Positions 1 to 64,000 of a DNA stretch of 64,000 bases are shown here, in pieces. This DNA is from Bacteroidaceae bacterium (GTDB taxonomy: Bacteria; Bacteroidota; Bacteroidia; Bacteroidales; Bacteroidaceae). How positions within the stretch are numbered: position 1 is the stretch's first letter; the number at the start of each line of letters is the position of its first letter. Under the pieces are notes generated by a model. The model was not told where the DNA came from and made no database searches. It saw only the letters and a list, made by a program, of their open reading frames with translations. The stretch spans positions 62,001-126,000 of the forward strand of contig JAFSPM010000018.1 in the NCBI GenBank assembly GCA_017442855.1, in the 5' to 3' direction. The position numbers and the translations under genes were made by a program.

Positions 1-1
1 G

Positions 2-52
2 CCAGGACTTAAAGATATTAGTAAACTCAAAACATTCATCAACTCATTATGA
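2..52 (+). CDS. trpF: Phosphoribosylanthranilate isomerase, C-terminal end (partial)
   Basis: Only the last 16 codons are in the window, reading [16 protein letters not shown] and then TGA. The PG(L/V)KD...L..F tail is typical of TrpF, which isomerises phosphoribosylanthranilate in tryptophan synthesis. The stop overlaps the trpA start as ATGA, which implies translational coupling. In Bacteroidales trp operons trpF commonly precedes trpA. The identification rests on this short tail and the context. Confidence 0.7.
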
Positions 53-828
53 ACAAGATTAATACACTATTTGAGAATAGCAAGGACAAGAAGCTCCTTT
101 CACTTTATTTCTGTGCAGGTTGCCCCACTTTGGAGGGCACAGGCGATGTGATTCTCGCCATGCAACGCAACGGCATCGCTATGGTAGAGGTAGGCATCCC
201 CTTCAGCGACCCGTTGGCCGATGGCCCCGTCATTCAGGATGCTGCTACACGCGCACTAAAGAACGGCATGACGCTCAGCAAACTATTCTCGCAGTTGCAA
301 GCCATCAAAGACCAGGTACACATCCCCCTAGTACTGATGGGCTACCTCAACCCCATCATGCATTATGGCTTTGAGCAGTTCTGTCAATCGTGTGTAGAGG
401 CTGGTGTGAGTGGCGCCATCATCCCCGATCTGCCCTTTGAGGACTACCTCAATGTGGTAAAGCCCATAGCCGACAAATACGACCTGCGCATCATCATGCT
501 AATCACCCCAGAGACCAGCGATGAGCGCATCCGACTGATTGACAGTCACACCGATGGCTTTATCTATATGGTTTCATCTGCCTCGATTACAGGTACACAG
601 AAAAGCTTTGACGAGCAGAAGCAGGAGTATTTCCGTCGCATCCACCAGATGCACCTTCGCAACCCCCGCATGATAGGCTTTGGCATCAGCAATGCCCAGA
701 CGCTGAAAGCAGCTCAGGACAATGCCGCTGGTGCCATCATCGGCTCCAAGTTTGTTACCTTGCTCAACGAGGCCAATGGCGATGCCGATGCCGCTTTGCA
801 ACAATTGTATGTTACGTTGGAAAAATAA
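49..828 (+). CDS. trpA: Tryptophan synthase alpha chain
   Basis: 259 aa TIM-barrel protein, the usual length. It cleaves indole-3-glycerol phosphate to indole and glyceraldehyde-3-phosphate in complex with TrpB, in the cytoplasm. The catalytic Glu (E47 in [11 protein letters not shown]) and Asp (D58 in PLADGP) are present, as is the phosphate-binding GFGISNA motif near residue 214. The ATG overlaps the stop of trpF, so this is the last gene of a trp operon. A bidirectional hairpin follows directly. Confidence 0.97.
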
Positions 829-831
829 AAA

Positions 832-857
832 AGTGCAACTCCTTATAGAGCTGCACT
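832..857. terminator. Bidirectional terminator between trpA and ald
   Basis: A 10-bp stem with one mismatch (AGTGCAACTC / GAGCTGCACT, 6-nt loop) lies between the converging trpA and ald genes. An A-run on the left gives a U-tract for leftward transcripts, and a T-rich stretch lies on the right. Confidence 0.7.
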
Positions 858-879
858 CACTATTTGTTTTAGAGCAAAG

Positions 880-1992
880 TTACAAGACTTGCTCAGCAGG
901 AGTGTAGTCGAGACCAAAGCAATCGGCTACGGCCTTGTAGGTAACTTTACCACCTGCCATATTCAGGCCCTTCAGCAAGGAAGGATCCTCCTTGCAAGCA
1001 CGTTTCCAACCCTTGTCGGCCAAAGCCAGCGTATAGGGCTGTGTGGCATTGGTGAGGGCAAAGGTAGAGGTACGACTTACGGCACCTGGGATATTGGCTA
1101 CGGCATAGTGCACAATGCCATCAAGGATATACACAGGCTCGCTATGCGTGGTAGGATGACTGGTTTCGAAGCATCCGCCTTGGTCGATGGCAACATCTAC
1201 CAAAACGGTGCCTGGCTGCATCAAGCTCAGCATGTCGCGTGTGATGAGGTGAGGCGTCTTGTCGCCTGGTATCAGCACGGAGCCTATGACCAAATCGACA
1301 TCAGTCAACTCACGTTCTATCTGCATGCGGGAAGCATACATAGTGTGCACGTTGGCGGGCATGATGCTATCAAGATAGCGCAGGCAATCGAGGCTCACAT
1401 CAGCAATGGTGACATCGGCACCCATGCCAGCTGCCACAATGGCCGCATTACGCCCTACTCGTCCACCACCCAACACCAGCACCTTGCCGGGCTTCACTCC
1501 AGAAACGCCACCCAGCAACACACCTTTACCACCGTGGATCTTCTTCAGATAGGTGGCTCCTTCCTGTACTGCCATCTTACCAGCCACCTCGCTCATAGGG
1601 ATGAGCAACGGCAAACTGTGGTCGGCACGCTCTACAGTCTCGTAGGCAATGCACACAGCCTTGCGCTTCATCATGGCATGGGTCAGCTCTTCGTCGGCAG
1701 CAAAATGGAAATAGGTAAACAACACCTGATTAGGCTTCACCAGTTTGTATTCCGGCGCAATGGGTTCTTTCACCTTCACAATCATCTCAGAGGTGGCATA
1801 CACATCGTCAATGGCAGGCAATATCATAGCACCGGCCTTGACGTACTCGTCGTCGCTAAAGCCGCTGTTCTCACCTGCGGTATGTTGCACCACCACGGTA
1901 TGACGGTGACGTACCAATTCGGCAACACCCATAGGGGTCATGCCTACTCGATTCTCATTGTTTTTAATTTCTTTTGGAATTCCGATGATCAT
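880..1992 (-). CDS. ald: Alanine dehydrogenase (NAD-dependent)
   Basis: 370 aa, the family length. It interconverts L-alanine with pyruvate and ammonia using NAD(H). The substrate-site residues Lys75 (VKVKEP) and His96 (YFHFAAD) fall at the canonical positions. The Rossmann motif is VLVLGGGRVGRNAA at about residues 171-184. The start MIIGIPKEI is the usual family N-terminus. It is transcribed leftward and converges on trpA. A 50-aa ORF lies 52 bp upstream on the same strand with no terminator between, so the two may share a transcript. Confidence 0.96.
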   Translation of the reverse strand: MIIGIPKEIKNNENRVGMTPMGVAELVRHRHTVVVQHTAGENSGFSDDEYVKAGAMILPAIDDVYATSEMIVKVKEPIAPEYKLVKPNQVLFTYFHFAADEELTHAMMKRKAVCIAYETVERADHSLPLLIPMSEVAGKMAVQEGATYLKKIHGGKGVLLGGVSGVKPGKVLVLGGGRVGRNAAIVAAGMGADVTIADVSLDCLRYLDSIMPANVHTMYASRMQIERELTDVDLVIGSVLIPGDKTPHLITRDMLSLMQPGTVLVDVAIDQGGCFETSHPTTHSEPVYILDGIVHYAVANIPGAVSRTSTFALTNATQPYTLALADKGWKRACKEDPSLLKGLNMAGGKVTYKAVADCFGLDYTPAEQVL

Positions 1993-2044
1993 AGTATATT
2001 AGATTTAGGTTAGTCAATGAGAAATGCAAGAATATTACCTCTAA

Positions 2045-2197
2045 TTAATGTTTAATACTTTTTGTTCCTGTTGTGATGACTTTTGTAATAGTATTACCCG
2101 TTTTCTTGTCTTTTAAAACAACGCTCATCTTACCAGCACCACCGGTAGCTCCTTCCAAAGCGTCATCAGACAGCTTCTCTCTAACAATCTCGCTCAT
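2045..2197 (-). CDS. Small protein with a double-glycine-type leader (candidate peptide precursor)
   Basis: 50-codon ORF beginning MSEIVREKLSDDALEGATGG. The stretch LSDDALEGATGG fits the LSxxELxxxxGG pattern of double-glycine leader peptides, which are cleaved by C39-type peptidase transporters. The remaining 30 residues (AGKMSVVLKDKKTGNTITK and onward) are Lys/Thr-rich and lack Cys. A TAACTTTG promoter lies about 40 bp upstream. No peptidase, transporter or modification enzyme is adjacent. It sits 52 bp upstream of ald. No family is recognised; the precursor idea is an inference from the leader pattern. Confidence 0.5.
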   Translation of the reverse strand: MSEIVREKLSDDALEGATGGAGKMSVVLKDKKTGNTITKVITTGTKSIKH

Positions 2198-2238
2198 AAT
2201 AATGTGTTTTTAATGTTAAACTTCCTAATAAATATTGG

Positions 2239-2269
2239 CAAAGTTAGTCTTTTTGTGCTGTTTTAGCAA
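2239..2269 (-). promoter_or_regulatory. Bacteroidetes-type promoter for the 50-aa ORF (and possibly ald)
   Basis: On the minus strand TAACTTTG (2239-2246) matches the -7 box TAnnTTTG, with TTG at 2267-2269 placed 20 nt upstream as the -33 element. Confidence 0.6.
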
Positions 2270-2353
2270 TAGACCTGCCCTATAATCTTATTGCTACAAT
2301 GTTAAATTATGTAATTTTTATGCTAAAAAGCATGTTTTTTTGAAAAAAGTTCG

Positions 2354-2361
2354 TACCTTTG
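2354..2361 (+). promoter_or_regulatory. -7 promoter box for the 45-aa ORF
   Basis: TACCTTTG matches TAnnTTTG and lies 95 nt upstream of the small ORF, leaving a leader of roughly 90 nt. No clear -33 TTTG is seen at the expected distance. Confidence 0.55.
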
Positions 2362-2417
2362 CCCCGTCAAAATAAAACAAAAGATATTTAGAGAGAGATA
2401 AAAAGATTGTTTAACCA

Positions 2418-2438
2418 GTCTTTGGTGAGAGCAAAGAC
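2418..2438 (+). promoter_or_regulatory. Leader hairpin plus strong ribosome-binding site
   Basis: GTCTTTG (2418-2424) and CAAAGAC (2432-2438) form a perfect 7-bp stem with a 7-nt loop. It ends about 5 nt before the Shine-Dalgarno sequence AAGGAGGT (2445-2452), which precedes the ATG at 2457. Such a full anti-16S match is uncommon in this phylum, so the pair may control translation of the 45-aa ORF. Confidence 0.45.
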
Positions 2439-2456
2439 CTAAAGAAGGAGGTTAAT

Positions 2457-2594
2457 ATGACAAAGAATGCAAACACTATTTCAATGCTGAAGTATAGCAT
2501 TGAGCGTTATCAAAGAATGGGTAATGGCGCTATGTGCCAAGTGTTGAAAAGCAAGCTGCAGAAGCTGCTGGCTCAGCAGACCGAGTTTGCTTGA
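2457..2594 (+). CDS. Small protein, 45 aa, function unknown
   Basis: The ORF starts MTKNANTISMLKYSIERYQR and ends QKLLAQQTEFA. It is basic and probably helical; the C-terminal half (CQVLKSKLQKLLAQQ) has an amphipathic pattern. There is no signal peptide or membrane segment. It forms a complete transcription unit: TACCTTTG box, structured leader, consensus AAGGAGGT five nucleotides before ATG, and a terminator 33 nt after the stop. No family is recognised. The full set of expression signals makes it a credible gene despite its size. Confidence 0.65.
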   Translation: MTKNANTISMLKYSIERYQRMGNGAMCQVLKSKLQKLLAQQTEFA

Positions 2595-2627
2595 TTTCTT
2601 AAGAATGCAAATAACTTTAAAATAAAA

Positions 2628-2658
2628 ACGGAGGGCTGTGAAGCTCTCCGTTCTTTTT
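2628..2658 (+). terminator. Terminator of the 45-aa ORF
   Basis: A 10-bp stem (ACGGAGGGCT / AGCTCTCCGT, one G-U pair, GTGA loop) is followed by TCTTTTT. Confidence 0.8.
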
Positions 2659-2699
2659 ATGGGTCTATGCAGTCCACGTAAGCGTCAACTACAACAGGA

Positions 2700-3128
2700 T
2701 TACTCTGCCTGAGCACTCTCTGCCGGTTGTTCTTCTTTTTCTTCAAAGTCGGTGTTACCGCTCTTCACCAGTATGTTGTACCAGCTGATGAGCTTGCGGA
2801 TATCGTTAGGATGCACACGGTCACGATCGAAATCAGGCAACACTTGCTCAAGATAAGCTGCCAGTTCTTCATTATTGGCCTTCTTGCAGTCCAAAGACAC
2901 TTCGGCACCCTTTTCTTTTTCCAACATATTCTTCAGTACTTGGCGAAGAGACACGTCATCGGCATTGGTAAACATGGAGATATCGCCTAATGATACAATC
3001 TTATCATTTCCATAGGCAGGTGAGCGACGGCCGTCTAACAATGACTCAACGATGAGCATATTCTTACCCTGTGAAACCAGCTTGTAAAGACCTGGCTTAC
3101 CTGAAATAGATAAAATGGTTTTCAACAT
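2700..3128 (-). CDS. DUF5606 domain-containing protein
   Basis: 142 aa. The N-terminus LKTILSISGKPGLYKLVSQG is the conserved beginning of the DUF5606 family, which is found in Bacteroidetes and has no assigned biochemical role. It has a small beta-rich N-terminal part, a central helical region and an acidic low-complexity tail (EEKEEQPAESAQAE). It is the last gene of a leftward block behind nusB, yajC, the YbbR protein and coaE, a neighbourhood conserved across Bacteroidales. The start follows a short AT-rich gap of about 40 bp after coaE. Confidence 0.85.
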   Translation of the reverse strand: MLKTILSISGKPGLYKLVSQGKNMLIVESLLDGRRSPAYGNDKIVSLGDISMFTNADDVSLRQVLKNMLEKEKGAEVSLDCKKANNEELAAYLEQVLPDFDRDRVHPNDIRKLISWYNILVKSGNTDFEEKEEQPAESAQAE

Positions 3129-3168
3129 AATTCTTATTGTTTTTTATTTTACGGTGCGAAGATACGTA

Positions 3169-3867
3169 TTATTTTTGAGATAATGTGTTAATTATTTCCA
3201 AAACCTGTGGAATGACGGGTGTTTCTCCGTCATTCGCGATAACGAACTGACTGCGACAGCGTTTTTCTTCATCGTCCATCTGCTGACGGATGCGTTCCTC
3301 GACGGCACAGCGTGTAACTCCGTCGCGATCCATAGCTCGGGCTATGCGCACCTCCACGGGTGCTGAAACCATAATAACAGTATCTACTACATCGTCATAG
3401 CCTGCCTCAAAGAGGATGGCCGACTCAATGGCCACCAACTCTGATGACTGCTCACTGACCCACTGCTTTAAATAATCTTTCAGTACGGGGTGAATAATGG
3501 CGTTTATTTGTTGCACATGTTCGGCGGAAGCAAACAGATAACGAGCTAATAATTGTTTGTTTAATTGAAAATTACATTCACCTCCGTCGCTTTGCGACAC
3601 CCCCTCTAACTTAGAAGGGGAGCTACCCGACCCACCAATCTCAGACGCATCAGAGGGGGAGTTATAAGTATAGACTTCGGGACCTACGAGGTCGATAAGT
3701 TGCTGGCGTATGATGGGATGAACGGCTGTGAGGCGCTTAGACTCGGCATCGCAGTCGAACACAGGGATGTCTAAAGATTGCAGTATATGAGCCACCACGC
3801 TTTTGCCACTGCCGATGCCTCCAGTGATGCCTATCCTAATCGGCGTCATCTTTGGTAACATTTTCAA
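3169..3867 (-). CDS. coaE: Dephospho-CoA kinase with an in-frame insertion
   Basis: 232 aa. It phosphorylates dephospho-CoA in the last step of CoA synthesis. The P-loop is GITGGIGSGKS at residues 13-23, and the C-terminal part has AIESAILFEAG and the usual RxxxQ region (EERIRQQMDDEEKR). Typical members are about 200 aa. The surplus is an unusual Ser/Gly-rich segment at residues 70-97, between GPEVY and LNKQLLARYLF, which are adjacent in homologues. The start at 3867 overlaps the 3' end of the YbbR gene; MTPIRIG (3849) is an alternative start. Confidence 0.92.
   Translation of the reverse strand: MKMLPKMTPIRIGITGGIGSGKSVVAHILQSLDIPVFDCDAESKRLTAVHPIIRQQLIDLVGPEVYTYNSPSDASEIGGSGSSPSKLEGVSQSDGGECNFQLNKQLLARYLFASAEHVQQINAIIHPVLKDYLKQWVSEQSSELVAIESAILFEAGYDDVVDTVIMVSAPVEVRIARAMDRDGVTRCAVEERIRQQMDDEEKRCRSQFVIANDGETPVIPQVLEIINTLSQK
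3577..3660 (-). repeat. Repeat-like in-frame insertion inside coaE
   Basis: Reads SPSDASEIGGSGSSPSKLEG then VSQSDGGE in the coaE frame. On the minus strand it runs from TCCCCCTCTGATGCG through CCCCTTCTAAGTTAGAGGGG, an internal palindrome, to the end of the segment. Codon use and composition (Ser, Gly, Pro) differ from the rest of the gene. It resembles the dispersed short repeats that some genomes tolerate inside proteins. No second copy is visible in this window. Confidence 0.55.
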
Positions 3868-4834
3868 TCAAGAAATCTATTTGTGCAGGATAGATGCGCA
3901 CCTGACTTACACCTTTTGGCTGTTTCTTGAGCTTGACCTGGTATTTCTCGCCTTCGAGCTTACGCAACTCTTCGTAGGTTACCATTACGCGAAAATCTTC
4001 GGGTTTAATATCGAGGTACTTGGTCAGTCCGACATGGAAAGTTACTTTCACTTTGGATGGGAAGGCACGCAAAGTCTTGCCAGCTGGGAAGTTGACGCCC
4101 TCGATAGGCACCTCGACCGACTTCTCAGTATAGATATCTACAGGTAAAGTAAGTTCCACCACATCAGGAACGAACTTCACACCTTTACCGCTCACCAATT
4201 CAAGTTGCCGACGCAACGTGTCTTCTATCTGCGTCTCCTCGAAAAACTTGGTGTAGGCCACCTTGACGGTGTCAAGCGCCCCCTGAGGAGCATATACGGT
4301 GACTTGGGCAGGATTGAAAATGGTGTCGCTGATGTAATACTGTTGTCCTGGTGACACCCTACCTTGCAGACGTACAGGCACTTTCTTTGACTTCCCTTCA
4401 GAATAGTAATAATCAATGGTGTCTGGCTCAATAGCTGTTATAGCAGTTGAGTTGGCCAACTGGGCCGTGATGGACTTGTTGTAGGTATTGCTTAACAACG
4501 ACACATGGTGACGGCGGTTCTGGTGTTCGGCAAAATCAATATTGATGGGATAGAAACGCTTGGTGAGCTGGTAGTTGAGCAACGTATTGCCCTTGTCACG
4601 CAAGGTGACGGTAAGTTCCTCCGGGAAGTCGGATGTGATAACAATGCTCTCTGGCACATTCTTCAGTTTCAAGGGGACCTTGACATCTATTTCGTACTCA
4701 CTGTCAAGCGTCTGTTCCAGCCAGAACAAGGCGGCAATAAGCAAGAAAAACAGAAAAGTAAAGACCTCCCTGCTGTTTTTGCTTAGCAAGAAGTTCCTCA
4801 CTTTACGTATAATATGCCAGAAACGCTTTTTCAA
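3836..4834 (-). CDS. YbbR-like (CdaR-type) membrane-anchored protein
   Basis: 332 aa. One N-terminal membrane segment (about residues 23-42, VFTFLFFLLIAALFWLEQ) is followed by repeated beta-strand-rich YbbR domains outside the membrane (for example VKVPLKLKNVPESIV and YTEKSVEVPIEGVNFPAGK). In Firmicutes such proteins modulate the c-di-AMP cyclase; in Bacteroidetes the role is not settled. It lies between yajC (6 bp away) and coaE (overlap) and is therefore probably co-transcribed. Confidence 0.82.
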   Translation of the reverse strand: MKKRFWHIIRKVRNFLLSKNSREVFTFLFFLLIAALFWLEQTLDSEYEIDVKVPLKLKNVPESIVITSDFPEELTVTLRDKGNTLLNYQLTKRFYPINIDFAEHQNRRHHVSLLSNTYNKSITAQLANSTAITAIEPDTIDYYYSEGKSKKVPVRLQGRVSPGQQYYISDTIFNPAQVTVYAPQGALDTVKVAYTKFFEETQIEDTLRRQLELVSGKGVKFVPDVVELTLPVDIYTEKSVEVPIEGVNFPAGKTLRAFPSKVKVTFHVGLTKYLDIKPEDFRVMVTYEELRKLEGEKYQVKLKKQPKGVSQVRIYPAQIDFLIENVTKDDAD

Positions 4835-4840
4835 CGACGA

Positions 4841-5161
4841 TTACTTTGTCTGTGCAGCATTGGCATTCGCATCGGCAGCTGCCGCAAAGATGGAGTTCTT
4901 ATCAACACGAACCTTGACATTGCGGTCAATCTCCAACATCACATCATTGTCGTTAATCTCCTTGATGATGCCATGGATACCACCAGCTGTAATAACAGAC
5001 TGGCCTACCTGCAGAGATCTGCGGAACTGAGCGATTTCTTTCTGCTTCTTGTTTTGTGGACGGATCATGAAGAAATACATGATGACGAACATCAGGATTA
5101 GCATGATCCACATCATGGATGAATCCATTCCTGCTGCGGGAGCTTGTAACATTACATTCAT
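4841..5161 (-). CDS. yajC: Preprotein translocase subunit YajC
   Basis: 106 aa. It is an accessory subunit of the SecDF-YajC complex in the inner membrane. One transmembrane helix (MMWIMLILMFVIMYFFMIRP, residues 16-35) is followed by the family signature RPQNKKQKE and a cytoplasmic beta domain (VGQSVITAGGIHGIIKEI). The tail is Ala/Asn-rich. It lies 24 bp downstream of nusB on the same strand. Confidence 0.95.
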   Translation of the reverse strand: MNVMLQAPAAGMDSSMMWIMLILMFVIMYFFMIRPQNKKQKEIAQFRRSLQVGQSVITAGGIHGIIKEINDNDVMLEIDRNVKVRVDKNSIFAAAADANANAAQTK

Positions 5162-5185
5162 ATTCGATAGTTATTAAATTTATGC

Positions 5186-6115
5186 TTAGTTTTTAGTTAT
5201 CTTTCCTTCTTTGCGAAGCTTCTTCACAATACCATCCAACGTGCCATTGACAAACGATCCACTCTTAGGCGTACTGTAGTATTTGGCAATCTCGACATAC
5301 TCGTTGAGCGACACGCTGACGGGGATGTTAGAGAAACTCAGGATCTCTGCCAGGGCTACCTGCATGATGACCACATCCATAAAGGCCACACGGGTGATGT
5401 CCCAGTTGCGGGTATTGTCGCTCACCAGATGACGATACTCGTTGCAGTTGAGTACAGAGCGCCGCAACAGGCGCACGGCATAGGTGCGGTCTTCCTCATC
5501 CTTGAACTCAGGGAGCAGTTCCTGGTCAGCTCCATTCTTTTCGTCGAATCGGTTGATGGTCTTCAGCACAAACGTATCAACGATCTCCTTGTCGTCGTTC
5601 CAATAAAGGCTCATCTCCTCCAACAGACTTTCCAAGTCAACGTTCTTGTTGATGAAGGTCTTATAGAGCGTACGCCAGAACTCACGGTCTTCCAAGTAAG
5701 TGGTTTCCTTTTGGGACATATACTCCTTATAGATATCAGAGTTCTGAATCTTATCCAACAGCTGCTTGGTGAACTCTTCGTGTTCAGTAAGCCACGAACG
5801 TTTCTGACGTTCCTGATAGTCCATCAGCATCTTGTTGCTCTGCAACTGTGCTATGAATTTGTTGGTAACGAAACGCATGTTGGGATGCAGGTCATCGGCG
5901 GTGGCCAGCTTCTTCAGCTTGGCATTCTCAATGCGCCTGGAGGCACATTCTGTGAGATCCACCATGAGCAACAGCAAATAGTTATAAAGGTCGTAGGCTT
6001 TAGACAGGCTGAAAAGCAATTCTTTTTCAGCTGCATCCAGGTTGTTGCTTCCATTCTGGTAGTAAGCATACACAATCTGGATAATTTTCAATCGGATAAG
6101 AACTCTGTTTATCAT
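5186..6115 (-). CDS. nusB: Transcription antitermination protein NusB (long form)
   Basis: 309 aa against about 140 aa in E. coli; the long form, with extra N-terminal and middle helical regions, is normal in Bacteroidetes. The C-terminal NusB core is recognisable: NWDITRVAFMDVVIMQVALA, then VSLNEYVEIAKYYSTPKSGS, FVNGTLDGI. It binds boxA RNA with NusE (S10) during rRNA transcription. First gene of the leftward nusB-yajC-YbbR-coaE-DUF5606 block. Confidence 0.93.
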   Translation of the reverse strand: MINRVLIRLKIIQIVYAYYQNGSNNLDAAEKELLFSLSKAYDLYNYLLLLMVDLTECASRRIENAKLKKLATADDLHPNMRFVTNKFIAQLQSNKMLMDYQERQKRSWLTEHEEFTKQLLDKIQNSDIYKEYMSQKETTYLEDREFWRTLYKTFINKNVDLESLLEEMSLYWNDDKEIVDTFVLKTINRFDEKNGADQELLPEFKDEEDRTYAVRLLRRSVLNCNEYRHLVSDNTRNWDITRVAFMDVVIMQVALAEILSFSNIPVSVSLNEYVEIAKYYSTPKSGSFVNGTLDGIVKKLRKEGKITKN

Positions 6116-6148
6116 AAAAGCTATAATTCTTCAACAACAAATCTTGTG

Positions 6149-6156
6149 CAAAGGTA
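6149..6156 (-). promoter_or_regulatory. -7 promoter box of the nusB block
   Basis: TACCTTTG on the minus strand, 33 nt upstream of the nusB start; matches TAnnTTTG. Confidence 0.6.
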
Positions 6157-6260
6157 GGCATTTTTTTTATCGTAACCACATAAACTCTGAATTTTTCTTG
6201 GTCAGATAAAAAAAAATAACCAACTTTGGGCATTAATTGAGAAAAGTTATACTAAAACAA

Positions 6261-6650
6261 ATGAATATGGAAGATTTCAAGAAAAAAAGTGCTGTTGAAA
6301 ACGGCGACAAGGAGATTGTTTATTCACAATCAGTAAAGGCCGGTAAGAGAATCTATTACATGGACGTAAAGAAAAGCCGTAAAGATGAACTGTTTCTCGC
6401 TATCACAGAAAGCAAGAAAATCGTTACTGGCGAAGGTGATGATGCACAGGTGAGCTATGAGAAGCATAAGATATTTTTATATAAGGAGGACTTCGACAAG
6501 TTCTGCAACAGCTTGAATGAGGCAGTGGCCTTTATCAAGGAACGTCAGCCATACGAGGCTCCTGCTCCAGTAAAGGATATAACAGAAGAGGCTCCGACTG
6601 ATGATGCCACTGCTTTGGATGAGCCTTTGAAAATTGATATCGATTTTTAA
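6261..6650 (+). CDS. PUR family DNA/RNA-binding protein (DUF3276)
   Basis: 129 aa from ATG at 6261 (MNMEDFKKKS). It contains the PUR-alpha-like fold: IVYSQSVKAGKRIYYMDVKK, ELFLAITESKKI and HKIFLYKEDFDKFCNSLNEA. The tail is acidic. Bacteroidetes members bind nucleic acid; the in vivo role is uncertain. An upstream in-frame TTG (6237) is unlikely as start, because a -7-like CAACTTTG ending near 6227 would place the transcript start close to 6235. It is divergent from nusB. Confidence 0.88.
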   Translation: MNMEDFKKKSAVENGDKEIVYSQSVKAGKRIYYMDVKKSRKDELFLAITESKKIVTGEGDDAQVSYEKHKIFLYKEDFDKFCNSLNEAVAFIKERQPYEAPAPVKDITEEAPTDDATALDEPLKIDIDF

Positions 6651-6658
6651 TCAGATAT

Positions 6659-6689
6659 TTTGAGAATTCAGAAAAGTGTTGTACCTTTG
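6659..6689 (+). promoter_or_regulatory. Consensus promoter of rplY
   Basis: TTTG (6659-6662), exactly 19 nt, then TACCTTTG (6682-6689): a full -33/-7 Bacteroidetes promoter. The leader to the rplY start is about 95 nt. Confidence 0.75.
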
Positions 6690-6790
6690 CACCGCTTTTT
6701 TGCAATCATTGTGTGTTTTAACACGCACCGTGTGATGGTGAATTAAGCAAAACAACTTAATTTTAGAGTAACACAATTAAAAATTAAAAG

Positions 6791-7375
6791 ATGAAAAGTT
6801 TTGATTTAACTGGTTCTGTAAGAACAATCGCTGAGCGTTCTTCTGAGCAACAGAAAGTCTTGAAGGCTATGCGTAGAGAAGCCATGATTCCATGCGTACT
6901 CTATGGTGGTGAGAAGAATGTTAACTTCAGCGTTAACAGCGCTGATGTACGTAAGTTGGTGTACACTCCTGACATCCACTATGTAAACCTGACTATCAAT
7001 GGTGAAGCTCACACCGCTATCGTTCGTGAGATTCAGTTCCATCCTGTAAAGGATACTATCCTGCACATGGACTTCTTGGAGATTAACGACAAGAAACCTA
7101 TTGTGATGGAGGTACCTCTGAAGCTGCAAGGCTTGGCAGTGGGTGTGAAAGCCGGTGGTAAGATGCGTCAGCTGATGCGTACACTGAAAGTAAAGGCTCT
7201 TTATACCAACATTCCTGAAATCCTGACAGTTGACGTAACTGACATGGGTCTGGGTAAGGCTAAGAAGATTGCTGATTTGAGCTACGAGAACCTCGAGCTG
7301 ATCAATCCTAAGACAGCTGTTGTTTGCATGGTTGCTGCAACTCGTCAATCAAAGGATGCTGCAGCTGCTCAGTAA
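6791..7375 (+). CDS. rplY: 50S ribosomal protein L25/general stress protein Ctc
   Basis: 194 aa, the long L25/Ctc type: an N-terminal 5S-rRNA-binding L25 domain (residues 1-95, with MIPCVLYGGEKNVNFSV and LHMDFLEI) plus a C-terminal TL5 domain (KPIVMEVPLKLQGLAVGVKAGG onward in part). It binds 5S rRNA on the large subunit. It has its own consensus promoter and a terminator 28 bp downstream, so it can be expressed alone, although pth follows in the same direction. Confidence 0.95.
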   Translation: MKSFDLTGSVRTIAERSSEQQKVLKAMRREAMIPCVLYGGEKNVNFSVNSADVRKLVYTPDIHYVNLTINGEAHTAIVREIQFHPVKDTILHMDFLEINDKKPIVMEVPLKLQGLAVGVKAGGKMRQLMRTLKVKALYTNIPEILTVDVTDMGLGKAKKIADLSYENLELINPKTAVVCMVAATRQSKDAAAAQ

Positions 7376-7403
7376 TCGCTGAACAGAACCGATAACTAAC
7401 ATG

Positions 7404-7449
7404 GCGGATTGGCGCACCACCTTACGGGATGCATCAATCCGCTTTTTTC
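7404..7449 (+). terminator. Terminator after rplY
   Basis: GCGGATTG (7404-7411) pairs with CAATCCGC (7435-7442) and is followed by TTTTTTC. Its position also argues against any pth start before 7450. Confidence 0.75.
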
Positions 7450-7459
7450 ATTAATCGCA

Positions 7460-8092
7460 ATGTGGAAAATATTTCGTCTGCTCGGCTTTGGCAAACAAGC
7501 AAAGCAACAGGCAACCGACAATATGATAAAGTATCTGGTAGTTGGCTTGGGTAACATTGGTCCAGAATACCGTAAAACCCGTCATAACATGGGATTTATG
7601 GTAGTGGACAGGTTTGCCGAAAAGAACAATGCACCAGCTTGGGAGGATCGCAGGTATGGTTTCGTAAACCGTGTGAACATCAAAGGCAAACAAATCGTCC
7701 TGCTGAAGCCTTCGACATTCATGAACCTAAGTGGCAACGCGGTGCGCTACTGGATGAAAGAAGAGAACATTGCGTTAGAAAACCTCCTGGTAGTGGTGGA
7801 TGATTTGGCACTGCCCGTGGGCGAACTGCGACTGAAGCCCAAAGGTAGTGATGCTGGGCATAACGGACTGAGACACATAGCCGACATCTTAGGTACGCAA
7901 GCATACGCCCGACTGCGTTTTGGCATCGGCAACGAGTTCCCTCGTGGTGGACAGGTGGATTATGTGTTAGGCGAATTTGATGATGACGACCAGAAAATAC
8001 TGCCTGAGCGTTTGGACGTGGCCTGTGAGATGATTAAGAGTTTCTGTCTGGCAGGGATAAATATCACCATGAACCAGTTTAACAAGAAATAG
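7460..8092 (+). CDS. pth: Peptidyl-tRNA hydrolase
   Basis: Releases tRNA from peptidyl-tRNA that has dropped off ribosomes. The core starts at [16 protein letters not shown]. The catalytic His is in TRHNMGF, and [21 protein letters not shown] and [10 protein letters not shown] are all present. The ATG at 7460 ([13 protein letters not shown]) gives 210 aa with a 21-residue extension; the ATG at 7523 gives the standard 189-aa protein. An earlier in-frame ATG at 7409 lies within the rplY terminator and was rejected. The S4-domain gene follows after 2 bp. Confidence 0.95.
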
Positions 8093-8094
8093 TT

Positions 8095-8526
8095 ATGGGA
8101 AGTGCAAGAATCGACAAATGGTTATGGGCCGTGCGTATCTACAAAACGAGGTCGATAGCAGCCGAAGCCTGCAAGAAAGGTCGTGTGTTGCTGAACGGCA
8201 CACAAGCTAAACCGGCTCATACCGTAAAGGAGGGGGATGTGGTGAGCGTAAAGAAGCCACCTATTACATGGTCGTTCAAGGTACTCCAAGCCATTGAGAA
8301 ACGTGTGGGTGCCAAGTTGGTGCCTAACATGATAGAAAACGTGACGGCTCCCGACCAACTGGAAATCTTAGAAGTGAGTAAGATTAGCGGGTTCGTCAAT
8401 CGTGCCAAAGGAACAGGACGACCTACCAAAAAAGAGCGTCGCGAGTTGGACGACTTTACCGATCCTGTCTTCTTAGGCGACTTTGACTTCGATTTTGAGG
8501 AAGAGGATGAGGATGAAGATGAATAA
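8095..8526 (+). CDS. RNA-binding S4 domain protein (Hsp15/HslR-like)
   Basis: 143 aa. The S4 RNA-binding motif is at the N-terminus (RIDKWLWAVRIYKTRSIAAE, GRVLLNGTQAKPAHTVKEGD). Hsp15 proteins bind stalled 50S subunits carrying nascent chains; that role is inferred from family. The Asp/Glu-rich C-terminal tail (DFDFDFEEEDEDEDE) is typical of Bacteroidetes members. Translationally close to pth (2-bp gap). Confidence 0.88.
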   Translation: MGSARIDKWLWAVRIYKTRSIAAEACKKGRVLLNGTQAKPAHTVKEGDVVSVKKPPITWSFKVLQAIEKRVGAKLVPNMIENVTAPDQLEILEVSKISGFVNRAKGTGRPTKKERRELDDFTDPVFLGDFDFDFEEEDEDEDE

Positions 8527-8552
8527 AAAGGCTGCAAATGCAGCCTTTTTTG
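8525..8552. terminator. Bidirectional terminator
   Basis: AAAAAGGCTGCA and TGCAGCCTTTTTT form a 12-bp stem with a 2-nt loop between the converging S4-domain and oxidoreductase genes. It works in both directions. Confidence 0.85.
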
Positions 8553-9530
8553 TTATATCTTTCCAAGAATTTTATCCATCACCCAATTGGTGAGCGTTGC
8601 GCTTTCACCATCACAGATACAGATTTTATGGTCTAACAGATGGTCAACAACAGCTTGGATAATAGGTTGTTGCACATAGGTTGGATTTTCCACCACAATA
8701 TCCTCACACTTGCCCTCAGTATATAGTCTAATAGGCTCATACGTATAGATGGAGAAACTGATGGTTCCCTTGTCGCCTATCACCACGATACGGTCTTCAC
8801 GGGCGGACTCCTGTGCCACAAAGCACCAAGAGCCGCTACCTACCAATCCACTTTCAAACTGGAAACAGGCACTCAGAGAATCCTCCACCTCATACAACCC
8901 GCCTCGGTTGGCCTTATAGCCAGATGCCTCGACGATGATGCCAAAGATATACTGGATCATGTCAAGCTGATGAGGCGCCAAATCATAGAAATAGCCACCA
9001 CCTGCGATATCAGGTTGAAGTCGCCAAGGTTGCGTGCCACTGAAATCCAGGTCACGAGGTGGTACCGCAAAGCGAATCTGTATATTGGCTATATTGCCGA
9101 TAGCTCCGTCTTCCACCAGTTGTTTTACTTTCTGGAAGTAAGGCAGATAACGACGATAATAGGCCACAAAACAAGGCACTCCTGTTTCTTCGGAGATGCG
9201 ATTGACACGACAACACTCCTCATAGGTTACTGCCATAGGTTTCTCTATATAGACTGGCTTGCCAGCTTTCATGGCCATAATGGCATAGGTGGCATGAGAC
9301 GAAGGAGGGGTGGCTATGTACACCGCATTTACATCAGGATCATTCACCAATTCTGATGCATCGTCATACCATTTGGGAATACCTCTCTCTTGGGCATAGT
9401 CCTTGGCCTTCTTCAATTCTCGACTCATTACGGCCACCACTTCGGAATTGTGTATCTTCTGAAATGCCGGTCCGCTCTTATATTTGGTCACCTCACCACA
9501 ACCTATAAATCCCCATTGTACTTTTTCCAT
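8553..9530 (-). CDS. Gfo/Idh/MocA family NAD(P)-dependent oxidoreductase
   Basis: 325 aa from MEKVQWGFIGCG, whose GFIGCGEVT is the N-terminal dinucleotide-binding motif. The family signature YIEKPMAVTYEE (about residue 97), with its catalytic EKP lysine, is present. The C-terminal half carries GGGYFYDLAPHQLDM. Members oxidise sugars, inositols or similar polyols; the substrate cannot be told. An ATG at 9572 would overlap the antiporter gene, and the motif position favours 9530. The gene lies 13 bp after the antiporter stop, so it is likely co-transcribed with it. Confidence 0.88.
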   Translation of the reverse strand: MEKVQWGFIGCGEVTKYKSGPAFQKIHNSEVVAVMSRELKKAKDYAQERGIPKWYDDASELVNDPDVNAVYIATPPSSHATYAIMAMKAGKPVYIEKPMAVTYEECCRVNRISEETGVPCFVAYYRRYLPYFQKVKQLVEDGAIGNIANIQIRFAVPPRDLDFSGTQPWRLQPDIAGGGYFYDLAPHQLDMIQYIFGIIVEASGYKANRGGLYEVEDSLSACFQFESGLVGSGSWCFVAQESAREDRIVVIGDKGTISFSIYTYEPIRLYTEGKCEDIVVENPTYVQQPIIQAVVDHLLDHKICICDGESATLTNWVMDKILGKI

Positions 9531-9543
9531 AATTAAATGCATT

Positions 9544-11808
9544 TTAATCGTACGAGATAGCATATCCTCCACTCACCACCGCTTGCACAGCTGCCCGCTC
9601 TCCTACTATCCACACCACATCACCAAACTGGAACAACTCATGCGGATTGGCAGCATGCAGTTCGTCAGAACCTCGTTCCACTCCCACAATCATGCAATGG
9701 TAGCGGTTACGGATGCCACTATCTATCATGTTTTTCCCTAAGAAAGGAGAGTTCTCATCAATGACAAACTGGCGCAATATCATCTCGCCACGTTCATAGA
9801 GGTCTTCCTCGAATTCCATCTTTGGTATAAGCACCTTACGGAATTTTGCCAATTCGGCATCCGTGCCAATTACCTGTATGCGGTCATTGGGATACACACG
9901 GTCGTAAGCTTTAGGTACATTGATGCGCTTCTTGCCACGTATAATGGACACCACATGCACACCATAGAGCTTGCCGAAATTGAGGTCTTTCAAGGTACTT
10001 CCTACCCATTCTACCTCAGCAGGCACCTCAAAATCGGCCAAGTGGATATCCTTCGACATCAACCTACCTGCATAATCAGGTTTCTTGGTACCTAAATATT
10101 CGGCCTTAATCTCACGAGAGCGCAAGTTCTTGAAGAAGATATTTTCGATGAGGTTTGACTGGTGTTTCAGGTTCCTGGAAATAATCATTCCTGCTGCCAG
10201 GACCAGTGCTACTCCAAATATCAATGCAGCTGAGATTTCAAAAAGTGATGATATGACAAACATCAGGAAAAGCATGGCAATCAACACCCTAAACACTACT
10301 GTTACAAGCAGTGGAGCATGGTTCTTTGAATCTTGCCACAAGGAAACAAACTCTTCGCTATGGTTGCCCTTAACCATGATGGCACGCAGTAAAGGAGCCA
10401 AGAGCATGATGGTAGCCACTGCCACCAATAAGTTGCCCCAGACACCAGGAATGATGCCCGTCACAAAAGGTTGTACAAAATTCAGGAAGATGGTGACGAT
10501 GGCCACACATACGATGGTATAGATGACTGTACTGCGGATAATAATCACCAAGAATCGCTTCCAATCGCTGTCGTGGTTGACATTGCGTGTACCGCTGGCA
10601 TAATGTGCCAATGCCACTTTCCACTTCTCGGGCATGTGAGCCTCAACGAAGTCAGAAGCCGGGTCTGCCAAACGTATCATATAGGGTGTAAGGAAAGTGG
10701 TTATCACCGAAACAGCCACCACAATGGGATACAAGAAATCGCTGGTGACACCTAACGACACACCCAAGGATGCTATAATAAAAGCAAATTCACCTATCTG
10801 TGTCAGACTGAAGCCACACTGCATGGAGGTTTTCAGCGTCTGGCCTGAGAGCAGTACACCCATGGAGCCAAAGATACTCTGTCCCAACAGTATGGTAAGT
10901 GTAATGACAAGAATGGGGACAGCATATTCAATAATCATCGAAGGATCAACCATCATACCCACTGACACGAAAAAGATGGCGCCGAAGAGGTCTTTCACGG
11001 GCTTGACTAAGTGGTCAATGTGCTCTGCCTCGACAGTCTCTGCCAGAATAGAACCCATGATGAAAGCGCCAAATGCTGCTGAAAAACCTGTCTTAGCTGC
11101 TATCACCACCATAAAGAAACACATAGCCAACGATACAATCAGCAAGGTTTCATCACTCATGAGCTTGCGGGTCTTGCGTAGCAGCAGGGGTATCAGCCAG
11201 ATGCCCACTACAAACCACAATATCAAGAAGAAACCTAATTTACCGATGCTGAGCAACAGTTCGAGTCCCTTAACATTATTGCTAACTGCCATAGTGGACA
11301 ACAACACCATCAATACAATAGCCAAAATGTCCTCAAGGATGAGAATGCTCATCACCAATTGGGTAAACTGTTTGTTAAACAAATCAAGATCGGCAAATGC
11401 TTTGTATATGATGGTAGTGGATGACATGGCCAACATACCGCCAAGGAAGAGGCAGTCCATGCGGCTCCATCCGAAGATTGAGCCGACAGTCACCCCAAGG
11501 GAAATCATGCAGAAGATGATGGTACATGCAGCAATGACGGCTGAACCGCCTACCTTTACAATTTTCTTGAAACTGAACTCCAAGCCCAAAGCGAACAAGA
11601 GGAATATCACACCTATGTCAGCCCACACATGTACACTCTCATTATCTACTACAGAGGGAGTATAGCTGAGGTGCGGACTGGCCAAGAAACCTGCCACAAT
11701 ATAGCCCAATACCAAAGGTTGCTTGAGTTTCTTGAAGAGCAGGGTCATTACTCCTGCACATAGCAGTATAAGTGCCAAGTCGGCTATCAAAGGAGCTAAT
11801 TCAGACAT
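9544..11808 (-). CDS. Cation:proton antiporter, CPA2/KefB type with TrkA-C domains
   Basis: 754 aa. It begins MSELAPLIADLALILLC and has about twelve membrane segments of the Na+/H+ exchanger fold up to about residue 400, including VFLLFALGLEFSFKKI and GAIFFVSVGMMVDPS. A second group of hydrophobic helices follows, then C-terminal TrkA-C-like regulatory domains (EVPAEVEWVGSTLKDLNFGK; LIPKMEFEEDLYERGEM). It probably exchanges K+ or Na+ for protons; the ion is not determined. The start at 11808 is preferred over 11871, because a -7 box lies between them. Confidence 0.87.
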   Translation of the reverse strand: MSELAPLIADLALILLCAGVMTLLFKKLKQPLVLGYIVAGFLASPHLSYTPSVVDNESVHVWADIGVIFLLFALGLEFSFKKIVKVGGSAVIAACTIIFCMISLGVTVGSIFGWSRMDCLFLGGMLAMSSTTIIYKAFADLDLFNKQFTQLVMSILILEDILAIVLMVLLSTMAVSNNVKGLELLLSIGKLGFFLILWFVVGIWLIPLLLRKTRKLMSDETLLIVSLAMCFFMVVIAAKTGFSAAFGAFIMGSILAETVEAEHIDHLVKPVKDLFGAIFFVSVGMMVDPSMIIEYAVPILVITLTILLGQSIFGSMGVLLSGQTLKTSMQCGFSLTQIGEFAFIIASLGVSLGVTSDFLYPIVVAVSVITTFLTPYMIRLADPASDFVEAHMPEKWKVALAHYASGTRNVNHDSDWKRFLVIIIRSTVIYTIVCVAIVTIFLNFVQPFVTGIIPGVWGNLLVAVATIMLLAPLLRAIMVKGNHSEEFVSLWQDSKNHAPLLVTVVFRVLIAMLFLMFVISSLFEISAALIFGVALVLAAGMIISRNLKHQSNLIENIFFKNLRSREIKAEYLGTKKPDYAGRLMSKDIHLADFEVPAEVEWVGSTLKDLNFGKLYGVHVVSIIRGKKRINVPKAYDRVYPNDRIQVIGTDAELAKFRKVLIPKMEFEEDLYERGEMILRQFVIDENSPFLGKNMIDSGIRNRYHCMIVGVERGSDELHAANPHELFQFGDVVWIVGERAAVQAVVSGGYAISYD

Positions 11809-11835
11809 TTTGTTCGCTTTTGGGTTTTGACAGGA

Positions 11836-11843
11836 CAAAGATA
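11836..11843 (-). promoter_or_regulatory. -7 box of the antiporter gene
   Basis: TATCTTTG on the minus strand, 28 nt upstream of the antiporter ATG. Confidence 0.55.
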
Positions 11844-11910
11844 ATGCAATTTGTATAATTTTTGACAACAATTAGGGCTAAAAAAATTTTCTACTCTTAA
11901 TAGAATTATG

Positions 11911-11918
11911 TAACTTTG
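11911..11918 (+). promoter_or_regulatory. -7 box of the mce-mmd operon
   Basis: TAACTTTG, 43 nt before the mce ATG; matches TAnnTTTG. Divergent from the antiporter promoter. Confidence 0.6.
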
Positions 11919-11960
11919 CAGTCAAATAGGAAAATACTAATTTTTAAAACAAATAATCAA

Positions 11961-12380
11961 ATGAAAATTTCACACATTGAGCATCTGGGCATCGCAGTTC
12001 CCAGCATTGAAAAAGCTCTTCCCTATTTCGAGAATGTTTTAGGTTTGAAGTGTTACAACATCGAGGTTGTCGAAGATCAAAAGGTTAAGACTGCCTTCCT
12101 GAAGGTTGGTGAAGTTAAACTGGAGTTGTTGGAGCCAACAAGCCCAGAGAGCACCATCGCTAAGTTTATTGAGAAGAACGGTGGCCGTGGTGGCATGCAT
12201 CACTTGGCTTTCTGTATAGAAGACGGTGTAGCTAATGCATTGGCAGAGGCTGAAGGTCTGGGCATCTCCCTGATCGACAAGGCTCCTCGTAAGGGTGCTG
12301 AAGGTCTGAACATCGCATTCCTGCATCCAAAATCAACAGCTGCCGTGCTGACCGAACTTTGTGAAAACCCGAATAAATAA
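11961..12380 (+). CDS. mce: Methylmalonyl-CoA epimerase
   Basis: 139 aa VOC-fold enzyme that converts (R)- to (S)-methylmalonyl-CoA. It has [20 protein letters not shown] at the N-terminus, with the metal-binding His, [13 protein letters not shown] in the middle and [11 protein letters not shown] with the second His motif. The start [10 protein letters not shown] was chosen because it lies after the -7 box. It heads the mmd operon (19-bp gap to mmdA), which supplies the decarboxylase with the correct epimer in the succinate-propionate pathway. Confidence 0.95.
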
Positions 12381-12399
12381 TCATAATCGTTACAATACA

Positions 12400-13953
12400 A
12401 TGAGTAATCAGGTTGAAAAGATTAAAGAACTGATCGAGCTTCGTGCTAAGGCTCGTCTGGGCGGTGGCGAAAAAGCTATCGAGAAGCAGCACGCTAAAGG
12501 TAAGTACACAGCTCGTGAGCGCATCACCATGCTGTTGGATGAAGGTAGCTTCGAGGAAATCGACATGTTTGTGCAGCATCGTTGCACCAATTTTGGTCAG
12601 GAGAAGAAGCACTTCTTGGGTGACGGCGTCGTAACCGGTTGCGGTACCATCGACGGCCGTCTTGTTTATGTCTTTGCACAGGACTTCACCGTGTTTGGCG
12701 GTTCTCTGTCTGAGACAATGGCACAGAAAATCTGCAAGGTAATGGACCTCGCCATGCGTATGGGTGCTCCTTGCATCGGTATCAATGACTCTGGTGGTGC
12801 TCGTATTCAAGAAGCTGTTAATGCTTTGGCTGGCTATTCAGAGATTTTCGAGCGCAACATTCTGGCATCTGGTGTTATCCCACAGATTTCAGGTATCTTC
12901 GGTCCTTGCGCAGGTGGTGCTGTTTATTCTCCTGCTCTGACCGACTTCACCATCATGATGGAAGGTACTTCATACATGTTCCTTACTGGTCCGAAGGTGG
13001 TAAAGACCGTTACCGGTGAGGATGTAAACGAGGAGAACCTGGGTGGTGCAAGCGTACACTCTTCTAAGTCAGGTGTAACTCACTTCACCGCTTCTACCGA
13101 GGAAGACGCTCTGGCATTGATTCGCAACCTTATCAGCTACATTCCACAGAACAACATGGAAGAGGCTCCACGCAAGGCCTGCAACGACCCAATCGACCGT
13201 CTTGAGGATTCTCTGAACGAGATTATTCCTGACAATCCTAACCACGCATACGACATGTATGAGGTGATTGGCGCTATCGTTGATAACGGTGAGTTCCTGG
13301 AAGTGCATAAGAACTATGCTAAGAACATCATCGTAGGTTTCGCACGCATGAATGGTCAGTCTGTTGGTGTGGTAGCTAACCAGCCTAAGATGATGGCAGG
13401 TGTGCTCGACTGCAACGCTTCACGCAAGGGTGCTCGTTTCGTTCGTTTCTGCGATGCATTCAACATTCCATTGGTAACACTGGTTGACGTTCCTGGATTC
13501 TTGCCAGGTACTGGTCAGGAATACAATGGTGTGATCCTGCACGGTGCTAAGTTGCTGTATGCTTTCGGTGAAGCTACTGTACCAAAGGTAACCGTTACCC
13601 TGCGCAAGAGCTACGGTGGTTCTCACATCGTGATGGGTTGCAAGCAGCTGCGTGCTGATATCAACTACGCTTGGCCAACCGCTGAGATTGCTGTGATGGG
13701 TGCTGCTGGTGCTGTAGCAGTGCTGTTTGCTAAGGAAGCAAAGGAGAAAGAAGATCCTAAGGCATTCCTGGCTGAGAAGGAAGCTGAATACCAGAAGTTG
13801 TTCGCTAATCCTTACAATGCAGCTTCTTATGGCTACATTGATGACGTTATCGAGCCACGCAATACCCGCTTCCGCATCATCCGCGCTCTGGAGCAGCTGA
13901 AGAACAAGCGCCAGACCACTCCAGCTAAGAAGCATGGCAATATTCCACTGTAA
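12400..13953 (+). CDS. mmdA: Methylmalonyl-CoA decarboxylase, alpha (carboxyltransferase) subunit
   Basis: 517 aa from [18 protein letters not shown]. It carries the two crotonase-fold carboxyltransferase domains: the N-terminal half with [12 protein letters not shown] and [16 protein letters not shown], and the C-terminal half with [20 protein letters not shown] and [10 protein letters not shown]. It transfers CO2 from methylmalonyl-CoA to biotin on the MmdC protein, giving propionyl-CoA. It is also similar to propionyl-CoA carboxylase beta chains; the adjacent membrane beta subunit identifies it as the decarboxylase. Confidence 0.95.
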
Positions 13954-13974
13954 TCATTAAATTGAAAAGTTTTT

Positions 13975-14946
13975 ATGAAGAAAATCAATTTTGGAATAAT
14001 TCTTGCCTTCGTGCTGGCAGTGAGCCTCTCATCATGCCGTCAGTTGTCAACCGACAGCAAGGTGTTGATTAACGAGGTGATGATGGAAAACGAGACCAAC
14101 GCTACTGATGAATATGGTGAGCACAGCGCATGGATAGAATTATTCGTCAAATATTACGGTCAGATAGATGTAGCCGCTTACCAGATCGAGGCTCAGGCCG
14201 AAGGTGAGGCACCTGTGCGCTACACTATCCCTAAGGGTGACCAAATCACATCTGTTGCTGCCCGCCAGCACATCGTGTTCTGGGCAGACGGACAGCCAAA
14301 CCGCGGTACCCTGCATACCAACTTTACCTTGGATCCAACCAAGACTACTACCATCCGTCTTTTTAATTCTAACAAGGATTTGATTGACGAGGTGACTATA
14401 CCTGCTTTCAAGCTGAAGGCTAACCAGAGTCTGGGCCGTATCGACCAGCTTGCTACCGAACGTGGCATGGAAAACTGGGAGGTTAAAGATAGTTCAGACG
14501 GTAATCCTAACACTTACGTTACTCCTAACGCCAGCAACCGCGTGATGGACGTAAATGCCAAAATGGAAACTTTCGCTGAGAAAGACCCTGTAGGTGTGGG
14601 TATGGCCATCACCGCTATGGCTGTTGTATTCAGCTGCTTGATTCTGTTGTACTTCGCATTTACCGCTGTAGGTAAGGCTTCTATGAACATGGCAAATAAG
14701 AACGAGCAGAAAGCTAAGGCTGCTAAGGGTGAAGACACAAAGGCTGTAGTCAAGACTGGCGGTAAGGTTAATGAGACTCCAGGTGAGGTGTTTGCTGCCA
14801 TCGGTATGGCTCTGCATGATATGCAGAACGATGTTCATGATATTGAAGACATGGTTCTGACCATCCAGACCGACCAGAAGGTTGAGGAATCAGCTTGGAG
14901 CAACAAGGCGTTCGCTATGCGACAGATACCTGTAGTAAGAAAATAA
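13975..14946 (+). CDS. OadG-family subunit with N-terminal lamin-tail domain
   Basis: 323 aa. The N-terminus has a lipoprotein-like signal (AFVLAVSLSSC, Cys at residue 21). Residues about 30-175 resemble a lamin-tail (LTD) domain (VLINEVMMENETNATDEYG, SAWIELFVKYYG, IRLFNSNKDLIDEVTIP, QSLGRID). A single membrane helix follows near residues 200-225 (GMAITAMAVVFSCLILLYFA), typical of OadG/MmdD small subunits, then a Lys/Ala-rich cytoplasmic segment. It probably assembles the pump, in place of a short delta subunit. It lies between mmdA and mmdC. Confidence 0.85.
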   Translation: MKKINFGIILAFVLAVSLSSCRQLSTDSKVLINEVMMENETNATDEYGEHSAWIELFVKYYGQIDVAAYQIEAQAEGEAPVRYTIPKGDQITSVAARQHIVFWADGQPNRGTLHTNFTLDPTKTTTIRLFNSNKDLIDEVTIPAFKLKANQSLGRIDQLATERGMENWEVKDSSDGNPNTYVTPNASNRVMDVNAKMETFAEKDPVGVGMAITAMAVVFSCLILLYFAFTAVGKASMNMANKNEQKAKAAKGEDTKAVVKTGGKVNETPGEVFAAIGMALHDMQNDVHDIEDMVLTIQTDQKVEESAWSNKAFAMRQIPVVRK

Positions 14947-14978
14947 TTACACCATATTTAAAAGTAGTGATATAAACA

Positions 14979-15422
14979 ATGAAAGAATATAAATATACAA
15001 TCAATGGTAACAAGTATAACGTTACTATTGGCGATATTGAAGAAAACATCGCTCATGTTGAGGTGAACGGCGTTCCCTACACAGTAGAGATGGAGAAGGC
15101 TCCAGCTGCTCCTAAGAAAGTTGTCCGCCCAGTAGTTGCCGCTGCTGCTCCTGCAGCTGCTGCAGCTCCAGAACCTGCAAAGGTTAGCCGTCCAGCAGGT
15201 GGCGGTGGCAAGAGTGGCATCAAGTCTCCTCTGCCAGGTGTAATCCTGCAGATTAAGGTAAATGTTGGCGACGAGGTGAAGCGCGGACAGGTACTGATGG
15301 TGCTGGAAGCCATGAAGATGGAAAACAACATTCCTTCCGATCGCGATGGAAAGGTTGTGGCAATTAATGTAAGCAAGGGTGATTCTATCCTTGAAGGTAC
15401 TGACCTTATAGTTATTGAATAA
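14979..15422 (+). CDS. mmdC: Biotin carboxyl-carrier subunit of methylmalonyl-CoA decarboxylase
   Basis: 147 aa. An N-terminal part (KEYKYTINGNKYNVTIGDIE) is joined by an Ala/Pro-rich flexible linker (residues about 45-75) to a C-terminal biotinyl domain. The biotin attachment site is EAMKMEN, with Lys113 as the modified residue. It shuttles CO2 from MmdA to the membrane subunit MmdB. Six bases separate it from mmdB. Confidence 0.96.
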   Translation: MKEYKYTINGNKYNVTIGDIEENIAHVEVNGVPYTVEMEKAPAAPKKVVRPVVAAAAPAAAAAPEPAKVSRPAGGGGKSGIKSPLPGVILQIKVNVGDEVKRGQVLMVLEAMKMENNIPSDRDGKVVAINVSKGDSILEGTDLIVIE

Positions 15423-15427
15423 AGAAT

Positions 15428-16588
15428 ATGGGAGAATTTATTAGTTTCTTAGGATCCAACCTGCAGACATTCTGGGAGTACACGGGTTATGCTAATGCTA
15501 CCCTGGGCAACTGGATCATGATCCTTGTGGGTTTGGTATTCATCTACCTGGCTGTGACCAAGGAGTTCGAGCCTATGCTGCTCGTACCAATTGGTTTCGG
15601 TATCCTGGTAGGTAACGTGCCTTTCAACCTCGACGCTGGTCTGAAAGTAGGTATTTATGAATCTAACTCCGTATTCAACATTCTATACGGAGGTGTGACA
15701 AACGGCTGGTATCCGCCACTGATCTTCCTTGGCATCGGTGCTATGACCGACTTCTCAGCCCTGATTTCCCAGCCTCGTCTGGTGCTCATCGGTGCAGCTG
15801 CCCAGTTCGGTATCTTCGGCGCTTACATGCTGGCACTGTTGCTGGGCTTCGATCCTCAGCAGGCAGGTGCTATCGGTATCATCGGTGGTGCTGACGGTCC
15901 TACCGCTATCTTCCTTTCCAGTAAGCTGGCTCCTAACTTGATGGGTGCCATCGCTGTGGCAGCTTACTCATATATGGCATTGGTGCCAGTGATTCAGCCA
16001 CCTATCATGCGACTGCTCACCACCAAGAAGGAACGCGTCATCCGCATGAAACCTCCAAGAGCCGTTTCTAAGAACGAGAAGGTGATCTTCCCAATCGTAG
16101 GTCTGTTGCTGACTGCCTTCCTGGTACCTTCAGGTCTGCCTCTGTTGGGTATGCTGTTCTTCGGTAACCTGCTGAAGGAAAGTGGTGTGACCCGTCGCTT
16201 GGCTGAGACTGCCCGCAACCAGTTGATCGACGTAGTAACCATCCTGCTGGGCTTTACCGTAGGTTGCTCTACTCAGGCATCTGAGTTCATTACCGTGAAC
16301 TCACTGCTCATCTTCGGTCTGGGTGCATTGTCATTCGTGATTGCAACCGCTTCCGGTGTGCTGTTCGTGAAGTTCTTCAACCTGTTCCTGAAAGAAGGCA
16401 ACAAGATCAATCCGTTGATTGGTAACGCAGGTGTATCTGCTGTGCCTGATGCTGCCCGTATCTCTCAGAACGTAGGTCTGGAGTATGACCCATCTAACTA
16501 CCTGCTGATGCAGGCTATGGGTCCAAACGTGGCCGGTGTGATTGGTTCAGCTGTAGCTGCCGGTGTGCTGCTGGGCTTCCTGATTTAA
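15428..16588 (+). CDS. mmdB: Sodium-ion-translocating decarboxylase beta subunit
   Basis: 386 aa polytopic inner-membrane protein, homologous to OadB/GcdB. It decarboxylates carboxybiotin while pumping Na+ out. Conserved motifs include LIFLGIGAMTDFSALISQP, AIGIIGGADGPTAIFLSSKL (the Asp-containing ion-path motif), VGCSTQASEF and GNAGVSAVPDAARI. Last gene of the operon; a strong terminator follows after about 20 bp. Confidence 0.96.
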   Translation: MGEFISFLGSNLQTFWEYTGYANATLGNWIMILVGLVFIYLAVTKEFEPMLLVPIGFGILVGNVPFNLDAGLKVGIYESNSVFNILYGGVTNGWYPPLIFLGIGAMTDFSALISQPRLVLIGAAAQFGIFGAYMLALLLGFDPQQAGAIGIIGGADGPTAIFLSSKLAPNLMGAIAVAAYSYMALVPVIQPPIMRLLTTKKERVIRMKPPRAVSKNEKVIFPIVGLLLTAFLVPSGLPLLGMLFFGNLLKESGVTRRLAETARNQLIDVVTILLGFTVGCSTQASEFITVNSLLIFGLGALSFVIATASGVLFVKFFNLFLKEGNKINPLIGNAGVSAVPDAARISQNVGLEYDPSNYLLMQAMGPNVAGVIGSAVAAGVLLGFLI

Positions 16589-16611
16589 AGTATATTTTAA
16601 ATCGCTGATAA

Positions 16612-16651
16612 AAAAGCGGGGAAAGCTTGATACTTTCTCCGCTTTTCTTTT
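16612..16651 (+). terminator. Terminator of the mmd operon
   Basis: A 14-bp stem (AAAAGCGGGGAAAG / CTTTCTCCGCTTTT, one G-U pair) with a 7-nt loop, followed by CTTTTT. Confidence 0.88.
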
Positions 16652-16659
16652 TACCTTTG
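16652..16659 (+). promoter_or_regulatory. -7 box of the GH13 gene
   Basis: TACCTTTG begins right after the mmd terminator T-tract and lies 26 nt before the GH13 ATG. Confidence 0.6.
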
Positions 16660-16684
16660 TACTATATACTAATATCATTTTACC

Positions 16685-18529
16685 ATGAAGAAACTATTCT
16701 CAATGTTGGGAGCTTTGATGCTCAGCTTCACCTCCCATGCCGCAACGATTAACAAGATCGACCCACCCTACTGGTATGTTGGACTGCAACAACACGAATT
16801 GCAATTGATGGTCTATGGCAAAGATATAGGCTTCTCGCAAGTGTCAACCGACTACCCTGGCGTGGAGATTACCAACACAGTAACATTGGAAAGCCGTAAC
16901 TACCTCTTGGTATATCTCAATATCAAAGATGCCAAACCAGGCAAGATGCAGCTTACCTTCACCAAAGACAAACAGCAAATCAAGCAGGATTACGAGCTGA
17001 AGGCACGTGCCAAGAAAGGTGAAGAACATACGGGCTTCGACAGCAGCGATGTGCTCTACCTGCTGATGCCCGACCGCTTTGCCAATGGCGACGAGAGCAT
17101 AGACAATATTAAGGGTATGTCGGACTACAAAGTGGACCGTAGCCAACCAAGTGCGCGTCATGGCGGTGATATGAAAGGCATAGAGCAACATTTGGATTAT
17201 TTCAATGAGCTGGGTGTAACTGCCCTGTGGTTTACTCCTGTATTGGAGAACAATATGCGTGGCGGTTCCTATCACGGCTATGCTACTACCGACTACTACA
17301 AAGTAGATCCACGCTTCGGTACGAATGAAGAGTACAAGCAACTGATAGCTAAAGCACATCAGAAAGGCCTCAAAGTGGTAATGGACATGATATTCAACCA
17401 TTGTGGCAGCGAACATGTATGGCTGAAGGATATGCCTTCACGCGACTGGTTCAACCACTCTGACTACCAAGAGAACTTCGTGCAGACCAACTACCGCCTT
17501 ACCCCAGTGGTAGATCCATACGCTTCAAAGCACGACTTCGACCGCATGGCCAATGGATGGTTTGTACGCACCATGCCCGACCTCAACCAGAACAATCCGC
17601 ATGTGATGACCTATCTGACACAGACCAGTATCTGGTGGGTAGAATATGCCGATATCGATGGCATCCGCATGGACACTTACCCTTATGCTGACTATCAGGC
17701 CATGAGTCATTGGATGGCTATATTAAATAAGGAGTACCCCAACTTTAATGTGGTAGGTGAGTCATGGGTGACAGAGCCCGCTTTCACCGCTTGGTTCCAG
17801 AAAGACTCGAAGCTGGCGAAGTCGCTGAACAGCAACCTGACTACGGTAATGGATTTCAGTTTCTTCGACAAGGTAAACATCGCCAAGAAGGAGCAGAGCG
17901 ACGGACAAGGTCGAGGTCTTGATCGCATCTACAACAACTTTGTCTATGACTTCCTCTACCCTAATCCGTTGTCAGTGCTGACATTCATTGAAAACCACGA
18001 CACCGATCGTTACTTGGAAGAAGGGCAGGACTTTGCTTCACTGAAGCAAGCTGTGACTATGTTACTCACAGTTCCCCGTATTCCACAATTGTACTATGGC
18101 ACCGAGGTACTGATGAACGGTGTAAAGACCATTACCGACGGTTATGTGCGCAAGGATTTCCCTGGCGGATGGAAGGGCGACAAGCAGAACGCCTTTACGG
18201 CAGCTGGACGCACCAGTGCACAAAACGAGTGCTTTGATTTCTACAAGACCATACTGCACTGGCGAAAGGGCAATGAAGTGATTAGCAAAGGCAGCATGAC
18301 GCACTTCTTGGTAGAGAATAGCGTATATGCCTATGCCCGTCAACTCAATGGTAAAACTGTGTTTGTAATGCTGAACGGCAGCGACAAGGAAACAACCGCT
18401 AATCTTAGCATCTATGCAGAAATCCTGCAGGGTTACGCCACTGGTAAGGATGTACTCACAGGCAAAACCATTCAATTAAACAAGGAACTGAAGATGCAAC
18501 CACGCGAAACGCTTGTAATCGAACTATAG
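16685..18529 (+). CDS. GH13 alpha-glucan hydrolase (neopullulanase/cyclomaltodextrinase-like)
   Basis: 614 aa, close in length to the SusA neopullulanase type. A signal peptide (MKKLFSMLGALMLSFTSHAA) indicates export to the periplasm. An N-terminal beta-sandwich (residues about 22-115) precedes the GH13 barrel. Catalytic residues are visible: nucleophile D330 in DGIRMDTYPY, acid E359 in VVGESWV, and D439 in ENHDTDR; region I is MDMIFNHCGSE. It should cleave alpha-1,4 and possibly alpha-1,6 glucan links in imported maltooligosaccharides. It is a stand-alone gene; no susC/susD pair is next to it. Confidence 0.93.
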   Translation: MKKLFSMLGALMLSFTSHAATINKIDPPYWYVGLQQHELQLMVYGKDIGFSQVSTDYPGVEITNTVTLESRNYLLVYLNIKDAKPGKMQLTFTKDKQQIKQDYELKARAKKGEEHTGFDSSDVLYLLMPDRFANGDESIDNIKGMSDYKVDRSQPSARHGGDMKGIEQHLDYFNELGVTALWFTPVLENNMRGGSYHGYATTDYYKVDPRFGTNEEYKQLIAKAHQKGLKVVMDMIFNHCGSEHVWLKDMPSRDWFNHSDYQENFVQTNYRLTPVVDPYASKHDFDRMANGWFVRTMPDLNQNNPHVMTYLTQTSIWWVEYADIDGIRMDTYPYADYQAMSHWMAILNKEYPNFNVVGESWVTEPAFTAWFQKDSKLAKSLNSNLTTVMDFSFFDKVNIAKKEQSDGQGRGLDRIYNNFVYDFLYPNPLSVLTFIENHDTDRYLEEGQDFASLKQAVTMLLTVPRIPQLYYGTEVLMNGVKTITDGYVRKDFPGGWKGDKQNAFTAAGRTSAQNECFDFYKTILHWRKGNEVISKGSMTHFLVENSVYAYARQLNGKTVFVMLNGSDKETTANLSIYAEILQGYATGKDVLTGKTIQLNKELKMQPRETLVIEL

Positions 18530-18553
18530 TTTTCCTTCTTATATTTTTACAAG

Positions 18554-18586
18554 AAGCTTCCCTTCTCCAATGGGAAGCTTTTTTGT
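18554..18586 (+). terminator. Terminator of the GH13 gene
   Basis: AAGCTTCCC / GGGAAGCTT, a 9-bp stem with a 9-nt loop, followed by TTTTG and more T. Confidence 0.85.
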
Positions 18587-18714
18587 TTTTGCCCTTCTTT
18601 CCACGATAAAAAGTAATTTACACCAATAAATGGTACAAATAGAACTTTGATAATACAAATAAAGTTACGAATTTTGCACCCGATATAAAAGTAGATAAAA
18701 ATAAAACAAACAAT

Positions 18715-19749
18715 ATGAAATCATTGACGTTTATGGGACTGCTGGCCATGGGTTTTGTAATGGGCAGTTGTTCAGAAAGTAAAAACAAGCAAGAGAAAGC
18801 TCCAACACGTGTAAAGACAGAGGTGGTAGAATCAACCATCAGTAGCGGAAGCCAGATGTATGTAGGTATTGTAGAAGCAAATGAAACAACAGCCGTGAGC
18901 TTCACTGGCATGGGAGTAGTGAGACGAATGCTGGTGGACGAAGGCCAAACGGTAGGTCGCGGACAGCTCTTAGCTGATATGGACGATACTTCCGCACGCA
19001 ATATGCTCGCCATTGCCGAGTCGGGTATGACACAGGCTAACGACGCATTGCAGCGTTATGGTATGCTGCACGACAACGGTTCATTGCCCGAAATAAAATG
19101 GGTAGAAATACAAAGCAAGGTACAGCAAGCAGAGTCACAATTAGCTATTGCCAAAAAGAACCTGGCCGACTGCCAGCTCATAGCCCCTGTAAGTGGAGTG
19201 ATAGGCCGCAAGATGGTGGGTGCAGGTGAGACAGCCATGCCTTCACAGCCAGTGGTCACCATCCTTAACATCAATACCGTAAAGGTGAAAGTGTCTATAC
19301 CAGAAGCAGAAATGAACGCTATCGGCACAAACACCCCCAGTACCATCAGTGTAAGCGCTGCCGACAAACAAGTAAATGGTGGACGCATAGAAAAGGGGGC
19401 TGAAGCAGATGCCCTGACTCACACATACGAAATTCGCATCCAAGTACAGAATCCTGACAAGAAGTTGCTGCCTGGTATGGTAGCCAATGTCTCGTTTGGC
19501 CAAGGAGGTAACGATGCTACTTCAACACCTAACACAATCAGCATACCAGTTACCTGCGTTCAAAAGAATGCAGGAGGACAACTATTTGTTTGGACCATTG
19601 ACGGCGATAATAAGGCACACCGCACGAATGTGACCATAGGTCAGACGAGCGGTAATCGTGTAATCATCACCTCAGGCCTCAACGAAGGTCAGCGAGTCAT
19701 TGTTGAGGGGTATCAGAAACTGAGTGAGGGAACGAGGGTTGTTTATTGA
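18715..19749 (+). CDS. RND efflux periplasmic adaptor (membrane fusion protein)
   Basis: 344 aa lipoprotein: signal ending MGSC with acceptor Cys19. It has the HlyD/AcrA layout: barrel-sandwich start (GMGVVRRMLVDEGQTVGRGQ, LLADMDDT), a short helical hairpin (SKVQQAESQLAIAKKNLADC), lipoyl return (LIAPVSGVIGRKMVGAGET) and a beta-barrel/membrane-proximal part. It links the inner-membrane pump to the TolC-like channel. First gene of the adaptor-pump-channel operon. Confidence 0.93.
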   Translation: MKSLTFMGLLAMGFVMGSCSESKNKQEKAPTRVKTEVVESTISSGSQMYVGIVEANETTAVSFTGMGVVRRMLVDEGQTVGRGQLLADMDDTSARNMLAIAESGMTQANDALQRYGMLHDNGSLPEIKWVEIQSKVQQAESQLAIAKKNLADCQLIAPVSGVIGRKMVGAGETAMPSQPVVTILNINTVKVKVSIPEAEMNAIGTNTPSTISVSAADKQVNGGRIEKGAEADALTHTYEIRIQVQNPDKKLLPGMVANVSFGQGGNDATSTPNTISIPVTCVQKNAGGQLFVWTIDGDNKAHRTNVTIGQTSGNRVIITSGLNEGQRVIVEGYQKLSEGTRVVY

Positions 19750-19761
19750 ACATTGAACATT

Positions 19762-22700
19762 ATGGGAAACAAGATGAACTGGCTGAAATGGCCATTAGAG
19801 CATTACTCGATATCACTACTCATCATTGGCATCCTGTTTGTGATGGGTATCTATGGCATGTATGTCATGCCGAAAGACGAATTTCCCCATGCCACTATCC
19901 GTCAGGGTGTAGTGGTAGCCGTCTATCCAGGTGCCTCCAGTGAAGAAGTAGAGCAACAAGTGGCACGTCCTTTGGAGCGTTATCTTTTCACGTACGGTGA
20001 AGTAAACCGTGCTAAAACCACTACCACCTCGCAAAATGGCATGTGCATCGTGATGGTGAAACTGAATGATGAAGTGGACAATAAAGACGAGGTATGGTCA
20101 AAGATAAAGCATGGCCTCAACAACTTCAAGTCAGAATTGCCATCGGGCGTCTTGGCCGTCGTGGTGAACGATGATTTCGGCAACACCTCTGCCCTGCTCA
20201 TCGCCATTGAAAGCGACCAACGCAGCTATCGCGAACTGAAACAATACAGCGATGACTTGGGTGACCGACTGCGCCGCATACCTTCTGTAGCCAACGTGAA
20301 ACTGTTTGGTGAACAGAAAGAACAGATTAGCCTCTATATCGACCGGCAGCGTCTGCAAGCCTACGGCATCGGACAACAGTTGCTCTTCAGTCGTTTGCAG
20401 GCACAAGGTATTACCACCATGAGTGGCAGTATCAGCGACGACGACCAGCAAATTCCCATCCATGTGGAGGCAATGGAAAATACCGAGGAGGAAGTTGCCA
20501 ATCAGATTATCTTCTCCGACCCCATTACCGGCAAGGTGGTACGAGTGAGAGACGTGGCTCGTGTGGTGAGAGAATACAACACCCATGCCAGCCGCATTGA
20601 GCAGGACGGACATCCTTGTGTACTGCTTTCCATGGAAATGACCCCTGGCAATAACGTAATCAACTATGGACGAGAAGTAGATAAAGTATTGGACGATTTC
20701 AGAACAAACGAATTGCCAGATGACGTGAATGTAACCCGTATCGCAGACAAGCCTAAAGTAGTGGCAACTAGCATTCACGACTTCCTGCGCGACCTGCTCA
20801 TCTCCATGGCTATCATCATTCTCGTCATGATGGTGCTGTTCCCACTTAGATCTGCCATCGTAGCTGCTGTGACCATTCCATTAAGCACCTTTGTGTCTGT
20901 AGCTGTCATGTATTTGATGGGCATCGAACTGAACATCATTACGTTGGCCGCACTCATAGTGGTATTGGGAATGATTGTTGACAACTCTATCGTGGTGATT
21001 GACGGTTATTTGGAATATCTCGGCAAAGGCTTCAAGCCAATGGATGCAGCCATCGAATCGGCACGTCAGTATTTCATGCCTATGCTCTTGGCCACCATTT
21101 GCATTTGTGCCATCTTCTATCCCTACCTGATAACAATGAAAGGCATGTTCCACGATGCGTTAGAGGATTTCCCCATCACCATTACCATTAACTTGATGGT
21201 GTCACTCATTTTGGCTGTAACCATCATCCCGTTCTTGGAAACACGCATCATCAAGCCAGGCAAGGTGAGTACCGATGGCAACGCCACCACCAAATGGGTA
21301 CAACGCACTTACGACCATGTGCTTAAATGGACTTTCGGGCATCCTTGGCTTACCATCATCGGAGGCATTGTCATCATCCTGTTATCATCGCTCATAGCGC
21401 CGACACTGAAGATACGACTGTTCCCATATGCTGACCGCGACCAGTTTGCCGTTGAGATATTCTTGCCCGAAGGCAAAGGTTTGGCAGAGACAGAAGCTGT
21501 CGCCGACTCTGTGCGCCACGTGCTGGAGAAAGATGAACGCATCACCGGTATTACGGGATTCATTGGTTGCTCGTCACCCCGATTCATGGATGCCTATGCT
21601 CCTCAAATTGCTGGCGACAACTTCGCACAGTTCATTGTCAATACGAAAGGCAACTTGACCACACTGGATTTGCTGGCAGAATATCAGCCACAGTTCGGTG
21701 AGGCATTCCCCAATTCATACGTAAAATTCAAGAGACTGGACTATATGGAGCCCACCGAACTGGAATACCGTTTCTATGGCGACAACCTCGACTCCCTGCA
21801 CGTGGTTGCTGAAAGACTGATGGAACGTATGCGCGAGATGCCCGAAGTGGAATGGGTACATACCGACTACTACCAACCCTACCCCATCATCAACGTGCAG
21901 CTCGACCCTGTAACATCAGCACAGTTGGGCATCACGCGAACAGTAGCTCAGCTGGCACTCAGTGCCACGTCGTCAGACCTCCAGGTAGGACAGATATGGG
22001 AAGGCAACTATGAGGTGCCCATTGTGGTGAAAGACGATACCGACATGACTTATTCCGACGTTGCCAACTTAGGTATTGCCTCTCCTACAACAATGATTGC
22101 TTCTGGTATCAACCAGACCAACAGCACCATACCACTGAGGCAGATAGCCAAGGTATCGCCACAGTGGAGCGAGAGCCGCATCGTGCATCGTGGAGGTGAA
22201 CGCTGCATTACAGTGACAGGACACTTTGTCCAGGGTATCTATACCTCACCTATAGAGAAGGAAATCGCACACATCGCCACCAAAGAGATAGAACTGCCTC
22301 AAGGTGTTCGCGCTGAGATAGGTGGTGAGATAGAATATGGCGACGAGGCAATGCCACAGATTATCTGGGGTACTGTGATTGCCATGATTATTGTGTTCTT
22401 CTTCCTGCTATTCAACTTCAAGAAGTATGGCATCACCACTGTCTGCATGGCAGCCTTGGCCCTGATGATTCCAGGTGCTCTTATCGGGCTTGGTTTGATG
22501 AACCGCTCGTTGGGTCTCACCTCCATCTTCGGTCTTATCACCTTGATGGGTATGATTATGCGTAATGAGATCCTTATCTTTGAACATGCCATCGACCTGA
22601 TGAAGAAGTTTGTTGCTGAGCATCCTAAACCAGCCAAGGTCACTAAGGCAGATAAGCGCGAATACTACAGGCAGTATAACGAGGCCGTAAAACAAGCAGC

Positions 22701-22899
22701 GATGGATGCAGGCAGCCGACGCATGGTGCCTATCTTCCTTACCACCGCCACTACTGCAGTGGGTGTTGTGCCAATGATTATTGCCCAGTCGTCATTCTGG
22801 ATGGCAGTGGGTGTCACCATCTTTGCTGGTGGCATTGGCTCGCTTATCATGGTAGTTACCATGTTACCTGTGGTTTATTGGAAAGTTTCGCTTAAGTGA
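19762..22899 (+). CDS. RND family efflux pump (AcrB/HAE-type permease)
   Basis: 1045 aa from ATG at 19762 (MGNKMNWLKWPLEHY); a TTG nine bases earlier is less likely. The twelve-helix RND plan with two large periplasmic loops is visible. The proton-relay region in TM4 reads LIVVLGMIVDNSIVVIDGYL, and the second half has GLITLMGMIMRNEILIFEHA. It exports small hydrophobic compounds by proton antiport; the substrate is unknown. It starts 12 bp after the adaptor. Its final codons (K V S L K stop) are repeated 67 bp downstream. Confidence 0.94.
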   Translation: MGNKMNWLKWPLEHYSISLLIIGILFVMGIYGMYVMPKDEFPHATIRQGVVVAVYPGASSEEVEQQVARPLERYLFTYGEVNRAKTTTTSQNGMCIVMVKLNDEVDNKDEVWSKIKHGLNNFKSELPSGVLAVVVNDDFGNTSALLIAIESDQRSYRELKQYSDDLGDRLRRIPSVANVKLFGEQKEQISLYIDRQRLQAYGIGQQLLFSRLQAQGITTMSGSISDDDQQIPIHVEAMENTEEEVANQIIFSDPITGKVVRVRDVARVVREYNTHASRIEQDGHPCVLLSMEMTPGNNVINYGREVDKVLDDFRTNELPDDVNVTRIADKPKVVATSIHDFLRDLLISMAIIILVMMVLFPLRSAIVAAVTIPLSTFVSVAVMYLMGIELNIITLAALIVVLGMIVDNSIVVIDGYLEYLGKGFKPMDAAIESARQYFMPMLLATICICAIFYPYLITMKGMFHDALEDFPITITINLMVSLILAVTIIPFLETRIIKPGKVSTDGNATTKWVQRTYDHVLKWTFGHPWLTIIGGIVIILLSSLIAPTLKIRLFPYADRDQFAVEIFLPEGKGLAETEAVADSVRHVLEKDERITGITGFIGCSSPRFMDAYAPQIAGDNFAQFIVNTKGNLTTLDLLAEYQPQFGEAFPNSYVKFKRLDYMEPTELEYRFYGDNLDSLHVVAERLMERMREMPEVEWVHTDYYQPYPIINVQLDPVTSAQLGITRTVAQLALSATSSDLQVGQIWEGNYEVPIVVKDDTDMTYSDVANLGIASPTTMIASGINQTNSTIPLRQIAKVSPQWSESRIVHRGGERCITVTGHFVQGIYTSPIEKEIAHIATKEIELPQGVRAEIGGEIEYGDEAMPQIIWGTVIAMIIVFFFLLFNFKKYGITTVCMAALALMIPGALIGLGLMNRSLGLTSIFGLITLMGMIMRNEILIFEHAIDLMKKFVAEHPKPAKVTKADKREYYRQYNEAVKQAAMDAGSRRMVPIFLTTATTAVGVVPMIIAQSSFWMAVGVTIFAGGIGSLIMVVTMLPVVYWKVSLK

Positions 22900-22966
22900 G
22901 CGCAAAGGTAAGCTCGCTTAAGCTTTGCCGAACGATAGAAACTTATTTAAAGTTTCGCTTAAGTGA
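22882..22966 (+). repeat. 18-bp direct repeat at the 3' end of the pump gene
   Basis: AAAGTTTCGCTTAAGTGA occurs at 22882-22899, as the last five codons and stop of the pump gene, and again identically at 22949-22966. A third CGCTTAAG lies between them (22915-22922), inside a small inverted repeat (GCAAAG ... CTTTGC). The segment fills the spacer before the TolC-like gene. Confidence 0.75.
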
Positions 22967-22988
22967 TTTCAATAATTATAACAATGAT

Positions 22989-24344
22989 ATGAAAAGATAC
23001 ATATATATAATAGCTGTAACATTGGCATTGGCCAATTGTCAATCATTATTTGCACAACAGACATACACATTGGAGCAGATTCTCGACTCTGCCCGCCATA
23101 ACAATATCACCCTGCGCAACGCACAGCGTAGCGTAGATGCCGCTGAACAACAGCGTAAGGAAGCCTTTACCAAATACTTCCCTACTGTCAGTGGTTCAGG
23201 TTTCTGGTTCAATGCCAACAAGGGTATGGCACAGATGGACATCAACATGTCACAATTCATTAGTCCTGAAATCGCTACCGGCCTTGTTCAGTCGGGTGTA
23301 CTTCCTGTAGAAGCTTTGGCATCGTTAGGACAACCTGTCAGCATGGAGTTGATGAAGAAAGGCGTGATGGGCAGCGTTATGGCGATGCAGCCTGTGTTTG
23401 CCGGTGGGCAGATTATCAACGGCAACAAGCTCGCCAAGGTAGGTGAAGATGTGAGTCGCTTGCAACTGCAACTTTCCGAGAACGAGATAGAGAAGACAGC
23501 CGAGCAATACTACTGGCAGATTGTGTCATTAGAAGAAAAACTCAAGACCGTGAATGCTGTCGAGACCTTGTTGTCCGACATCAACAAAGATGTGACCGTA
23601 GCCGTAAAAGCTGGTGTTGCCATGCGTAATGACCTCTTGCAGGTGGAGCTTAGACAGAACGATGTGGAGAGTCAGAAACTCACACTGAACAACAATATCT
23701 CCATCCTGCGCATGGTCTTGGCACAATATTGCGGACTGCAAAACACCGACTTTGTGTTAGACTATAACCCCGAGGTGCTATCGCCCATGCTGGAGAAGCA
23801 AGACCACCAACAGGCGTTGCTCAACACCCCCGAATACAAGCTGCTGGGCAAGCAGGTAGAAGCCACCGACTTGCAGCATAAATTGGCCATAGGCAGCAAC
23901 CTGCCTACGGTAGCTGTGGGGGCAGGACTTGTCTATCACAACCTGATGGAGTCAGGCCGTTCATTCGGCATGCTCATGGCTACCGTCAGCATCCCTATCT
24001 CCGACTGGTGGGGTGGCTCTCACGCCATCAAGCGCAAGAAGATAGAGCGTCAGAAAGCCATTGACCAACTGGCAGACAACTCCGAACTGCTGAAGATCAA
24101 TATGCAGAGTGCATGGAACAATGTGCAAGAGGCATACCAACAGCTCGGCATAGCCGAGCGCAGCATCGAGCAGGCCACTGAGAACTTACGCCTTAACCGC
24201 GACTTCTACCAGGCTGGCACCTGCACCATGAGTGATTTGTTAGAGGCACAACTGCTCTACCAGCAAGCTCTCGACAAGCGCACCGATTCCTACACCAACT
24301 ACCAAAACAAGCTCTTGGCATACCGCCATGCAGTGGGTAAATAA
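22989..24344 (+). CDS. TolC-family outer membrane efflux protein
   Basis: 451 aa from ATG at 22989, with signal peptide MKRYIYIIAVTLALANCQSL then FAQQ. The mature protein shows the TolC pattern of two long helical repeats: YTLEQILDSARHNNITLRNA near the start and IEQATENLRLNRDFYQAGTC near the end. It forms the outer-membrane channel of the tripartite pump encoded just upstream. The start was placed at 22989 because only this gives a signal peptide. Confidence 0.92.
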   Translation: MKRYIYIIAVTLALANCQSLFAQQTYTLEQILDSARHNNITLRNAQRSVDAAEQQRKEAFTKYFPTVSGSGFWFNANKGMAQMDINMSQFISPEIATGLVQSGVLPVEALASLGQPVSMELMKKGVMGSVMAMQPVFAGGQIINGNKLAKVGEDVSRLQLQLSENEIEKTAEQYYWQIVSLEEKLKTVNAVETLLSDINKDVTVAVKAGVAMRNDLLQVELRQNDVESQKLTLNNNISILRMVLAQYCGLQNTDFVLDYNPEVLSPMLEKQDHQQALLNTPEYKLLGKQVEATDLQHKLAIGSNLPTVAVGAGLVYHNLMESGRSFGMLMATVSIPISDWWGGSHAIKRKKIERQKAIDQLADNSELLKINMQSAWNNVQEAYQQLGIAERSIEQATENLRLNRDFYQAGTCTMSDLLEAQLLYQQALDKRTDSYTNYQNKLLAYRHAVGK

Positions 24345-24469
24345 CACCCTTAAATACCTTTCTTTGAGCCCTTTTTGAAAGGAATGCCTTCTATCAGTCA
24401 ACGGAGGCTTTGCTATCACTCGTTGCAGTATCTCCCATGAGGGAAAGGAGATATTACTATAGGGGTACG

Positions 24470-24579
24470 GCAGATACTGCGACGACCCGTAGCAGATACT
24501 GCGGCCAGTGGTAGGGAGCTTTCCGTCACCCAATAGCAAGCTTTACCGACACCCATAGCAGACTTTGCGACAAGAAAAA
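24470..24579. repeat. Array of five 22-bp units, each with a short dyad
   Basis: Units start at 24470, 24492, 24514, 24536 and 24558. Each opens with an 11-nt self-complementary core (GCAGATACTGC twice, then GGGAGCTTTCC, GCAAGCTTTAC, GCAGACTTTGC, counting G-U pairs; the fourth has one mismatch), followed by an 11-nt linker of the type CGACACCCATA. Upstream, 24410-24440 holds an inverted, degraded relative (TTGCAGTATCTCC). It lies between the TolC-like gene and the metY terminator and is non-coding. Confidence 0.75.
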
Positions 24580-24611
24580 GAAGGCAGTGAAGTAAAAAAC
24601 TCACTGCCTTC
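24573..24611 (-). terminator. Terminator of metY
   Basis: GAAGGCAGTGA (24580-24590) pairs perfectly with TCACTGCCTTC (24601-24611). The A-rich left side gives a U-tract on the minus-strand transcript. Confidence 0.85.
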
Positions 24612-24638
24612 GCTATTATGAAAACAAACCTAAAGCAT

Positions 24639-25916
24639 TCAAATCTTCGCCATTGCTTGTTCCAAATCGGCTATGATGTCATTCACATTCTCAATGCCAA
24701 CAGAGAGGCGAATCAAGTCTGGAGCAACGCCTGCCTCACGCAACTGCTCGTCACTAAGCTGACGGTGGGTATGACTGGCTGGGTGAAGCACACAGGTACG
24801 TGCATCAGCCACATGGGTCACGATGGCTACAAATTCAAGGGAATCCATGAAGCGGACTGCCTCTTCGCGGGTGCCTTTCAAGCCAAAGGCGATAACACCG
24901 CAAGAGCCATTGGGCAAGTATTTCTGTGCCAGGTCGTAATACTTGTTGCCTGGCAAACCACAGAAATTCACCCACGCCACCTTTGGGTTGTCCTCTAACC
25001 ACTCTGCCACCTTCTGGGCATTCTCACAATGGCGAGGCATACGCAGGTGTAGCGTTTCCAGACCTAAGTTGAGCAGGAAGCAGTTCTGTGGTGCAGGGAT
25101 AGAACCCAAGTCGCGCATAAGTTGGCTCACTATCTTTGTGATATATGCCTTCTTGCCAAAGGCTTTAGTATAGGTAAGTCCATGGTAGCTCTCATCAGGC
25201 GTGGTGAGGCCAGGGAACTTGTCGGCGTATGCCTCCCAGTCGAAGTTGCCACTGTCAATTACAGCACCGCCCACCTGAGTAGCATGACCATCCATATACT
25301 TAGTGGTACTATGCGTTACAATGTCGCAACCCCACTCAAACGGACGACAGTTAATAGGTGTAGCAAAGGTATTATCCACTATCAGCGGTACCCCATGCTT
25401 ATGCGCCATCTTGGCAAAGCGTTCAATGTCGAACACATTGCCACCGGGGTTGGAGATAGTTTCTCCAAAAAAGCACTTGGTATTGGGTTGGAAAGCAGCT
25501 TCAATCTGCTCATCGCTCCAGTCGGGGTCGATAAAGGTACACTCAATGCCTAATTTCTTGAGTGTCACACCAAAGAGGTTGAACGTGCCACCATAGATGG
25601 TGTTAGATGTAATGAAATGATCGCCAGCCTGGCAGATATTGAATATCGCATAGAAGTTGGCTGCCTGGCCAGAGGAGGTAAGCACACAGCCCACACCACC
25701 TTCCAGTTCGTTGATCTTGGCTGCCACAGCATCGTTGGTAGGGTTTGCCAGACGGGTATAGAAATAACCCTCAGCCTTGAGGTCGAACAAATCAGCCATT
25801 TCTTCGGTACTGCTATACTTGAACGTAGTACTCTGATAAATAGGCAATACACGGGGTTCGCCATTCTTGGGCTTCCAGCCTCCCTGAACGCAGATAGTCT
25901 CTAAATTCTTCTTCAT
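24639..25916 (-). CDS. metY: O-acetylhomoserine aminocarboxypropyltransferase / sulfhydrylase
   Basis: 425 aa from MKKNLETICVQGGWKPKNGE, a long Cys/Met-metabolism PLP enzyme. It makes homocysteine (or methionine) from O-acetylhomoserine and sulfide (or methanethiol). Motifs: VLPIYQSTTFKY, YFYTRLANPTNDAVAAKINE, and the PLP lysine in THSTTKYMDGH. The length, above 420 aa, favours the MetY type over MetB/MetC. An ATG at 25943 is in frame but the family N-terminus begins at 25916. Confidence 0.92.
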   Translation of the reverse strand: MKKNLETICVQGGWKPKNGEPRVLPIYQSTTFKYSSTEEMADLFDLKAEGYFYTRLANPTNDAVAAKINELEGGVGCVLTSSGQAANFYAIFNICQAGDHFITSNTIYGGTFNLFGVTLKKLGIECTFIDPDWSDEQIEAAFQPNTKCFFGETISNPGGNVFDIERFAKMAHKHGVPLIVDNTFATPINCRPFEWGCDIVTHSTTKYMDGHATQVGGAVIDSGNFDWEAYADKFPGLTTPDESYHGLTYTKAFGKKAYITKIVSQLMRDLGSIPAPQNCFLLNLGLETLHLRMPRHCENAQKVAEWLEDNPKVAWVNFCGLPGNKYYDLAQKYLPNGSCGVIAFGLKGTREEAVRFMDSLEFVAIVTHVADARTCVLHPASHTHRQLSDEQLREAGVAPDLIRLSVGIENVNDIIADLEQAMAKI

Positions 25917-25949
25917 ATTACTTGTATTATTTACTTTCATCACAAATCG

Positions 25950-25980
25950 TTGGCAAATATAGTAATTTTTTCTATCTTTG
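25950..25980 (+). promoter_or_regulatory. Promoter of trpS
   Basis: TATCTTTG (25973-25980) with TTG 20 nt upstream (25950-25952); 31 nt before the trpS ATG. Confidence 0.65.
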
Positions 25981-26011
25981 CACGCTATTAAAACAAATCA
26001 TTACAATAGAA

Positions 26012-27001
26012 ATGGAAAAAGTAGTAAGCGGAATACGTCCTACGGGAAACCTGCACTTAGGTAATTATTTCGGAGCAGTAAAGAGTTTCGTGGCCATGCA
26101 GGGCCAATATCAATGTATGTTCTTCATTGCCGACTGGCATTCACTGACCACGCATCCCAAACCTGAAAACATTCAGAACAGTGCACGTACCATCTTAGCA
26201 GAGTACCTGGCTTGTGGTATCGACCCACAGAAAGCTCCTATCTATGTACAAAGTGATGTAAAAGAAACACTGGAGCTGTATCTGTATTTGAACATGAACA
26301 CTTATTTGGGTGAGCTGGAGCGCGTGACCACCTTCAAGGAAAAAGCACGCAAACAACCTGATAACGTGAATGCCGGACTGCTGACCTACCCCACCTTGAT
26401 GGCTGCTGATGTGTTGCAGCACAGGGCACACAAGGTGCCTGTAGGCAAGGATCAGGAACAGAATATGGAAATGATGCGCAAGTGTGCCCGCCGCTTTAAT
26501 AATATATATGGTGTAGATTTCTTTCCAGAGCCACAAAACTTCTACTTCAACGCTACTGCGCTGAAGGTACCCGGGCTGGATGGCAGTGGCAAGATGGGCA
26601 AAAGCGAGGGCAACTGCATCTATTTGCGTGATGACGACAAGACCATCCGCAAGAAAGTGATGAAAGCCGTGACCGATAACGGTCCACAGGAACCTAACAG
26701 CAAGCGCCCAGAGGTGATAGAGAACCTGTTCACCTTCTTGAAGATTGCTTCCACACCAGACACCTATCAGTATTTTGACGAGAAGTGGAACGATTGCACC
26801 TTGCGCTATGGCGACCTGAAGAAGCAGATAGCAGAAGACTTAGTAAACATTATAGCTCCTATCCGTGAGAAAATTGAGGAATACAGTGCCAACACTGCCT
26901 TACTGGACAAGGTTGCCAAGGAAGGAGCCGACCATGCTCGCCAGAGTGCATCGGAAACACTGAATGAAGTACGAAAGATCATTGGCTTCAGGGTTTTATG
27001 A
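26012..27001 (+). CDS. trpS: Tryptophan-tRNA ligase
   Basis: 329 aa class I aminoacyl-tRNA synthetase from MEKVVSGIRPTGNLHLGNYF. The HIGH-type motif is NLHLGN, and the KMSKS-type motif is GKMGKSEGN (about residue 192). It charges tRNA-Trp. An upstream in-frame ATG (25922) lies before the promoter and is rejected. The stop overlaps the ATG of the next gene (ATGA). Confidence 0.97.
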   Translation: MEKVVSGIRPTGNLHLGNYFGAVKSFVAMQGQYQCMFFIADWHSLTTHPKPENIQNSARTILAEYLACGIDPQKAPIYVQSDVKETLELYLYLNMNTYLGELERVTTFKEKARKQPDNVNAGLLTYPTLMAADVLQHRAHKVPVGKDQEQNMEMMRKCARRFNNIYGVDFFPEPQNFYFNATALKVPGLDGSGKMGKSEGNCIYLRDDDKTIRKKVMKAVTDNGPQEPNSKRPEVIENLFTFLKIASTPDTYQYFDEKWNDCTLRYGDLKKQIAEDLVNIIAPIREKIEEYSANTALLDKVAKEGADHARQSASETLNEVRKIIGFRVL

Positions 27002-27489
27002 TACAAATACGTCACTCAACACCCGATGATCTGTCCACTATTCTCGCACTGATTGAGGATGGCAGACAGATTATGAGGAGTGACGGGAACATGCACCAAT
27101 GGAGTGGCGATAGTCCATCGACAAACCAGCTAATAAAGGATATAGAAAACGCTAATAGTTATATGTGCCTAAAGGATGGGAAAGCCATAGGCACATTTGC
27201 CTTTATTCCTGGTCCTGACCCTACGTACTTAAAGATTTATGAAGGGGCATGGATAGAAACAGAGAGTCCGTATTATGTGATACACCGCATGGCCAGCACA
27301 CCTGACAGTCACGGCGTTTTCTCGGCTGTCATGAATTATTGCTTTCAAGTGACGGACAATATCCGAATAGATACACACCGTGATAACCACATTATGCAGC
27401 ATAACTTGCTGAAGCATGGGTTTCGGTATTGTGGGATTATCTTCTTGCTGAACGGTGACGAACGATTGGCGTATCAGAAATTAACATAA
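26998..27489 (+). CDS. GNAT family N-acetyltransferase
   Basis: 163 aa. GNAT fold: IQIRHSTPDDLSTILALIED at the N-terminus, then AIGTFAFIPGPDPTYL, YVIHRMASTPDSHGV, and IRIDTHRDNHIMQHNLLKHG followed by FRYCGIIFL. The acetyl acceptor is not known. It overlaps trpS by four bases (ATGA), so the two are translationally coupled. Confidence 0.88.
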   Translation: MIQIRHSTPDDLSTILALIEDGRQIMRSDGNMHQWSGDSPSTNQLIKDIENANSYMCLKDGKAIGTFAFIPGPDPTYLKIYEGAWIETESPYYVIHRMASTPDSHGVFSAVMNYCFQVTDNIRIDTHRDNHIMQHNLLKHGFRYCGIIFLLNGDERLAYQKLT

Positions 27490-27494
27490 ACAAA

Positions 27495-27519
27495 GCTCCC
27501 CGCCAAATTGGCGGGGAGC
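27495..27519. terminator. Bidirectional terminator hairpin
   Basis: GCTCCCCGCC / GGCGGGGAGC, a perfect 10-bp GC-rich stem with loop AAATT, between the converging GNAT and phosphohexomutase genes. Confidence 0.82.
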
Positions 27520-27529
27520 ATTAGTTTTA

Positions 27530-29272
27530 TCAGATGCCTAATGAAGCACGTACAGCTTCAATCTTCTTAGCTGCTGCCGCATCGGCTTCCACATAGTCGG
27601 CTGCACTCTTGAGGGTGCCCTTTACCTCCATGTAGAACTTAATCTTTGGTTCGGTACCAGAAGGACGAACGCTCACCTTGGTATTATCCTCGGTATAGAA
27701 CTGCAATACATTAGATGTGTCAGGCATATCCATATCAGATACCTTACCTGCTGCATCGGTCTGTTTCAAGGTCTTATAGTCCTTTATAAGCATAACCTTA
27801 GAACCAGCCAGTTCCTTCGGACTGTTTTCACGAAGGTTCACCATCATCTGTTGGATTTCCTCTGCGCCACTCTTACCAGGCTTCACCACATTCACTGTAT
27901 ATTCCTTAGAGAAGCCATATTCTAAGTAGATATCCATCAGCACCTCATAGAGCGTCTTGCCATTGTCCTTAGCCCAAGCGCAGATTTCTGCCAACAGCGC
28001 ACAAGCAGAAACAGCATCCTTGTCGCGTACGAAGTCCTCTGCCAAGAAGCCATAGCTCTCCTCGCCACCACCGATGTACTGCTTCACTCCTTCTGACAGA
28101 CGGATCTCACGGGCAATCCACTTGAAGCCCGTATAGCAGTCGCGCATCTCAATGTTGTTTTTCTCTGCAATCTGACGGATGACCTCTGTGGTCACGATGG
28201 TCTTCACCACAAACTCGTTACCCACCATCTTGCCTAACTTCTTTCGGTTGGTAATGATGTAGTAGAGGAAGAGCAAGCATGTCTGGTTACCATTGATAAG
28301 CACCCACTCGCCCTTGTCGTTCTTGCAAGCCATACCCACACGGTCAGCATCAGGGTCACTGGCCATCACGATGTCGGCATCAATTTCCTTTGCCAACTTG
28401 ATAGCCAACGTCAATGCCTCGGCATTCTCTGGGTTAGGACTGACAACGGTGGGGAAGTCGCCACTCTTGACCATCTGCTCAGGTACGCAATGTACATTCT
28501 CAAAGCCCCACAGCTTCAGTGACTGAGGAATGCCATTCATACCTGTTCCATGCAACGGAGTATAGACAATGCTCAAGTTCTTTTGACGCTTGATAACATC
28601 AGGATCAATGCAAATGGTATGTACCTGATCCCAATAAATCTTGTCGATATCAGCACCGATAATCTCTATTAAGTCAGGATTACCTTCGAACTTGATGTCT
28701 TGTACCTTTACCTTGCCTACTTCGTCAATAATGCCCTTGTCGTGCGGAGCCAACACCTGTGCACCATCTTCCCAATAAGCCTTGTAGCCATTGTACTCAC
28801 GGGGGTTATGAGATGCAGTGAGGTTAATACCAGCCTGGCAGCCCAAGTAACGGATGGCAAAACTCATCTCTGGTGTAGGACGCATGTCATCGAAAAGATA
28901 AACCTTGATGCCATTGGCCGAGAAAATATCAGCCGATTTCTTAGCAAAAAGGTCGCTATTGTTTCGGCAGTCGTAACCGATGGCCACAGAAATCTGGTCT
29001 CTGTCCTTGAAGTTTTTCTTCAGATAGTTGGCAAAGCCCTGCGTAGCAGCACCCACAACATAGATATTCATACGGTTAGTGCCGGCTCCCATGATGCCAC
29101 GCAATCCTCCCGTACCGAATTCCAGATCCCGATAGAAGCATTCTATCAGCTCTGTCTTGTCAGGGTTATCCAGCATTCTTTTCACTTCTGCCTGAGTTTC
29201 GGCATCGTAAGCCGGGGTAAGCCATTGCTGGGCTCTCTCAGTAACCTGTTTGATTAATTCCTGGTTTTCCAT
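27530..29272 (-). CDS. Phosphoglucomutase/phosphomannomutase (alpha-D-phosphohexomutase)
   Basis: 580 aa, the size of PGM2-like enzymes. It interconverts hexose 1- and 6-phosphates. The phosphoserine loop is LTASHNPREYNG, the metal loop is ASDPDADRVGMAC, the sugar loop GGEESYGFLAEDFVRDKDA and the phosphate loop SVRPSGTEPKIKFY. It starts MENQELIKQVTERAQQWL. A short AT-rich gap separates it from the C69 peptidase gene upstream. Confidence 0.95.
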   Translation of the reverse strand: MENQELIKQVTERAQQWLTPAYDAETQAEVKRMLDNPDKTELIECFYRDLEFGTGGLRGIMGAGTNRMNIYVVGAATQGFANYLKKNFKDRDQISVAIGYDCRNNSDLFAKKSADIFSANGIKVYLFDDMRPTPEMSFAIRYLGCQAGINLTASHNPREYNGYKAYWEDGAQVLAPHDKGIIDEVGKVKVQDIKFEGNPDLIEIIGADIDKIYWDQVHTICIDPDVIKRQKNLSIVYTPLHGTGMNGIPQSLKLWGFENVHCVPEQMVKSGDFPTVVSPNPENAEALTLAIKLAKEIDADIVMASDPDADRVGMACKNDKGEWVLINGNQTCLLFLYYIITNRKKLGKMVGNEFVVKTIVTTEVIRQIAEKNNIEMRDCYTGFKWIAREIRLSEGVKQYIGGGEESYGFLAEDFVRDKDAVSACALLAEICAWAKDNGKTLYEVLMDIYLEYGFSKEYTVNVVKPGKSGAEEIQQMMVNLRENSPKELAGSKVMLIKDYKTLKQTDAAGKVSDMDMPDTSNVLQFYTEDNTKVSVRPSGTEPKIKFYMEVKGTLKSAADYVEADAAAAKKIEAVRASLGI

Positions 29273-29295
29273 GATACTTTATTTATTGTTAATAT

Positions 29296-30936
29296 TTAAG
29301 GCATTTTATAACGGTCACCTGTCTGACGAGCAATCTCCTGCTTCAATCCTTCAGGGAATCCCGGACGCACCAATCTCCTATCAACCTGTTTGGTATTCTT
29401 TCCTATATAGGTAGTGGTTGGCATTTTCTTCACTACACCATCGTTATACTTCACCACGAGATATTCGCCCAACCTCTTCCATACATCGATGGTATTCATC
29501 GCCATCATATTGGTGTAGTTGGTGAGATAAGTCTTGGCTTTTGCAGCGTCTTCCTGATAAAGAGCCAGTGCTGTAGCTTCTACAGCATTCTGGGCCTGGA
29601 AGAAGGTGTTCTCCAAATCACTCTGTATGGCCTTCACATCCTCTATCATCAAATCATAGCGAGGATACACCATATTAGCTACCCAATTCATTACCCAGAA
29701 AGCAGAGTTAAATGAGAAAGTAACGGCATCGGCACCATCAACACCGTTCTTGTAACAGGTTGGTACAACATCGGTACAGCAATACACAGGAGTGAATACC
29801 GTCATATTGGCATCATCGCAACCAAACCAAAATACACCACCTACAGCATCCACCATATTAGAGCGCAACTGGGACACGAATACCCAAGCAGACTGCTGGG
29901 TAGAGATGGGACGCTCATTGAAATACTGTTTTCCATCCACCTCAAAAGACAAGGGTGACAGGCGATAAGGCGTGTGGTATGCACCAGCACCCACATCTTG
30001 CGTAATATCTAATGCTGTCCCTTCGTAGTGGTCACGCATCATATTCTGCACATCCTGTAAGGTAAGTTTCTTGTTGGGTTTCACATACAGCGGCATAGGC
30101 TCCGATGAATTGCCTAAGATATAAGGCAGGAACTCTGCACCACGATTGGTATAACGGTTATAGAAACTCCAAACACGTGCTTCGCAATAACGCAAACCAC
30201 CAAAGTCCAATGGGTTATAAGCATCAGCGAAATCAAAATCCTTGTTGACCCCATTGAAATAGCCTTTCTCGCGGGCAAAAGAGATTACGTCGGATGCGTA
30301 CATCACATTCTCCTTGTCATCCATATTGAACTTATGGATACGACTCTGGTTAGCATGCGCAGCTATGCAATCATCAGGTATTCTTACCGCCACCCATACG
30401 GCACCACGGTTGCCTGTGCCTTTACCAATCATCTCCATGATCCAAGCCTCATTGGGGTCAGCAATAGAGAATGACTCGCCACTGCTGGCATAGCCATATT
30501 GCTGCACCAAGTCGGTCATGATACGAATCGCCTCACGGGCAGTGCGTGAACGCTGCAAGGCAATATATATCAGTGACCCATAGTCAATGATTCCGTTCTT
30601 ATCCACCAGTTCTTCACGACCGCCAAAGGTGGTTTCGCCAATGGATACCTGAAACTCATTCATATTGCCTATAACATTATAAGTCTGTGCCACCTGGGCA
30701 ATCTGACCATGATAGGTATCATCATCCCAATCATAGATATCAATCATCTCCCCTTTCTCATGTGTTCCCGCAGGAGAGTGATATAAATATCCAAACATGC
30801 CGTAAGAGTCTGCTGAGTAAGAAATCATCACCGATCCATCGGCAGATGCGTTCTTGCCGACAATCAGGTTAGTACACGCCATAGCGTTGATGGTGGCTGC
30901 AAATATAGCCAACAATGCGATTGTGAGTCTTTTCAT
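29296..30936 (-). CDS. C69 family dipeptidase (PepD-like), exported
   Basis: 546 aa from MKRLTIALLAIFAATINAMA; an ATG three codons earlier also exists. The N-terminal nucleophile motif ACTNLIVGKNAS follows the signal peptide directly, so signal removal would expose the catalytic Cys. Further C69 motifs: GETTFGGREELV and EAWIMEMIGKGTGNRGAVWV. It hydrolyses dipeptides, probably in the periplasm. Its start overlaps or directly follows the M23 peptidase stop, so the two form an operon. Confidence 0.92.
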   Translation of the reverse strand: MKRLTIALLAIFAATINAMACTNLIVGKNASADGSVMISYSADSYGMFGYLYHSPAGTHEKGEMIDIYDWDDDTYHGQIAQVAQTYNVIGNMNEFQVSIGETTFGGREELVDKNGIIDYGSLIYIALQRSRTAREAIRIMTDLVQQYGYASSGESFSIADPNEAWIMEMIGKGTGNRGAVWVAVRIPDDCIAAHANQSRIHKFNMDDKENVMYASDVISFAREKGYFNGVNKDFDFADAYNPLDFGGLRYCEARVWSFYNRYTNRGAEFLPYILGNSSEPMPLYVKPNKKLTLQDVQNMMRDHYEGTALDITQDVGAGAYHTPYRLSPLSFEVDGKQYFNERPISTQQSAWVFVSQLRSNMVDAVGGVFWFGCDDANMTVFTPVYCCTDVVPTCYKNGVDGADAVTFSFNSAFWVMNWVANMVYPRYDLMIEDVKAIQSDLENTFFQAQNAVEATALALYQEDAAKAKTYLTNYTNMMAMNTIDVWKRLGEYLVVKYNDGVVKKMPTTTYIGKNTKQVDRRLVRPGFPEGLKQEIARQTGDRYKMP

Positions 30937-30938
30937 AT

Positions 30939-32600
30939 TTACCATGTAAAATTATAAATTTCAGTTACCGTATTGCCACATTCATCAGTGGCAGTAAATA
31001 CCAACTCATGTTTACCTCCCTTCTGCACATGCTCTGGGTCGAGATAGCAAACAATATGGTTATTCACAGAATTGTATTTACCAAACAAAGCATACTGTCC
31101 ATCTATCGTACCCCGATAGCTGCTGATGCCTGTATGTTCATCCTTTACTTGGAAAGTTATGATACCATTCCTGCTCCATTGTTGTGGATTCAAAGGTGTT
31201 ACTACTGGTGGAATCGTGTCAACACCCACAGTAAAAGTACCTATCTCGCGTACTTTTGCTTTCATGTATCCATCTTCATACTTTCCAGCTAAACTATATC
31301 GTTTCCCTTTACTGTCAATGCCCGCCACATAATACTTGCTCATATCCTCTACTGGCATCTGAGTAAGACCGATACTGAGATCTGCATAATCATGTAATGC
31401 AATGGTCTGCTTACTCAACTGGTAGGTAAAAGCAACGTCTCTATTGTCTTTACTCACTTTATAATCCAAATAGAAGTCATCATACAATCTACCACGTGGT
31501 ACTACCATGTCAATACCAGGCTGTTGAAGGATATTCACCTCATTCCAATGGAATATCATTTGTTCATCATCGTCCTCAACAGGTATATCCTGTTGCTTAC
31601 CTACGATGGTAAACTCGGCCTTTGAGGTATTGCCCAGTCCGTCAGTTAAGGTATAGACCAAATGATAGGGCCTTTCCTCGTCAATGGTCAGCAAACCACG
31701 ATTGCCATTGCTTGCCTTCAACATGCGTAATTTGTTGCCTGGTTCTATGAATGACTTCATATATTGACCTGATGTCCATGAGTTGATGTATCGATGCTCA
31801 CTTTCAGCAAAGCGTGACACATCACTACGGAATACTTCCTCGCCATCTACCTCCAAGACCAACAGCTTCACGCCATAACGATTGCTGACAGTCTCCATGT
31901 GGTCATAGGCCTTCAGCCCTACACCTATGATACCCCATGCAGTGATAGGCTTCTGGGGAGTCTTGGCATTTATTGGATATGTCTTGTCTTTGGTCTGACC
32001 ATCTACTACTCCCTTTCCATGTTGCGGGAACACCATGAAGCCTTCAGCTGATGGTGCCGTATGGTCTTTCACGGCATGTTGGAAGAAAGACAAAGGGTCA
32101 ACAAACTCGTCGGTCTTCAGTTCCACCACATCCAGGTGAAGATGTGGACCAAAAGAATAACCCGTATTGCCGCTATATGCTAATATGTCACCTGCCTTTA
32201 CAGGATACTCGTTTTCTTCCGGTGTGATATCTACCTCCCACTGTTCATGTTCGTACTGCCACTGCTTAACACGCTCATCAATTTCAGGGGTAAACTTGCT
32301 CAGGTGGCGATATATCAAATAGTAGCCATTGTCATAGGTGACATTCAGCACATAACCAGACCCTGTGTTCACACGAATACGGGAAATAAAGCCATTGGCC
32401 TGTGCTTTTACAGGCTTACCAATGGCACCTTGGGTCTTAAAATCCAGCCCTCCATGAAAATGATTAGCACGAATCTCGCCAAAGTTTCCAGAAAAGACAA
32501 TAGGGAAATCAAACGGAGGCTGGTAAACGTCAGTTGAACCTTGCGCCATTACCGCAAGGTTCAACAAAACCAGCATCCCTGTCAAGTATATAGTCTTCAT
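30939..32600 (-). CDS. M23 family metallopeptidase
   Basis: 553 aa with signal peptide (MKTIYLTGMLVLLNLAVMAQ). The N-terminal third is a LytM/M23 domain: first zinc motif HFHGGLDFKT (H49, D53) and second HLHLDVVEL, in the context GNTGYSFGPHLHLDV. The remainder is beta-rich with Ig-like segments (VVTPLNPQQWSRNGIITFQV, HELVFTATDECGNTV). It probably cuts peptidoglycan cross-bridges in the periplasm, or regulates an amidase; the metal ligands look intact. Confidence 0.92.
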   Translation of the reverse strand: MKTIYLTGMLVLLNLAVMAQGSTDVYQPPFDFPIVFSGNFGEIRANHFHGGLDFKTQGAIGKPVKAQANGFISRIRVNTGSGYVLNVTYDNGYYLIYRHLSKFTPEIDERVKQWQYEHEQWEVDITPEENEYPVKAGDILAYSGNTGYSFGPHLHLDVVELKTDEFVDPLSFFQHAVKDHTAPSAEGFMVFPQHGKGVVDGQTKDKTYPINAKTPQKPITAWGIIGVGLKAYDHMETVSNRYGVKLLVLEVDGEEVFRSDVSRFAESEHRYINSWTSGQYMKSFIEPGNKLRMLKASNGNRGLLTIDEERPYHLVYTLTDGLGNTSKAEFTIVGKQQDIPVEDDDEQMIFHWNEVNILQQPGIDMVVPRGRLYDDFYLDYKVSKDNRDVAFTYQLSKQTIALHDYADLSIGLTQMPVEDMSKYYVAGIDSKGKRYSLAGKYEDGYMKAKVREIGTFTVGVDTIPPVVTPLNPQQWSRNGIITFQVKDEHTGISSYRGTIDGQYALFGKYNSVNNHIVCYLDPEHVQKGGKHELVFTATDECGNTVTEIYNFTW

Positions 32601-32625
32601 GTAATATCTACTACATTTTATCTTA

Positions 32626-32633
32626 CAAATATA
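32626..32633 (-). promoter_or_regulatory. -7 box of the M23-C69 operon
   Basis: TATATTTG on the minus strand, 26 nt upstream of the M23 start. Confidence 0.5.
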
Positions 32634-32700
32634 AGGATATTCCTCTAATAAATGAAATGCAGAAAGATTTTTATGAAAAAAAAGCTAAAAAGGGATGTTC

Positions 32701-34761
32701 TCAGAATGTATAGTTAGCCCCTAACATCATCCACCTTCCTGGTTGTGGGACATTGCCATAGTCATTGTAAATCTTATCAAACAAGTTGTTAACCTCAAAA
32801 TAGAGTTGGTAATGTTTAGCCTTCCATGATAATCGGGCATCAACCAATGAATAGGAGCCATAGGGCTTCACCGCACCTGTAAGGTCTTGATAGTTACCTT
32901 TTCTTTCCTGATAACGATAGGATATATGCAGGGACAAATGCCTCAACAGCTGCAAATCCGCTTGCATTACCAGTTTATGTTTCAGGTATTCCAATGCGTA
33001 TTGCGACTGCAAATATGGCTCCAGATCTTTGTCTTGGTCAATGTAGCTATAGCTAATACTAAATTGATGCAAGAAATGCTGAGCTGGCAACAGATGTAAG
33101 AAATAAAGAACCAGACTGGCCTCAACACCCAAGGCATTGAGTTTGGTGTGGTTGACTGATTGCCATACAGCATCCTCGCCTTGGCGGGTATCCTTGATCC
33201 AATCAATCATATTGATACCATGATGGTGATAAACACTGACGCTACCTCTCAAACCACCAGACAAATATTTTACCCCTGCCTCATAGGCCTGCATCTCCTC
33301 TGGCTTCAAGTATTTATCAGCCTGATGTCCACCTACAGAATAATAGAGCTCAGTAAATGAGGGCATACGTAATGAGGTATTAAAAGAGGCATAAACCTTA
33401 AAGTGACGAGAAAACTGCCAACTGGCATCTATGCCAGGATACAGTCGGAACGGCATCTCGTTCCATGTATTCTTTACAGCTATCACACCCGCACTTAGAG
33501 TAAAATTGTTGAGCAACAGGTTGTGCTCCAAATGAAAGCTGAGGTTACTGCGATTCAAGCCCACAGAATATTGTCTGTCTGTGCCACGAATGGTCAACGG
33601 CTTTTGCAATGGTTCACCTAAGTTGGTACTCACGATATCTTCATTGCGGAACTCGGCACCAAAGGCTGTCTTTCCTAACGGCCACTCAATGTAGCTGTTA
33701 AGGTTGATACCAAACACATCTGTACGGTGATAGTTAAAAGGCACCTTTGCCTCACTTCCACGGAAGAGCTCGAAACGATCGTGAGAACGGTTCCAATAAA
33801 TGGAGGGCTTAAAATGGAACAGTCCTTTGGTCTCTGCCTGTACAGCAGTAAATATTTTTGAAGTATGTTCAAACTGGTCATCATACTTTGCGCTCCAGAA
33901 AGTATTGGAGCCAAAGTTCTTATTACTAAATCCGGCATGCCATAAAAGGGAGAGGTCGGCATTTTCATATCGTCCTTGATAAAAGAGTTTCAACGTATTG
34001 AAATCACTATTGAGTGCTCCTGCCTGACTACGGCTATATCCATCACTGCGTGTATATGAGGACGAAAATTGATTATGTAGTTTATTGCTTGGCAGGTTCA
34101 CCCTACCACCACCAGAAACATAGCCGAACGAGCCGGCCTCAACATGCACATCAGCACCTATCTGGGTGTCTTTTCGGGTAACAATGTTGATGGCACCCAC
34201 CAAAGACGATGTACCATACACACGTCCGGCAGGTCCTTCAAGTACCTCTATACGTTCTATATCAGAAATGTCAACTGGAAAATCGGCAGCGTTATGTCCC
34301 GTCTGTGGGTCGTTGATGTTGATGCCGTTAAGAAGGATGGTGATTTGTTCGTTGGTTCCACCTCGAACACTGATGTCGGTTTGGGCTCCGATGGGGCCTC
34401 GCTGGCGGACATCAACGCCAGCAGCGAACTTAAGTAAATCGTTCACACTTTGCGCAGGAGCGGCGGCTATCGCCTCACGGTCCAGCACAGTTACCAATCG
34501 TGCCGACTGCCCAAGTGTAAGCGGAGCACGACTACTGGTCACCTCCACCTCCTCCAATTCGTAGAGTTTCTCCTGTCCCTGTGGCAAAGTTAATGCCACC
34601 TGAGCCGATGCCGTGTCAGGTGTGGCAAAAGTCAGTGTTGCCACTGACAGCACACCAATGGTGACTTCGACTTTCAGACTGCGAAAAACAGCATACGGAC
34701 TGTTCTGGAACTGGCGGAAACGGACAACCGGTTTCTTTGACTGAAAAATCTTTTCTTTCAT
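32701..34761 (-). CDS. TonB-dependent outer membrane receptor
   Basis: 686 aa. Plug domain: EEVEVTSSRAPLTLGQSARL, LLKFAAGVDVRQRGPIGAQT, DISVRGGTNEQITILLNG and RIEVLEGPAGRVYGTSSLVG. A 22-strand barrel follows, ending FEVNNLFDKIYNDYGNVPQP ... LGANYTF. The long N-terminus (about 45 residues with a hydrophobic stretch near 35-55) probably includes the signal sequence. Plug sequence and length resemble BtuB-type receptors, but there is no cobalamin riboswitch or partner gene, so the ligand is open. It lies 42 bp downstream of glpD. Confidence 0.9.
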   Translation of the reverse strand: MKEKIFQSKKPVVRFRQFQNSPYAVFRSLKVEVTIGVLSVATLTFATPDTASAQVALTLPQGQEKLYELEEVEVTSSRAPLTLGQSARLVTVLDREAIAAAPAQSVNDLLKFAAGVDVRQRGPIGAQTDISVRGGTNEQITILLNGININDPQTGHNAADFPVDISDIERIEVLEGPAGRVYGTSSLVGAINIVTRKDTQIGADVHVEAGSFGYVSGGGRVNLPSNKLHNQFSSSYTRSDGYSRSQAGALNSDFNTLKLFYQGRYENADLSLLWHAGFSNKNFGSNTFWSAKYDDQFEHTSKIFTAVQAETKGLFHFKPSIYWNRSHDRFELFRGSEAKVPFNYHRTDVFGINLNSYIEWPLGKTAFGAEFRNEDIVSTNLGEPLQKPLTIRGTDRQYSVGLNRSNLSFHLEHNLLLNNFTLSAGVIAVKNTWNEMPFRLYPGIDASWQFSRHFKVYASFNTSLRMPSFTELYYSVGGHQADKYLKPEEMQAYEAGVKYLSGGLRGSVSVYHHHGINMIDWIKDTRQGEDAVWQSVNHTKLNALGVEASLVLYFLHLLPAQHFLHQFSISYSYIDQDKDLEPYLQSQYALEYLKHKLVMQADLQLLRHLSLHISYRYQERKGNYQDLTGAVKPYGSYSLVDARLSWKAKHYQLYFEVNNLFDKIYNDYGNVPQPGRWMMLGANYTF

Positions 34762-34803
34762 CTGTTAATTATATTATTTATGCACGGTAAGACACGTGCT
34801 GGT

Positions 34804-36372
34804 TTATTCTTCTACTATATAGTTCGTGGCAATGGCCGTGAATTCAGCCACCTGCTCATTTATCCACGAGTCAGGCAGACCCAGTTCTGAAGCCATCACC
34901 TTTGCCACCATAGGTGCTACCTTCAAGGCCTCACGTGCATCAATAAACAACAGGCGTACTCTACGTGCCAACACGTCGTCCAACGTGCGTGCCATCTCAT
35001 GCCTAACAGCCCATACAACCTCTCCATAAGTATAGCCATAATCAGGTGATATCTTCTCTTGGTACAATTCATTCTCTTGTTCCAGTTGATGTAGAGCAAC
35101 CTCATCACTACCATATATATAATAATGATTGGTAAGATCTGGATTAGGCCGCCAACCATGAATCTTGAGATATTTGGTTACACACTTACGTTTCTCCACC
35201 AGCTTCATGGCGATAGCCTTGTCAATGGTATCTTCTGCCATCAACCTATAGCTTGTCCATTTACCTCCAGTGATGGTTATCAAGTCATTATCTGAAACGA
35301 TAATCTTATGACTACGGGATATTTCCTTAGCACTCTTACCTTCTTTCTTCGGAGCAGCCAAAGGTCTTTGTCCTGCAAATACGCCGATAATATCTTTTCG
35401 GGTAGGAGCAGGTACCATATATAATCCAGCTGTCTTAAGAATGAAGTCTATTTCTTCTTCCAAAGCGCGAGGCTCGCTTTCAGGATGGTCACGCAACACA
35501 TCAGTAGTTCCCACTACCACTCTGTTATGCCATGGAACAGCAAACAGTACCCTGCCATCACTGGTTTTGGGTACCATCAACGCATCATTGCCTTGAAGGA
35601 ATTTCATGTCCAACACAAGATGCACTCCTTGACTGGGCTTCACCATTGGCTTATGTCCAGCTGAATCTAACTTCATTACCTCATCCACAAAGATGCCTGC
35701 CGCATTTATCACTGTTTTTGCATGAAGTTCATAGTTGTCGCCTGTCTCCTTATCAACAGCTCTTACACCACATATCTTGCCTTGAGCATTGTGCAATATG
35801 TCAACAACTTTCATATGATTAATTGCCACACCACCATGTTCAATACAGGTCTCAGCAAGATTAATAGCCATACGGGAGTCATCAAATTGGCCATCATGAT
35901 AAACGATGCCTCCCTTTAAGCCCTGCTGTTTAATGGCAGGTAACCTGTTCAACACACTTTTTTTACGGATAAACAAGGAATGGCCATAACCAAAACCCCA
36001 CGAGAGCATGTCATAAAAAGTTAGGCCACAGAAATACAAGAAATTATCCCACCAGGTGTAATTGGCTATCACGAATGACTGATTTTTGACCAAATGAGGA
36101 GCATTAGCCTTCATACGACCTCTCTCATGCAATGCTTCTAACACCAGCATCACATCGCCTTTTTGGAGATAACGAACCCCTCCATGTACCAGCTTGGTAC
36201 TACGGCTTGACGTACACTTGGCAAAGTCATCCTGTTCCAGAAGAACTACCTGATAACCTCTTGAAGCAGCATCAACTGCACATCCTAAGCCCGTAGCTCC
36301 TCCTCCAATAACCACAAAATCCCAGACTTTATTGCCTTCCCGAATCTTTTTTATCTGCTCATCTCTTTTCAT
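34804..36372 (-). CDS. glpD: FAD-dependent glycerol-3-phosphate dehydrogenase
   Basis: 522 aa from MKRDEQIKKIREGNKVWDFV. The FAD motif VVIGGGATGLGCAVDAASRG is at about residues 19-38; also LVHGGVRYLQKGDVMLVLEA and TTDVLRDHPESEPRALEEEI. It oxidises sn-glycerol-3-phosphate to dihydroxyacetone phosphate at the membrane and passes electrons to quinone. An in-frame extension to 36495 would run through a tRNA gene and is rejected. The start lies just after the tRNA-Pro terminator. Confidence 0.95.
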   Translation of the reverse strand: MKRDEQIKKIREGNKVWDFVVIGGGATGLGCAVDAASRGYQVVLLEQDDFAKCTSSRSTKLVHGGVRYLQKGDVMLVLEALHERGRMKANAPHLVKNQSFVIANYTWWDNFLYFCGLTFYDMLSWGFGYGHSLFIRKKSVLNRLPAIKQQGLKGGIVYHDGQFDDSRMAINLAETCIEHGGVAINHMKVVDILHNAQGKICGVRAVDKETGDNYELHAKTVINAAGIFVDEVMKLDSAGHKPMVKPSQGVHLVLDMKFLQGNDALMVPKTSDGRVLFAVPWHNRVVVGTTDVLRDHPESEPRALEEEIDFILKTAGLYMVPAPTRKDIIGVFAGQRPLAAPKKEGKSAKEISRSHKIIVSDNDLITITGGKWTSYRLMAEDTIDKAIAMKLVEKRKCVTKYLKIHGWRPNPDLTNHYYIYGSDEVALHQLEQENELYQEKISPDYGYTYGEVVWAVRHEMARTLDDVLARRVRLLFIDAREALKVAPMVAKVMASELGLPDSWINEQVAEFTAIATNYIVEE

Positions 36373-36382
36373 AGTAAATAGA

Positions 36383-36421
36383 TAAAAAAAACAGTTACGA
36401 TAATAAGAGAATCGCAACTGT
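36383..36421 (-). terminator. Terminator of tRNA-Pro
   Basis: ACAGTTACGAT (36391-36401) and ATCGCAACTGT (36411-36421) pair over 11 bp with one mismatch. Eight A on the left give a U-tract on the minus strand. It ends about 10 bp before the glpD start codon. Confidence 0.8.
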
Positions 36422-36454
36422 CTTTTACTTTTTATCAACCTTAATCCATTTCTG

Positions 36455-36529
36455 TCGGGGTACCAAGATTCGAACTTGGGACCCCCTGCTCCCAAAGCAG
36501 GTGCGCTAACCGGACTGCGCTACACCCCG
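36455..36529 (-). tRNA. tRNA-Pro (anticodon TGG)
   Basis: 75 nt on the minus strand. Acceptor stem CGGGGTG / TACCCCG with discriminator A. The anticodon arm is CCTGC, loop TTTGGGA, GCAGG, giving TGG at positions 34-36. The T arm is CCAAG TTCGAAT CTTGG. CCA is not encoded. Confidence 0.96.
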
Positions 36530-36552
36530 AAGGCTTTTTTAGAAAAGCGTTG

Positions 36553-36584
36553 CAAAGGTAAAACTTATTTTTTATACGTGCAAG
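36553..36584 (-). promoter_or_regulatory. Promoter of tRNA-Pro
   Basis: TACCTTTG (36553-36560, minus strand) with TTG about 21 nt upstream (36582-36584), 23 nt before the tRNA 5' end. Confidence 0.6.
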
Positions 36585-36637
36585 CGTTCTCTCACTTTTT
36601 TTCAAAAAAAAACTAATGTTGTACTAACAAACCTCAT

Positions 36638-38437
36638 CTAATACTTATCTATTTCTGTCTTTACATTATTTACAAACGTGGATGCAGATACAGCTGGCAA
36701 CAACGTTTCATCAAATGTACTAAGTATCTTATCTAATCGCTTCAAAGCAGTTGGCTTCAACTCTTTTCGAAGTATTTTAATCTTTTCAAAATCTTGAATA
36801 CCAGATACCAAGCGTTCAAATCGAATACTGGTACGTGCTCCCGGATACACCAGATATGTATCACCAGCAGCCCAGGTAATATAACGGCTATCAAGCAAGG
36901 GCTCTTGTACCCAACTATTGAAAGCCCAACGCAGATACCCATCCAAATTTGATTTCACTGCATATAATCCCAACCATTCAGCCTCAGCAGGAGCGCTAAA
37001 CGTAAATGTATTGGGGTATGCTTCTGCACAGCATGTATAGAATGTTGTTATCTTTCCTTCTTTACGACGTTTCTCGATAATATCATCAGCCCATTTTTGG
37101 CTCATTGTGATGCAATAATCATTGAGTTCATCTACCAACTCATCATAAAGATTGCCAGCCATTGAAATCTTAAATTCAGGATCAGCCTTGCGAATCACTT
37201 TTAATGTCTTTAACATTACATCGATTGATCTCTCATCCATGGCTATATGGGTTATGTTGAACCATCCTTTCTCACGCAAATGTTTAGCAAAGGCAGAAAG
37301 CATAGCAGTCCACATCTCATCGTAGGCAGCATCACCAGGTTCGGCATGTAAGTATTTAAAAGAGTTGGTGGCCTGATCAAAGTATTGGAAGGATAACGCC
37401 CATGGAACCATTGAATAGCAACCGATCTCTTTCGTGACCCCCATGTCCATCATGAACTGCACCCACTTGTCAAACACGGCGAAATCAAAAGTCCAGGTGC
37501 CATCGAGTTTCTTAATCCATGTAACCATCGACTCGAAATAGTCGAACGTCTGGCCATTCCATGGTTTGTGCATAATTGAAGCAGTGATAACTTTTCCACC
37601 AGCCTGTTGATACAGTTTCATAATAGGTTTCATCGCTTCCATATGAGCATCACTCCATGGTTCCACTTGGTAATAACGTGCTATTGCATAAGGATTCTGC
37701 CACAAATCAAGATGATAAGTCCAATCTTCAGGTGAAGGCAACACATGATTCTTTACATGCAGTCTAAGCGTTAACTTGTCTAAGACATTATTACCATCCT
37801 TAATAGTCACAGTTCCTACATAATCGCCAGCTATAATATCTTGCGGCACCCATACACGTATCCATCCTGCTTGAGTATTATATGCCTTGACTTCTATTTC
37901 AGTTGCTAAGTGATCAATTATATCAGCTACTAACGTAGAATCCCACATAGTTGCATCTGAGCGATTACTGCAACCACTTTTTCCATCTTTATTCAATTCA
38001 TCAGTCATGACATAACGAACAAATCCTTTCAACAATCGATCCTGACCAATGATTGTCCCTTGTCGGGAAACAAGATCTGATACTTCAAACATTAAGTTTT
38101 GGATATGCTTATTTCCATACACCACAAACTGCGCATGAACCCTTTCTCCTTTCCAAGCTGTTACATCTATTGACTTTGTCTGCAAAACCTGTGGTGGCTC
38201 TTCTTGTTTATAGCGCACATCAATAGAGCCCCAGAAAACATGCTTACCTTCTATACCATTCCATAATTCATAGTTGACTGGCAAAGGATTCTCAAGCTCA
38301 TGATAGTCTTTAAGTGGATATTGGGACTGTCCTGTATTTCTACCAGTATGTGTAACCCCATAATTCTGTGCTATGACACCATAAGATGAAAAAAGTAGCA
38401 AAGTAACAAACAGATATTTAACGATATAACGATCCAT
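36638..38437 (-). CDS. DUF4091 (glycoside-hydrolase-like) exported protein
   Basis: 599 aa with signal peptide (IVKYLFVTLLLFSSYGVIAQ). The N-terminal beta-sandwich (residues about 60-215) is followed by a TIM-barrel-like region (WTYHLDLWQNPYAIARYYQV, ITHIAMDERSIDVM) and the C-terminal DUF4091 signature (YLVYPGARTSIRFERLVSGI then QDFEKI). Such proteins occur in polysaccharide-degrading Bacteroidetes; the activity is not established. It is probably monocistronic, having its own -7 box, with the tRNA-Pro promoter downstream. Confidence 0.82.
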   Translation of the reverse strand: MDRYIVKYLFVTLLLFSSYGVIAQNYGVTHTGRNTGQSQYPLKDYHELENPLPVNYELWNGIEGKHVFWGSIDVRYKQEEPPQVLQTKSIDVTAWKGERVHAQFVVYGNKHIQNLMFEVSDLVSRQGTIIGQDRLLKGFVRYVMTDELNKDGKSGCSNRSDATMWDSTLVADIIDHLATEIEVKAYNTQAGWIRVWVPQDIIAGDYVGTVTIKDGNNVLDKLTLRLHVKNHVLPSPEDWTYHLDLWQNPYAIARYYQVEPWSDAHMEAMKPIMKLYQQAGGKVITASIMHKPWNGQTFDYFESMVTWIKKLDGTWTFDFAVFDKWVQFMMDMGVTKEIGCYSMVPWALSFQYFDQATNSFKYLHAEPGDAAYDEMWTAMLSAFAKHLREKGWFNITHIAMDERSIDVMLKTLKVIRKADPEFKISMAGNLYDELVDELNDYCITMSQKWADDIIEKRRKEGKITTFYTCCAEAYPNTFTFSAPAEAEWLGLYAVKSNLDGYLRWAFNSWVQEPLLDSRYITWAAGDTYLVYPGARTSIRFERLVSGIQDFEKIKILRKELKPTALKRLDKILSTFDETLLPAVSASTFVNNVKTEIDKY

Positions 38438-38466
38438 GATATAGCTAGATTAAGGTTTGTACGCAT

Positions 38467-38474
38467 CAAAGGTA
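38467..38474 (-). promoter_or_regulatory. -7 box of the DUF4091 gene
   Basis: TACCTTTG on the minus strand, 30 nt upstream of the start codon. Confidence 0.6.
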
Positions 38475-38491
38475 AACAATTGTTTTCAAAT

Positions 38492-38530
38492 AAAAAAGCT
38501 GAGGGAGGAGAAATTCACATTCCCCCTCCC
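38492..38530 (-). terminator. Terminator of the possible small RNA
   Basis: On the minus strand GGGAGGGGGAA pairs with TTTCTCCTCCC (two G-U pairs) and is followed after CAGC by six T. Confidence 0.65.
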
Positions 38531-38598
38531 CCATTCACTACAACATCTAATTCAAAAACTTACAGAGAGATTTAATATGTTTTGCCTGTTATTTTTTC
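38498..38598 (-). ncRNA. Candidate small RNA between spt and the DUF4091 gene
   Basis: About 100 nt bounded by a TATCTTTG -7 box (38604-38611) and a terminator (38492-38530). The DUF4091 gene has its own promoter after that terminator. No ORF of note lies within it. Family is not recognised; the call rests only on the promoter and terminator pair. Confidence 0.35.
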
Positions 38599-38603
38599 TT
38601 TCG

Positions 38604-38611
38604 CAAAGATA
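38604..38611 (-). promoter_or_regulatory. -7 box upstream of the candidate small RNA
   Basis: TATCTTTG on the minus strand, 60 nt after the spt stop codon. Confidence 0.5.
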
Positions 38612-38670
38612 AACACGTTTTTTTACAAAACAAAATATTTACAGGAAAAATAATAGATATCACACATTTT

Positions 38671-39864
38671 TTAATGAATGATGTCTAAATCGCGGAAACA
38701 TTTTGCTAAATGTTCAACTGCATAGTCAATTTGTTCCTTTGTATGAGTAGCCATCAGAGCCACACGTACCAAAGTGTCTTGAGGAGCACATGCAGGTGGA
38801 ATGACAGGGTTAATGAAGATACCTTCATCGAATGCAGCCTTGGTAACAGCAAACGTCTTATAAGTATCACGAACATACAGAGGGATAATCGGCGACTGAG
38901 TATCACCTATCTCAAACCCTGCATTGCGGAACTCGTTTAAAGCATAGTTGGTAATTTCCCACAACTTCTCCTGACGTTCTGGCTCATTCTGTATAATATG
39001 AAGAGCTTCAATGGTAGCAGCTGTAGCAGCTGGAGTGCTACTAGCCTGGAAGATATAAGAGCGTGCACTATGGCGTAACGTATTAATAACGGCAGACTCG
39101 GCAGCCACAAAACCGCCCAAAGAAGCAAGTGACTTACTAAATGTACCCATAATCACATCAACTTCATCAGTTACGCCAAAATGGTCACAAACGCCACGTC
39201 CTTGCTTGCCAAAAACGCCAATTCCATGGGCTTCATCTACATAAACACAAGCATTATACTTCTTCTTCAGTCGGATGATTTCTGGCAAATTTGCCAAATC
39301 ACCCTCCATAGAGAACACACCATCAACAACAATTAATTTAATAGCATTGGGCTCACATTTCTTGAGTTCTTTCTCCAATGCTTCCATATCGTTATGCTTG
39401 TACTTCAATTGAGTGGCAAAAGAAAGGCGACGGCCATCAACTATTGAAGCGTGATCACGGTCGTCGCAAATAATATAATCCCCACGTCCAACTAACTGAG
39501 GAATAACGCCTTCGTTTACAGTGAAACCAGTAGAGAAACACATTGCTTCATCCTTACCTAAGAAGGCAGCAAGTTCTTTCTCAAGCTGAACATGTATATC
39601 AAGTGTACCATTCAACAGACGTGATCCAGCACAACCTGTACCATATTTTTTGGTCGCCTCTATAGATGCGTCAATAATTCTCTGATCATAGGTTAAGCCA
39701 GTATAGGCATTTGAGCCAAACATTAGGACTTTCTTGCCGCTCATCATGACTTCGGTGCCCTGATGACTGTCAATCTCTCGGAAATAGGGGTAAACGCCCT
39801 TAGCCTTGTAATACTGAGGTTCTTGGTATTTACCTAACTTCTCTGATAGTAAGCTCATTTTCAA
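38671..39864 (-). CDS. spt: Serine palmitoyltransferase (alpha-oxoamine synthase family)
   Basis: 397 aa fold-type I PLP enzyme. It condenses L-serine with an acyl-CoA to give the 3-ketosphinganine that begins sphingolipid synthesis, a hallmark of Bacteroidales. Motifs: VLMFGSNAYTGLTYDQRI, YGTGCAGSRLLNGTLDIHVQ, DEAHGIGVFGKQGRGVCDHF, and the PLP lysine in GTFSKSLASLGGF. 2-amino-3-ketobutyrate ligase is the closest alternative, but the SYXGL-like and GTGCAGSR motifs with this N-terminus fit Bacteroidetes Spt. It starts MKMSLLSEKLGKY, or two codons later. Confidence 0.88.
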   Translation of the reverse strand: MKMSLLSEKLGKYQEPQYYKAKGVYPYFREIDSHQGTEVMMSGKKVLMFGSNAYTGLTYDQRIIDASIEATKKYGTGCAGSRLLNGTLDIHVQLEKELAAFLGKDEAMCFSTGFTVNEGVIPQLVGRGDYIICDDRDHASIVDGRRLSFATQLKYKHNDMEALEKELKKCEPNAIKLIVVDGVFSMEGDLANLPEIIRLKKKYNACVYVDEAHGIGVFGKQGRGVCDHFGVTDEVDVIMGTFSKSLASLGGFVAAESAVINTLRHSARSYIFQASSTPAATAATIEALHIIQNEPERQEKLWEITNYALNEFRNAGFEIGDTQSPIIPLYVRDTYKTFAVTKAAFDEGIFINPVIPPACAPQDTLVRVALMATHTKEQIDYAVEHLAKCFRDLDIIH

Positions 39865-39908
39865 TAATTCTTTTAATTCAACAGATTATTTTCTACTTAA
39901 CAAGACTG

Positions 39909-39916
39909 CAAAATTA
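39909..39916 (-). promoter_or_regulatory. -7 box of spt
   Basis: TAATTTTG on the minus strand, 45 nt upstream of the spt start. Confidence 0.5.
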
Positions 39917-39970
39917 CAAAAAATAGTTTGTATCATTGCACACTTTTATAAAAAAAGTGAAAAACAAATA

Positions 39971-40576
39971 TCATTTTTTCTTCAACGATGCATTTATCGA
40001 GTCTATATATGCCAACATCTCATCTTTCCCAACTCCACTAAGAGAGGAAGTTACGAAATATGGAGGCAACTCTTCCCACTGTTCTTTCAGTTTTTCAAGA
40101 TATACTTTAATATTGCTTTCAGTTCGTGACTTAGACTGTTTATCTACTTTCGTAAAAACAATAGCAAAAGGAACCTGGTTTTCACCCAGCCAGCTCATAA
40201 AATCCGTATCTATCTTTTGCGGTTCCAGGCGGCTATCAATCAGGACAAAAAGACAGGTCATCTCCATGCGATTCTCCAGATAGGAACCAATTACACGCTG
40301 GATATTTGTGACCCCCTTTTTACTTCGATTGGCATAACCATAACCTGGTAAGTCCACCAAATACCATTGCTTATTAATTAAAAAATGATTGATAAGCATT
40401 GTTTTACCTGGAGTAGAAGATGTCATTGCCAACTTCTTAAAACCTGTAAGCATATTGATGAGGCTTGACTTCCCCACATTGCTTCTACCTATAAAAGCAT
40501 ATTCAGGGAGGCCTGTCTTTGGACATTTGTTTACGTCAGTATTACTTATAACAAATTCGGCTGTCGTTATATTCAT
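39971..40576 (-). CDS. engB: Ribosome biogenesis GTPase YihA/EngB
   Basis: 201 aa TrmE-Era-type GTPase required for 50S assembly. G1 is [13 protein letters not shown]3 DLPGYGYA, G4 TKVDK, and the G5-like region is [14 protein letters not shown]. Its ATG overlaps the lipB stop (ATGA-type), so it is coupled to lipB. Confidence 0.96.
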
Positions 40577-41247
40577 AATTTCTTATTAAATAAACTTATC
40601 ATAATATCTGCAAGGCGATGTTTCACTTCCACCATAGGAACAAGAACTTTCAATTCTTGTACTAGGGATGTGACACCCTTATCTATAAATCCACAAGGAT
40701 TAATATAGCTGAAATAGCGAAGATCAGTATTCACATTCAGTGCCATGCCATGCATGGTGACATATCGACTGCTCCTCACTCCGATGGCACAAATTTTCCG
40801 GGCTCGAGAAGTATGAGCATCTAACCAAACACCAGTAGCTTTTTCCAACCTCATGGCTTGAATACCATAAGATGCACACAAAAGAATCACAGCTTCTTCG
40901 ATTAAAAAAACATATTCTTTTAGACCTAAACCATATCTTTCCAAATCAAGGATGGGGTAACAAACCAGCTGTCCGGGACCATGATATGTTATATCTCCCC
41001 CCCTGTTAATATGGAAATAAGAAGCTCCGATCTGTTGTAATTGCTGCTCTGATATCAGTAAGTTATTAGCCTTACCACTTCGTCCCAGCGTGTACACATG
41101 AGGATGTTCACAAAAGATAATCCTATCAACAGCTTCCAATTCTCCTGCCACCTTCTGTTCAATGCGCTGATTGAAAAGAGTCTCTTGCCTCTCCCACGCA
41201 TTAGCATAGTTTATGAGGCCCCAGTCTTCTGTTATCAGATTTCCCAT
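40573..41247 (-). CDS. lipB: Octanoyltransferase (lipoate biosynthesis)
   Basis: 224 aa from [18 protein letters not shown]. It moves octanoyl from acyl carrier protein to lipoyl domains such as GcvH; gcvP lies about 2 kb away. Motifs: [60 protein letters not shown] and the catalytic Cys/Lys region [14 protein letters not shown]. The longer in-frame extension to 41409 overlaps the divergent gene and the promoters, and is rejected. Confidence 0.95.
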
Positions 41248-41269
41248 GCATTTTTTTGTTTTCCAATTG

Positions 41270-41277
41270 CAAAGATA
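41270..41277 (-). promoter_or_regulatory. -7 box of lipB-engB
   Basis: TATCTTTG on the minus strand, 23 nt upstream of lipB. A divergent box, TATCTTCG (41292-41299, plus strand), probably serves the DUF3298 gene. Confidence 0.55.
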
Positions 41278-41337
41278 AGAAAAATTATTCGTATCTTCGC
41301 TATCTGAATATGCATATCCATTTAAACAATTAGAAGC

Positions 41338-42186
41338 ATGAGAAAACAATATGTAAGTACATTCTGCATAATGCTTACGTTCGGCATCTTTCTCACCGCT
41401 TGCAAGCAAGAGAGCAGGCTAGCAGGCAACTTTAAGTTTGACAATATCACACTTGAAGAAAGCCAGCATCTATTCAATGATGATAGTAAGCCACAAGCAA
41501 AAATGAAGATAAACTTCTCCTTTGTAAAGGAATCTTCAGATGAAAAAATGAAAGACAGTGTTAATCACATGCTGCAAGGACTGGTATTTGGAGATAAATT
41601 CTCTATTCAGCAGCCCGAACAAGCTGTAAGACTATACGCAGACAACTATTTCTCCACCTATCATAAAGACTTGGAGCCCATGTACCGGGAAGAAAACGCT
41701 GAAATGGGTGAAGAGCCAAACGAAGTATGGTATTCCTACGAACATGAAACTGAAACCAAAGTAGAATATTACGACAAGCACCTCTTCACCTATCGTTTTT
41801 TTATGGAGGAATTCACTGGAGGTGCCCATCCTGTAAATTTTACTTATTTCCAAAACATCGACCTACGAACCTTAAAACAGATTGAGCTGAATGACCTACT
41901 CATAGGTGAATACGATGAAGAATTGACCGATATGTTGATTGCGCAACTAATGGAAGATGTAGGGGCCTCTACAAAGGAAGAGTTAGAGGAATTAGGATAT
42001 GGAACCACAGCCGATATCATACCAACAGAGAACTTCAAGTTAACACCTGGTGGTATTTCATTCCTTTATAACATTTATGAAATTGCGCCATATGTAATAG
42101 GCCCCGTGGAAATTGATTTGAGTTTTAAGCAGCTCGATCCCATCTTGAACACGGAGTATATGGTTGTTAAAGAACTAAGAAAATAA
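41338..42186 (+). CDS. DUF3298-domain lipoprotein
   Basis: 282 aa. Lipoprotein signal MRKQYVSTFCIMLTFGIFLTAC with Cys22. The C-terminal DUF3298 (RsiV-like) domain shows FFMEEFTGGAHPVNFTYFQN, LRTLKQIELNDLL, FKLTPGGISFLYNIYEIAPY and GPVEIDLSF. The function of such lipoproteins is not known; in RsiV the domain binds lysozyme, but that cannot be transferred here. It is 11 bp upstream of rsmG. Confidence 0.82.
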   Translation: MRKQYVSTFCIMLTFGIFLTACKQESRLAGNFKFDNITLEESQHLFNDDSKPQAKMKINFSFVKESSDEKMKDSVNHMLQGLVFGDKFSIQQPEQAVRLYADNYFSTYHKDLEPMYREENAEMGEEPNEVWYSYEHETETKVEYYDKHLFTYRFFMEEFTGGAHPVNFTYFQNIDLRTLKQIELNDLLIGEYDEELTDMLIAQLMEDVGASTKEELEELGYGTTADIIPTENFKLTPGGISFLYNIYEIAPYVIGPVEIDLSFKQLDPILNTEYMVVKELRK

Positions 42187-42197
42187 TTATTGTATTG

Positions 42198-42833
42198 ATG
42201 GATAAATATCAATGGAAAATAATTAGCAAGTATTTCGAAAGACTGACAACGGAGCAAGAACATCAGTTTGAAGCCTTGGGCGCTTTATACGAAGATTGGA
42301 ATGCTAAGATAAATGTGATTTCCCGCAAGGATATCGACAATTTGTACGAGCATCACGTGTTACATTCGTTGGGCATTGCTAAAGTCATCAGCTTCAAACC
42401 TGGTACCAAGGTCATGGACTTAGGATCAGGAGGAGGATTTCCCGGCATACCATTAGCTATTTTATTTCCTGAGGTAGAGTTTCACCTGATTGACAGTATA
42501 GGCAAGAAAATACGCGTGGCTGCCGAAATCAGTCAAAGCATCGGCTTGAAAAATGTTTCATTTGCCCATGAAAGAGCCGAGGAAGAAAAAGATAAGTTCG
42601 ACTTTGTAGTAAGTCGTGCTGTTATGCCATTGGATGATTTGGTAAGACTTTCCAAGAAGAACATAAGCAAAAAACAACAAAATGCCCTACCTAACGGCAT
42701 TGTATGCTTAAAAGGAGGAGAACTTCAACGAGAGATTACACATCTCAAAGACAGAAGTCTTATTTGGAATCTATCTGACTTTTTTGATGAAACTTATTTT
42801 GAAACAAAAAAAGTAGTATTTACAGCAATATGA
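42198..42833 (+). CDS. rsmG: 16S rRNA (guanine-N7)-methyltransferase RsmG
   Basis: 211 aa from ATG at 42198 (MDKYQWKIISKYFERL). SAM-binding motif VMDLGSGGGFPGIPLAI, then FDFVVSRAVMPL and CLKGGELQREI. It methylates G527 of 16S rRNA. The stop overlaps the next start (ATGA), indicating coupling to the MBL hydrolase. Confidence 0.95.
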   Translation: MDKYQWKIISKYFERLTTEQEHQFEALGALYEDWNAKINVISRKDIDNLYEHHVLHSLGIAKVISFKPGTKVMDLGSGGGFPGIPLAILFPEVEFHLIDSIGKKIRVAAEISQSIGLKNVSFAHERAEEEKDKFDFVVSRAVMPLDDLVRLSKKNISKKQQNALPNGIVCLKGGELQREITHLKDRSLIWNLSDFFDETYFETKKVVFTAI

Positions 42834-43471
42834 AAATCAAGAGGTTTGAATTTAACATGTTCCCGGTAAACAGCTATGTGTTGTGGGACGATACCCATGA
42901 AGCGGTACTGATTGACCCTGGATGTTATTACGAAGAAGAAAAGACCGCCTTGAAGGATTATATTAACAGCAATGAGTTAGTAGTGAAGCACCTACTTAAC
43001 ACTCACCTGCATATAGATCACATCTGTGGCAATCCTTTTTGCGAAAGAACCTTTGGCGTGAAAAGCGAGGCTCATGAGGCCGACCTCTTTTGGATTGAGG
43101 AGGCTCCCAAACAAAGTCGTATGTTTGGTGTAAGGTTGGATCAAGTTCCTTCCCCTCCCGCTGTTCATTTGCATGAAGGAAATATCGTCACATTTGGCAA
43201 TACCAAACTGGAAGTAATACATGTTCCAGGTCATTCACCCGGTAGCATTGTATTCTATTGTGCGGCAGACAATTGCCTATTCTCAGGAGACGTACTATTC
43301 CAAGGCAGCATAGGACGTGCCGACTTAGCAGGTGGTAATTTTGACACACTGATAGAAGGCATTTGTGCTAAATTATTCGTCCTACCTGACGACACCATTG
43401 TTTACCCTGGACATGGAGCACCAACCTCTATTGGCATCGAGAAAACAGAAAATCCATTTTTCAGGATATAA
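42830..43471 (+). CDS. MBL-fold metallo-hydrolase (glyoxalase II-like)
   Basis: 213 aa. Metal-binding motif THLHIDHICG (residues about 58-67), later ligands HVPGHSPGSIVFY, FSGDVLFQGSIGRADL and VYPGHGAPTSIG. The sequence resembles YcbL-type glyoxalase II proteins that hydrolyse thioesters such as S-lactoylglutathione; the natural substrate in this glutathione-poor phylum is uncertain. It overlaps rsmG by four bases. Confidence 0.9.
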   Translation: MKIKRFEFNMFPVNSYVLWDDTHEAVLIDPGCYYEEEKTALKDYINSNELVVKHLLNTHLHIDHICGNPFCERTFGVKSEAHEADLFWIEEAPKQSRMFGVRLDQVPSPPAVHLHEGNIVTFGNTKLEVIHVPGHSPGSIVFYCAADNCLFSGDVLFQGSIGRADLAGGNFDTLIEGICAKLFVLPDDTIVYPGHGAPTSIGIEKTENPFFRI

Positions 43472-43516
43472 CCATTCTCCGAAGTTAGTAAAAACTATTA
43501 TAACCTAAGAACTAAA

Positions 43517-46369
43517 ATGAAAACTGACCTTTTGGTAAATCGTCATGTCGGTATTACAGAAACCGACGAGCAGCTAATGCTGCAAAAAATAGGAGTAAAA
43601 AGCATTGACGAGCTCATTGACAAGACTATCCCTAGTGATATCCGTATTAAACAACCGCTAGACTTGCCCGAAGCTATGACTGAATATGAGTTTGCCAAGC
43701 ATATTAATGAATTGGCTGCCATGAACAAGTTATTCACAACCTACATTGGAATGGGTTGGTATAACACCATTACGCCAGCTGTCATTCAGCGTAACGTATT
43801 GGAGAATCCGGTATGGTACACTTCATATACTCCTTATCAATCTGAGGTCTCTCAAGGCCGACTGGAAGCATTGATTAATTTCCAGACAGCCATCACCGAT
43901 CTGACGGGCATGCCTCTCGCCAACTGTTCACTATTGGATGAGGCAACAGCAGCTGCTGAAGCAGTAACGATGATGTACAACATCCGTTCTCGCGCTCAAC
44001 AGAAATCAGGCGCAAACGTGGTTTTTGTGGATGAAAGTATCTTCCCACAAACCTTGGCTGTAATGAAGACACGTGCCATTCCTCAAGGAATTGTTATTAA
44101 GACAGGAAGCTATAAGACAGTCACTTTTACATCTGATATATTTGCTTGCATCATTCAGTATCCAAATGCTGACGGAAATGTAGAAGATTATCGTGCATTT
44201 GTTGAACAAGCACATGCTGCTGACTGCAAAGTAGCCGTTGCTGCTGACATACTGAGTTTAGCATTGTTAACCCCTCCTGGAGAATGGGGTGCTGATATTG
44301 TGTTTGGTAGCTCTCAACGATTAGGTACACCTATGTATTATGGTGGTCCTTCTGCGGCTTATTTCGCTACTCGCGATGAGTACAAGCGTCAGATGCCAGG
44401 ACGTATCATTGGTTTGTCAAAGGATAAATACGGAAAAACCTGCTTCCGCATGGCTTTACAAACTCGAGAGCAACATATCAAACGCGAGAAAGCCACCTCT
44501 AACATCTGCACATCACAGGCTTTGTTAGCCAGCATGGCTGGTTTCTATGCTGTTTATCACGGACAGGAAGGCATTCGCACCATCGCCGAGCGCATCCATA
44601 GTATTGCTTCGTTGGTAGCAGAAAAGCTAGAGTCCTATGGCTACAAGCAGTTTAACGAGCAATATTTCGATACGCTTCACCTGGCACTGCCTAAGGGAAC
44701 AACTGGTGAGCAATTAAAAGCCGTAGCTCTACAGCATAAGGTGAATCTGCACTACTTCAGTAACGGACATGTAGGTTTAAGCATAGACGAAACAACTGAT
44801 ATCACAGCTGTTAACGAACTGCTTCGTATCTTCGCCACAGCTGCACAGCATGAGTTTGAAGCTATTGATGACGTTCCTGTTGTTAATAATATTAATAAGG
44901 TGTTATTACGTACGTCACCCTACTTGACACATGAGGTGTTCCAAAAATATCATACCGAGATGGAAATGATGCGTTATATCAAACGCCTTGACCGCAAAGA
45001 TATCTCACTCACGCACTCCATGATTTCATTAGGTTCTTGCACCATGAAGATGAATCCTGCCTCAGAAATGCTTCCTTTAAGTAAATCTGAGTTCGCCAAC
45101 CTTCATCCTTTGGTGCCAGCTGATCAAGCTGCTGGTTATCGCAAGCTGATAGAGAACCTCAGCGAAGAGTTGCAAATCATCACAGGGTTTGATGGTGTAA
45201 CCTTACAACCCAACTCTGGTGCTGCTGGCGAATATACTGGCTTACGCATCATCCGCTCATACATGGAGAGCATCGGACAAAGCCAAAGAAACATCGTACT
45301 GATTCCTGCTTCTGCACATGGCACCAACCCTGCATCAGCAGTACAGGCTGGCTTTACCCCTGTTACCGTAGCTTGCGATGAGAAAGGTAATGTAGATCTG
45401 AATGACTTGCGCGAGAAAGCAGAAGTCAACAAGGAGGTATTAGCTGCTTTGATGATTACCTATCCATCTACGCATGGTATCTTCGAGGTAGAGATCAAGG
45501 AAATATGTAATATCATCCATGCCTGTGGCGCACAGGTATATATGGATGGTGCCAATATGAATGCTCAGGTGGGCATTACCAATCCTGGTACTATCGGCGC
45601 CGATGTTTGCCATTTGAACTTGCACAAGACCTTCTCTTCTCCTCACGGAGGTGGTGGCCCTGGCGTAGGTCCTGTGTGCGTAAAGCAGCACTTGGTTCCA
45701 TTCTTACCTGGCCATCCTCTCTTTGGCAATGCAGCCAATGAGGTAGCAGCTGCTCCGTTTGGCAGTGCAGGCATCTTGCCTATAGCTTACGGTTATATTC
45801 GCATGATGGGTACAGAAGGTTTGACCCGTGCCACTAAGATAGCTATCCTGAGTGCCAACTATATGGCTGCATGTCTTGAAGACACCTACGGCATCGTTTA
45901 CCGTGGTGTAAATGGTTATGTCGGACACGAGATGATTCTGGATTGCAGAAAACTACATGAGGAGGTAGGCGTAAGCGAAGCTGATATTGCCAAGCGATTG
46001 ATGGACTATGGATATCATGCCCCTACCCTTTCATTCCCTGTTCATGGAACATTAATGGTGGAACCTACCGAGAGTGAAAGTTTGGCAGAACTGGATAACT
46101 TCATCGAGGTGATGCAGGCCATCTGGCAGGAGATTGAGGAAGTAAGAAACGGCATAGCTGACAAAGCAGATAATGTGTTGATAAATGCTCCTCATCCTGA
46201 ATACGAGGTGGTAGCCAACGAATGGAATCACAGCTACTCGCGTGAGAAAGCTGCTTATCCAATAGAGAGTGTAAAAGAAAACAAGTTCTGGATTAATGTG
46301 GCTCGTGTAAACGACACGTTGGGTGACCGTAAGTTACTAAGCACTCGCTACCAATCGTTTGAAGAATAA
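43517..46369 (+). CDS. gcvP: Glycine dehydrogenase (decarboxylating), P protein
   Basis: 950 aa fused P1-P2 protein. It decarboxylates glycine with PLP and passes the aminomethyl group to lipoyl-GcvH. The PLP lysine is in HLNLHKTFSSPHGGGGPG (C-terminal half). Other motifs: TYIGMGWYNTITPAVIQRNV, SLGSCTMKMNPASEMLP and the Gly-rich PNSGAAGEYTG. The other gcv genes (T, H) are not in the window. No glycine riboswitch is visible in the 45-bp gap upstream. Its stop abuts that of the converging YigZ gene. Confidence 0.97.
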   Translation: MKTDLLVNRHVGITETDEQLMLQKIGVKSIDELIDKTIPSDIRIKQPLDLPEAMTEYEFAKHINELAAMNKLFTTYIGMGWYNTITPAVIQRNVLENPVWYTSYTPYQSEVSQGRLEALINFQTAITDLTGMPLANCSLLDEATAAAEAVTMMYNIRSRAQQKSGANVVFVDESIFPQTLAVMKTRAIPQGIVIKTGSYKTVTFTSDIFACIIQYPNADGNVEDYRAFVEQAHAADCKVAVAADILSLALLTPPGEWGADIVFGSSQRLGTPMYYGGPSAAYFATRDEYKRQMPGRIIGLSKDKYGKTCFRMALQTREQHIKREKATSNICTSQALLASMAGFYAVYHGQEGIRTIAERIHSIASLVAEKLESYGYKQFNEQYFDTLHLALPKGTTGEQLKAVALQHKVNLHYFSNGHVGLSIDETTDITAVNELLRIFATAAQHEFEAIDDVPVVNNINKVLLRTSPYLTHEVFQKYHTEMEMMRYIKRLDRKDISLTHSMISLGSCTMKMNPASEMLPLSKSEFANLHPLVPADQAAGYRKLIENLSEELQIITGFDGVTLQPNSGAAGEYTGLRIIRSYMESIGQSQRNIVLIPASAHGTNPASAVQAGFTPVTVACDEKGNVDLNDLREKAEVNKEVLAALMITYPSTHGIFEVEIKEICNIIHACGAQVYMDGANMNAQVGITNPGTIGADVCHLNLHKTFSSPHGGGGPGVGPVCVKQHLVPFLPGHPLFGNAANEVAAAPFGSAGILPIAYGYIRMMGTEGLTRATKIAILSANYMAACLEDTYGIVYRGVNGYVGHEMILDCRKLHEEVGVSEADIAKRLMDYGYHAPTLSFPVHGTLMVEPTESESLAELDNFIEVMQAIWQEIEEVRNGIADKADNVLINAPHPEYEVVANEWNHSYSREKAAYPIESVKENKFWINVARVNDTLGDRKLLSTRYQSFEE

Positions 46370-46966
46370 TTATTCGCTGATGCGAAGGGTTTCCACCTTT
46401 TTCAGGCGTTCCCTAAGTCTATCAAACTGACTCTTACGAATACGTAAAGTCATGCGACAATCATTATCAAAGTCCTGGGAGATAATCTCAGGACTTTCTT
46501 CTTTCACTATGCGCATTACATCATTCATGAAGGGATATTCAAAAAGAAAAGAAATGTCGGCATCCACTGTTTTCTCAATAACCTCAGCAGCATGAAGAGC
46601 TTCTTGAGCCGCTGCTTTATAAGCTACTATCAAGCCACTGGTACCTAATTTGATGCCACCGAAGTAGCGCACCACCACAATCAGGATATCAGTCAAGCCA
46701 AAAGAATTGATTTGTCCCAAAATGGGTTTTCCAGCTGTACCACTGGGTTCCCCATTATCGTTGGCACGGAAATCAGTTCGTTCAGCTCCTAACATATACG
46801 CATAACAGACATGACGAGCATCAAAGTATTTTTTTTCATAATATTTCAGATGTTCCTTCACCTCATCAAGCGTACGTACGGGCATAGCAAAGGCAAGGAA
46901 CTTACTCCGCTTTTCGGTGTAAGTTCCTTGTGCCAGTTTTGCTATTGTCTTAAAAGTATCGTCCAA
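46370..46966 (-). CDS. YigZ/IMPACT family protein
   Basis: 198 aa. N-terminal IMPACT domain with the signature GEPSGTAGKPILGQINSFGL followed by DILIVVVRYFGGIKLGTSGL, and a C-terminal DUF1949-like ferredoxin fold. The biochemical role of YigZ is not established; IMPACT relatives influence translation control. It ends one base after gcvP and starts 3 bp after the serA stop, thus the last gene of serC-serA-yigZ. Confidence 0.92.
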   Translation of the reverse strand: MDDTFKTIAKLAQGTYTEKRSKFLAFAMPVRTLDEVKEHLKYYEKKYFDARHVCYAYMLGAERTDFRANDNGEPSGTAGKPILGQINSFGLTDILIVVVRYFGGIKLGTSGLIVAYKAAAQEALHAAEVIEKTVDADISFLFEYPFMNDVMRIVKEESPEIISQDFDNDCRMTLRIRKSQFDRLRERLKKVETLRISE

Positions 46967-46968
46967 TG

Positions 46969-47889
46969 TTATTTGTTGACTTGGAACTTGGTAATGCCAT
47001 CACGCAGGAAACCAACTATTTGCTTGGCAGCTGCTATACCTGCATTGATATTGGCTTCAGCTGTCTGAGCACCCATCTTCTTAGGTGTAGCAAAATAGCG
47101 ACCAGCAAACTTAGCAGCAAACTCTTCAGCAGCAGCTGGAGCAATGTCAGACACATACTTCAAATCCTCACGTTCCTCCATCAGTTTGATCAGGCCAGCC
47201 TCATCAATCACCTCCTTGCGAGCGGTATTAATAAGGATACCACCCTTCGGCAAACGATTCACCATCTCATAATTGATAGAGTTCTTGGTCTCAGGGGTAG
47301 CAGGAATATGTAGAGAAACGATATCACAGCTATCAAACAATGCCTCTGTTGAATCTACAGCATGAACACCAGCTGCTTCAATAGCTTCCTTCGGACAGAA
47401 TGCATCGTAGGCATAGATATCCATACCAAAGCCTTCTGCTATACGTGCCACGTTACGACCCACATTACCAAAGGCCAGGATACCTAATTTCTTACCCTTC
47501 AGTTCCGTACCTGCCTTACCGTTATAGAAGTTACGTACAGCAAATACCAGTAAGCCAAACACCAATTCGGCCACCGCATTGGAATTCTGACCAGGGGTGT
47601 TCATCACCACTACCTTGTGAGCAGTAGCAGCTGCTAAGTCCACATTGTCATAGCCGGCACCTGCACGTACCACAATCTTCAGTTGCTTGGCGGCATCCAA
47701 TACCTCATTGTCAATGATATCACTACGGATAATCACTGCATCGGCATCCTTAACCGCATCCAACAGCTGAGCCTTTTCTGTATATTTCTCCAGCAATGCC
47801 AGTTCATAGCCAGCACCTTCTATCTCCTGACGAATGCCGTCAACTGCCACCTTGGCAAACGGCTTCTCTGTTGCAATCAGTACTTTCAT
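46969..47889 (-). CDS. serA: D-3-phosphoglycerate dehydrogenase (short form)
   Basis: 306 aa 2-hydroxyacid dehydrogenase without a C-terminal ACT domain. NAD motif LGILAFGNVGRNVARIAEGF, catalytic Arg in VVRAGAGYDNVDL, Glu/His region SDIAPAAAEEFAAKF. It oxidises 3-phosphoglycerate in serine synthesis. It follows serC by 4 bp in the same direction, which supports this substrate over other hydroxyacids. Confidence 0.92.
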   Translation of the reverse strand: MKVLIATEKPFAKVAVDGIRQEIEGAGYELALLEKYTEKAQLLDAVKDADAVIIRSDIIDNEVLDAAKQLKIVVRAGAGYDNVDLAAATAHKVVVMNTPGQNSNAVAELVFGLLVFAVRNFYNGKAGTELKGKKLGILAFGNVGRNVARIAEGFGMDIYAYDAFCPKEAIEAAGVHAVDSTEALFDSCDIVSLHIPATPETKNSINYEMVNRLPKGGILINTARKEVIDEAGLIKLMEEREDLKYVSDIAPAAAEEFAAKFAGRYFATPKKMGAQTAEANINAGIAAAKQIVGFLRDGITKFQVNK

Positions 47890-47893
47890 CTTC

Positions 47894-48961
47894 TTAATGT
47901 TTTGATTCGAATAATTGCATGCAAGCCACCAAAGCCTTCACGCCTTCCAAAGGTTGAGCATTGTAGCAAGAAGCACGGAAACCACCTACATCACGATGGC
48001 CCTTCACGCCCACCATACCATTAGCCACAGCAAAGTCAAGGAATTCCTTCTCCAGATCTTTGTACTCGTCAGCCATCACGAAGCAGAGGTTCATCAGTGA
48101 ACGATCCTCAGGAACTACCGTACCACGGAACAGCTTGTTGCGGTCAATTTCATTATACAACATCTCAGCACGTTCCTTTGCACGACGGTCCATCTCCTCT
48201 ACACCACCCGACTTCTTGATCCATCGCAATGTTTCCAAAGCTGAATAGATAGGCACTACAGGAGGAGTGTTGAACATTGACCCCTTAGAAACATGGGTGC
48301 GATAATCCAACATCGTAGGAATATAACGGCTCACCTTACCCAATTCATCATCCTTTACAATCACTAGTGTCACACCTGCCATAGCCAAGTTCTTTTGAGC
48401 ACCGGCATAAATACACTTATACTTCTTCACGTCAATTGGACGACTAAAGATATCTGACGACATATCAGCAATCATAGGCACAGGTACGTCTAAGTCCTTA
48501 CGGATTTCGGTACCATAAATGGTGTTGTTAGTCGTGATGTGCAGATAGTCAACATCCGTCGGACAAGTCCAGCCCTTAGGAATATAGGTAAAGTTCTTAT
48601 CAGCAGAAGAGGCGACTTCCACCACCTCACCAAAACCCTTCGCTTCTTTGAGCGCCTTTTTAGCCCAAACACCAGTGTTCAGGTAAGCAGCTTTCTTCTC
48701 CAAGAAGTTATAAGGTATCATGCAGAACTCCAGACTGGCACCGCCACCCAGGAAGATTACCGAATAACCCTCTGGAATGTCAAGGATTTCTTTAATAAGA
48801 GCCACAGCCTCATCAACTACTGGCTGAAAATCTTTCGCACGATGGCTGATTTCCATCAGAGACAAACCAGAACCATTGAAATCAAGAATCTGTTGGGCAG
48901 TAGCCTCAATCACCTCACGTGGAAGGATAGAAGGGCCTGCATTGAAATTATACTTCTTCAT
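47894..48961 (-). CDS. serC: Phosphoserine aminotransferase
   Basis: 355 aa PLP enzyme starting [20 protein letters not shown]. It converts 3-phosphohydroxypyruvate to phosphoserine with glutamate. The PLP lysine is in [13 protein letters not shown]; also [20 protein letters not shown] and [20 protein letters not shown]. First gene of serC-serA-yigZ. No serB is nearby. Confidence 0.96.
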
Positions 48962-49019
48962 AAAGCATTTGTTTATTTAATTATTCAGTTTTGTTACCTT
49001 TTTTTTATGAATTACGATG

Positions 49020-49027
49020 CGAAGTTA
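49020..49027 (-). promoter_or_regulatory. Possible -7 box of serC
   Basis: TAACTTCG on the minus strand, one base off TAnnTTTG, 58 nt upstream of serC. Confidence 0.35.
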
Positions 49028-49065
49028 GCAATTTATTTGTTCATGACAAAGAAACACGAACTTTT

Positions 49066-50409
49066 TTATATTGCTTCTTCGATTATGGTTCGCATCCCTT
49101 TTATCTTTTCACCTGCCACCAATTTGAGCAACTGATTGACTTTCGCCCGTTTGACGGCAATAAAGGCATAATGGTCCTTCACGTCCACCTGCCCTAAGTC
49201 ATTTCTGTCAAGACGACCTTTCTTATAAAAGAAACCCACCACATCCACTTTGTTGAGTTTATCTTTCTTGCCTCGGCCAATATAGATGGTAGCCCATTCC
49301 TGCTTAGGTGGCTTAGGCGTTTCTTCTGGCAATTCATACACGGGAGCATCGGCACCCACATAATCCGGTAGGTGTTCCTCTGGGCCAAGAATCATGTAAG
49401 CGCTTCCAGTGGCATCCCATCGTGCCGTGCGACCATTGCGGTGAGTAAAAGATTCTTCATTGACAGGCAGATGGTAATGGATCACATTGTCTATGCCTGG
49501 GATATCCAACCCACGAGCCGCCAAGTCGGTGGATATCAACACAGGACATGTACCATTGCGGAACTTATAGAGAGACCGTTCACGGTCATCTTGTTCCATA
49601 CCACCATGGAACATGTCACAAGGGAAACGCTTGGCTTGCAAATAGCCCGTCACACGTTCCACACTCTCCCGATAGTTCACAAACACTAGCGACGTCTGGT
49701 TGCCCAACTGACACAACAAACGGTAGAGAGTTTCCAATTTATCTTTTTCGGGAGAAGGCACCACTTGCAGCATTAAGTTAGTAGCACCATAGTTCGACTG
49801 TGAGAAATCCAGTTTGATAACTTTGTTCTTCAGCAGTTTCCCCTCTTCTGTAGTAGCCACTCCCGTAAACTGAGGTATCTCATCGGCATCCGTAGCCGAA
49901 AGCAGTACGCGTTTTCTCAAAGAAGGCAACTGACCAATCACCTCCGACATCTCATCCTGGAAGCCGAACTCCAAACACTTATCAAACTCATCGATGATGA
50001 GTGTCGTCACCGTCTTGGCGTTAAAGTTCCGTTTCTGAAGGTGGTCGTTCATACGACCGGGTGTTCCTACAATAACCTGTGGATGAATGCCGTTCATGGT
50101 ACGATGTTCATCCATTGCCGGACGACCGCCATAGCAACTCATCACCCTGAAAGGTGTTCCCATCTGTTTGAACACTGTCTCTATCTGCAATGCCAATTCT
50201 CGGGAAGGTACCAGCACCACAGCTTGCACATCTTCGTTCTCTGCTTGCAGACGCAACACCAAAGGCAACAAGAAAGCAATGGTCTTGCCCGATCCCGTAG
50301 GCGACAGCAACACCAGATTCTTATCCACGCCATAGGCTTCCAAAGTAGCCAACTGCATGGGGTTCAATTCTTCTATCTTGAGATTTTTCAATATCTCACT
50401 CTGCTCCAT
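49066..50409 (-). CDS. DEAD-box RNA helicase, DbpA-like, with DEFD motif
   Basis: 447 aa from MEQSEILKNLKIEELNPMQL. Q motif LNPMQLATLEAYG, motif I SPTGSGKT, motif II DEFD instead of DEAD, motif III SAT (LLSATDADE), motif IV-VI LVFVNYRESVERVTGYLQ, STDLAARGLD, HRNGRTAR. The C-terminal 75 residues (TIYIGRGKKDKLNKVDVVGF onward) match the DbpA RNA-binding domain, which targets 23S rRNA. It probably acts in ribosome assembly. The first in-frame ATG (50457) is less likely because the family N-terminus begins at 50409. Confidence 0.9.
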   Translation of the reverse strand: MEQSEILKNLKIEELNPMQLATLEAYGVDKNLVLLSPTGSGKTIAFLLPLVLRLQAENEDVQAVVLVPSRELALQIETVFKQMGTPFRVMSCYGGRPAMDEHRTMNGIHPQVIVGTPGRMNDHLQKRNFNAKTVTTLIIDEFDKCLEFGFQDEMSEVIGQLPSLRKRVLLSATDADEIPQFTGVATTEEGKLLKNKVIKLDFSQSNYGATNLMLQVVPSPEKDKLETLYRLLCQLGNQTSLVFVNYRESVERVTGYLQAKRFPCDMFHGGMEQDDRERSLYKFRNGTCPVLISTDLAARGLDIPGIDNVIHYHLPVNEESFTHRNGRTARWDATGSAYMILGPEEHLPDYVGADAPVYELPEETPKPPKQEWATIYIGRGKKDKLNKVDVVGFFYKKGRLDRNDLGQVDVKDHYAFIAVKRAKVNQLLKLVAGEKIKGMRTIIEEAI

Positions 50410-50480
50410 ACCCTCAGTATTTTTTACAAAGATAGTGAAAGATATAGACAAAAACAAATAAGCTAGCTTATTTGTGTTGA

Positions 50481-51293
50481 TTATCTAAGAGTGAGCTCTA
50501 GCAATTGCTCCAACGAACCATGATAGATGTCCAAATCCACTTGTTCCTGGATGCCGGGTACGGTACCGACATCAGTATGTTGCCAGAAGTCCCAGCGTCC
50601 TTGGTATCGCACAGAATCCACATAATAATGAGCAATCCAGTAAGGATAATTATCGAAAAGAGTGTCGTTCAGGTATTTTTCCTTAAACTTATAACTGGCA
50701 TATATGATAGGCTTCACACCATAGTAAGCCTCCACCACATTGAGCCAAGTCTTTACGTTCTGTGCAAATTGTTGCCGATCCTTGTGCTTGGGCGACACCT
50801 CCACATCCAGCACTGGAGGCAGATCACCTGGTTGCAACTGTACCCTGCTGATAAAGTATTGAGCTTGTCTTCGGGCATCGGTAGTAGGAATGAAATAATG
50901 GTAAGCTCCACGCACAAAGCCCCAGTCTTTAGCACGTTGGAAATTCTCTTGGAACGTGTCGTCAGTCAGGTCGCCACCTTCCGTAGCCTTCATAAATAAG
51001 AATCGTAAGGGGAATTCAGGGTCGTTTTGCGTAGTAGCCAAGGTGGGCCAATCCACCACCCCTTGGAAGTGAGAGATGTCAATGCCATGTAACTGATACG
51101 AATAAGGCATGCACACCCCATAGCCCTTGTTGCCATAGCAAGGTTTCCAACGATAGCTGTAGGGATTGACGAAGAAGAAATAGAATGCAACACCAAGTAC
51201 CAGCACAATCCCAATGGCCAGCACATTACGCACCCAAAGAGGTTGCTCCTTGTTGCCTTTCTTCTTTCGTCTTGTTGTTCTTTTCTTCGGCAT
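50481..51293 (-). CDS. GH25 (lysozyme-type) membrane-anchored hydrolase
   Basis: 270 aa. A basic N-terminus (MPKKRTTRRKKKGNK) precedes one membrane helix (about residues 24-45). The GH25 domain shows HGIDISHFQGVVDWPTL with the first Asp, LRFLFMKATEGGDLTDDTF, GFVRGAYHYF and the catalytic DLPPVLDVEVS; it ends RWDFWQHTDVGTVPGIQEQV then DLDIYHG. It should cleave the N-acetylmuramic acid-GlcNAc link of peptidoglycan outside the membrane. A 24-bp gap to 50457 leaves it independent of the helicase. Confidence 0.93.
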   Translation of the reverse strand: MPKKRTTRRKKKGNKEQPLWVRNVLAIGIVLVLGVAFYFFFVNPYSYRWKPCYGNKGYGVCMPYSYQLHGIDISHFQGVVDWPTLATTQNDPEFPLRFLFMKATEGGDLTDDTFQENFQRAKDWGFVRGAYHYFIPTTDARRQAQYFISRVQLQPGDLPPVLDVEVSPKHKDRQQFAQNVKTWLNVVEAYYGVKPIIYASYKFKEKYLNDTLFDNYPYWIAHYYVDSVRYQGRWDFWQHTDVGTVPGIQEQVDLDIYHGSLEQLLELTLR

Positions 51294-51315
51294 ATCTCAA
51301 GAACTATATCCCTAT

Positions 51316-51363
51316 GGTGCTAAAGAGACTCCCTGCAAATCACAGGAAGTCTCTCAGAGCACC
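51316..51363. terminator. Long hairpin between pfp and the GH25 gene
   Basis: GGTGCT and AGCACC close an imperfect stem that includes AGAGACT / AGTCTCT and CCTG / CAGG around loop CAAATCA. No T-run follows on either strand, so it may be a processing or stability element rather than a classical terminator. Confidence 0.5.
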
Positions 51364-51381
51364 TATTATAATAAATGGCGT

Positions 51382-53025
51382 TTACGCTTTTTCCAGCTGG
51401 AGGGTCTTGGTTGGCTGATCGCAAACCTCTGACGGACCAAAGTACTGGATAGGACCAGGATAAACGAATGCTGTTTCCTTAGCCCACTTTGCACGGTTAG
51501 CCACCAGTGCCTTGAATGGAGCACCATTCAGGTCCACCAATGCCTTGCGAATCACAGGTTTCATCTCACCGTTACGACGCTCCATATTGAACATCATGGT
51601 GATTGGAATACCACCGGCAATCCACTGTTCTGCAGGAGCAGTCAGGTTCTTCACAGAAGCCATGTAACCAGTCTTGCCATTAGCAATCAGCACAGAAGCG
51701 GTGAAACCCAATGAGTAGCAGTAGTCAGCATCGAAGTTAGAAGGAGCTGCACAACGGCCTTCATAACCGAAGAAGTGATGCAGGGCAGAGAACTTACCTA
51801 CATACTTGCCTTCCTTCTTCCAAGCAGCCAGCTTGTTGCCTACCATCTCGCTCAGCAACTTCTCAGTCTCGATCAGTGATACCTGTACGTTTCCGTGTGG
51901 GTCACGCTCCAGTGACAGCTGACGAGCCACACCCTCTGGCAGAGAAGCATAGATCTCAGCATTCACCTTGCTCAGGTTATCAATGATATACTGACGCTGC
52001 TTATTGGCAGGAATCTCAGCAAACTCAGCGCCCTTAGCGGCGAGCAGGTCGTTCAGCTCAGCAATCAGGCGCTTCATGGCAGGGATAAACTCAATCAAAC
52101 CTTCAGGAATCAGTACGGTACCGAAGTTATTTCCATCAGCAGCACGGTCAGCCACTGTCTTAGCGATATCGGTCACGATATCATCCAGTGACAGATCCTT
52201 AGCTTCCACCTCCTCAGAGATGATGGTGTAGTTTGGCTGAACCTGCAGAGCGCACTCCAGTGCGATATGTGATGCAGAGCGCCCCATCAGCTTGATGAAG
52301 TGCCAGTACTTGCGGGCTGAGTTACAGTCGCGCTCAATGTTACCGATCACTTCAGAATAGGTCTTGCAAGCGGTATCGAAACCGAAAGAAGTCTCAATCT
52401 GGTCATTCTTCAAGTCACCGTCGATGGTCTTTGGGCAACCGATTACCTGAATGCCATAGTTCTTAGCTGCATAATACTCAGCCAATACACAAGCGTTGGT
52501 ATTTGAGTCGTCACCACCGATAATCACCACAGCCTTGATGTTCAGTTTCTTCAGGATCTCCAGACCCTTCTCGAACTGATCCACCTTCTCCAACTTAGTA
52601 CGGCCAGAACCGATGATATCGAAACCGCCAGTATTACGATATTCGTCGATGATCTCAGCTGTCAGTTCAATGTAGTTGTGGTCCACCAAGCCACCTGGGC
52701 CCATCAGGAAACCATACAAACGGTTAGCAGGGTTCAGTTTCTTCAGTCCGTCAAACAGACCTGACATCACATTGTGACCGCCAGGAGCCTGACCACCTGA
52801 CAGAATCACACCCACATTCATTGGTGCGAAGTCAGCAGCTTCAGCAGCGTTCTCAAACTTGATCAGAGGCATTCCGTAAGTGTTAGGGAACAACTTCTTG
52901 ATCTCTTCCTGGTCTGCTACAGACTGAGTAGGTTCACCAGCAACGGTCTTAACATTTCCTCTCAAAGCCTTAGGCAGTTTGGGCTGATAAGCAGCCCTTG
53001 CGATTTGCAATGCACTTTTTGTCAT
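51382..53025 (-). CDS. pfp: Diphosphate-fructose-6-phosphate 1-phosphotransferase (PPi-PFK)
   Basis: 547 aa, the long beta-type PFP. It phosphorylates fructose-6-phosphate reversibly with pyrophosphate. Active-site motifs: [31 protein letters not shown] (GGDD rather than the GGDG of ATP enzymes, the mark of PPi use), [10 protein letters not shown] and [14 protein letters not shown]. It starts [20 protein letters not shown]. Transcribed leftward from an AT-rich region shared with the divergent small gene at 53190. Confidence 0.96.
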
Positions 53026-53189
53026 TTTCTTATCTCTAAATAAAGTTTAACCTTAATTGGACTGCAAATATCGCATTTTTTTCGAAGAAATGCAAATATT
53101 TATTTGATTGTTGCATTGCGATTAAGAATTATTTTACTATCTTTACCCCATGAATCCATTTAATCTAAATTTACAGGAGGGATAATATT

Positions 53190-53468
53190 ATGGCAAAAAG
53201 AAAAGATCTTAAGAAATTTGTTAATGAAGTATCAAGCGCATTGTTCGCTGAGTGTCTGGCCGCAAAATTGTATATTAAAGGCGTGAACCCACACATGGCT
53301 GACGAGGTTTTGACTGACATCTTGAAAACCCAGGATGATTTTCTGAGCCGTCTCAGTCACACAGAACCAGGAAACGTAAAGGGTTTCTACAAACAGTTCC
53401 ATGCTGAGTTCGACAAGAAAGTTTCAGAGATAGTCGATGCAATCGATAAATTAACATTGACAGAATAA
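53190..53468 (+). CDS. Conserved small protein, function unknown
   Basis: 92 aa, MAKRKDLKKFVNEVSSALFA at the start and IVDAIDKLTLTE at the end; largely alpha-helical and charged, without signal or membrane segment. An ACAGGAGGG ribosome-binding site lies 11 nt before the ATG and a TATCTTTA near-consensus -7 box about 50 nt before. No known domain is recognised, though it looks like an ordinary cytoplasmic protein. The acyltransferase gene follows after 2 bp. Confidence 0.75.
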   Translation: MAKRKDLKKFVNEVSSALFAECLAAKLYIKGVNPHMADEVLTDILKTQDDFLSRLSHTEPGNVKGFYKQFHAEFDKKVSEIVDAIDKLTLTE

Positions 53469-53470
53469 TA

Positions 53471-54016
53471 ATGAAGAAAAAACTATTCGGATTTATTTAT
53501 TTTAAACTACTGGGATGGAAATATAACTTCACCGTTCCCATCGAAGAAAAATGTGTTATCTGTGTGGCTCCACACACATCCAACTGGGACTTGTTTGTTG
53601 GCAAGCTCCTGTGGGGAGCTTTGGGAAAAGAAGCCAGTTTCCTTATGAAAAAGGACTGGTTCTTTTTTCCTTTAGGTCCTATCTTCCGCTGGATGGGAGG
53701 CATTCCTGTTGACCGTTCAAAAAAGACAGCACTGACCGAACAACTGGCCGTACTTTTCCAACAACGCAAACAACTTTGTCTTGCCATCACGCCTGAAGGT
53801 ACTCGCAAGGCCAATCCTCAATGGAAAAAAGGCTTCTATTACATAGCGATGAATGCCAAAGTGCCCATCATGCTGTTTGGACTCGACTATGGTCACAAGA
53901 TGGTAGAATGTACAAAATCATTCATCCCTACGGGTGACTTTGACAAAGACATCATTGAAATCAAACAACATTTTAAGGATTACAAAGGGAAGCATCCTGA
54001 TGAATTTGCTATATAA
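53471..54016 (+). CDS. Lysophospholipid acyltransferase family protein (PlsC-like)
   Basis: 181 aa. The HX4D acyltransferase motif is APHTSNWDLF (H, then D five residues on). The acceptor motif GGIPVDR and TPEGTRKANPQWKKGFYYIA complete the LPLAT set. It is short for PlsC, but close to the 180-aa LPLAT proteins of Bacteroidetes. It probably acylates lysophosphatidate or a related lipid at the membrane; the acceptor is unknown. Its stop is directly followed by the TTG start of the next gene. Confidence 0.87.
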   Translation: MKKKLFGFIYFKLLGWKYNFTVPIEEKCVICVAPHTSNWDLFVGKLLWGALGKEASFLMKKDWFFFPLGPIFRWMGGIPVDRSKKTALTEQLAVLFQQRKQLCLAITPEGTRKANPQWKKGFYYIAMNAKVPIMLFGLDYGHKMVECTKSFIPTGDFDKDIIEIKQHFKDYKGKHPDEFAI

Positions 54017-56920
54017 TTGAAAACAAGACAATCCATACTATTCTTCTTACTGGTTGCAGTCCATTTACTGACGATGGCACAAACCCCACAGGACACACTA
54101 TTGGTGGATATGAACTATTACTTAGGGGGCTACCAGGATCCTGATGTAAAGATTGAGAAAGTAGCTGTTGACAGCATCAAGATTGATGATAATAATCATA
54201 AGCTGGACGTATTCGTCAACCTACGGTTGGCTTATATCCCCATGCGCCCTGAAAATGTGCAACAGATTTATAGCGATTTCAAAGGCCTCATCCCCAACGA
54301 ATATAAAGACTACCAACTGACCATCCTCAGTGGCGAACGTGCCATCGAGCAACTGATACCTAATTATTATACTACGAATAAAGACACGCTTCGCCTGTTT
54401 GGCCAACTGGAATACAAGGGAAATCCTTGGACGCTGAACCTGTCGCGCCCTTACGCCCCTACCAAGGGACTGAGCAATCGTCACATCGCCTTGTGGCAAA
54501 GTCATGGCATCTACTACGACATCAAGCGTAAGGAATGGCGTTGGCAGCGCCCACGCCTCTATGGCACCACCGAAGACCAGTTTACGCAAAGCATTGTGTT
54601 GCCTTTCCTCATTCCTATGTTGGAAAATGCAGGTGCCGTAGTCTATACACCTCGCGAGAGAGATATCCAGAGCAAGGAGGTAATTGTCGATAATGACGGT
54701 ATGCAGTCTCGCTCCGAATACAAGGAGATAGAAAGCGACAAATCCAGTTGGATGCAATGCGACAGTGCGGGCTTCGCTTACTGGAAACGTAACTACGAAT
54801 ACGGAGAAAACCCCTTCAAGATGGGTACCGCTCGCTATACTTTCACCGAGCGTGAGGGCAATGCTATGATACAATGGATGCCAGATATTCCAGCTTCAGG
54901 CGACTATGCCGTATATGTAAGCTACCAGACCCTACCCAACAGCATCTCTGATGCCCATTACAAAATCTATCATTGTGGCACCGTCACTGACGTACAGGTA
55001 AACCAACAGATGGGTGGTGGCACCTGGGTCTATCTCGGCACATACCATTTTGGCAAGGGGCGTGACCAAAACAATATGGTGGAGCTTTCCAACCAAAGTG
55101 CAGAAAAAGGAGTCGTTACGGCTGATGCCGTACGTTTTGGCGGAGGCATGGGCAATATGCTTAGAGGAGGAACGCTGAGCGGTATGCCTCGCTACCTGGA
55201 GGGCGCCCGTTATTGGGCACAATGGGCAGGCATGCACGACAGCATCTACTCTACCTACGAGGGCAAGAACGACTATAACGACGATATCAATGTGCGTTCC
55301 AAGACCATCAACTACCTCTCTGGAGGCTCTATCTTCAACCCTGATGAGATAGGCATGAAAGTGCCGTTCGAAACCGTTTTCTCCATACATAGCGATGCCG
55401 GCATCGCCAAGGAAGACAGCATCTTCGGTTCACTTACCGTCTATACCACTGACTTCAACGAGGGATTGTTGGCCGCTGGCGTTGATCGCTATGCTTCCCG
55501 CGATCTGGCCGACCTGTTGCACACACAGGTCATCAACGACATCCGTGCCACCTACCCCAAGTACTGGCGCCGTCGTGCCATGTGGAACCGCAACTACTCC
55601 GAGACACGCATACCCGCCATGCCTTCAGCTATTTTGGAAACGCTGAGTCACCAGAACTTCGAGGATATGCGCTATGGCCATGACCCCAACTTCAAGTTCA
55701 CCTTGGCACGAGCCATCTACAAGGCAGCTTTGCGCTTCATTGCCACACAACATGGCACCGACTATGTAGTACAACCACTGCCTGTCACCCATTTTGCTAC
55801 CCAGTTCAGCAACGAAAACACCTTGCAGTTGAGTTGGCAACCAAATCCAGATCCTTTAGAGCCTACCGCTACCCCTGAGGGCTACATAGTCTATACCCGT
55901 ATGGGAGACGGCGATTTCGATAATGGTGTGCGTGTCAACGATACTTCTATGAACATCGAACTGTTGCCCGATGTGTTGTTCTCGTTCAAAGTCACCGCCA
56001 TCAACAAGGGGGGCGAGAGTATGCCGAGCGAAATCCTCAGTGCCTACAAATCCTCACAGGAAACGGCAAAGGTGCTTGTCGTCAACGGCTTCGACCGCAT
56101 AGCGCCACCAGCTGTTATCAACACTGCAGAGGAAGCAGGCTTCGACTTTGATGCCGACCCAGGTGTGGCTTATCGTTATGACATCTCTACGGGTGGCAGA
56201 CAAAGTAATTTCAGTCGCAAGGCACGTGAAAGTCTCCGTGGCGACAGTGGCAAGGAATGGGAAGGACTCACCTTTGGTGGGAACATGTTCAACTATCCCA
56301 CCGTACATGGGCAAGCCATCGCCAAAGCAGCCATCTATAGCATTGCCTCCACCAGCGATGAAGCGTTGGAAGCAGGCTATGTATCTACCGAAGGCTATGC
56401 CGCCATCGACTATATCTTAGGTATGGAGCGTGACGACCCCAATGCCCACCCATTGTTTGGCCAGCAATACAAGACATTCAGTCCTGCCATGCAAAACGTG
56501 CTCCAGACCTACACCTCATCAGGAGGCAATGTGCTGGTCAGCGGCAGCTATATAGGTACAGACATGCAAAGCTCTGCCGAGAGCCAATTTACCCAAAACG
56601 TCTTGAAATACCAGTTTGCCGACCAGCATCGTAGCACGGGTAATCTGATGGGAGCCTATGGCATGAACCGAACGGTGAAGATGCCTACCGCCCTGAATGC
56701 CAAGAGCTATGCCGTAAGCTCTGCCGATATCCTCACGGCCGTGGGTGATGCCTTTACGGCTATGGTCTATACCGACACCAACGAAAGTGCCGCTATAGCC
56801 TACAAGGGTACTGGCTATCGTTCCTTCTCCATGGGATTCCCCTTCGAGGCCATCAACGACGCCACTGAACGTGAGCACATCATGGCATCCATCCTTCGCT
56901 TCCTCATCAATAGAGATTAA
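54017..56920 (+). CDS. Exported amidase-3-like protein with golvesin and Fn3 domains
   Basis: 967 aa. The start is TTG (54017), right after the upstream stop; the next in-frame Met is at residue 20, within the signal peptide. The amidase_3-like region keeps four likely zinc/catalytic residues: H163 (ALWQSHGIYYD), E186 (GTTEDQFTQ), H458 (FSIHSDAG), E541 (AILETLSHQ). A golvesin-C-like domain (about 225-375, DYAVYVSYQTLPNSISDAHY, WVYLGTYHFGKG) is inserted between the two halves. An Fn3-like segment (about 610-685) and a C-terminal glutamine-amidotransferase-like part (KVLVVNGFDRIAPP, GGNVLVSGSYIGTDM) follow. Relatives are often labelled xanthan lyase; a peptidoglycan amidase role is an inference. 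Confidence 0.75.
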   Translation: MKTRQSILFFLLVAVHLLTMAQTPQDTLLVDMNYYLGGYQDPDVKIEKVAVDSIKIDDNNHKLDVFVNLRLAYIPMRPENVQQIYSDFKGLIPNEYKDYQLTILSGERAIEQLIPNYYTTNKDTLRLFGQLEYKGNPWTLNLSRPYAPTKGLSNRHIALWQSHGIYYDIKRKEWRWQRPRLYGTTEDQFTQSIVLPFLIPMLENAGAVVYTPRERDIQSKEVIVDNDGMQSRSEYKEIESDKSSWMQCDSAGFAYWKRNYEYGENPFKMGTARYTFTEREGNAMIQWMPDIPASGDYAVYVSYQTLPNSISDAHYKIYHCGTVTDVQVNQQMGGGTWVYLGTYHFGKGRDQNNMVELSNQSAEKGVVTADAVRFGGGMGNMLRGGTLSGMPRYLEGARYWAQWAGMHDSIYSTYEGKNDYNDDINVRSKTINYLSGGSIFNPDEIGMKVPFETVFSIHSDAGIAKEDSIFGSLTVYTTDFNEGLLAAGVDRYASRDLADLLHTQVINDIRATYPKYWRRRAMWNRNYSETRIPAMPSAILETLSHQNFEDMRYGHDPNFKFTLARAIYKAALRFIATQHGTDYVVQPLPVTHFATQFSNENTLQLSWQPNPDPLEPTATPEGYIVYTRMGDGDFDNGVRVNDTSMNIELLPDVLFSFKVTAINKGGESMPSEILSAYKSSQETAKVLVVNGFDRIAPPAVINTAEEAGFDFDADPGVAYRYDISTGGRQSNFSRKARESLRGDSGKEWEGLTFGGNMFNYPTVHGQAIAKAAIYSIASTSDEALEAGYVSTEGYAAIDYILGMERDDPNAHPLFGQQYKTFSPAMQNVLQTYTSSGGNVLVSGSYIGTDMQSSAESQFTQNVLKYQFADQHRSTGNLMGAYGMNRTVKMPTALNAKSYAVSSADILTAVGDAFTAMVYTDTNESAAIAYKGTGYRSFSMGFPFEAINDATEREHIMASILRFLINRD

Positions 56921-56930
56921 CACGTTTTTG

Positions 56931-56962
56931 TTTGCGTATATAGGCTTAATTATGTAATTTTG
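56931..56962 (+). promoter_or_regulatory. Promoter of map-lepA
   Basis: TTTG (56931-56934), 20 nt, TAATTTTG (56955-56962); ATG of map follows 24 nt later. Confidence 0.7.
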
Positions 56963-56986
56963 CACGCAAAATAAAGAATCATCAAT

Positions 56987-57841
56987 ATGAAGAAAATTTT
57001 CGGAGGCAACAAATATACCCCCAATGGTTATAGCAAGGAAGTGGAAGACAAGGTGCAGGACTGCATCCGTCGAGGCTATCACGTACCTAAACGCTCCTTG
57101 CTCCGCACAAAAGAACAGATTGAAGGCATTCGTGCCGCAGGAGAGATTAACAAAGCCCTGCTCGACTATATCACTCCGTTGGTGAAAGAAGGTGTTACCA
57201 CGGCCGAACTCGACCACGCCGTATATGCTTTCACCACCGACCACGACGCCATCCCTGCCCCCTTCTTGTACGAAGGCTTCCCCAAGAGTTCCTGCATCAG
57301 CATCAACGATGTGGTGTGTCACGGCATCCCCAGTGTGAAGGAAGTCATCAAGGACGGCGACATTGTGAATGTGGATGTTACCACCATCTACAAAGGCTAC
57401 TTCGCCGATGCCAGTCGTATGTTCATGATTGGCAATGTCAGTGAAGAGAACCAGAAGCTGGTGCGTGTGGCAAAGGAATGTCGCGACATTGGTGTGGAGA
57501 TAGCCAAGCCTTGGGCCCGCTTGGGCGATATTGGCGAAGCCATTCAGAACCACGCCGAGAGCAACGGTTTCAGTGTGGTACGCGACCTGTGCGGACACGG
57601 TTGTGGCGTGAAGTTCCACGAAGACCCCAACGTCAACCATTTTGGCAAGGCAGGAACAGGCATGGTTTTGGTACCAGGTATGACGTTCACCATCGAGCCA
57701 ATGATCAACATGGGCAAATTTCAGGTGTTCATCGACGAGGATGATGGTTGGACGGTCTGCACCGAAGACGGGCTTCCCTCCGCACAATGGGAAAGCCATA
57801 TCTTAATCACAGAAACTGGTAATGAGATACTTTGTGAGTAA
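56987..57841 (+). CDS. map: Methionine aminopeptidase, type I
   Basis: 284 aa. It removes the initiator Met. The metallopeptidase core has the metal ligands in NVDVTTIYKGYFADASRMF (two Asp), the His in GHGCGVKFHEDP, and Glu residues in TIEPMI and the C-terminal WESHILITE. About 35 residues precede the usual start (KKIFGGNKYTPNGYSKEVED); such an extension is seen in other Bacteroidetes members. The stop at 57839-57841 is directly followed by the lepA ATG. Confidence 0.96.
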   Translation: MKKIFGGNKYTPNGYSKEVEDKVQDCIRRGYHVPKRSLLRTKEQIEGIRAAGEINKALLDYITPLVKEGVTTAELDHAVYAFTTDHDAIPAPFLYEGFPKSSCISINDVVCHGIPSVKEVIKDGDIVNVDVTTIYKGYFADASRMFMIGNVSEENQKLVRVAKECRDIGVEIAKPWARLGDIGEAIQNHAESNGFSVVRDLCGHGCGVKFHEDPNVNHFGKAGTGMVLVPGMTFTIEPMINMGKFQVFIDEDDGWTVCTEDGLPSAQWESHILITETGNEILCE

Positions 57842-59623
57842 ATGAAAAACATTCGAAACTTCTGCATCATCGCCCATATCGATCATGGCAAGAGTACCCT
57901 GGCAGACCGTCTGCTGGAGTTCACCAACACCATACAAATCACCGAGGGACAGATGCTCGACGACATGGAGCTGGAGAAAGAGCGAGGCATCACCATCAAG
58001 AGCCACGCCATCCAGATGGAGTACCAGTACAAGGGCGAGAAATACATCCTCAACCTCATTGACACTCCGGGACACGTGGACTTCAGCTACGAGGTGAGCC
58101 GCAGCATTGCCGCCTGCGAAGGAGCCCTGTTGGTGGTCGATGCCAGTCAGGGTGTACAGGCACAAACCATCTCCAACCTCTATATGGCGTTGGAGCACGA
58201 CCTCGAAATCATCCCCGTCATCAACAAGTGCGATATGCCTAACGCCATGCCCGACGAGGTGGAGGACGAGATTGTCGAGCTGTTGGGATGCGACCGCAAA
58301 GACATCATCCGTGCCAGTGCCCGTACAGGCTTGGGTGTAGAAGAGATACTGAATGCCATCGTCGAGCGTGTGCCCCATCCAGAAGGCGACGAGGACGCTC
58401 CGTTGCAGGCACTCATCTTCGACTCCGTCTTCAACTCCTTCCGAGGCATCATCGCCTATTTCAAGGTAGTGAACGGTGTCATCCATAAGGGCGACAAGGT
58501 GAAGTTCTTCAATACCGGCAAGGAATACGATGCCGACGAGGTGGGCGTGCTCAAGATGGACATGATACCCCGCAACGAGTTGCGTACAGGCGATGTAGGC
58601 TATATTATCAGTGGCATCAAGACCTCTACTGAGGTACGTGTGGGCGATACCATCACCCACATAGCCCGTCCGTGCGACAAAGCCATCTCAGGTTTCGAAG
58701 AGGTGAAGCCCATGGTCTTCGCCGGCGTCTATCCCATTGCCCCCGAGGACTATGAGAACCTGCGTGCCAGCTTGGAGAAGCTCCAGCTCAACGATGCCGC
58801 ATTGACCTTCCAGGCAGAATCATCCGTAGCCTTGGGCTTTGGCTTCCGTTGTGGCTTCCTGGGTCTGCTCCACATGGAGATTGTGCAGGAGCGCCTGGAT
58901 CGTGAGTTCGACATGGACGTCATCACCACCGTCCCCAACGTAAGCTATAACGTCTATGACAAACATGGTGTGATGACCGAGGTACACAACCCGGGATCCA
59001 TGCCCGACCCTACCACCATCGACCATATCGACGAGCCCTATATACGTGCCAGCATCATCACCGCCACCGACTATATCGGTCCTATCATGACGCTCTGCTT
59101 AGGCAAGCGTGGCGAACTGGTGAAGCAGGAATATGTCAGTGGCAACCGTGTAGAGATTTATTATGACATTCCGTTGGGAGAGATTGTGATTGACTTCTAC
59201 GACAAGCTCAAGAGCATCTCCAAGGGTTATGCCTCGTTCGACTACCACTCCAACGGCTTCCGTCCTTCCAAGCTCATCAAGCTCGACATCCTCCTCAACG
59301 GCGAGCCTGTCGATGCCCTCTCTACCCTTACCCACGAGAGCAATGCCTACGACCTTGGACGCCGCATGTGTGAGAAGCTCAAAGAGCTGATACCCAGACA
59401 GCAGTTCGATATTGCCGTACAGGCAGCCATCGGAGCCAAAATCATTGCTCGTGAGACTATCAAGCAAGTACGCAAGGACGTTACCGCCAAGTGCTATGGT
59501 GGTGATGTCAGCCGTAAGCGCAAACTGTTGGAGAAGCAGAAGCGAGGCAAGAAACGCATGAAGCAAATCGGCAATGTAGAAGTGCCACAAAAAGCCTTCC
59601 TTGCCGTCCTCAAGCTGGATTAA
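57842..59623 (+). CDS. lepA: Elongation factor 4 (back-translocating GTPase)
   Basis: 593 aa, the standard length. G domain: [41 protein letters not shown]. The LepA-specific C-terminus is present ([35 protein letters not shown]). It binds ribosomes and influences translocation or assembly under stress. It directly abuts map, so the two are co-translated. Confidence 0.97.
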
Positions 59624-59627
59624 ACAA

Positions 59628-59765
59628 TTGACAACCCAGGCGATAGCATACCTCCTCATTGGCCTCAACGTCCTCACATTCTTTGTCTATGGCATAGACA
59701 AGTGGAAGGCCAAGCGTGGCAGTTGGCGCATACCAGAAGCCACCTTGCTTATCCTTGCTTACTAG
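59628..59765 (+). pseudogene. Truncated DUF1294 membrane protein gene
   Basis: Starting from TTG the frame reads LTTQAIAYLLIGLNVLTFFV then YGIDKWKAKRGSWRIPEATL and LILAY stop, 45 codons. FFVYGIDKWKAKRGSWRIPE is the DUF1294 signature. Intact members are about 85-120 aa, continuing with a Gly-rich second helix that is absent here. The reading frame ends in the first unit of the 22-bp palindrome array, which has replaced the 3' part. It begins 4 bp after lepA. Confidence 0.75.
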
Positions 59766-59976
59766 TAGTAAACCCATCGCTTACTACTAGTAAACCCACC
59801 GCTTGCTACTAGTAAACTACAAAATTCTCTAGAGAATATTTGGACGAGAACCGTTCTCGCAAGGCACGAGAACCGTTCTCGTTGGCGACGAGCTACGTCC
59901 TCGTTTTTTTTCCTAGTTAGGAAAAAATATTTCCCTAGTTAGGGAACAAGTTTTTGCTAACTAGGCAACCCAGCAA
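59757..59976. repeat. Array of ten palindromes phased at 22 bp
   Basis: Ten consecutive 22-bp units starting at 59757. Dyad centres lie at about 59765, 59787, 59809, 59830.5, 59852, 59874, 59896, 59916.5, 59938.5 and 59961. Cores: TTACTAGTAGTAA, TTACTACTAGTAA, TTGCTACTAGTAA; ATTCTCTAGAGAAT; CGAGAACCGTTCTCG twice, CGAGCTACGTCCTCG; TCCTAGTTAGGA, CCCTAGTTAGGG, TTGCTAACTAGGCAA. Neighbours form subfamilies, but spacing and self-complementarity persist while sequence changes. The seventh unit, followed by eight T, could also act as a terminator for map-lepA. Non-coding. Confidence 0.88.
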
Positions 59977-59978
59977 GC

Positions 59979-60311
59979 TAAAACATGCCGACACTCCACT
60001 TTTTCCACTTAACAAACTCACAATATGTTTGTTAACCCAGTGGAGTGTTTTCCAAACACTCCACCATCACTCCACCATCACTCCACCCCCTCTCCACTGA
60101 AAAACAAGGCCTCAGAATTGACACTATGATACACATATCAATGTAAACTTAGTGTATAGTTGCCCTTCATCCATTAATCCTATCAAATAGTCAATATATG
60201 ATACTCCATGAAAAGTGGAGAGTTAGTGGAGTGTTTGCAAAACACTCCACGCTTCATATTAGTTGGAGTACAGTGTGTTATAGGTAAAAAGTGGAGTGAC
60301 GGCATGTTTTA
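59979..60311. mobile_element. MITE-like element with 26-bp terminal inverted repeats
   Basis: The left end (59979-60004) and right end (60286-60311) are inverted copies over 26 bp with one mismatch: TAAAACATGCCG, a variable base, then CACTCCACTTTTT. The outermost TA on each side could be a TA target duplication. Inside are two hairpins with identical 11-bp arms (GTGGAGTGTTT / AAACACTCCAC, 60040-60064 and 60226-60250) and 11-bp-spaced copies of CACTCCAC (60057, 60068, 60079). No ORF is present. It has the build of a miniature inverted-repeat element, or of an iteron-bearing origin or control region. Confidence 0.7.
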
Positions 60312-60511
60312 TGTAAATTCTTCATCATTTTTAAGAGCAAAATAATTTGAAAATAAACGCCAATAAAATCAAAAGCTATCTTTATTTTTAGTATCTTTGC
60401 GTTCGCATAGCTAAAAAGGAGGCATGTGACATCGAATTAGCCACTCTTTCTCCCATCCCTTTGCTTTTCTGAAATGCAAACAATTATTTATTTTTAAACA
60501 CATTTTTTTTA
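60312..60511 (+). other. Leader region before the VapE-type gene
   Basis: AT-rich 200 bp. It holds the -7 box at 60392-60399 and an AAAAGGAGG stretch at 60415-60422 that is followed by ATGTGA and so opens no ORF. No other feature was seen. Confidence 0.4.
60392..60399 (+). promoter_or_regulatory. -7 box upstream of the VapE-type gene
   Basis: TATCTTTG, 113 nt before the ATG at 60512. Confidence 0.5.
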
Positions 60512-61699
60512 ATGATTAAAGACCTCTCTAAGGGGCAGACTGCGGTCTATCAGATAGAGTGCTTTCTGCAAGAGAACTACGAGTTTCGCCACAACGTGCT
60601 TAGCGGCAAGGTGGAATTCCGACAAATTACTAATTTCGACCAAGCAGATGAATGGTCGGTTGTTACAGCAAAGGTGATGAACTCCATCGTGCGTAAGGCG
60701 AAAATGGAGTATATCGGCAGAAACTCCCCACGAACCGACATCGAGGAGTATATCAACTCGGATGCCGTGAAGGAGTATGACCCCATCAGTGATTACCTGA
60801 CCCACCTGCCTGAATGGGACGGCAAGAACCATGTGGCCGATTTGTTCAACCGCATTCCCGGACTTACCTCCGAGCAGCTGTCCTGGTGCAGTACCTGGCT
60901 CCGTTCAACAGTGGCCCATTGGCTGGGCCTGGATCATTTGCACGGCAATGAGTGTACACCTATTATGATAGGTCGTCAGGGGTGCGGCAAGACCACCTTT
61001 GCCATGAACCTGCTTCCCCCTGCTTTGCGAACCTACTATCTGGATCATATCAACTTCGGCAATAAGTTTGATGCGGATATGGCATTGACCCACAACCTGC
61101 TGGTAAACATCGACGAGTTTGCCAACATGAAAGGAAGTCAGCAAGGCAAACTGAAGCACACCCTCTCCAGACAGAAAGTAAACGGTCGTCCAATCTTTGG
61201 TAAGACGCAGGAAGACCGCAGGCGCTATGCCTCGTTCCTGGCCACCACCAACGACGAGCAACCGCTTTGCGACCCAACAGGCAGTCGTCGATTTATTTGT
61301 CTGAGGGTGCCCGACAAGATGATGATCGACAATGTGTCGCCCATTGATTACGAGCAACTCTATGCTCAAGTGATGTATGAGATCATTGCCTCGCAAACGC
61401 CCTATTGGTTTACTAATGCCGAAGAGGAGCGCATCCAGCTGATGAACCAGCCCTATATAAAGGAGGAGAGTCTGGAAAACATGCTATCCATTTTCTATAA
61501 GGTGCCTTCAGGGGAGGAAAAAGGCGAATGGCTGAGCTTGGGCCAAGTGATTGAGAGCATGCAAGGAACCTATCCTAAACTAAGGAACGACCATTCCACC
61601 CGCATCAAGATAGGGCTTGCCCTGCGGCAGATGGGGTGTGTGGCCAAAGAAACCAATCGAGGCTTTAAGTATCAGCTGATAGAACTCGAAGCTGCTTGA
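60512..61699 (+). CDS. VapE/VirE-family P-loop ATPase (DUF3874-type)
   Basis: 395 aa. Walker A GRQGCGKTTF (residues 154-163), Walker B LLVNIDEFANM (196-206), and downstream KVNGRPIFGKTQEDRRRYAS, ATTNDEQPLCDPTGSRRF with a likely sensor Asn and Arg finger. The C-terminal part (NDHSTRIKIGLALRQMG) is the DUF3874 end. VapE proteins are primase-helicase-like and are typical of mobile elements and phage-derived islands. In relatives a primase-like BT4734/VirE_N region is fused or adjacent; none is seen here. A strong terminator follows. Confidence 0.85.
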   Translation: MIKDLSKGQTAVYQIECFLQENYEFRHNVLSGKVEFRQITNFDQADEWSVVTAKVMNSIVRKAKMEYIGRNSPRTDIEEYINSDAVKEYDPISDYLTHLPEWDGKNHVADLFNRIPGLTSEQLSWCSTWLRSTVAHWLGLDHLHGNECTPIMIGRQGCGKTTFAMNLLPPALRTYYLDHINFGNKFDADMALTHNLLVNIDEFANMKGSQQGKLKHTLSRQKVNGRPIFGKTQEDRRRYASFLATTNDEQPLCDPTGSRRFICLRVPDKMMIDNVSPIDYEQLYAQVMYEIIASQTPYWFTNAEEERIQLMNQPYIKEESLENMLSIFYKVPSGEEKGEWLSLGQVIESMQGTYPKLRNDHSTRIKIGLALRQMGCVAKETNRGFKYQLIELEAA

Positions 61700-61720
61700 T
61701 GAGCAAGTGGACAATAGATT

Positions 61721-61754
61721 AGTGGCAAGAGTTTCCTCTTGCCACTATTGTTTT
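61721..61754 (+). terminator. Terminator of the VapE-type gene
   Basis: AGTGGCAAGAG / CTCTTGCCACT, a perfect 11-bp stem with loop TTTC, followed by ATTGTTTTAT. Confidence 0.82.
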
Positions 61755-61872
61755 ATTTACATCCATACGTAATCTTCTTGCCCTTATGTAATATTTCATA
61801 CACCCACCCCACTATTTCATACAATCTATTGAAAATTAGCCCCAATCTCGGCTTTTTCTTTCCCCAATTCCC

Positions 61873-61887
61873 TGACTCAGATATCAG
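61873..61887 (+). repeat. 15-bp direct repeat, left copy
   Basis: TGACTCAGATATCAG, identical to 62856-62870 on the other side of the toxin-antitoxin pair; the copies are 983 bp apart. The sequence contains the palindromes CTGACTCAG and GATATC. Confidence 0.65.
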
Positions 61888-61899
61888 TTTTGTTGGGAT

Positions 61900-61923
61900 T
61901 ATGGGCCCCTGAGTATCTAACAA
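61900..61923 (+). repeat. 24-bp imperfect direct repeat, left copy
   Basis: Begins TATGGGCCCCTG and ends ATCTAACAA; 20 of 24 positions match 62770-62793, all differences being transitions. Confidence 0.55.
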
Positions 61924-62013
61924 AAAAAGCCCTGTGGGCGAATATCCATCGGTCTTTATCTTTAGTGTTATAATTATCGATTACTATTGAATTGCAAAAA
62001 AAAACAGATTTCT

Positions 62014-62044
62014 TTTGGAAATGTTCATTAATTAGTTAACTTTG
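62014..62044 (+). promoter_or_regulatory. Consensus promoter of the toxin-antitoxin operon
   Basis: TTTG (62014-62017), 19 nt, TAACTTTG (62037-62044); 26 nt before the toxin ATG. Confidence 0.75.
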
Positions 62045-62069
62045 CACCGAATTAAACATTCATAGCAAT

Positions 62070-62417
62070 ATGGAAAAGATAAGAGACATCATTTTTTACA
62101 AGACATATTTCAAGGAGTTTTATATCCAACTCGATGAAAATGCACGTACTAAGATTAATTATGTACTGAAACTTATCCAAACACAGGAAAGGATCCCCAT
62201 CAAATTCTTCAAGTTTATTGAAGGGTCAAAAGGATTATATGAAATCCGTGTTAAGGTTGAAACAAACATTTATAGGGTATTTTGTTGTTATGACAAAGGA
62301 TCTATAGTTGTGCTTTTTAATGGCTTTGTAAAAAAGACTCAGAAAACGCCAAAATCAGAGATTGAAAAAGCCGAGGCAATAATGAAGGAATATTTTGAAA
62401 ACAAGAAGGAGGGTTAA
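62070..62417 (+). CDS. Type II toxin, RelE/HigB (Gp49-like) family
   Basis: 115 aa. RelE-fold pattern: YKTYFKEFYIQLDENARTKI, FFKFIEGSKGLYEIRVKVET, NIYRVFCCYDKGSIVVLFNG, FVKKTQKTPKSEIEKAEAIM. The ending, with KKTxKTPxxEIxxA, is typical of phage-derived Gp49-like HigB toxins, which cut mRNA on the ribosome. The toxin-first order is the HigBA order. The antitoxin gene starts 3 bp after its stop. Confidence 0.88.
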   Translation: MEKIRDIIFYKTYFKEFYIQLDENARTKINYVLKLIQTQERIPIKFFKFIEGSKGLYEIRVKVETNIYRVFCCYDKGSIVVLFNGFVKKTQKTPKSEIEKAEAIMKEYFENKKEG

Positions 62418-62419
62418 CT

Positions 62420-62731
62420 ATGAATACTGCAAAAGAGAAAAAAATACTAGAAAGCACTACATTTGAAGAGTTACTGGATGCAGAATATGGCAAACAGGGC
62501 ACTGCAACCCGCGAGAAGTTTGAGGTTGATGCAGAGACTTTTATACTTGCCGAATGCTTGAAAGAACAACGTAAACTTGCTGGACTAACCCAACAGGAGT
62601 TAGCCGATAGAATTGGTACCAAGAAGAGCTATATCTCAAAAATAGAGAATGGGCATACCGATATTCAGTTGAACACCCTTTTCAGGATTATGAACGGATT
62701 GGGACGTAGGGTTAGGCTTACCATATTATAA
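62420..62731 (+). CDS. Antitoxin with XRE-type helix-turn-helix (HigA-like)
   Basis: 103 aa. The C-terminal HTH is LKEQRKLAGLTQQELADRIG then TKKSYISKIENGHTDIQLNT. The N-terminal part (TTFEELLDAEYGKQGTATRE) probably contacts the toxin. It neutralises the RelE-like toxin and should repress the shared promoter at 62014-62044. Strong terminator downstream. Confidence 0.9.
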   Translation: MNTAKEKKILESTTFEELLDAEYGKQGTATREKFEVDAETFILAECLKEQRKLAGLTQQELADRIGTKKSYISKIENGHTDIQLNTLFRIMNGLGRRVRLTIL

Positions 62732-62769
62732 AAGCATTGACTGCAATGAGCACGACAAGCTGTATGGGC

Positions 62770-62793
62770 TATGGACCTCTGGGCATCTAACAA
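62770..62793 (+). repeat. 24-bp imperfect direct repeat, right copy
   Basis: Begins TATGGACCTCTG and ends ATCTAACAA; partner of 61900-61923. Confidence 0.55.
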
Positions 62794-62800
62794 GGTGCAA

Positions 62801-62847
62801 GCATAAAAAAGTCCGATGAACCAACGTACAATCGGACTTTTTTATGC
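62801..62847. terminator. Strong bidirectional hairpin after the antitoxin gene
   Basis: GCATAAAAAAGTCCGAT (62801-62817) pairs perfectly over 17 bp with 62831-62847, loop 13 nt; A- and T-runs on the two sides allow termination in both directions, which suits the converging GNAT gene. Confidence 0.85.
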
Positions 62848-62855
62848 AACTCAAT

Positions 62856-62870
62856 TGACTCAGATATCAG
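62856..62870 (+). repeat. 15-bp direct repeat, right copy
   Basis: TGACTCAGATATCAG, with an extra ATATCAG directly after it (62871-62877). Partner of 61873-61887. Confidence 0.65.
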
Positions 62871-62968
62871 ATATCAGTTTCAATCAACCCATCCAGTGGT
62901 CGAAACGCTTAGAGACATCTTTCAAATAATCGATAATTGGGAGGTGCTGCGATAGATACTTTCGTTGT

Positions 62969-63442
62969 CTATCTCAGCTCCAAACGCATGTCGGTATAGG
63001 AGTGCGTCGTTTCTGCAAAGCCAAGCTTCTTGTAGATGGGATAGCCTTGTTTGGTGGCACGGAGGTCGATGCAACTCAGGCCTCGTGATTTGGCGTCCTC
63101 TACCAACTGTTGCATCAGGGTGGTGCAGAGCCCCTGACCACGATACTCCGGCAGGGTATAGACGCTGAAAACCTCGCCATAGAGACCGTTGAGCAAACGA
63201 CAGTTGGCGGGCATCTCGAGGATGCTGAGGTAAACCACTGACACGATAACCCCTGCATCTCTGGCCACAAAGACAATCAGTTCAGTGCCGAGCTTTCTAG
63301 CGAAGAACGACAACAACTGTTGTTCGATGCATGCTTTGTCTTGAGGTGTTACAGGACCATGATCGTCTTCTATGAACGCAATGCGTAAACGTATCAACTC
63401 GTCGACATCCTGCTTGGTGACCTGACCGTACACAATATTCAT
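62969..63442 (-). CDS. GNAT family N-acetyltransferase
   Basis: 157 aa. IVYGQVTKQDVDELIRLRIA at the start. The acetyl-CoA site is VYTLPEYRGQGLCTTLMQQL with the Q/RxxGxG/A-type loop, followed by GLSCIDLRATKQGYPIYKKL and GFAETTHSYTDMRLEL. The substrate is unknown. It is transcribed leftward from its own -7 box and converges on the toxin-antitoxin terminator. Confidence 0.92.
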   Translation of the reverse strand: MNIVYGQVTKQDVDELIRLRIAFIEDDHGPVTPQDKACIEQQLLSFFARKLGTELIVFVARDAGVIVSVVYLSILEMPANCRLLNGLYGEVFSVYTLPEYRGQGLCTTLMQQLVEDAKSRGLSCIDLRATKQGYPIYKKLGFAETTHSYTDMRLELR

Positions 63443-63480
63443 AACCTATCCTCCGAAATTTTTGTTCATATGTTTGATGA

Positions 63481-63488
63481 CAAAGTTA
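63481..63488 (-). promoter_or_regulatory. -7 box of the GNAT gene
   Basis: TAACTTTG on the minus strand, 39 nt upstream of the GNAT start; divergent from the box at 63511. Confidence 0.55.
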
Positions 63489-63510
63489 GTGTTTTTTTGC
63501 TCTTTATTGC

Positions 63511-63518
63511 TATATTTG
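63511..63518 (+). promoter_or_regulatory. -7 box of the TIGR04076 gene
   Basis: TATATTTG, 13 nt before the ATG at 63532. Confidence 0.5.
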
Positions 63519-63531
63519 CCAGAAAAAAGCG

Positions 63532-63834
63532 ATGAACAAGGTAAGAATAACGGCTATACGACAGACGGTCTATCCCGACCTGATGGCGAAATACGAGAAC
63601 CCCATAGAACATACATGTGATGTGAAGGAGGGACAACAATGGCTATCCATCGGCGGACAATGTCCGGAGGGGATGTGCCCAGCTGCCTGGTATTCCATGA
63701 AAGAGTTTGTGGAGTCGCTGGCCAAGGGCGAGGGCAACTTCTACGACGGATGGATGCAGAACTCCATGAGTGCCATGATCAGCTGCAACGACGGCTTCCG
63801 TCCGTTCAGCTTCTATATCGAGGTGGTTGACTAA
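63532..63834 (+). CDS. TIGR04076 family protein
   Basis: 100 aa. The pattern NKVRITAIRQTVYPDLMAKY, CDVKEGQQWLSIGGQCPEGM, CPAAWYSMKEFVESLAKGEG, NDGFRPFSFYIE fits TIGR04076, a small family of unknown function with conserved Cys and Trp. No signal peptide. The leader is very short if the -7 box at 63511 is used. Its stop overlaps the stop of the converging receptor gene by four bases. Confidence 0.85.
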   Translation: MNKVRITAIRQTVYPDLMAKYENPIEHTCDVKEGQQWLSIGGQCPEGMCPAAWYSMKEFVESLAKGEGNFYDGWMQNSMSAMISCNDGFRPFSFYIEVVD

Positions 63835-64000
63835 AGATCAATCGGGATAACCACCTTGAAGGTGATGTTGCGCCCCATGTTATATACGCCACGACGGCCC
63901 GTCACCACATTGACATCCGTATATTTCAAACGACTGAGGTGGTGCTGGTAGGCACAGTTCAAGAGGTTGTCGGCAGTGACATATACCTCAGCTATCTTTT
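63831..64000 (-). CDS. TonB-dependent receptor, C-terminal end (partial)
   Basis: The last 56 codons on the minus strand read KIAEVYVTADNLLNCAYQHH then LSRLKYTDVNVVTGRRGVYN and MGRNITFKVVIPIDL stop. N(L/F)LNxAYQxHLSRLKY and the GVYNMGRNI(T/S)FK ending are characteristic of outer-membrane TonB receptor barrels in Bacteroidetes. The 5' part lies beyond the window. The ligand cannot be inferred. Confidence 0.85.
   Translation of the reverse strand, partial: KIAEVYVTADNLLNCAYQHHLSRLKYTDVNVVTGRRGVYNMGRNITFKVVIPIDL

Follow-up and report, generated by a model that had tools for sequence, protein, structure and literature searches.

Helically phased tandem protein sites, spaced at 11 or 20-22 bp, are known from plasmid iterons and ParR/parC-type centromere repeats, and the matS, Noc and SlmA sites are palindromic sites situated between genes at tens of copies per chromosome. 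The arrays described herein share with the plasmid systems the helically phased tandem arrangement, but they are located at many chromosomal loci, and a sequence search with the array of the window (the whole stretch of 64,000 nucleotides analysed) gave no match among 72,556 plasmid records, on which grounds the plasmid iteron reading was rejected. From matS, Noc and SlmA, which are single sites, the present arrays differ in being built of 3-6 units in phase, each species having its own arms.

Among described elements, BrickBuilt of Porphyromonas gingivalis (PMC4596501) comes closest, a minisatellite MITE of 23-nt tandem units with IS5-like ends, which is present in 19 copies in ATCC 33277 and varies in unit number between strains; tandem repeats of 22, 23 and 41 nt are also mentioned there for P. 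gingivalis W83. The present arrays resemble BrickBuilt in coming from a related bacterial group and in being intergenic, dispersed and built of tandem units, and the tandem organization with variable copy number that marks such a MITE was indeed found. BrickBuilt is, however, described there with a 23-nt unit, one repeat family, a leader, a tail and IS5-like terminal repeats, whereas the present arrays have a 22-bp unit, combine many unrelated arms in one register, conserve the arms while leaving the cores free, and showed no terminal repeats at the few loci read. In REP elements the end of the stem bears a GTAG or CGTC tag (PMC3733652), and the REP/BIME systems with RAYT (PMC2817692, PMC3733652) are likewise dispersed intergenic palindromes in mosaic combinations, such as were found here in ten arrays and a second mosaic set of the draft genome from which the window is taken (G000). 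The present arrays differ from these systems in the strict 22-bp phase, in the several arm types and in that a Y1 transposase is not required in the genomes searched: PF01797 (Y1/RAYT) was above cut-off in only 3 of 16 genomes searched and was not found in G000 (80% complete), G056 and G121, all three of which bear arrays, so that the RAYT transposase was rejected as the driver. Judged by repeat geometry, CRISPR (24-48 bp repeats with unique spacers, accompanied by cas genes) was rejected as well, the conserved parts of the arrays being 5 bp long and 4-7 bp apart, and so was a known RNA family, for Rfam 15 gave nothing above the gathering score (the best of 8 sub-threshold matches was 23.1 bits versus 56). 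As explanations, then, REP/RAYT, MITE, plasmid iterons and Rfam families fit poorly, and our literature search, which left subscription journals and preprints outside, found no description of phased arrays with varying arms in this genus.

Ten phased dyads between lepA and a VapE-like gene

The window array (59757-59968) consists of ten dyads centred at 59765, 59787, 59809, 59830.5, 59852, 59874, ~59896, 59916.5, 59938.5 and ~59960, all determined by the dyad scan except that of unit 7 (~59896), which was set by eye from the sequence. Each unit is laid out as two 5-bp arms in inverted orientation that enclose a core of 6-7 bp, plus a short linker. Three units are of type A (GCTTACTAGTAGTAAAC), namely unit 1 (59757..59773, with the dyad GCTTACTAGTAGTAAAC), unit 2 (59779..59795) and unit 3 (59801..59817), and are followed by one unit of type B (AAATTCTCTAGAGAATATT), unit 4 (59821..59840, dyad AAAATTCTCTAGAGAATATT). 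Two units of type C (ACGAGAACCGTTCTCGT) come next, unit 5 (59844..59860, dyad ACGAGAACCGTTCTCG) and unit 6 (59866..59882, a perfect dyad of 17 bp), together with one unit of type C' (ACGAGCTACGTCCTCGT), unit 7 (59888..59904), which retains the arms around an asymmetric core and was placed from the sequence, the dyad scan putting it 1.5 bp leftward. The array ends with three units of type D (TTTTCCTAGTTAGGAAAA), unit 8 (59908..59925, dyad TTTTCCTAGTTAGGAAAA), unit 9 (59931..59946) and unit 10 (59952..59968), the last in the opposite orientation; the dyads of units 3, 7 and 10 are imperfect.

As a chain of six phased dyads the array scored 38, compared with maxima of 24 among 500 local dinucleotide shuffles and of 26 among ten shuffles of the entire 64 kb, and for chains of eight units, scanned at periods from 14 to 26, the score was 41 at period 22, 38 at period 21 and at most 27 elsewhere. 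The original prediction of ten non-randomly phased palindromes at about 22 bp was thus confirmed, and the equally phased dyads in shuffled DNA that would have spoken against it did not appear. The strict constant is indeed the spacing, which stays within 20.5-22.5 bp even at the borders between sequence types. The further proposal that symmetry is conserved but sequence is not holds only between types, since A, B, C and D have no sequence in common; within one type the sequence of the outer arms is conserved, the middle varies, and there is little compensation. Symmetric covariation in A-type cores was weak when compared with shuffles, one of three inner pairs standing above them, and the summed test over 69 distinct A-type cores was not significant (P = 0.11).

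The array is situated between lepA and a VapE-like gene on the forward strand (60512..61699; Pfam PF05272). Between the array and this gene, and outside the 22-bp register, the sequence includes a module, herein called E (59991..60110), of ~11-bp tandem repeats (CACTCCAC/CACTCCACCAT) plus an inverted copy; 11-bp tandem repeats (CACTCCACCAT) with inverted copies are also present at 60220-60257, and modules resembling E adjoin other arrays and, in L198, a VapE gene. Module E may represent regulatory or replication repeats of a VapE cassette. Genes with the VapE domain (PF05272) are located downstream of three of the ten arrays in G000, and in another genome, G102, a related but non-identical array at a different locus precedes a VapE gene 77% identical to that of the window. 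A link of the array to lepA was rejected: lepA was matched in 149 of 158 genomes, and among 29 such loci read in other genomes (L075-L103; ~1.5 kb per side), six of which encode LepA 97-99% identical, none carries a phased array, indicating that the window copy was either gained here or lost elsewhere. At the intergenic place orthologous to 50350-50560 of the window, genome G092 carries three A-type units and an extra gene absent in G000 (L201:5690-6680).

Dispersed arrays in one genome and across the genus

In G000 (2.76 Mb in 49 contigs), pattern searches identified ten array loci, located on contigs C6 (the window), C12, C14, C15 (two arrays), C28, C31, C37, C44 and C47; the list is made of exact or near-exact motif matches, and ten is possibly fewer than the true total. 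The order A-B-C-D, on either strand and in one register of ~22 bp, was observed in six of the ten, i.e., the window, C12, C15 near 143.5 kb (with additional A-like units ahead of D), C31, C44 and C47, while the order is rearranged in two (C15 near 80 kb and C28) and type A stands alone in two (C37, and C14 close to the contig end). The register is mostly continuous across the changes of type. When units were chosen by one exact arm, the partner arm was found in place, with a mean of 3.7 of 5 for type A, 4.2 for C and 3.8 for B; for type D the partner arm fits better one base farther (3.21 versus 2.75), indicating that D cores are not uniformly 6 bp. A second mosaic of unlike palindromes, of the types GCAGTATCTGC, GGAAGCTTTCC and GCAAGCTTTAGC, is also present in G000 in the same 22-bp register (L157:18718-18960, L162:18770-18990 and L167:19476-19674).

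An orthologue was found for only one of the G000 arrays, that of C47, and for the window array none was found. The C47 array and the C18 array of G102 lie inside a 1.8-kb patch that is 95.5-99.5% identical and takes in parts of both flanking genes (L073:5200-7200 versus L196, from the hemN end through the array to the VapE start), while the rest of the two loci is mostly 74-95% identical. Such a profile of identity is evidently the mark of recombination between species, and the patch is too similar to be informative, so that identity between these two arrays was rejected as evidence for selection.

A BLAST search with the window array (E <= 0.01) over 158 genomes of the genus gave matches in 31 of them, mainly via type D. 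Arm searches over the same genomes, in which the gap between two units was left free from 0 to 30, detected the two-unit pattern of GYTTA N7 TAARC in 28 genomes (reversed control, 1) and that of GTTTC N7 GAAAC in 54 (reversed control, 6, which may represent arrays of another arm). Among the matches listed, the spacing was 22 or 44 bp for GYTTA, and 22 or 44 bp, but also 21 or 45 bp, for GTTTC.

For detection of tandem repeats without a given motif, Tandem Repeats Finder (score >= 45) was applied to sampled stretches of five genomes. Period 22 gave 35 rows in 400 kb of G082, with 1, 13, 1 and 4 at periods 20, 21, 23 and 24, and 15 rows in 400 kb of G000, with 0, 5, 0 and 1, respectively; in 100 kb each, G154 gave 7 and G056 gave 4 (period 23 also 4), and 200 kb of G121 gave 5 at period 22 and 8 at period 24, among which several are coding-type by eye. 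Period 22 is thus commoner than 20, 21, 23 and 24 in all of the five genomes except G121, and no repeat of this period was detected in 50 kb of E. coli or in shuffles. Alternating inverted 5-mers of any sequence peaked at a period of 21-23 in four of the five genomes and were fewer outside this range, with period-22 clusters numbering 6 in G082, 5 in G154, 4 in G056, 3 in G121 and 0 in the 400-kb sample of G000, and none in E. coli and shuffles. Dyads are not universal in period-22 repeats, since a run of at least five pairs is contained in 41% of 54 non-coding ones. By letter shuffle, 13% of period-22 repeats were individually significant versus 14% for other periods, and a stronger dyad excess at period 22 was accordingly rejected. 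The samples of these five genomes also contain many non-coding tandem repeats with a period of 7, 14 or 21 (e.g., AATGGAGAATTGAT).

A C-type array was found in one Prevotella MAG (L036). In two Portnoybacteria MAGs, two closely placed palindromes of the GAGAACCGTTCTC type were matched, one MAG contributing five contigs and the other a single contig (L035, L038-L042). Furthermore, 39 contigs labelled as viral (L304-L342) match two-unit arm patterns, 13 by GTTTC and 26 by GTTTA, in runs of 2-4 units spaced at 21 bp in 23 contigs and at 22 bp in 16, with none at 23 bp although this was permitted. The class of arrays may extend beyond the genus, though some of these matches could come from coding repeats or from bacterial DNA. 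The description 'chromosomal only' was dropped because of these contigs. The phage search gave a single match, a partial one over 26% of its query at 78%.

Arms and cores of orthologous GTTTA arrays

The test for selection employed the GTTTA arrays in which three related species (G007, G079 and G087) are rich, and not the window copy; orthologues were paired by their flanks with the arrays masked, and sites at 30-120 bp from the array served as flank. All nine of the G007 arrays fetched have an orthologue among the G079 loci, and seven of the nine have one among the listed G087 loci. Between G007 and G079, changes were observed at 0 of 380 arm sites, 27 of 266 core sites, 22 of 145 linker sites and 218 of 1544 flank sites, and arm-identical 5-mers outside the arrays were changed at 5 of 75 sites. 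Between G007 and G087 the corresponding values were 3/290 for arms, 30/203 for cores, 17/110 for linkers and 224/1202 for flanks, with changes at 6 of 67 sites in arm-identical 5-mers outside arrays, and over 18 alignments, pooled although non-independent, 3 of 740 arm sites were changed versus 70 of 518 core sites. Loci were picked in every species by a minimum of two exact units side by side, and this ascertainment favours intact arms; with arm drift at the flank rate of ~14%, however, a pair of neighbouring units (20 sites) would stay intact at only ~5% per position, and the recovery of nine out of nine is therefore unexpected. Linker bases adjoining the arms changed less (2/56 and 5/56) than those in the middle (16/56 and 14/56), which suggests that the true half-site may be ~7 bp long, CAGTTTA.

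Judged from these alignments, arms and phase of the GTTTA arrays are evidently retained by selection while the cores drift. The original prediction that selection keeps the dyads was correct in these species as far as the arms are concerned, and decay of the dyads as neutral sequence is contradicted there. By likeness of architecture, the same would apply to the types of the window array.

Array length changes by whole units. In the 18 alignments there were no gapped unit positions and two 22-nt insertions inside arrays, compared with 159 gapped flank sites, and one of the insertions (L226 versus L241), where G079 has two copies of a 22-bp unit that is single in G007, is best read as a unit duplication. 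Between G154 and G056, which are ~97% identical, one GTTTC array has about six units versus two and one D array has two units versus apparently three, while another array is identical. Ordinary duplication and loss of units would thus be sufficient to explain the length of arrays, and the need for a copying process regenerating inverted symmetry, which the original prediction gave as one alternative, is not supported.

Putative half-site strips and competing explanations

Inverted half-sites that are conserved, cores that are free and a spacing that is fixed are what a dimeric DNA-binding protein needs, and we consider it probable, at roughly 0.58, that the arrays are strips of helically phased inverted half-sites for one or more putative sequence-specific DNA-binding proteins, acting presumably at the level of DNA rather than RNA. 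With 22 bp being about two helical turns, half-sites of one type would lie on one face of DNA, and dimers of the putative protein would sit side by side along the strip. The arrays would be lengthened or shortened by tandem duplication or deletion of whole units, after which cores and linkers would drift while selection holds arms and length, and the distinct arm types (A-D here; GTTTA, GTTTC and others in relatives) would serve different or diverged proteins on a common lattice. The same-face protein sites of the original prediction are the best-fitting reading. As for the biological role, nucleoid organization or the insulation of neighbouring transcription units is our guess. A more elaborate form, which we regard as tentative and rather doubtful, supposes many unrelated arms, each with its own protein of one family, on a common genus-wide 22-bp lattice, where a filament of mixed specificity would mark or insulate intergenic boundaries and arms would switch between species while the pitch stays fixed.

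The gene context is softly compatible with a boundary element. In 11 orthologue groups, the flanking genes as determined from third-position changes are co-directional in nine, divergent in one and convergent in one, while plain ORF calling at 31 loci gave 14 convergent, nine co-directional, six divergent and two unclear cases; the plain ORF calls are unreliable, as they disagree with the third-position substitutions. Among 25 period-22 clusters in G082, 15 are located between co-directional ORFs, one between convergent and none between divergent ORFs, and nine within ORFs, several of them short and probably spurious.

The co-directional context in 9 of 11 orthologous arrays agrees also with the idea that the arrays work in transcripts, as a chain of hairpins or a long rod, e.g., for mRNA protection or termination between co-directional genes. 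Folding lends it further support, because every one of ten inputs, drawn from seven array stretches of which three were folded on both strands, folded better than its shuffles did on average (z between -3.0 and -9.6) and nine of the ten were unmatched by any shuffle. We nevertheless hold it to be improbable: the arms are near-invariant and compensating pairs are rare, a single GTTTA unit makes a weak hairpin, the different mix of contexts from ORF calls alone makes the context evidence soft, and the orientation relative to the neighbouring genes varies by locus, the window array running from A to D with its genes and the C47 array from D to A. The little compensation and the opposite directions of arrays argue against RNA stems.

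Slightly less probable still are functionless minisatellites, in which a mutational process specific to the genus would yield 22-bp tandem duplications with incidental dyads. The two whole-unit insertions, the difference in copy number between species 97% identical and the occurrence of period 22 also without dyads all agree with such a process, but cores and linkers change at about the flank rate while arms are almost unchanged, array length changes only by 22, and homogenization driven by conversion would remove the core differences as well. For the GTTTA arrays this explanation is already disfavoured. Spreading of 22-bp palindromic units as a mosaic of mobile REP/BIME- or MITE-type modules, with a transposase acting in trans, we consider quite unlikely; the intergenic, dispersed and mosaic arrangement, the unit variants common to different loci and species, and the VapE genes beside three of ten arrays and at the other locus in G102 are in its favour, but the Y1/RAYT domain is infrequent as noted above, neither terminal repeats nor target duplications showed up at the few loci read, and the orthologous placement of all nine G007 arrays in G079 is unlike an active element. 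The inverted arms around a variable core of 6-7 bp may resemble the core site of a recombinase, and some cores are present in both orientations, yet tandem sites for a site-specific recombinase, with array changes as its products, are very improbable given the short arms and the array positions stable between species.

If the arrays are indeed half-site strips, much of the repeat DNA between the genes of a major gut genus would be functional and read by putative DNA-binding proteins, and the spacing rule would be so simple that every site could be detected computationally. The selected arms beside drifting cores would then offer an internal control for experiments on binding, deletion and evolution.

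The distribution along one chromosome was noted for genome G066, of which the origin was put near 1.5 Mb from GC3 skew in 20 sampled stretches. On its contig C1 (L269-L283 and others), 22 of the 26 listed GTTTC array loci are located within 1.7 Mb of the origin, and 8 of 58 GTTTC matches, outside this list, are located elsewhere on the chromosome. This clustering near the origin is suggestive, and a difference between core and acquired regions may be an alternative cause.
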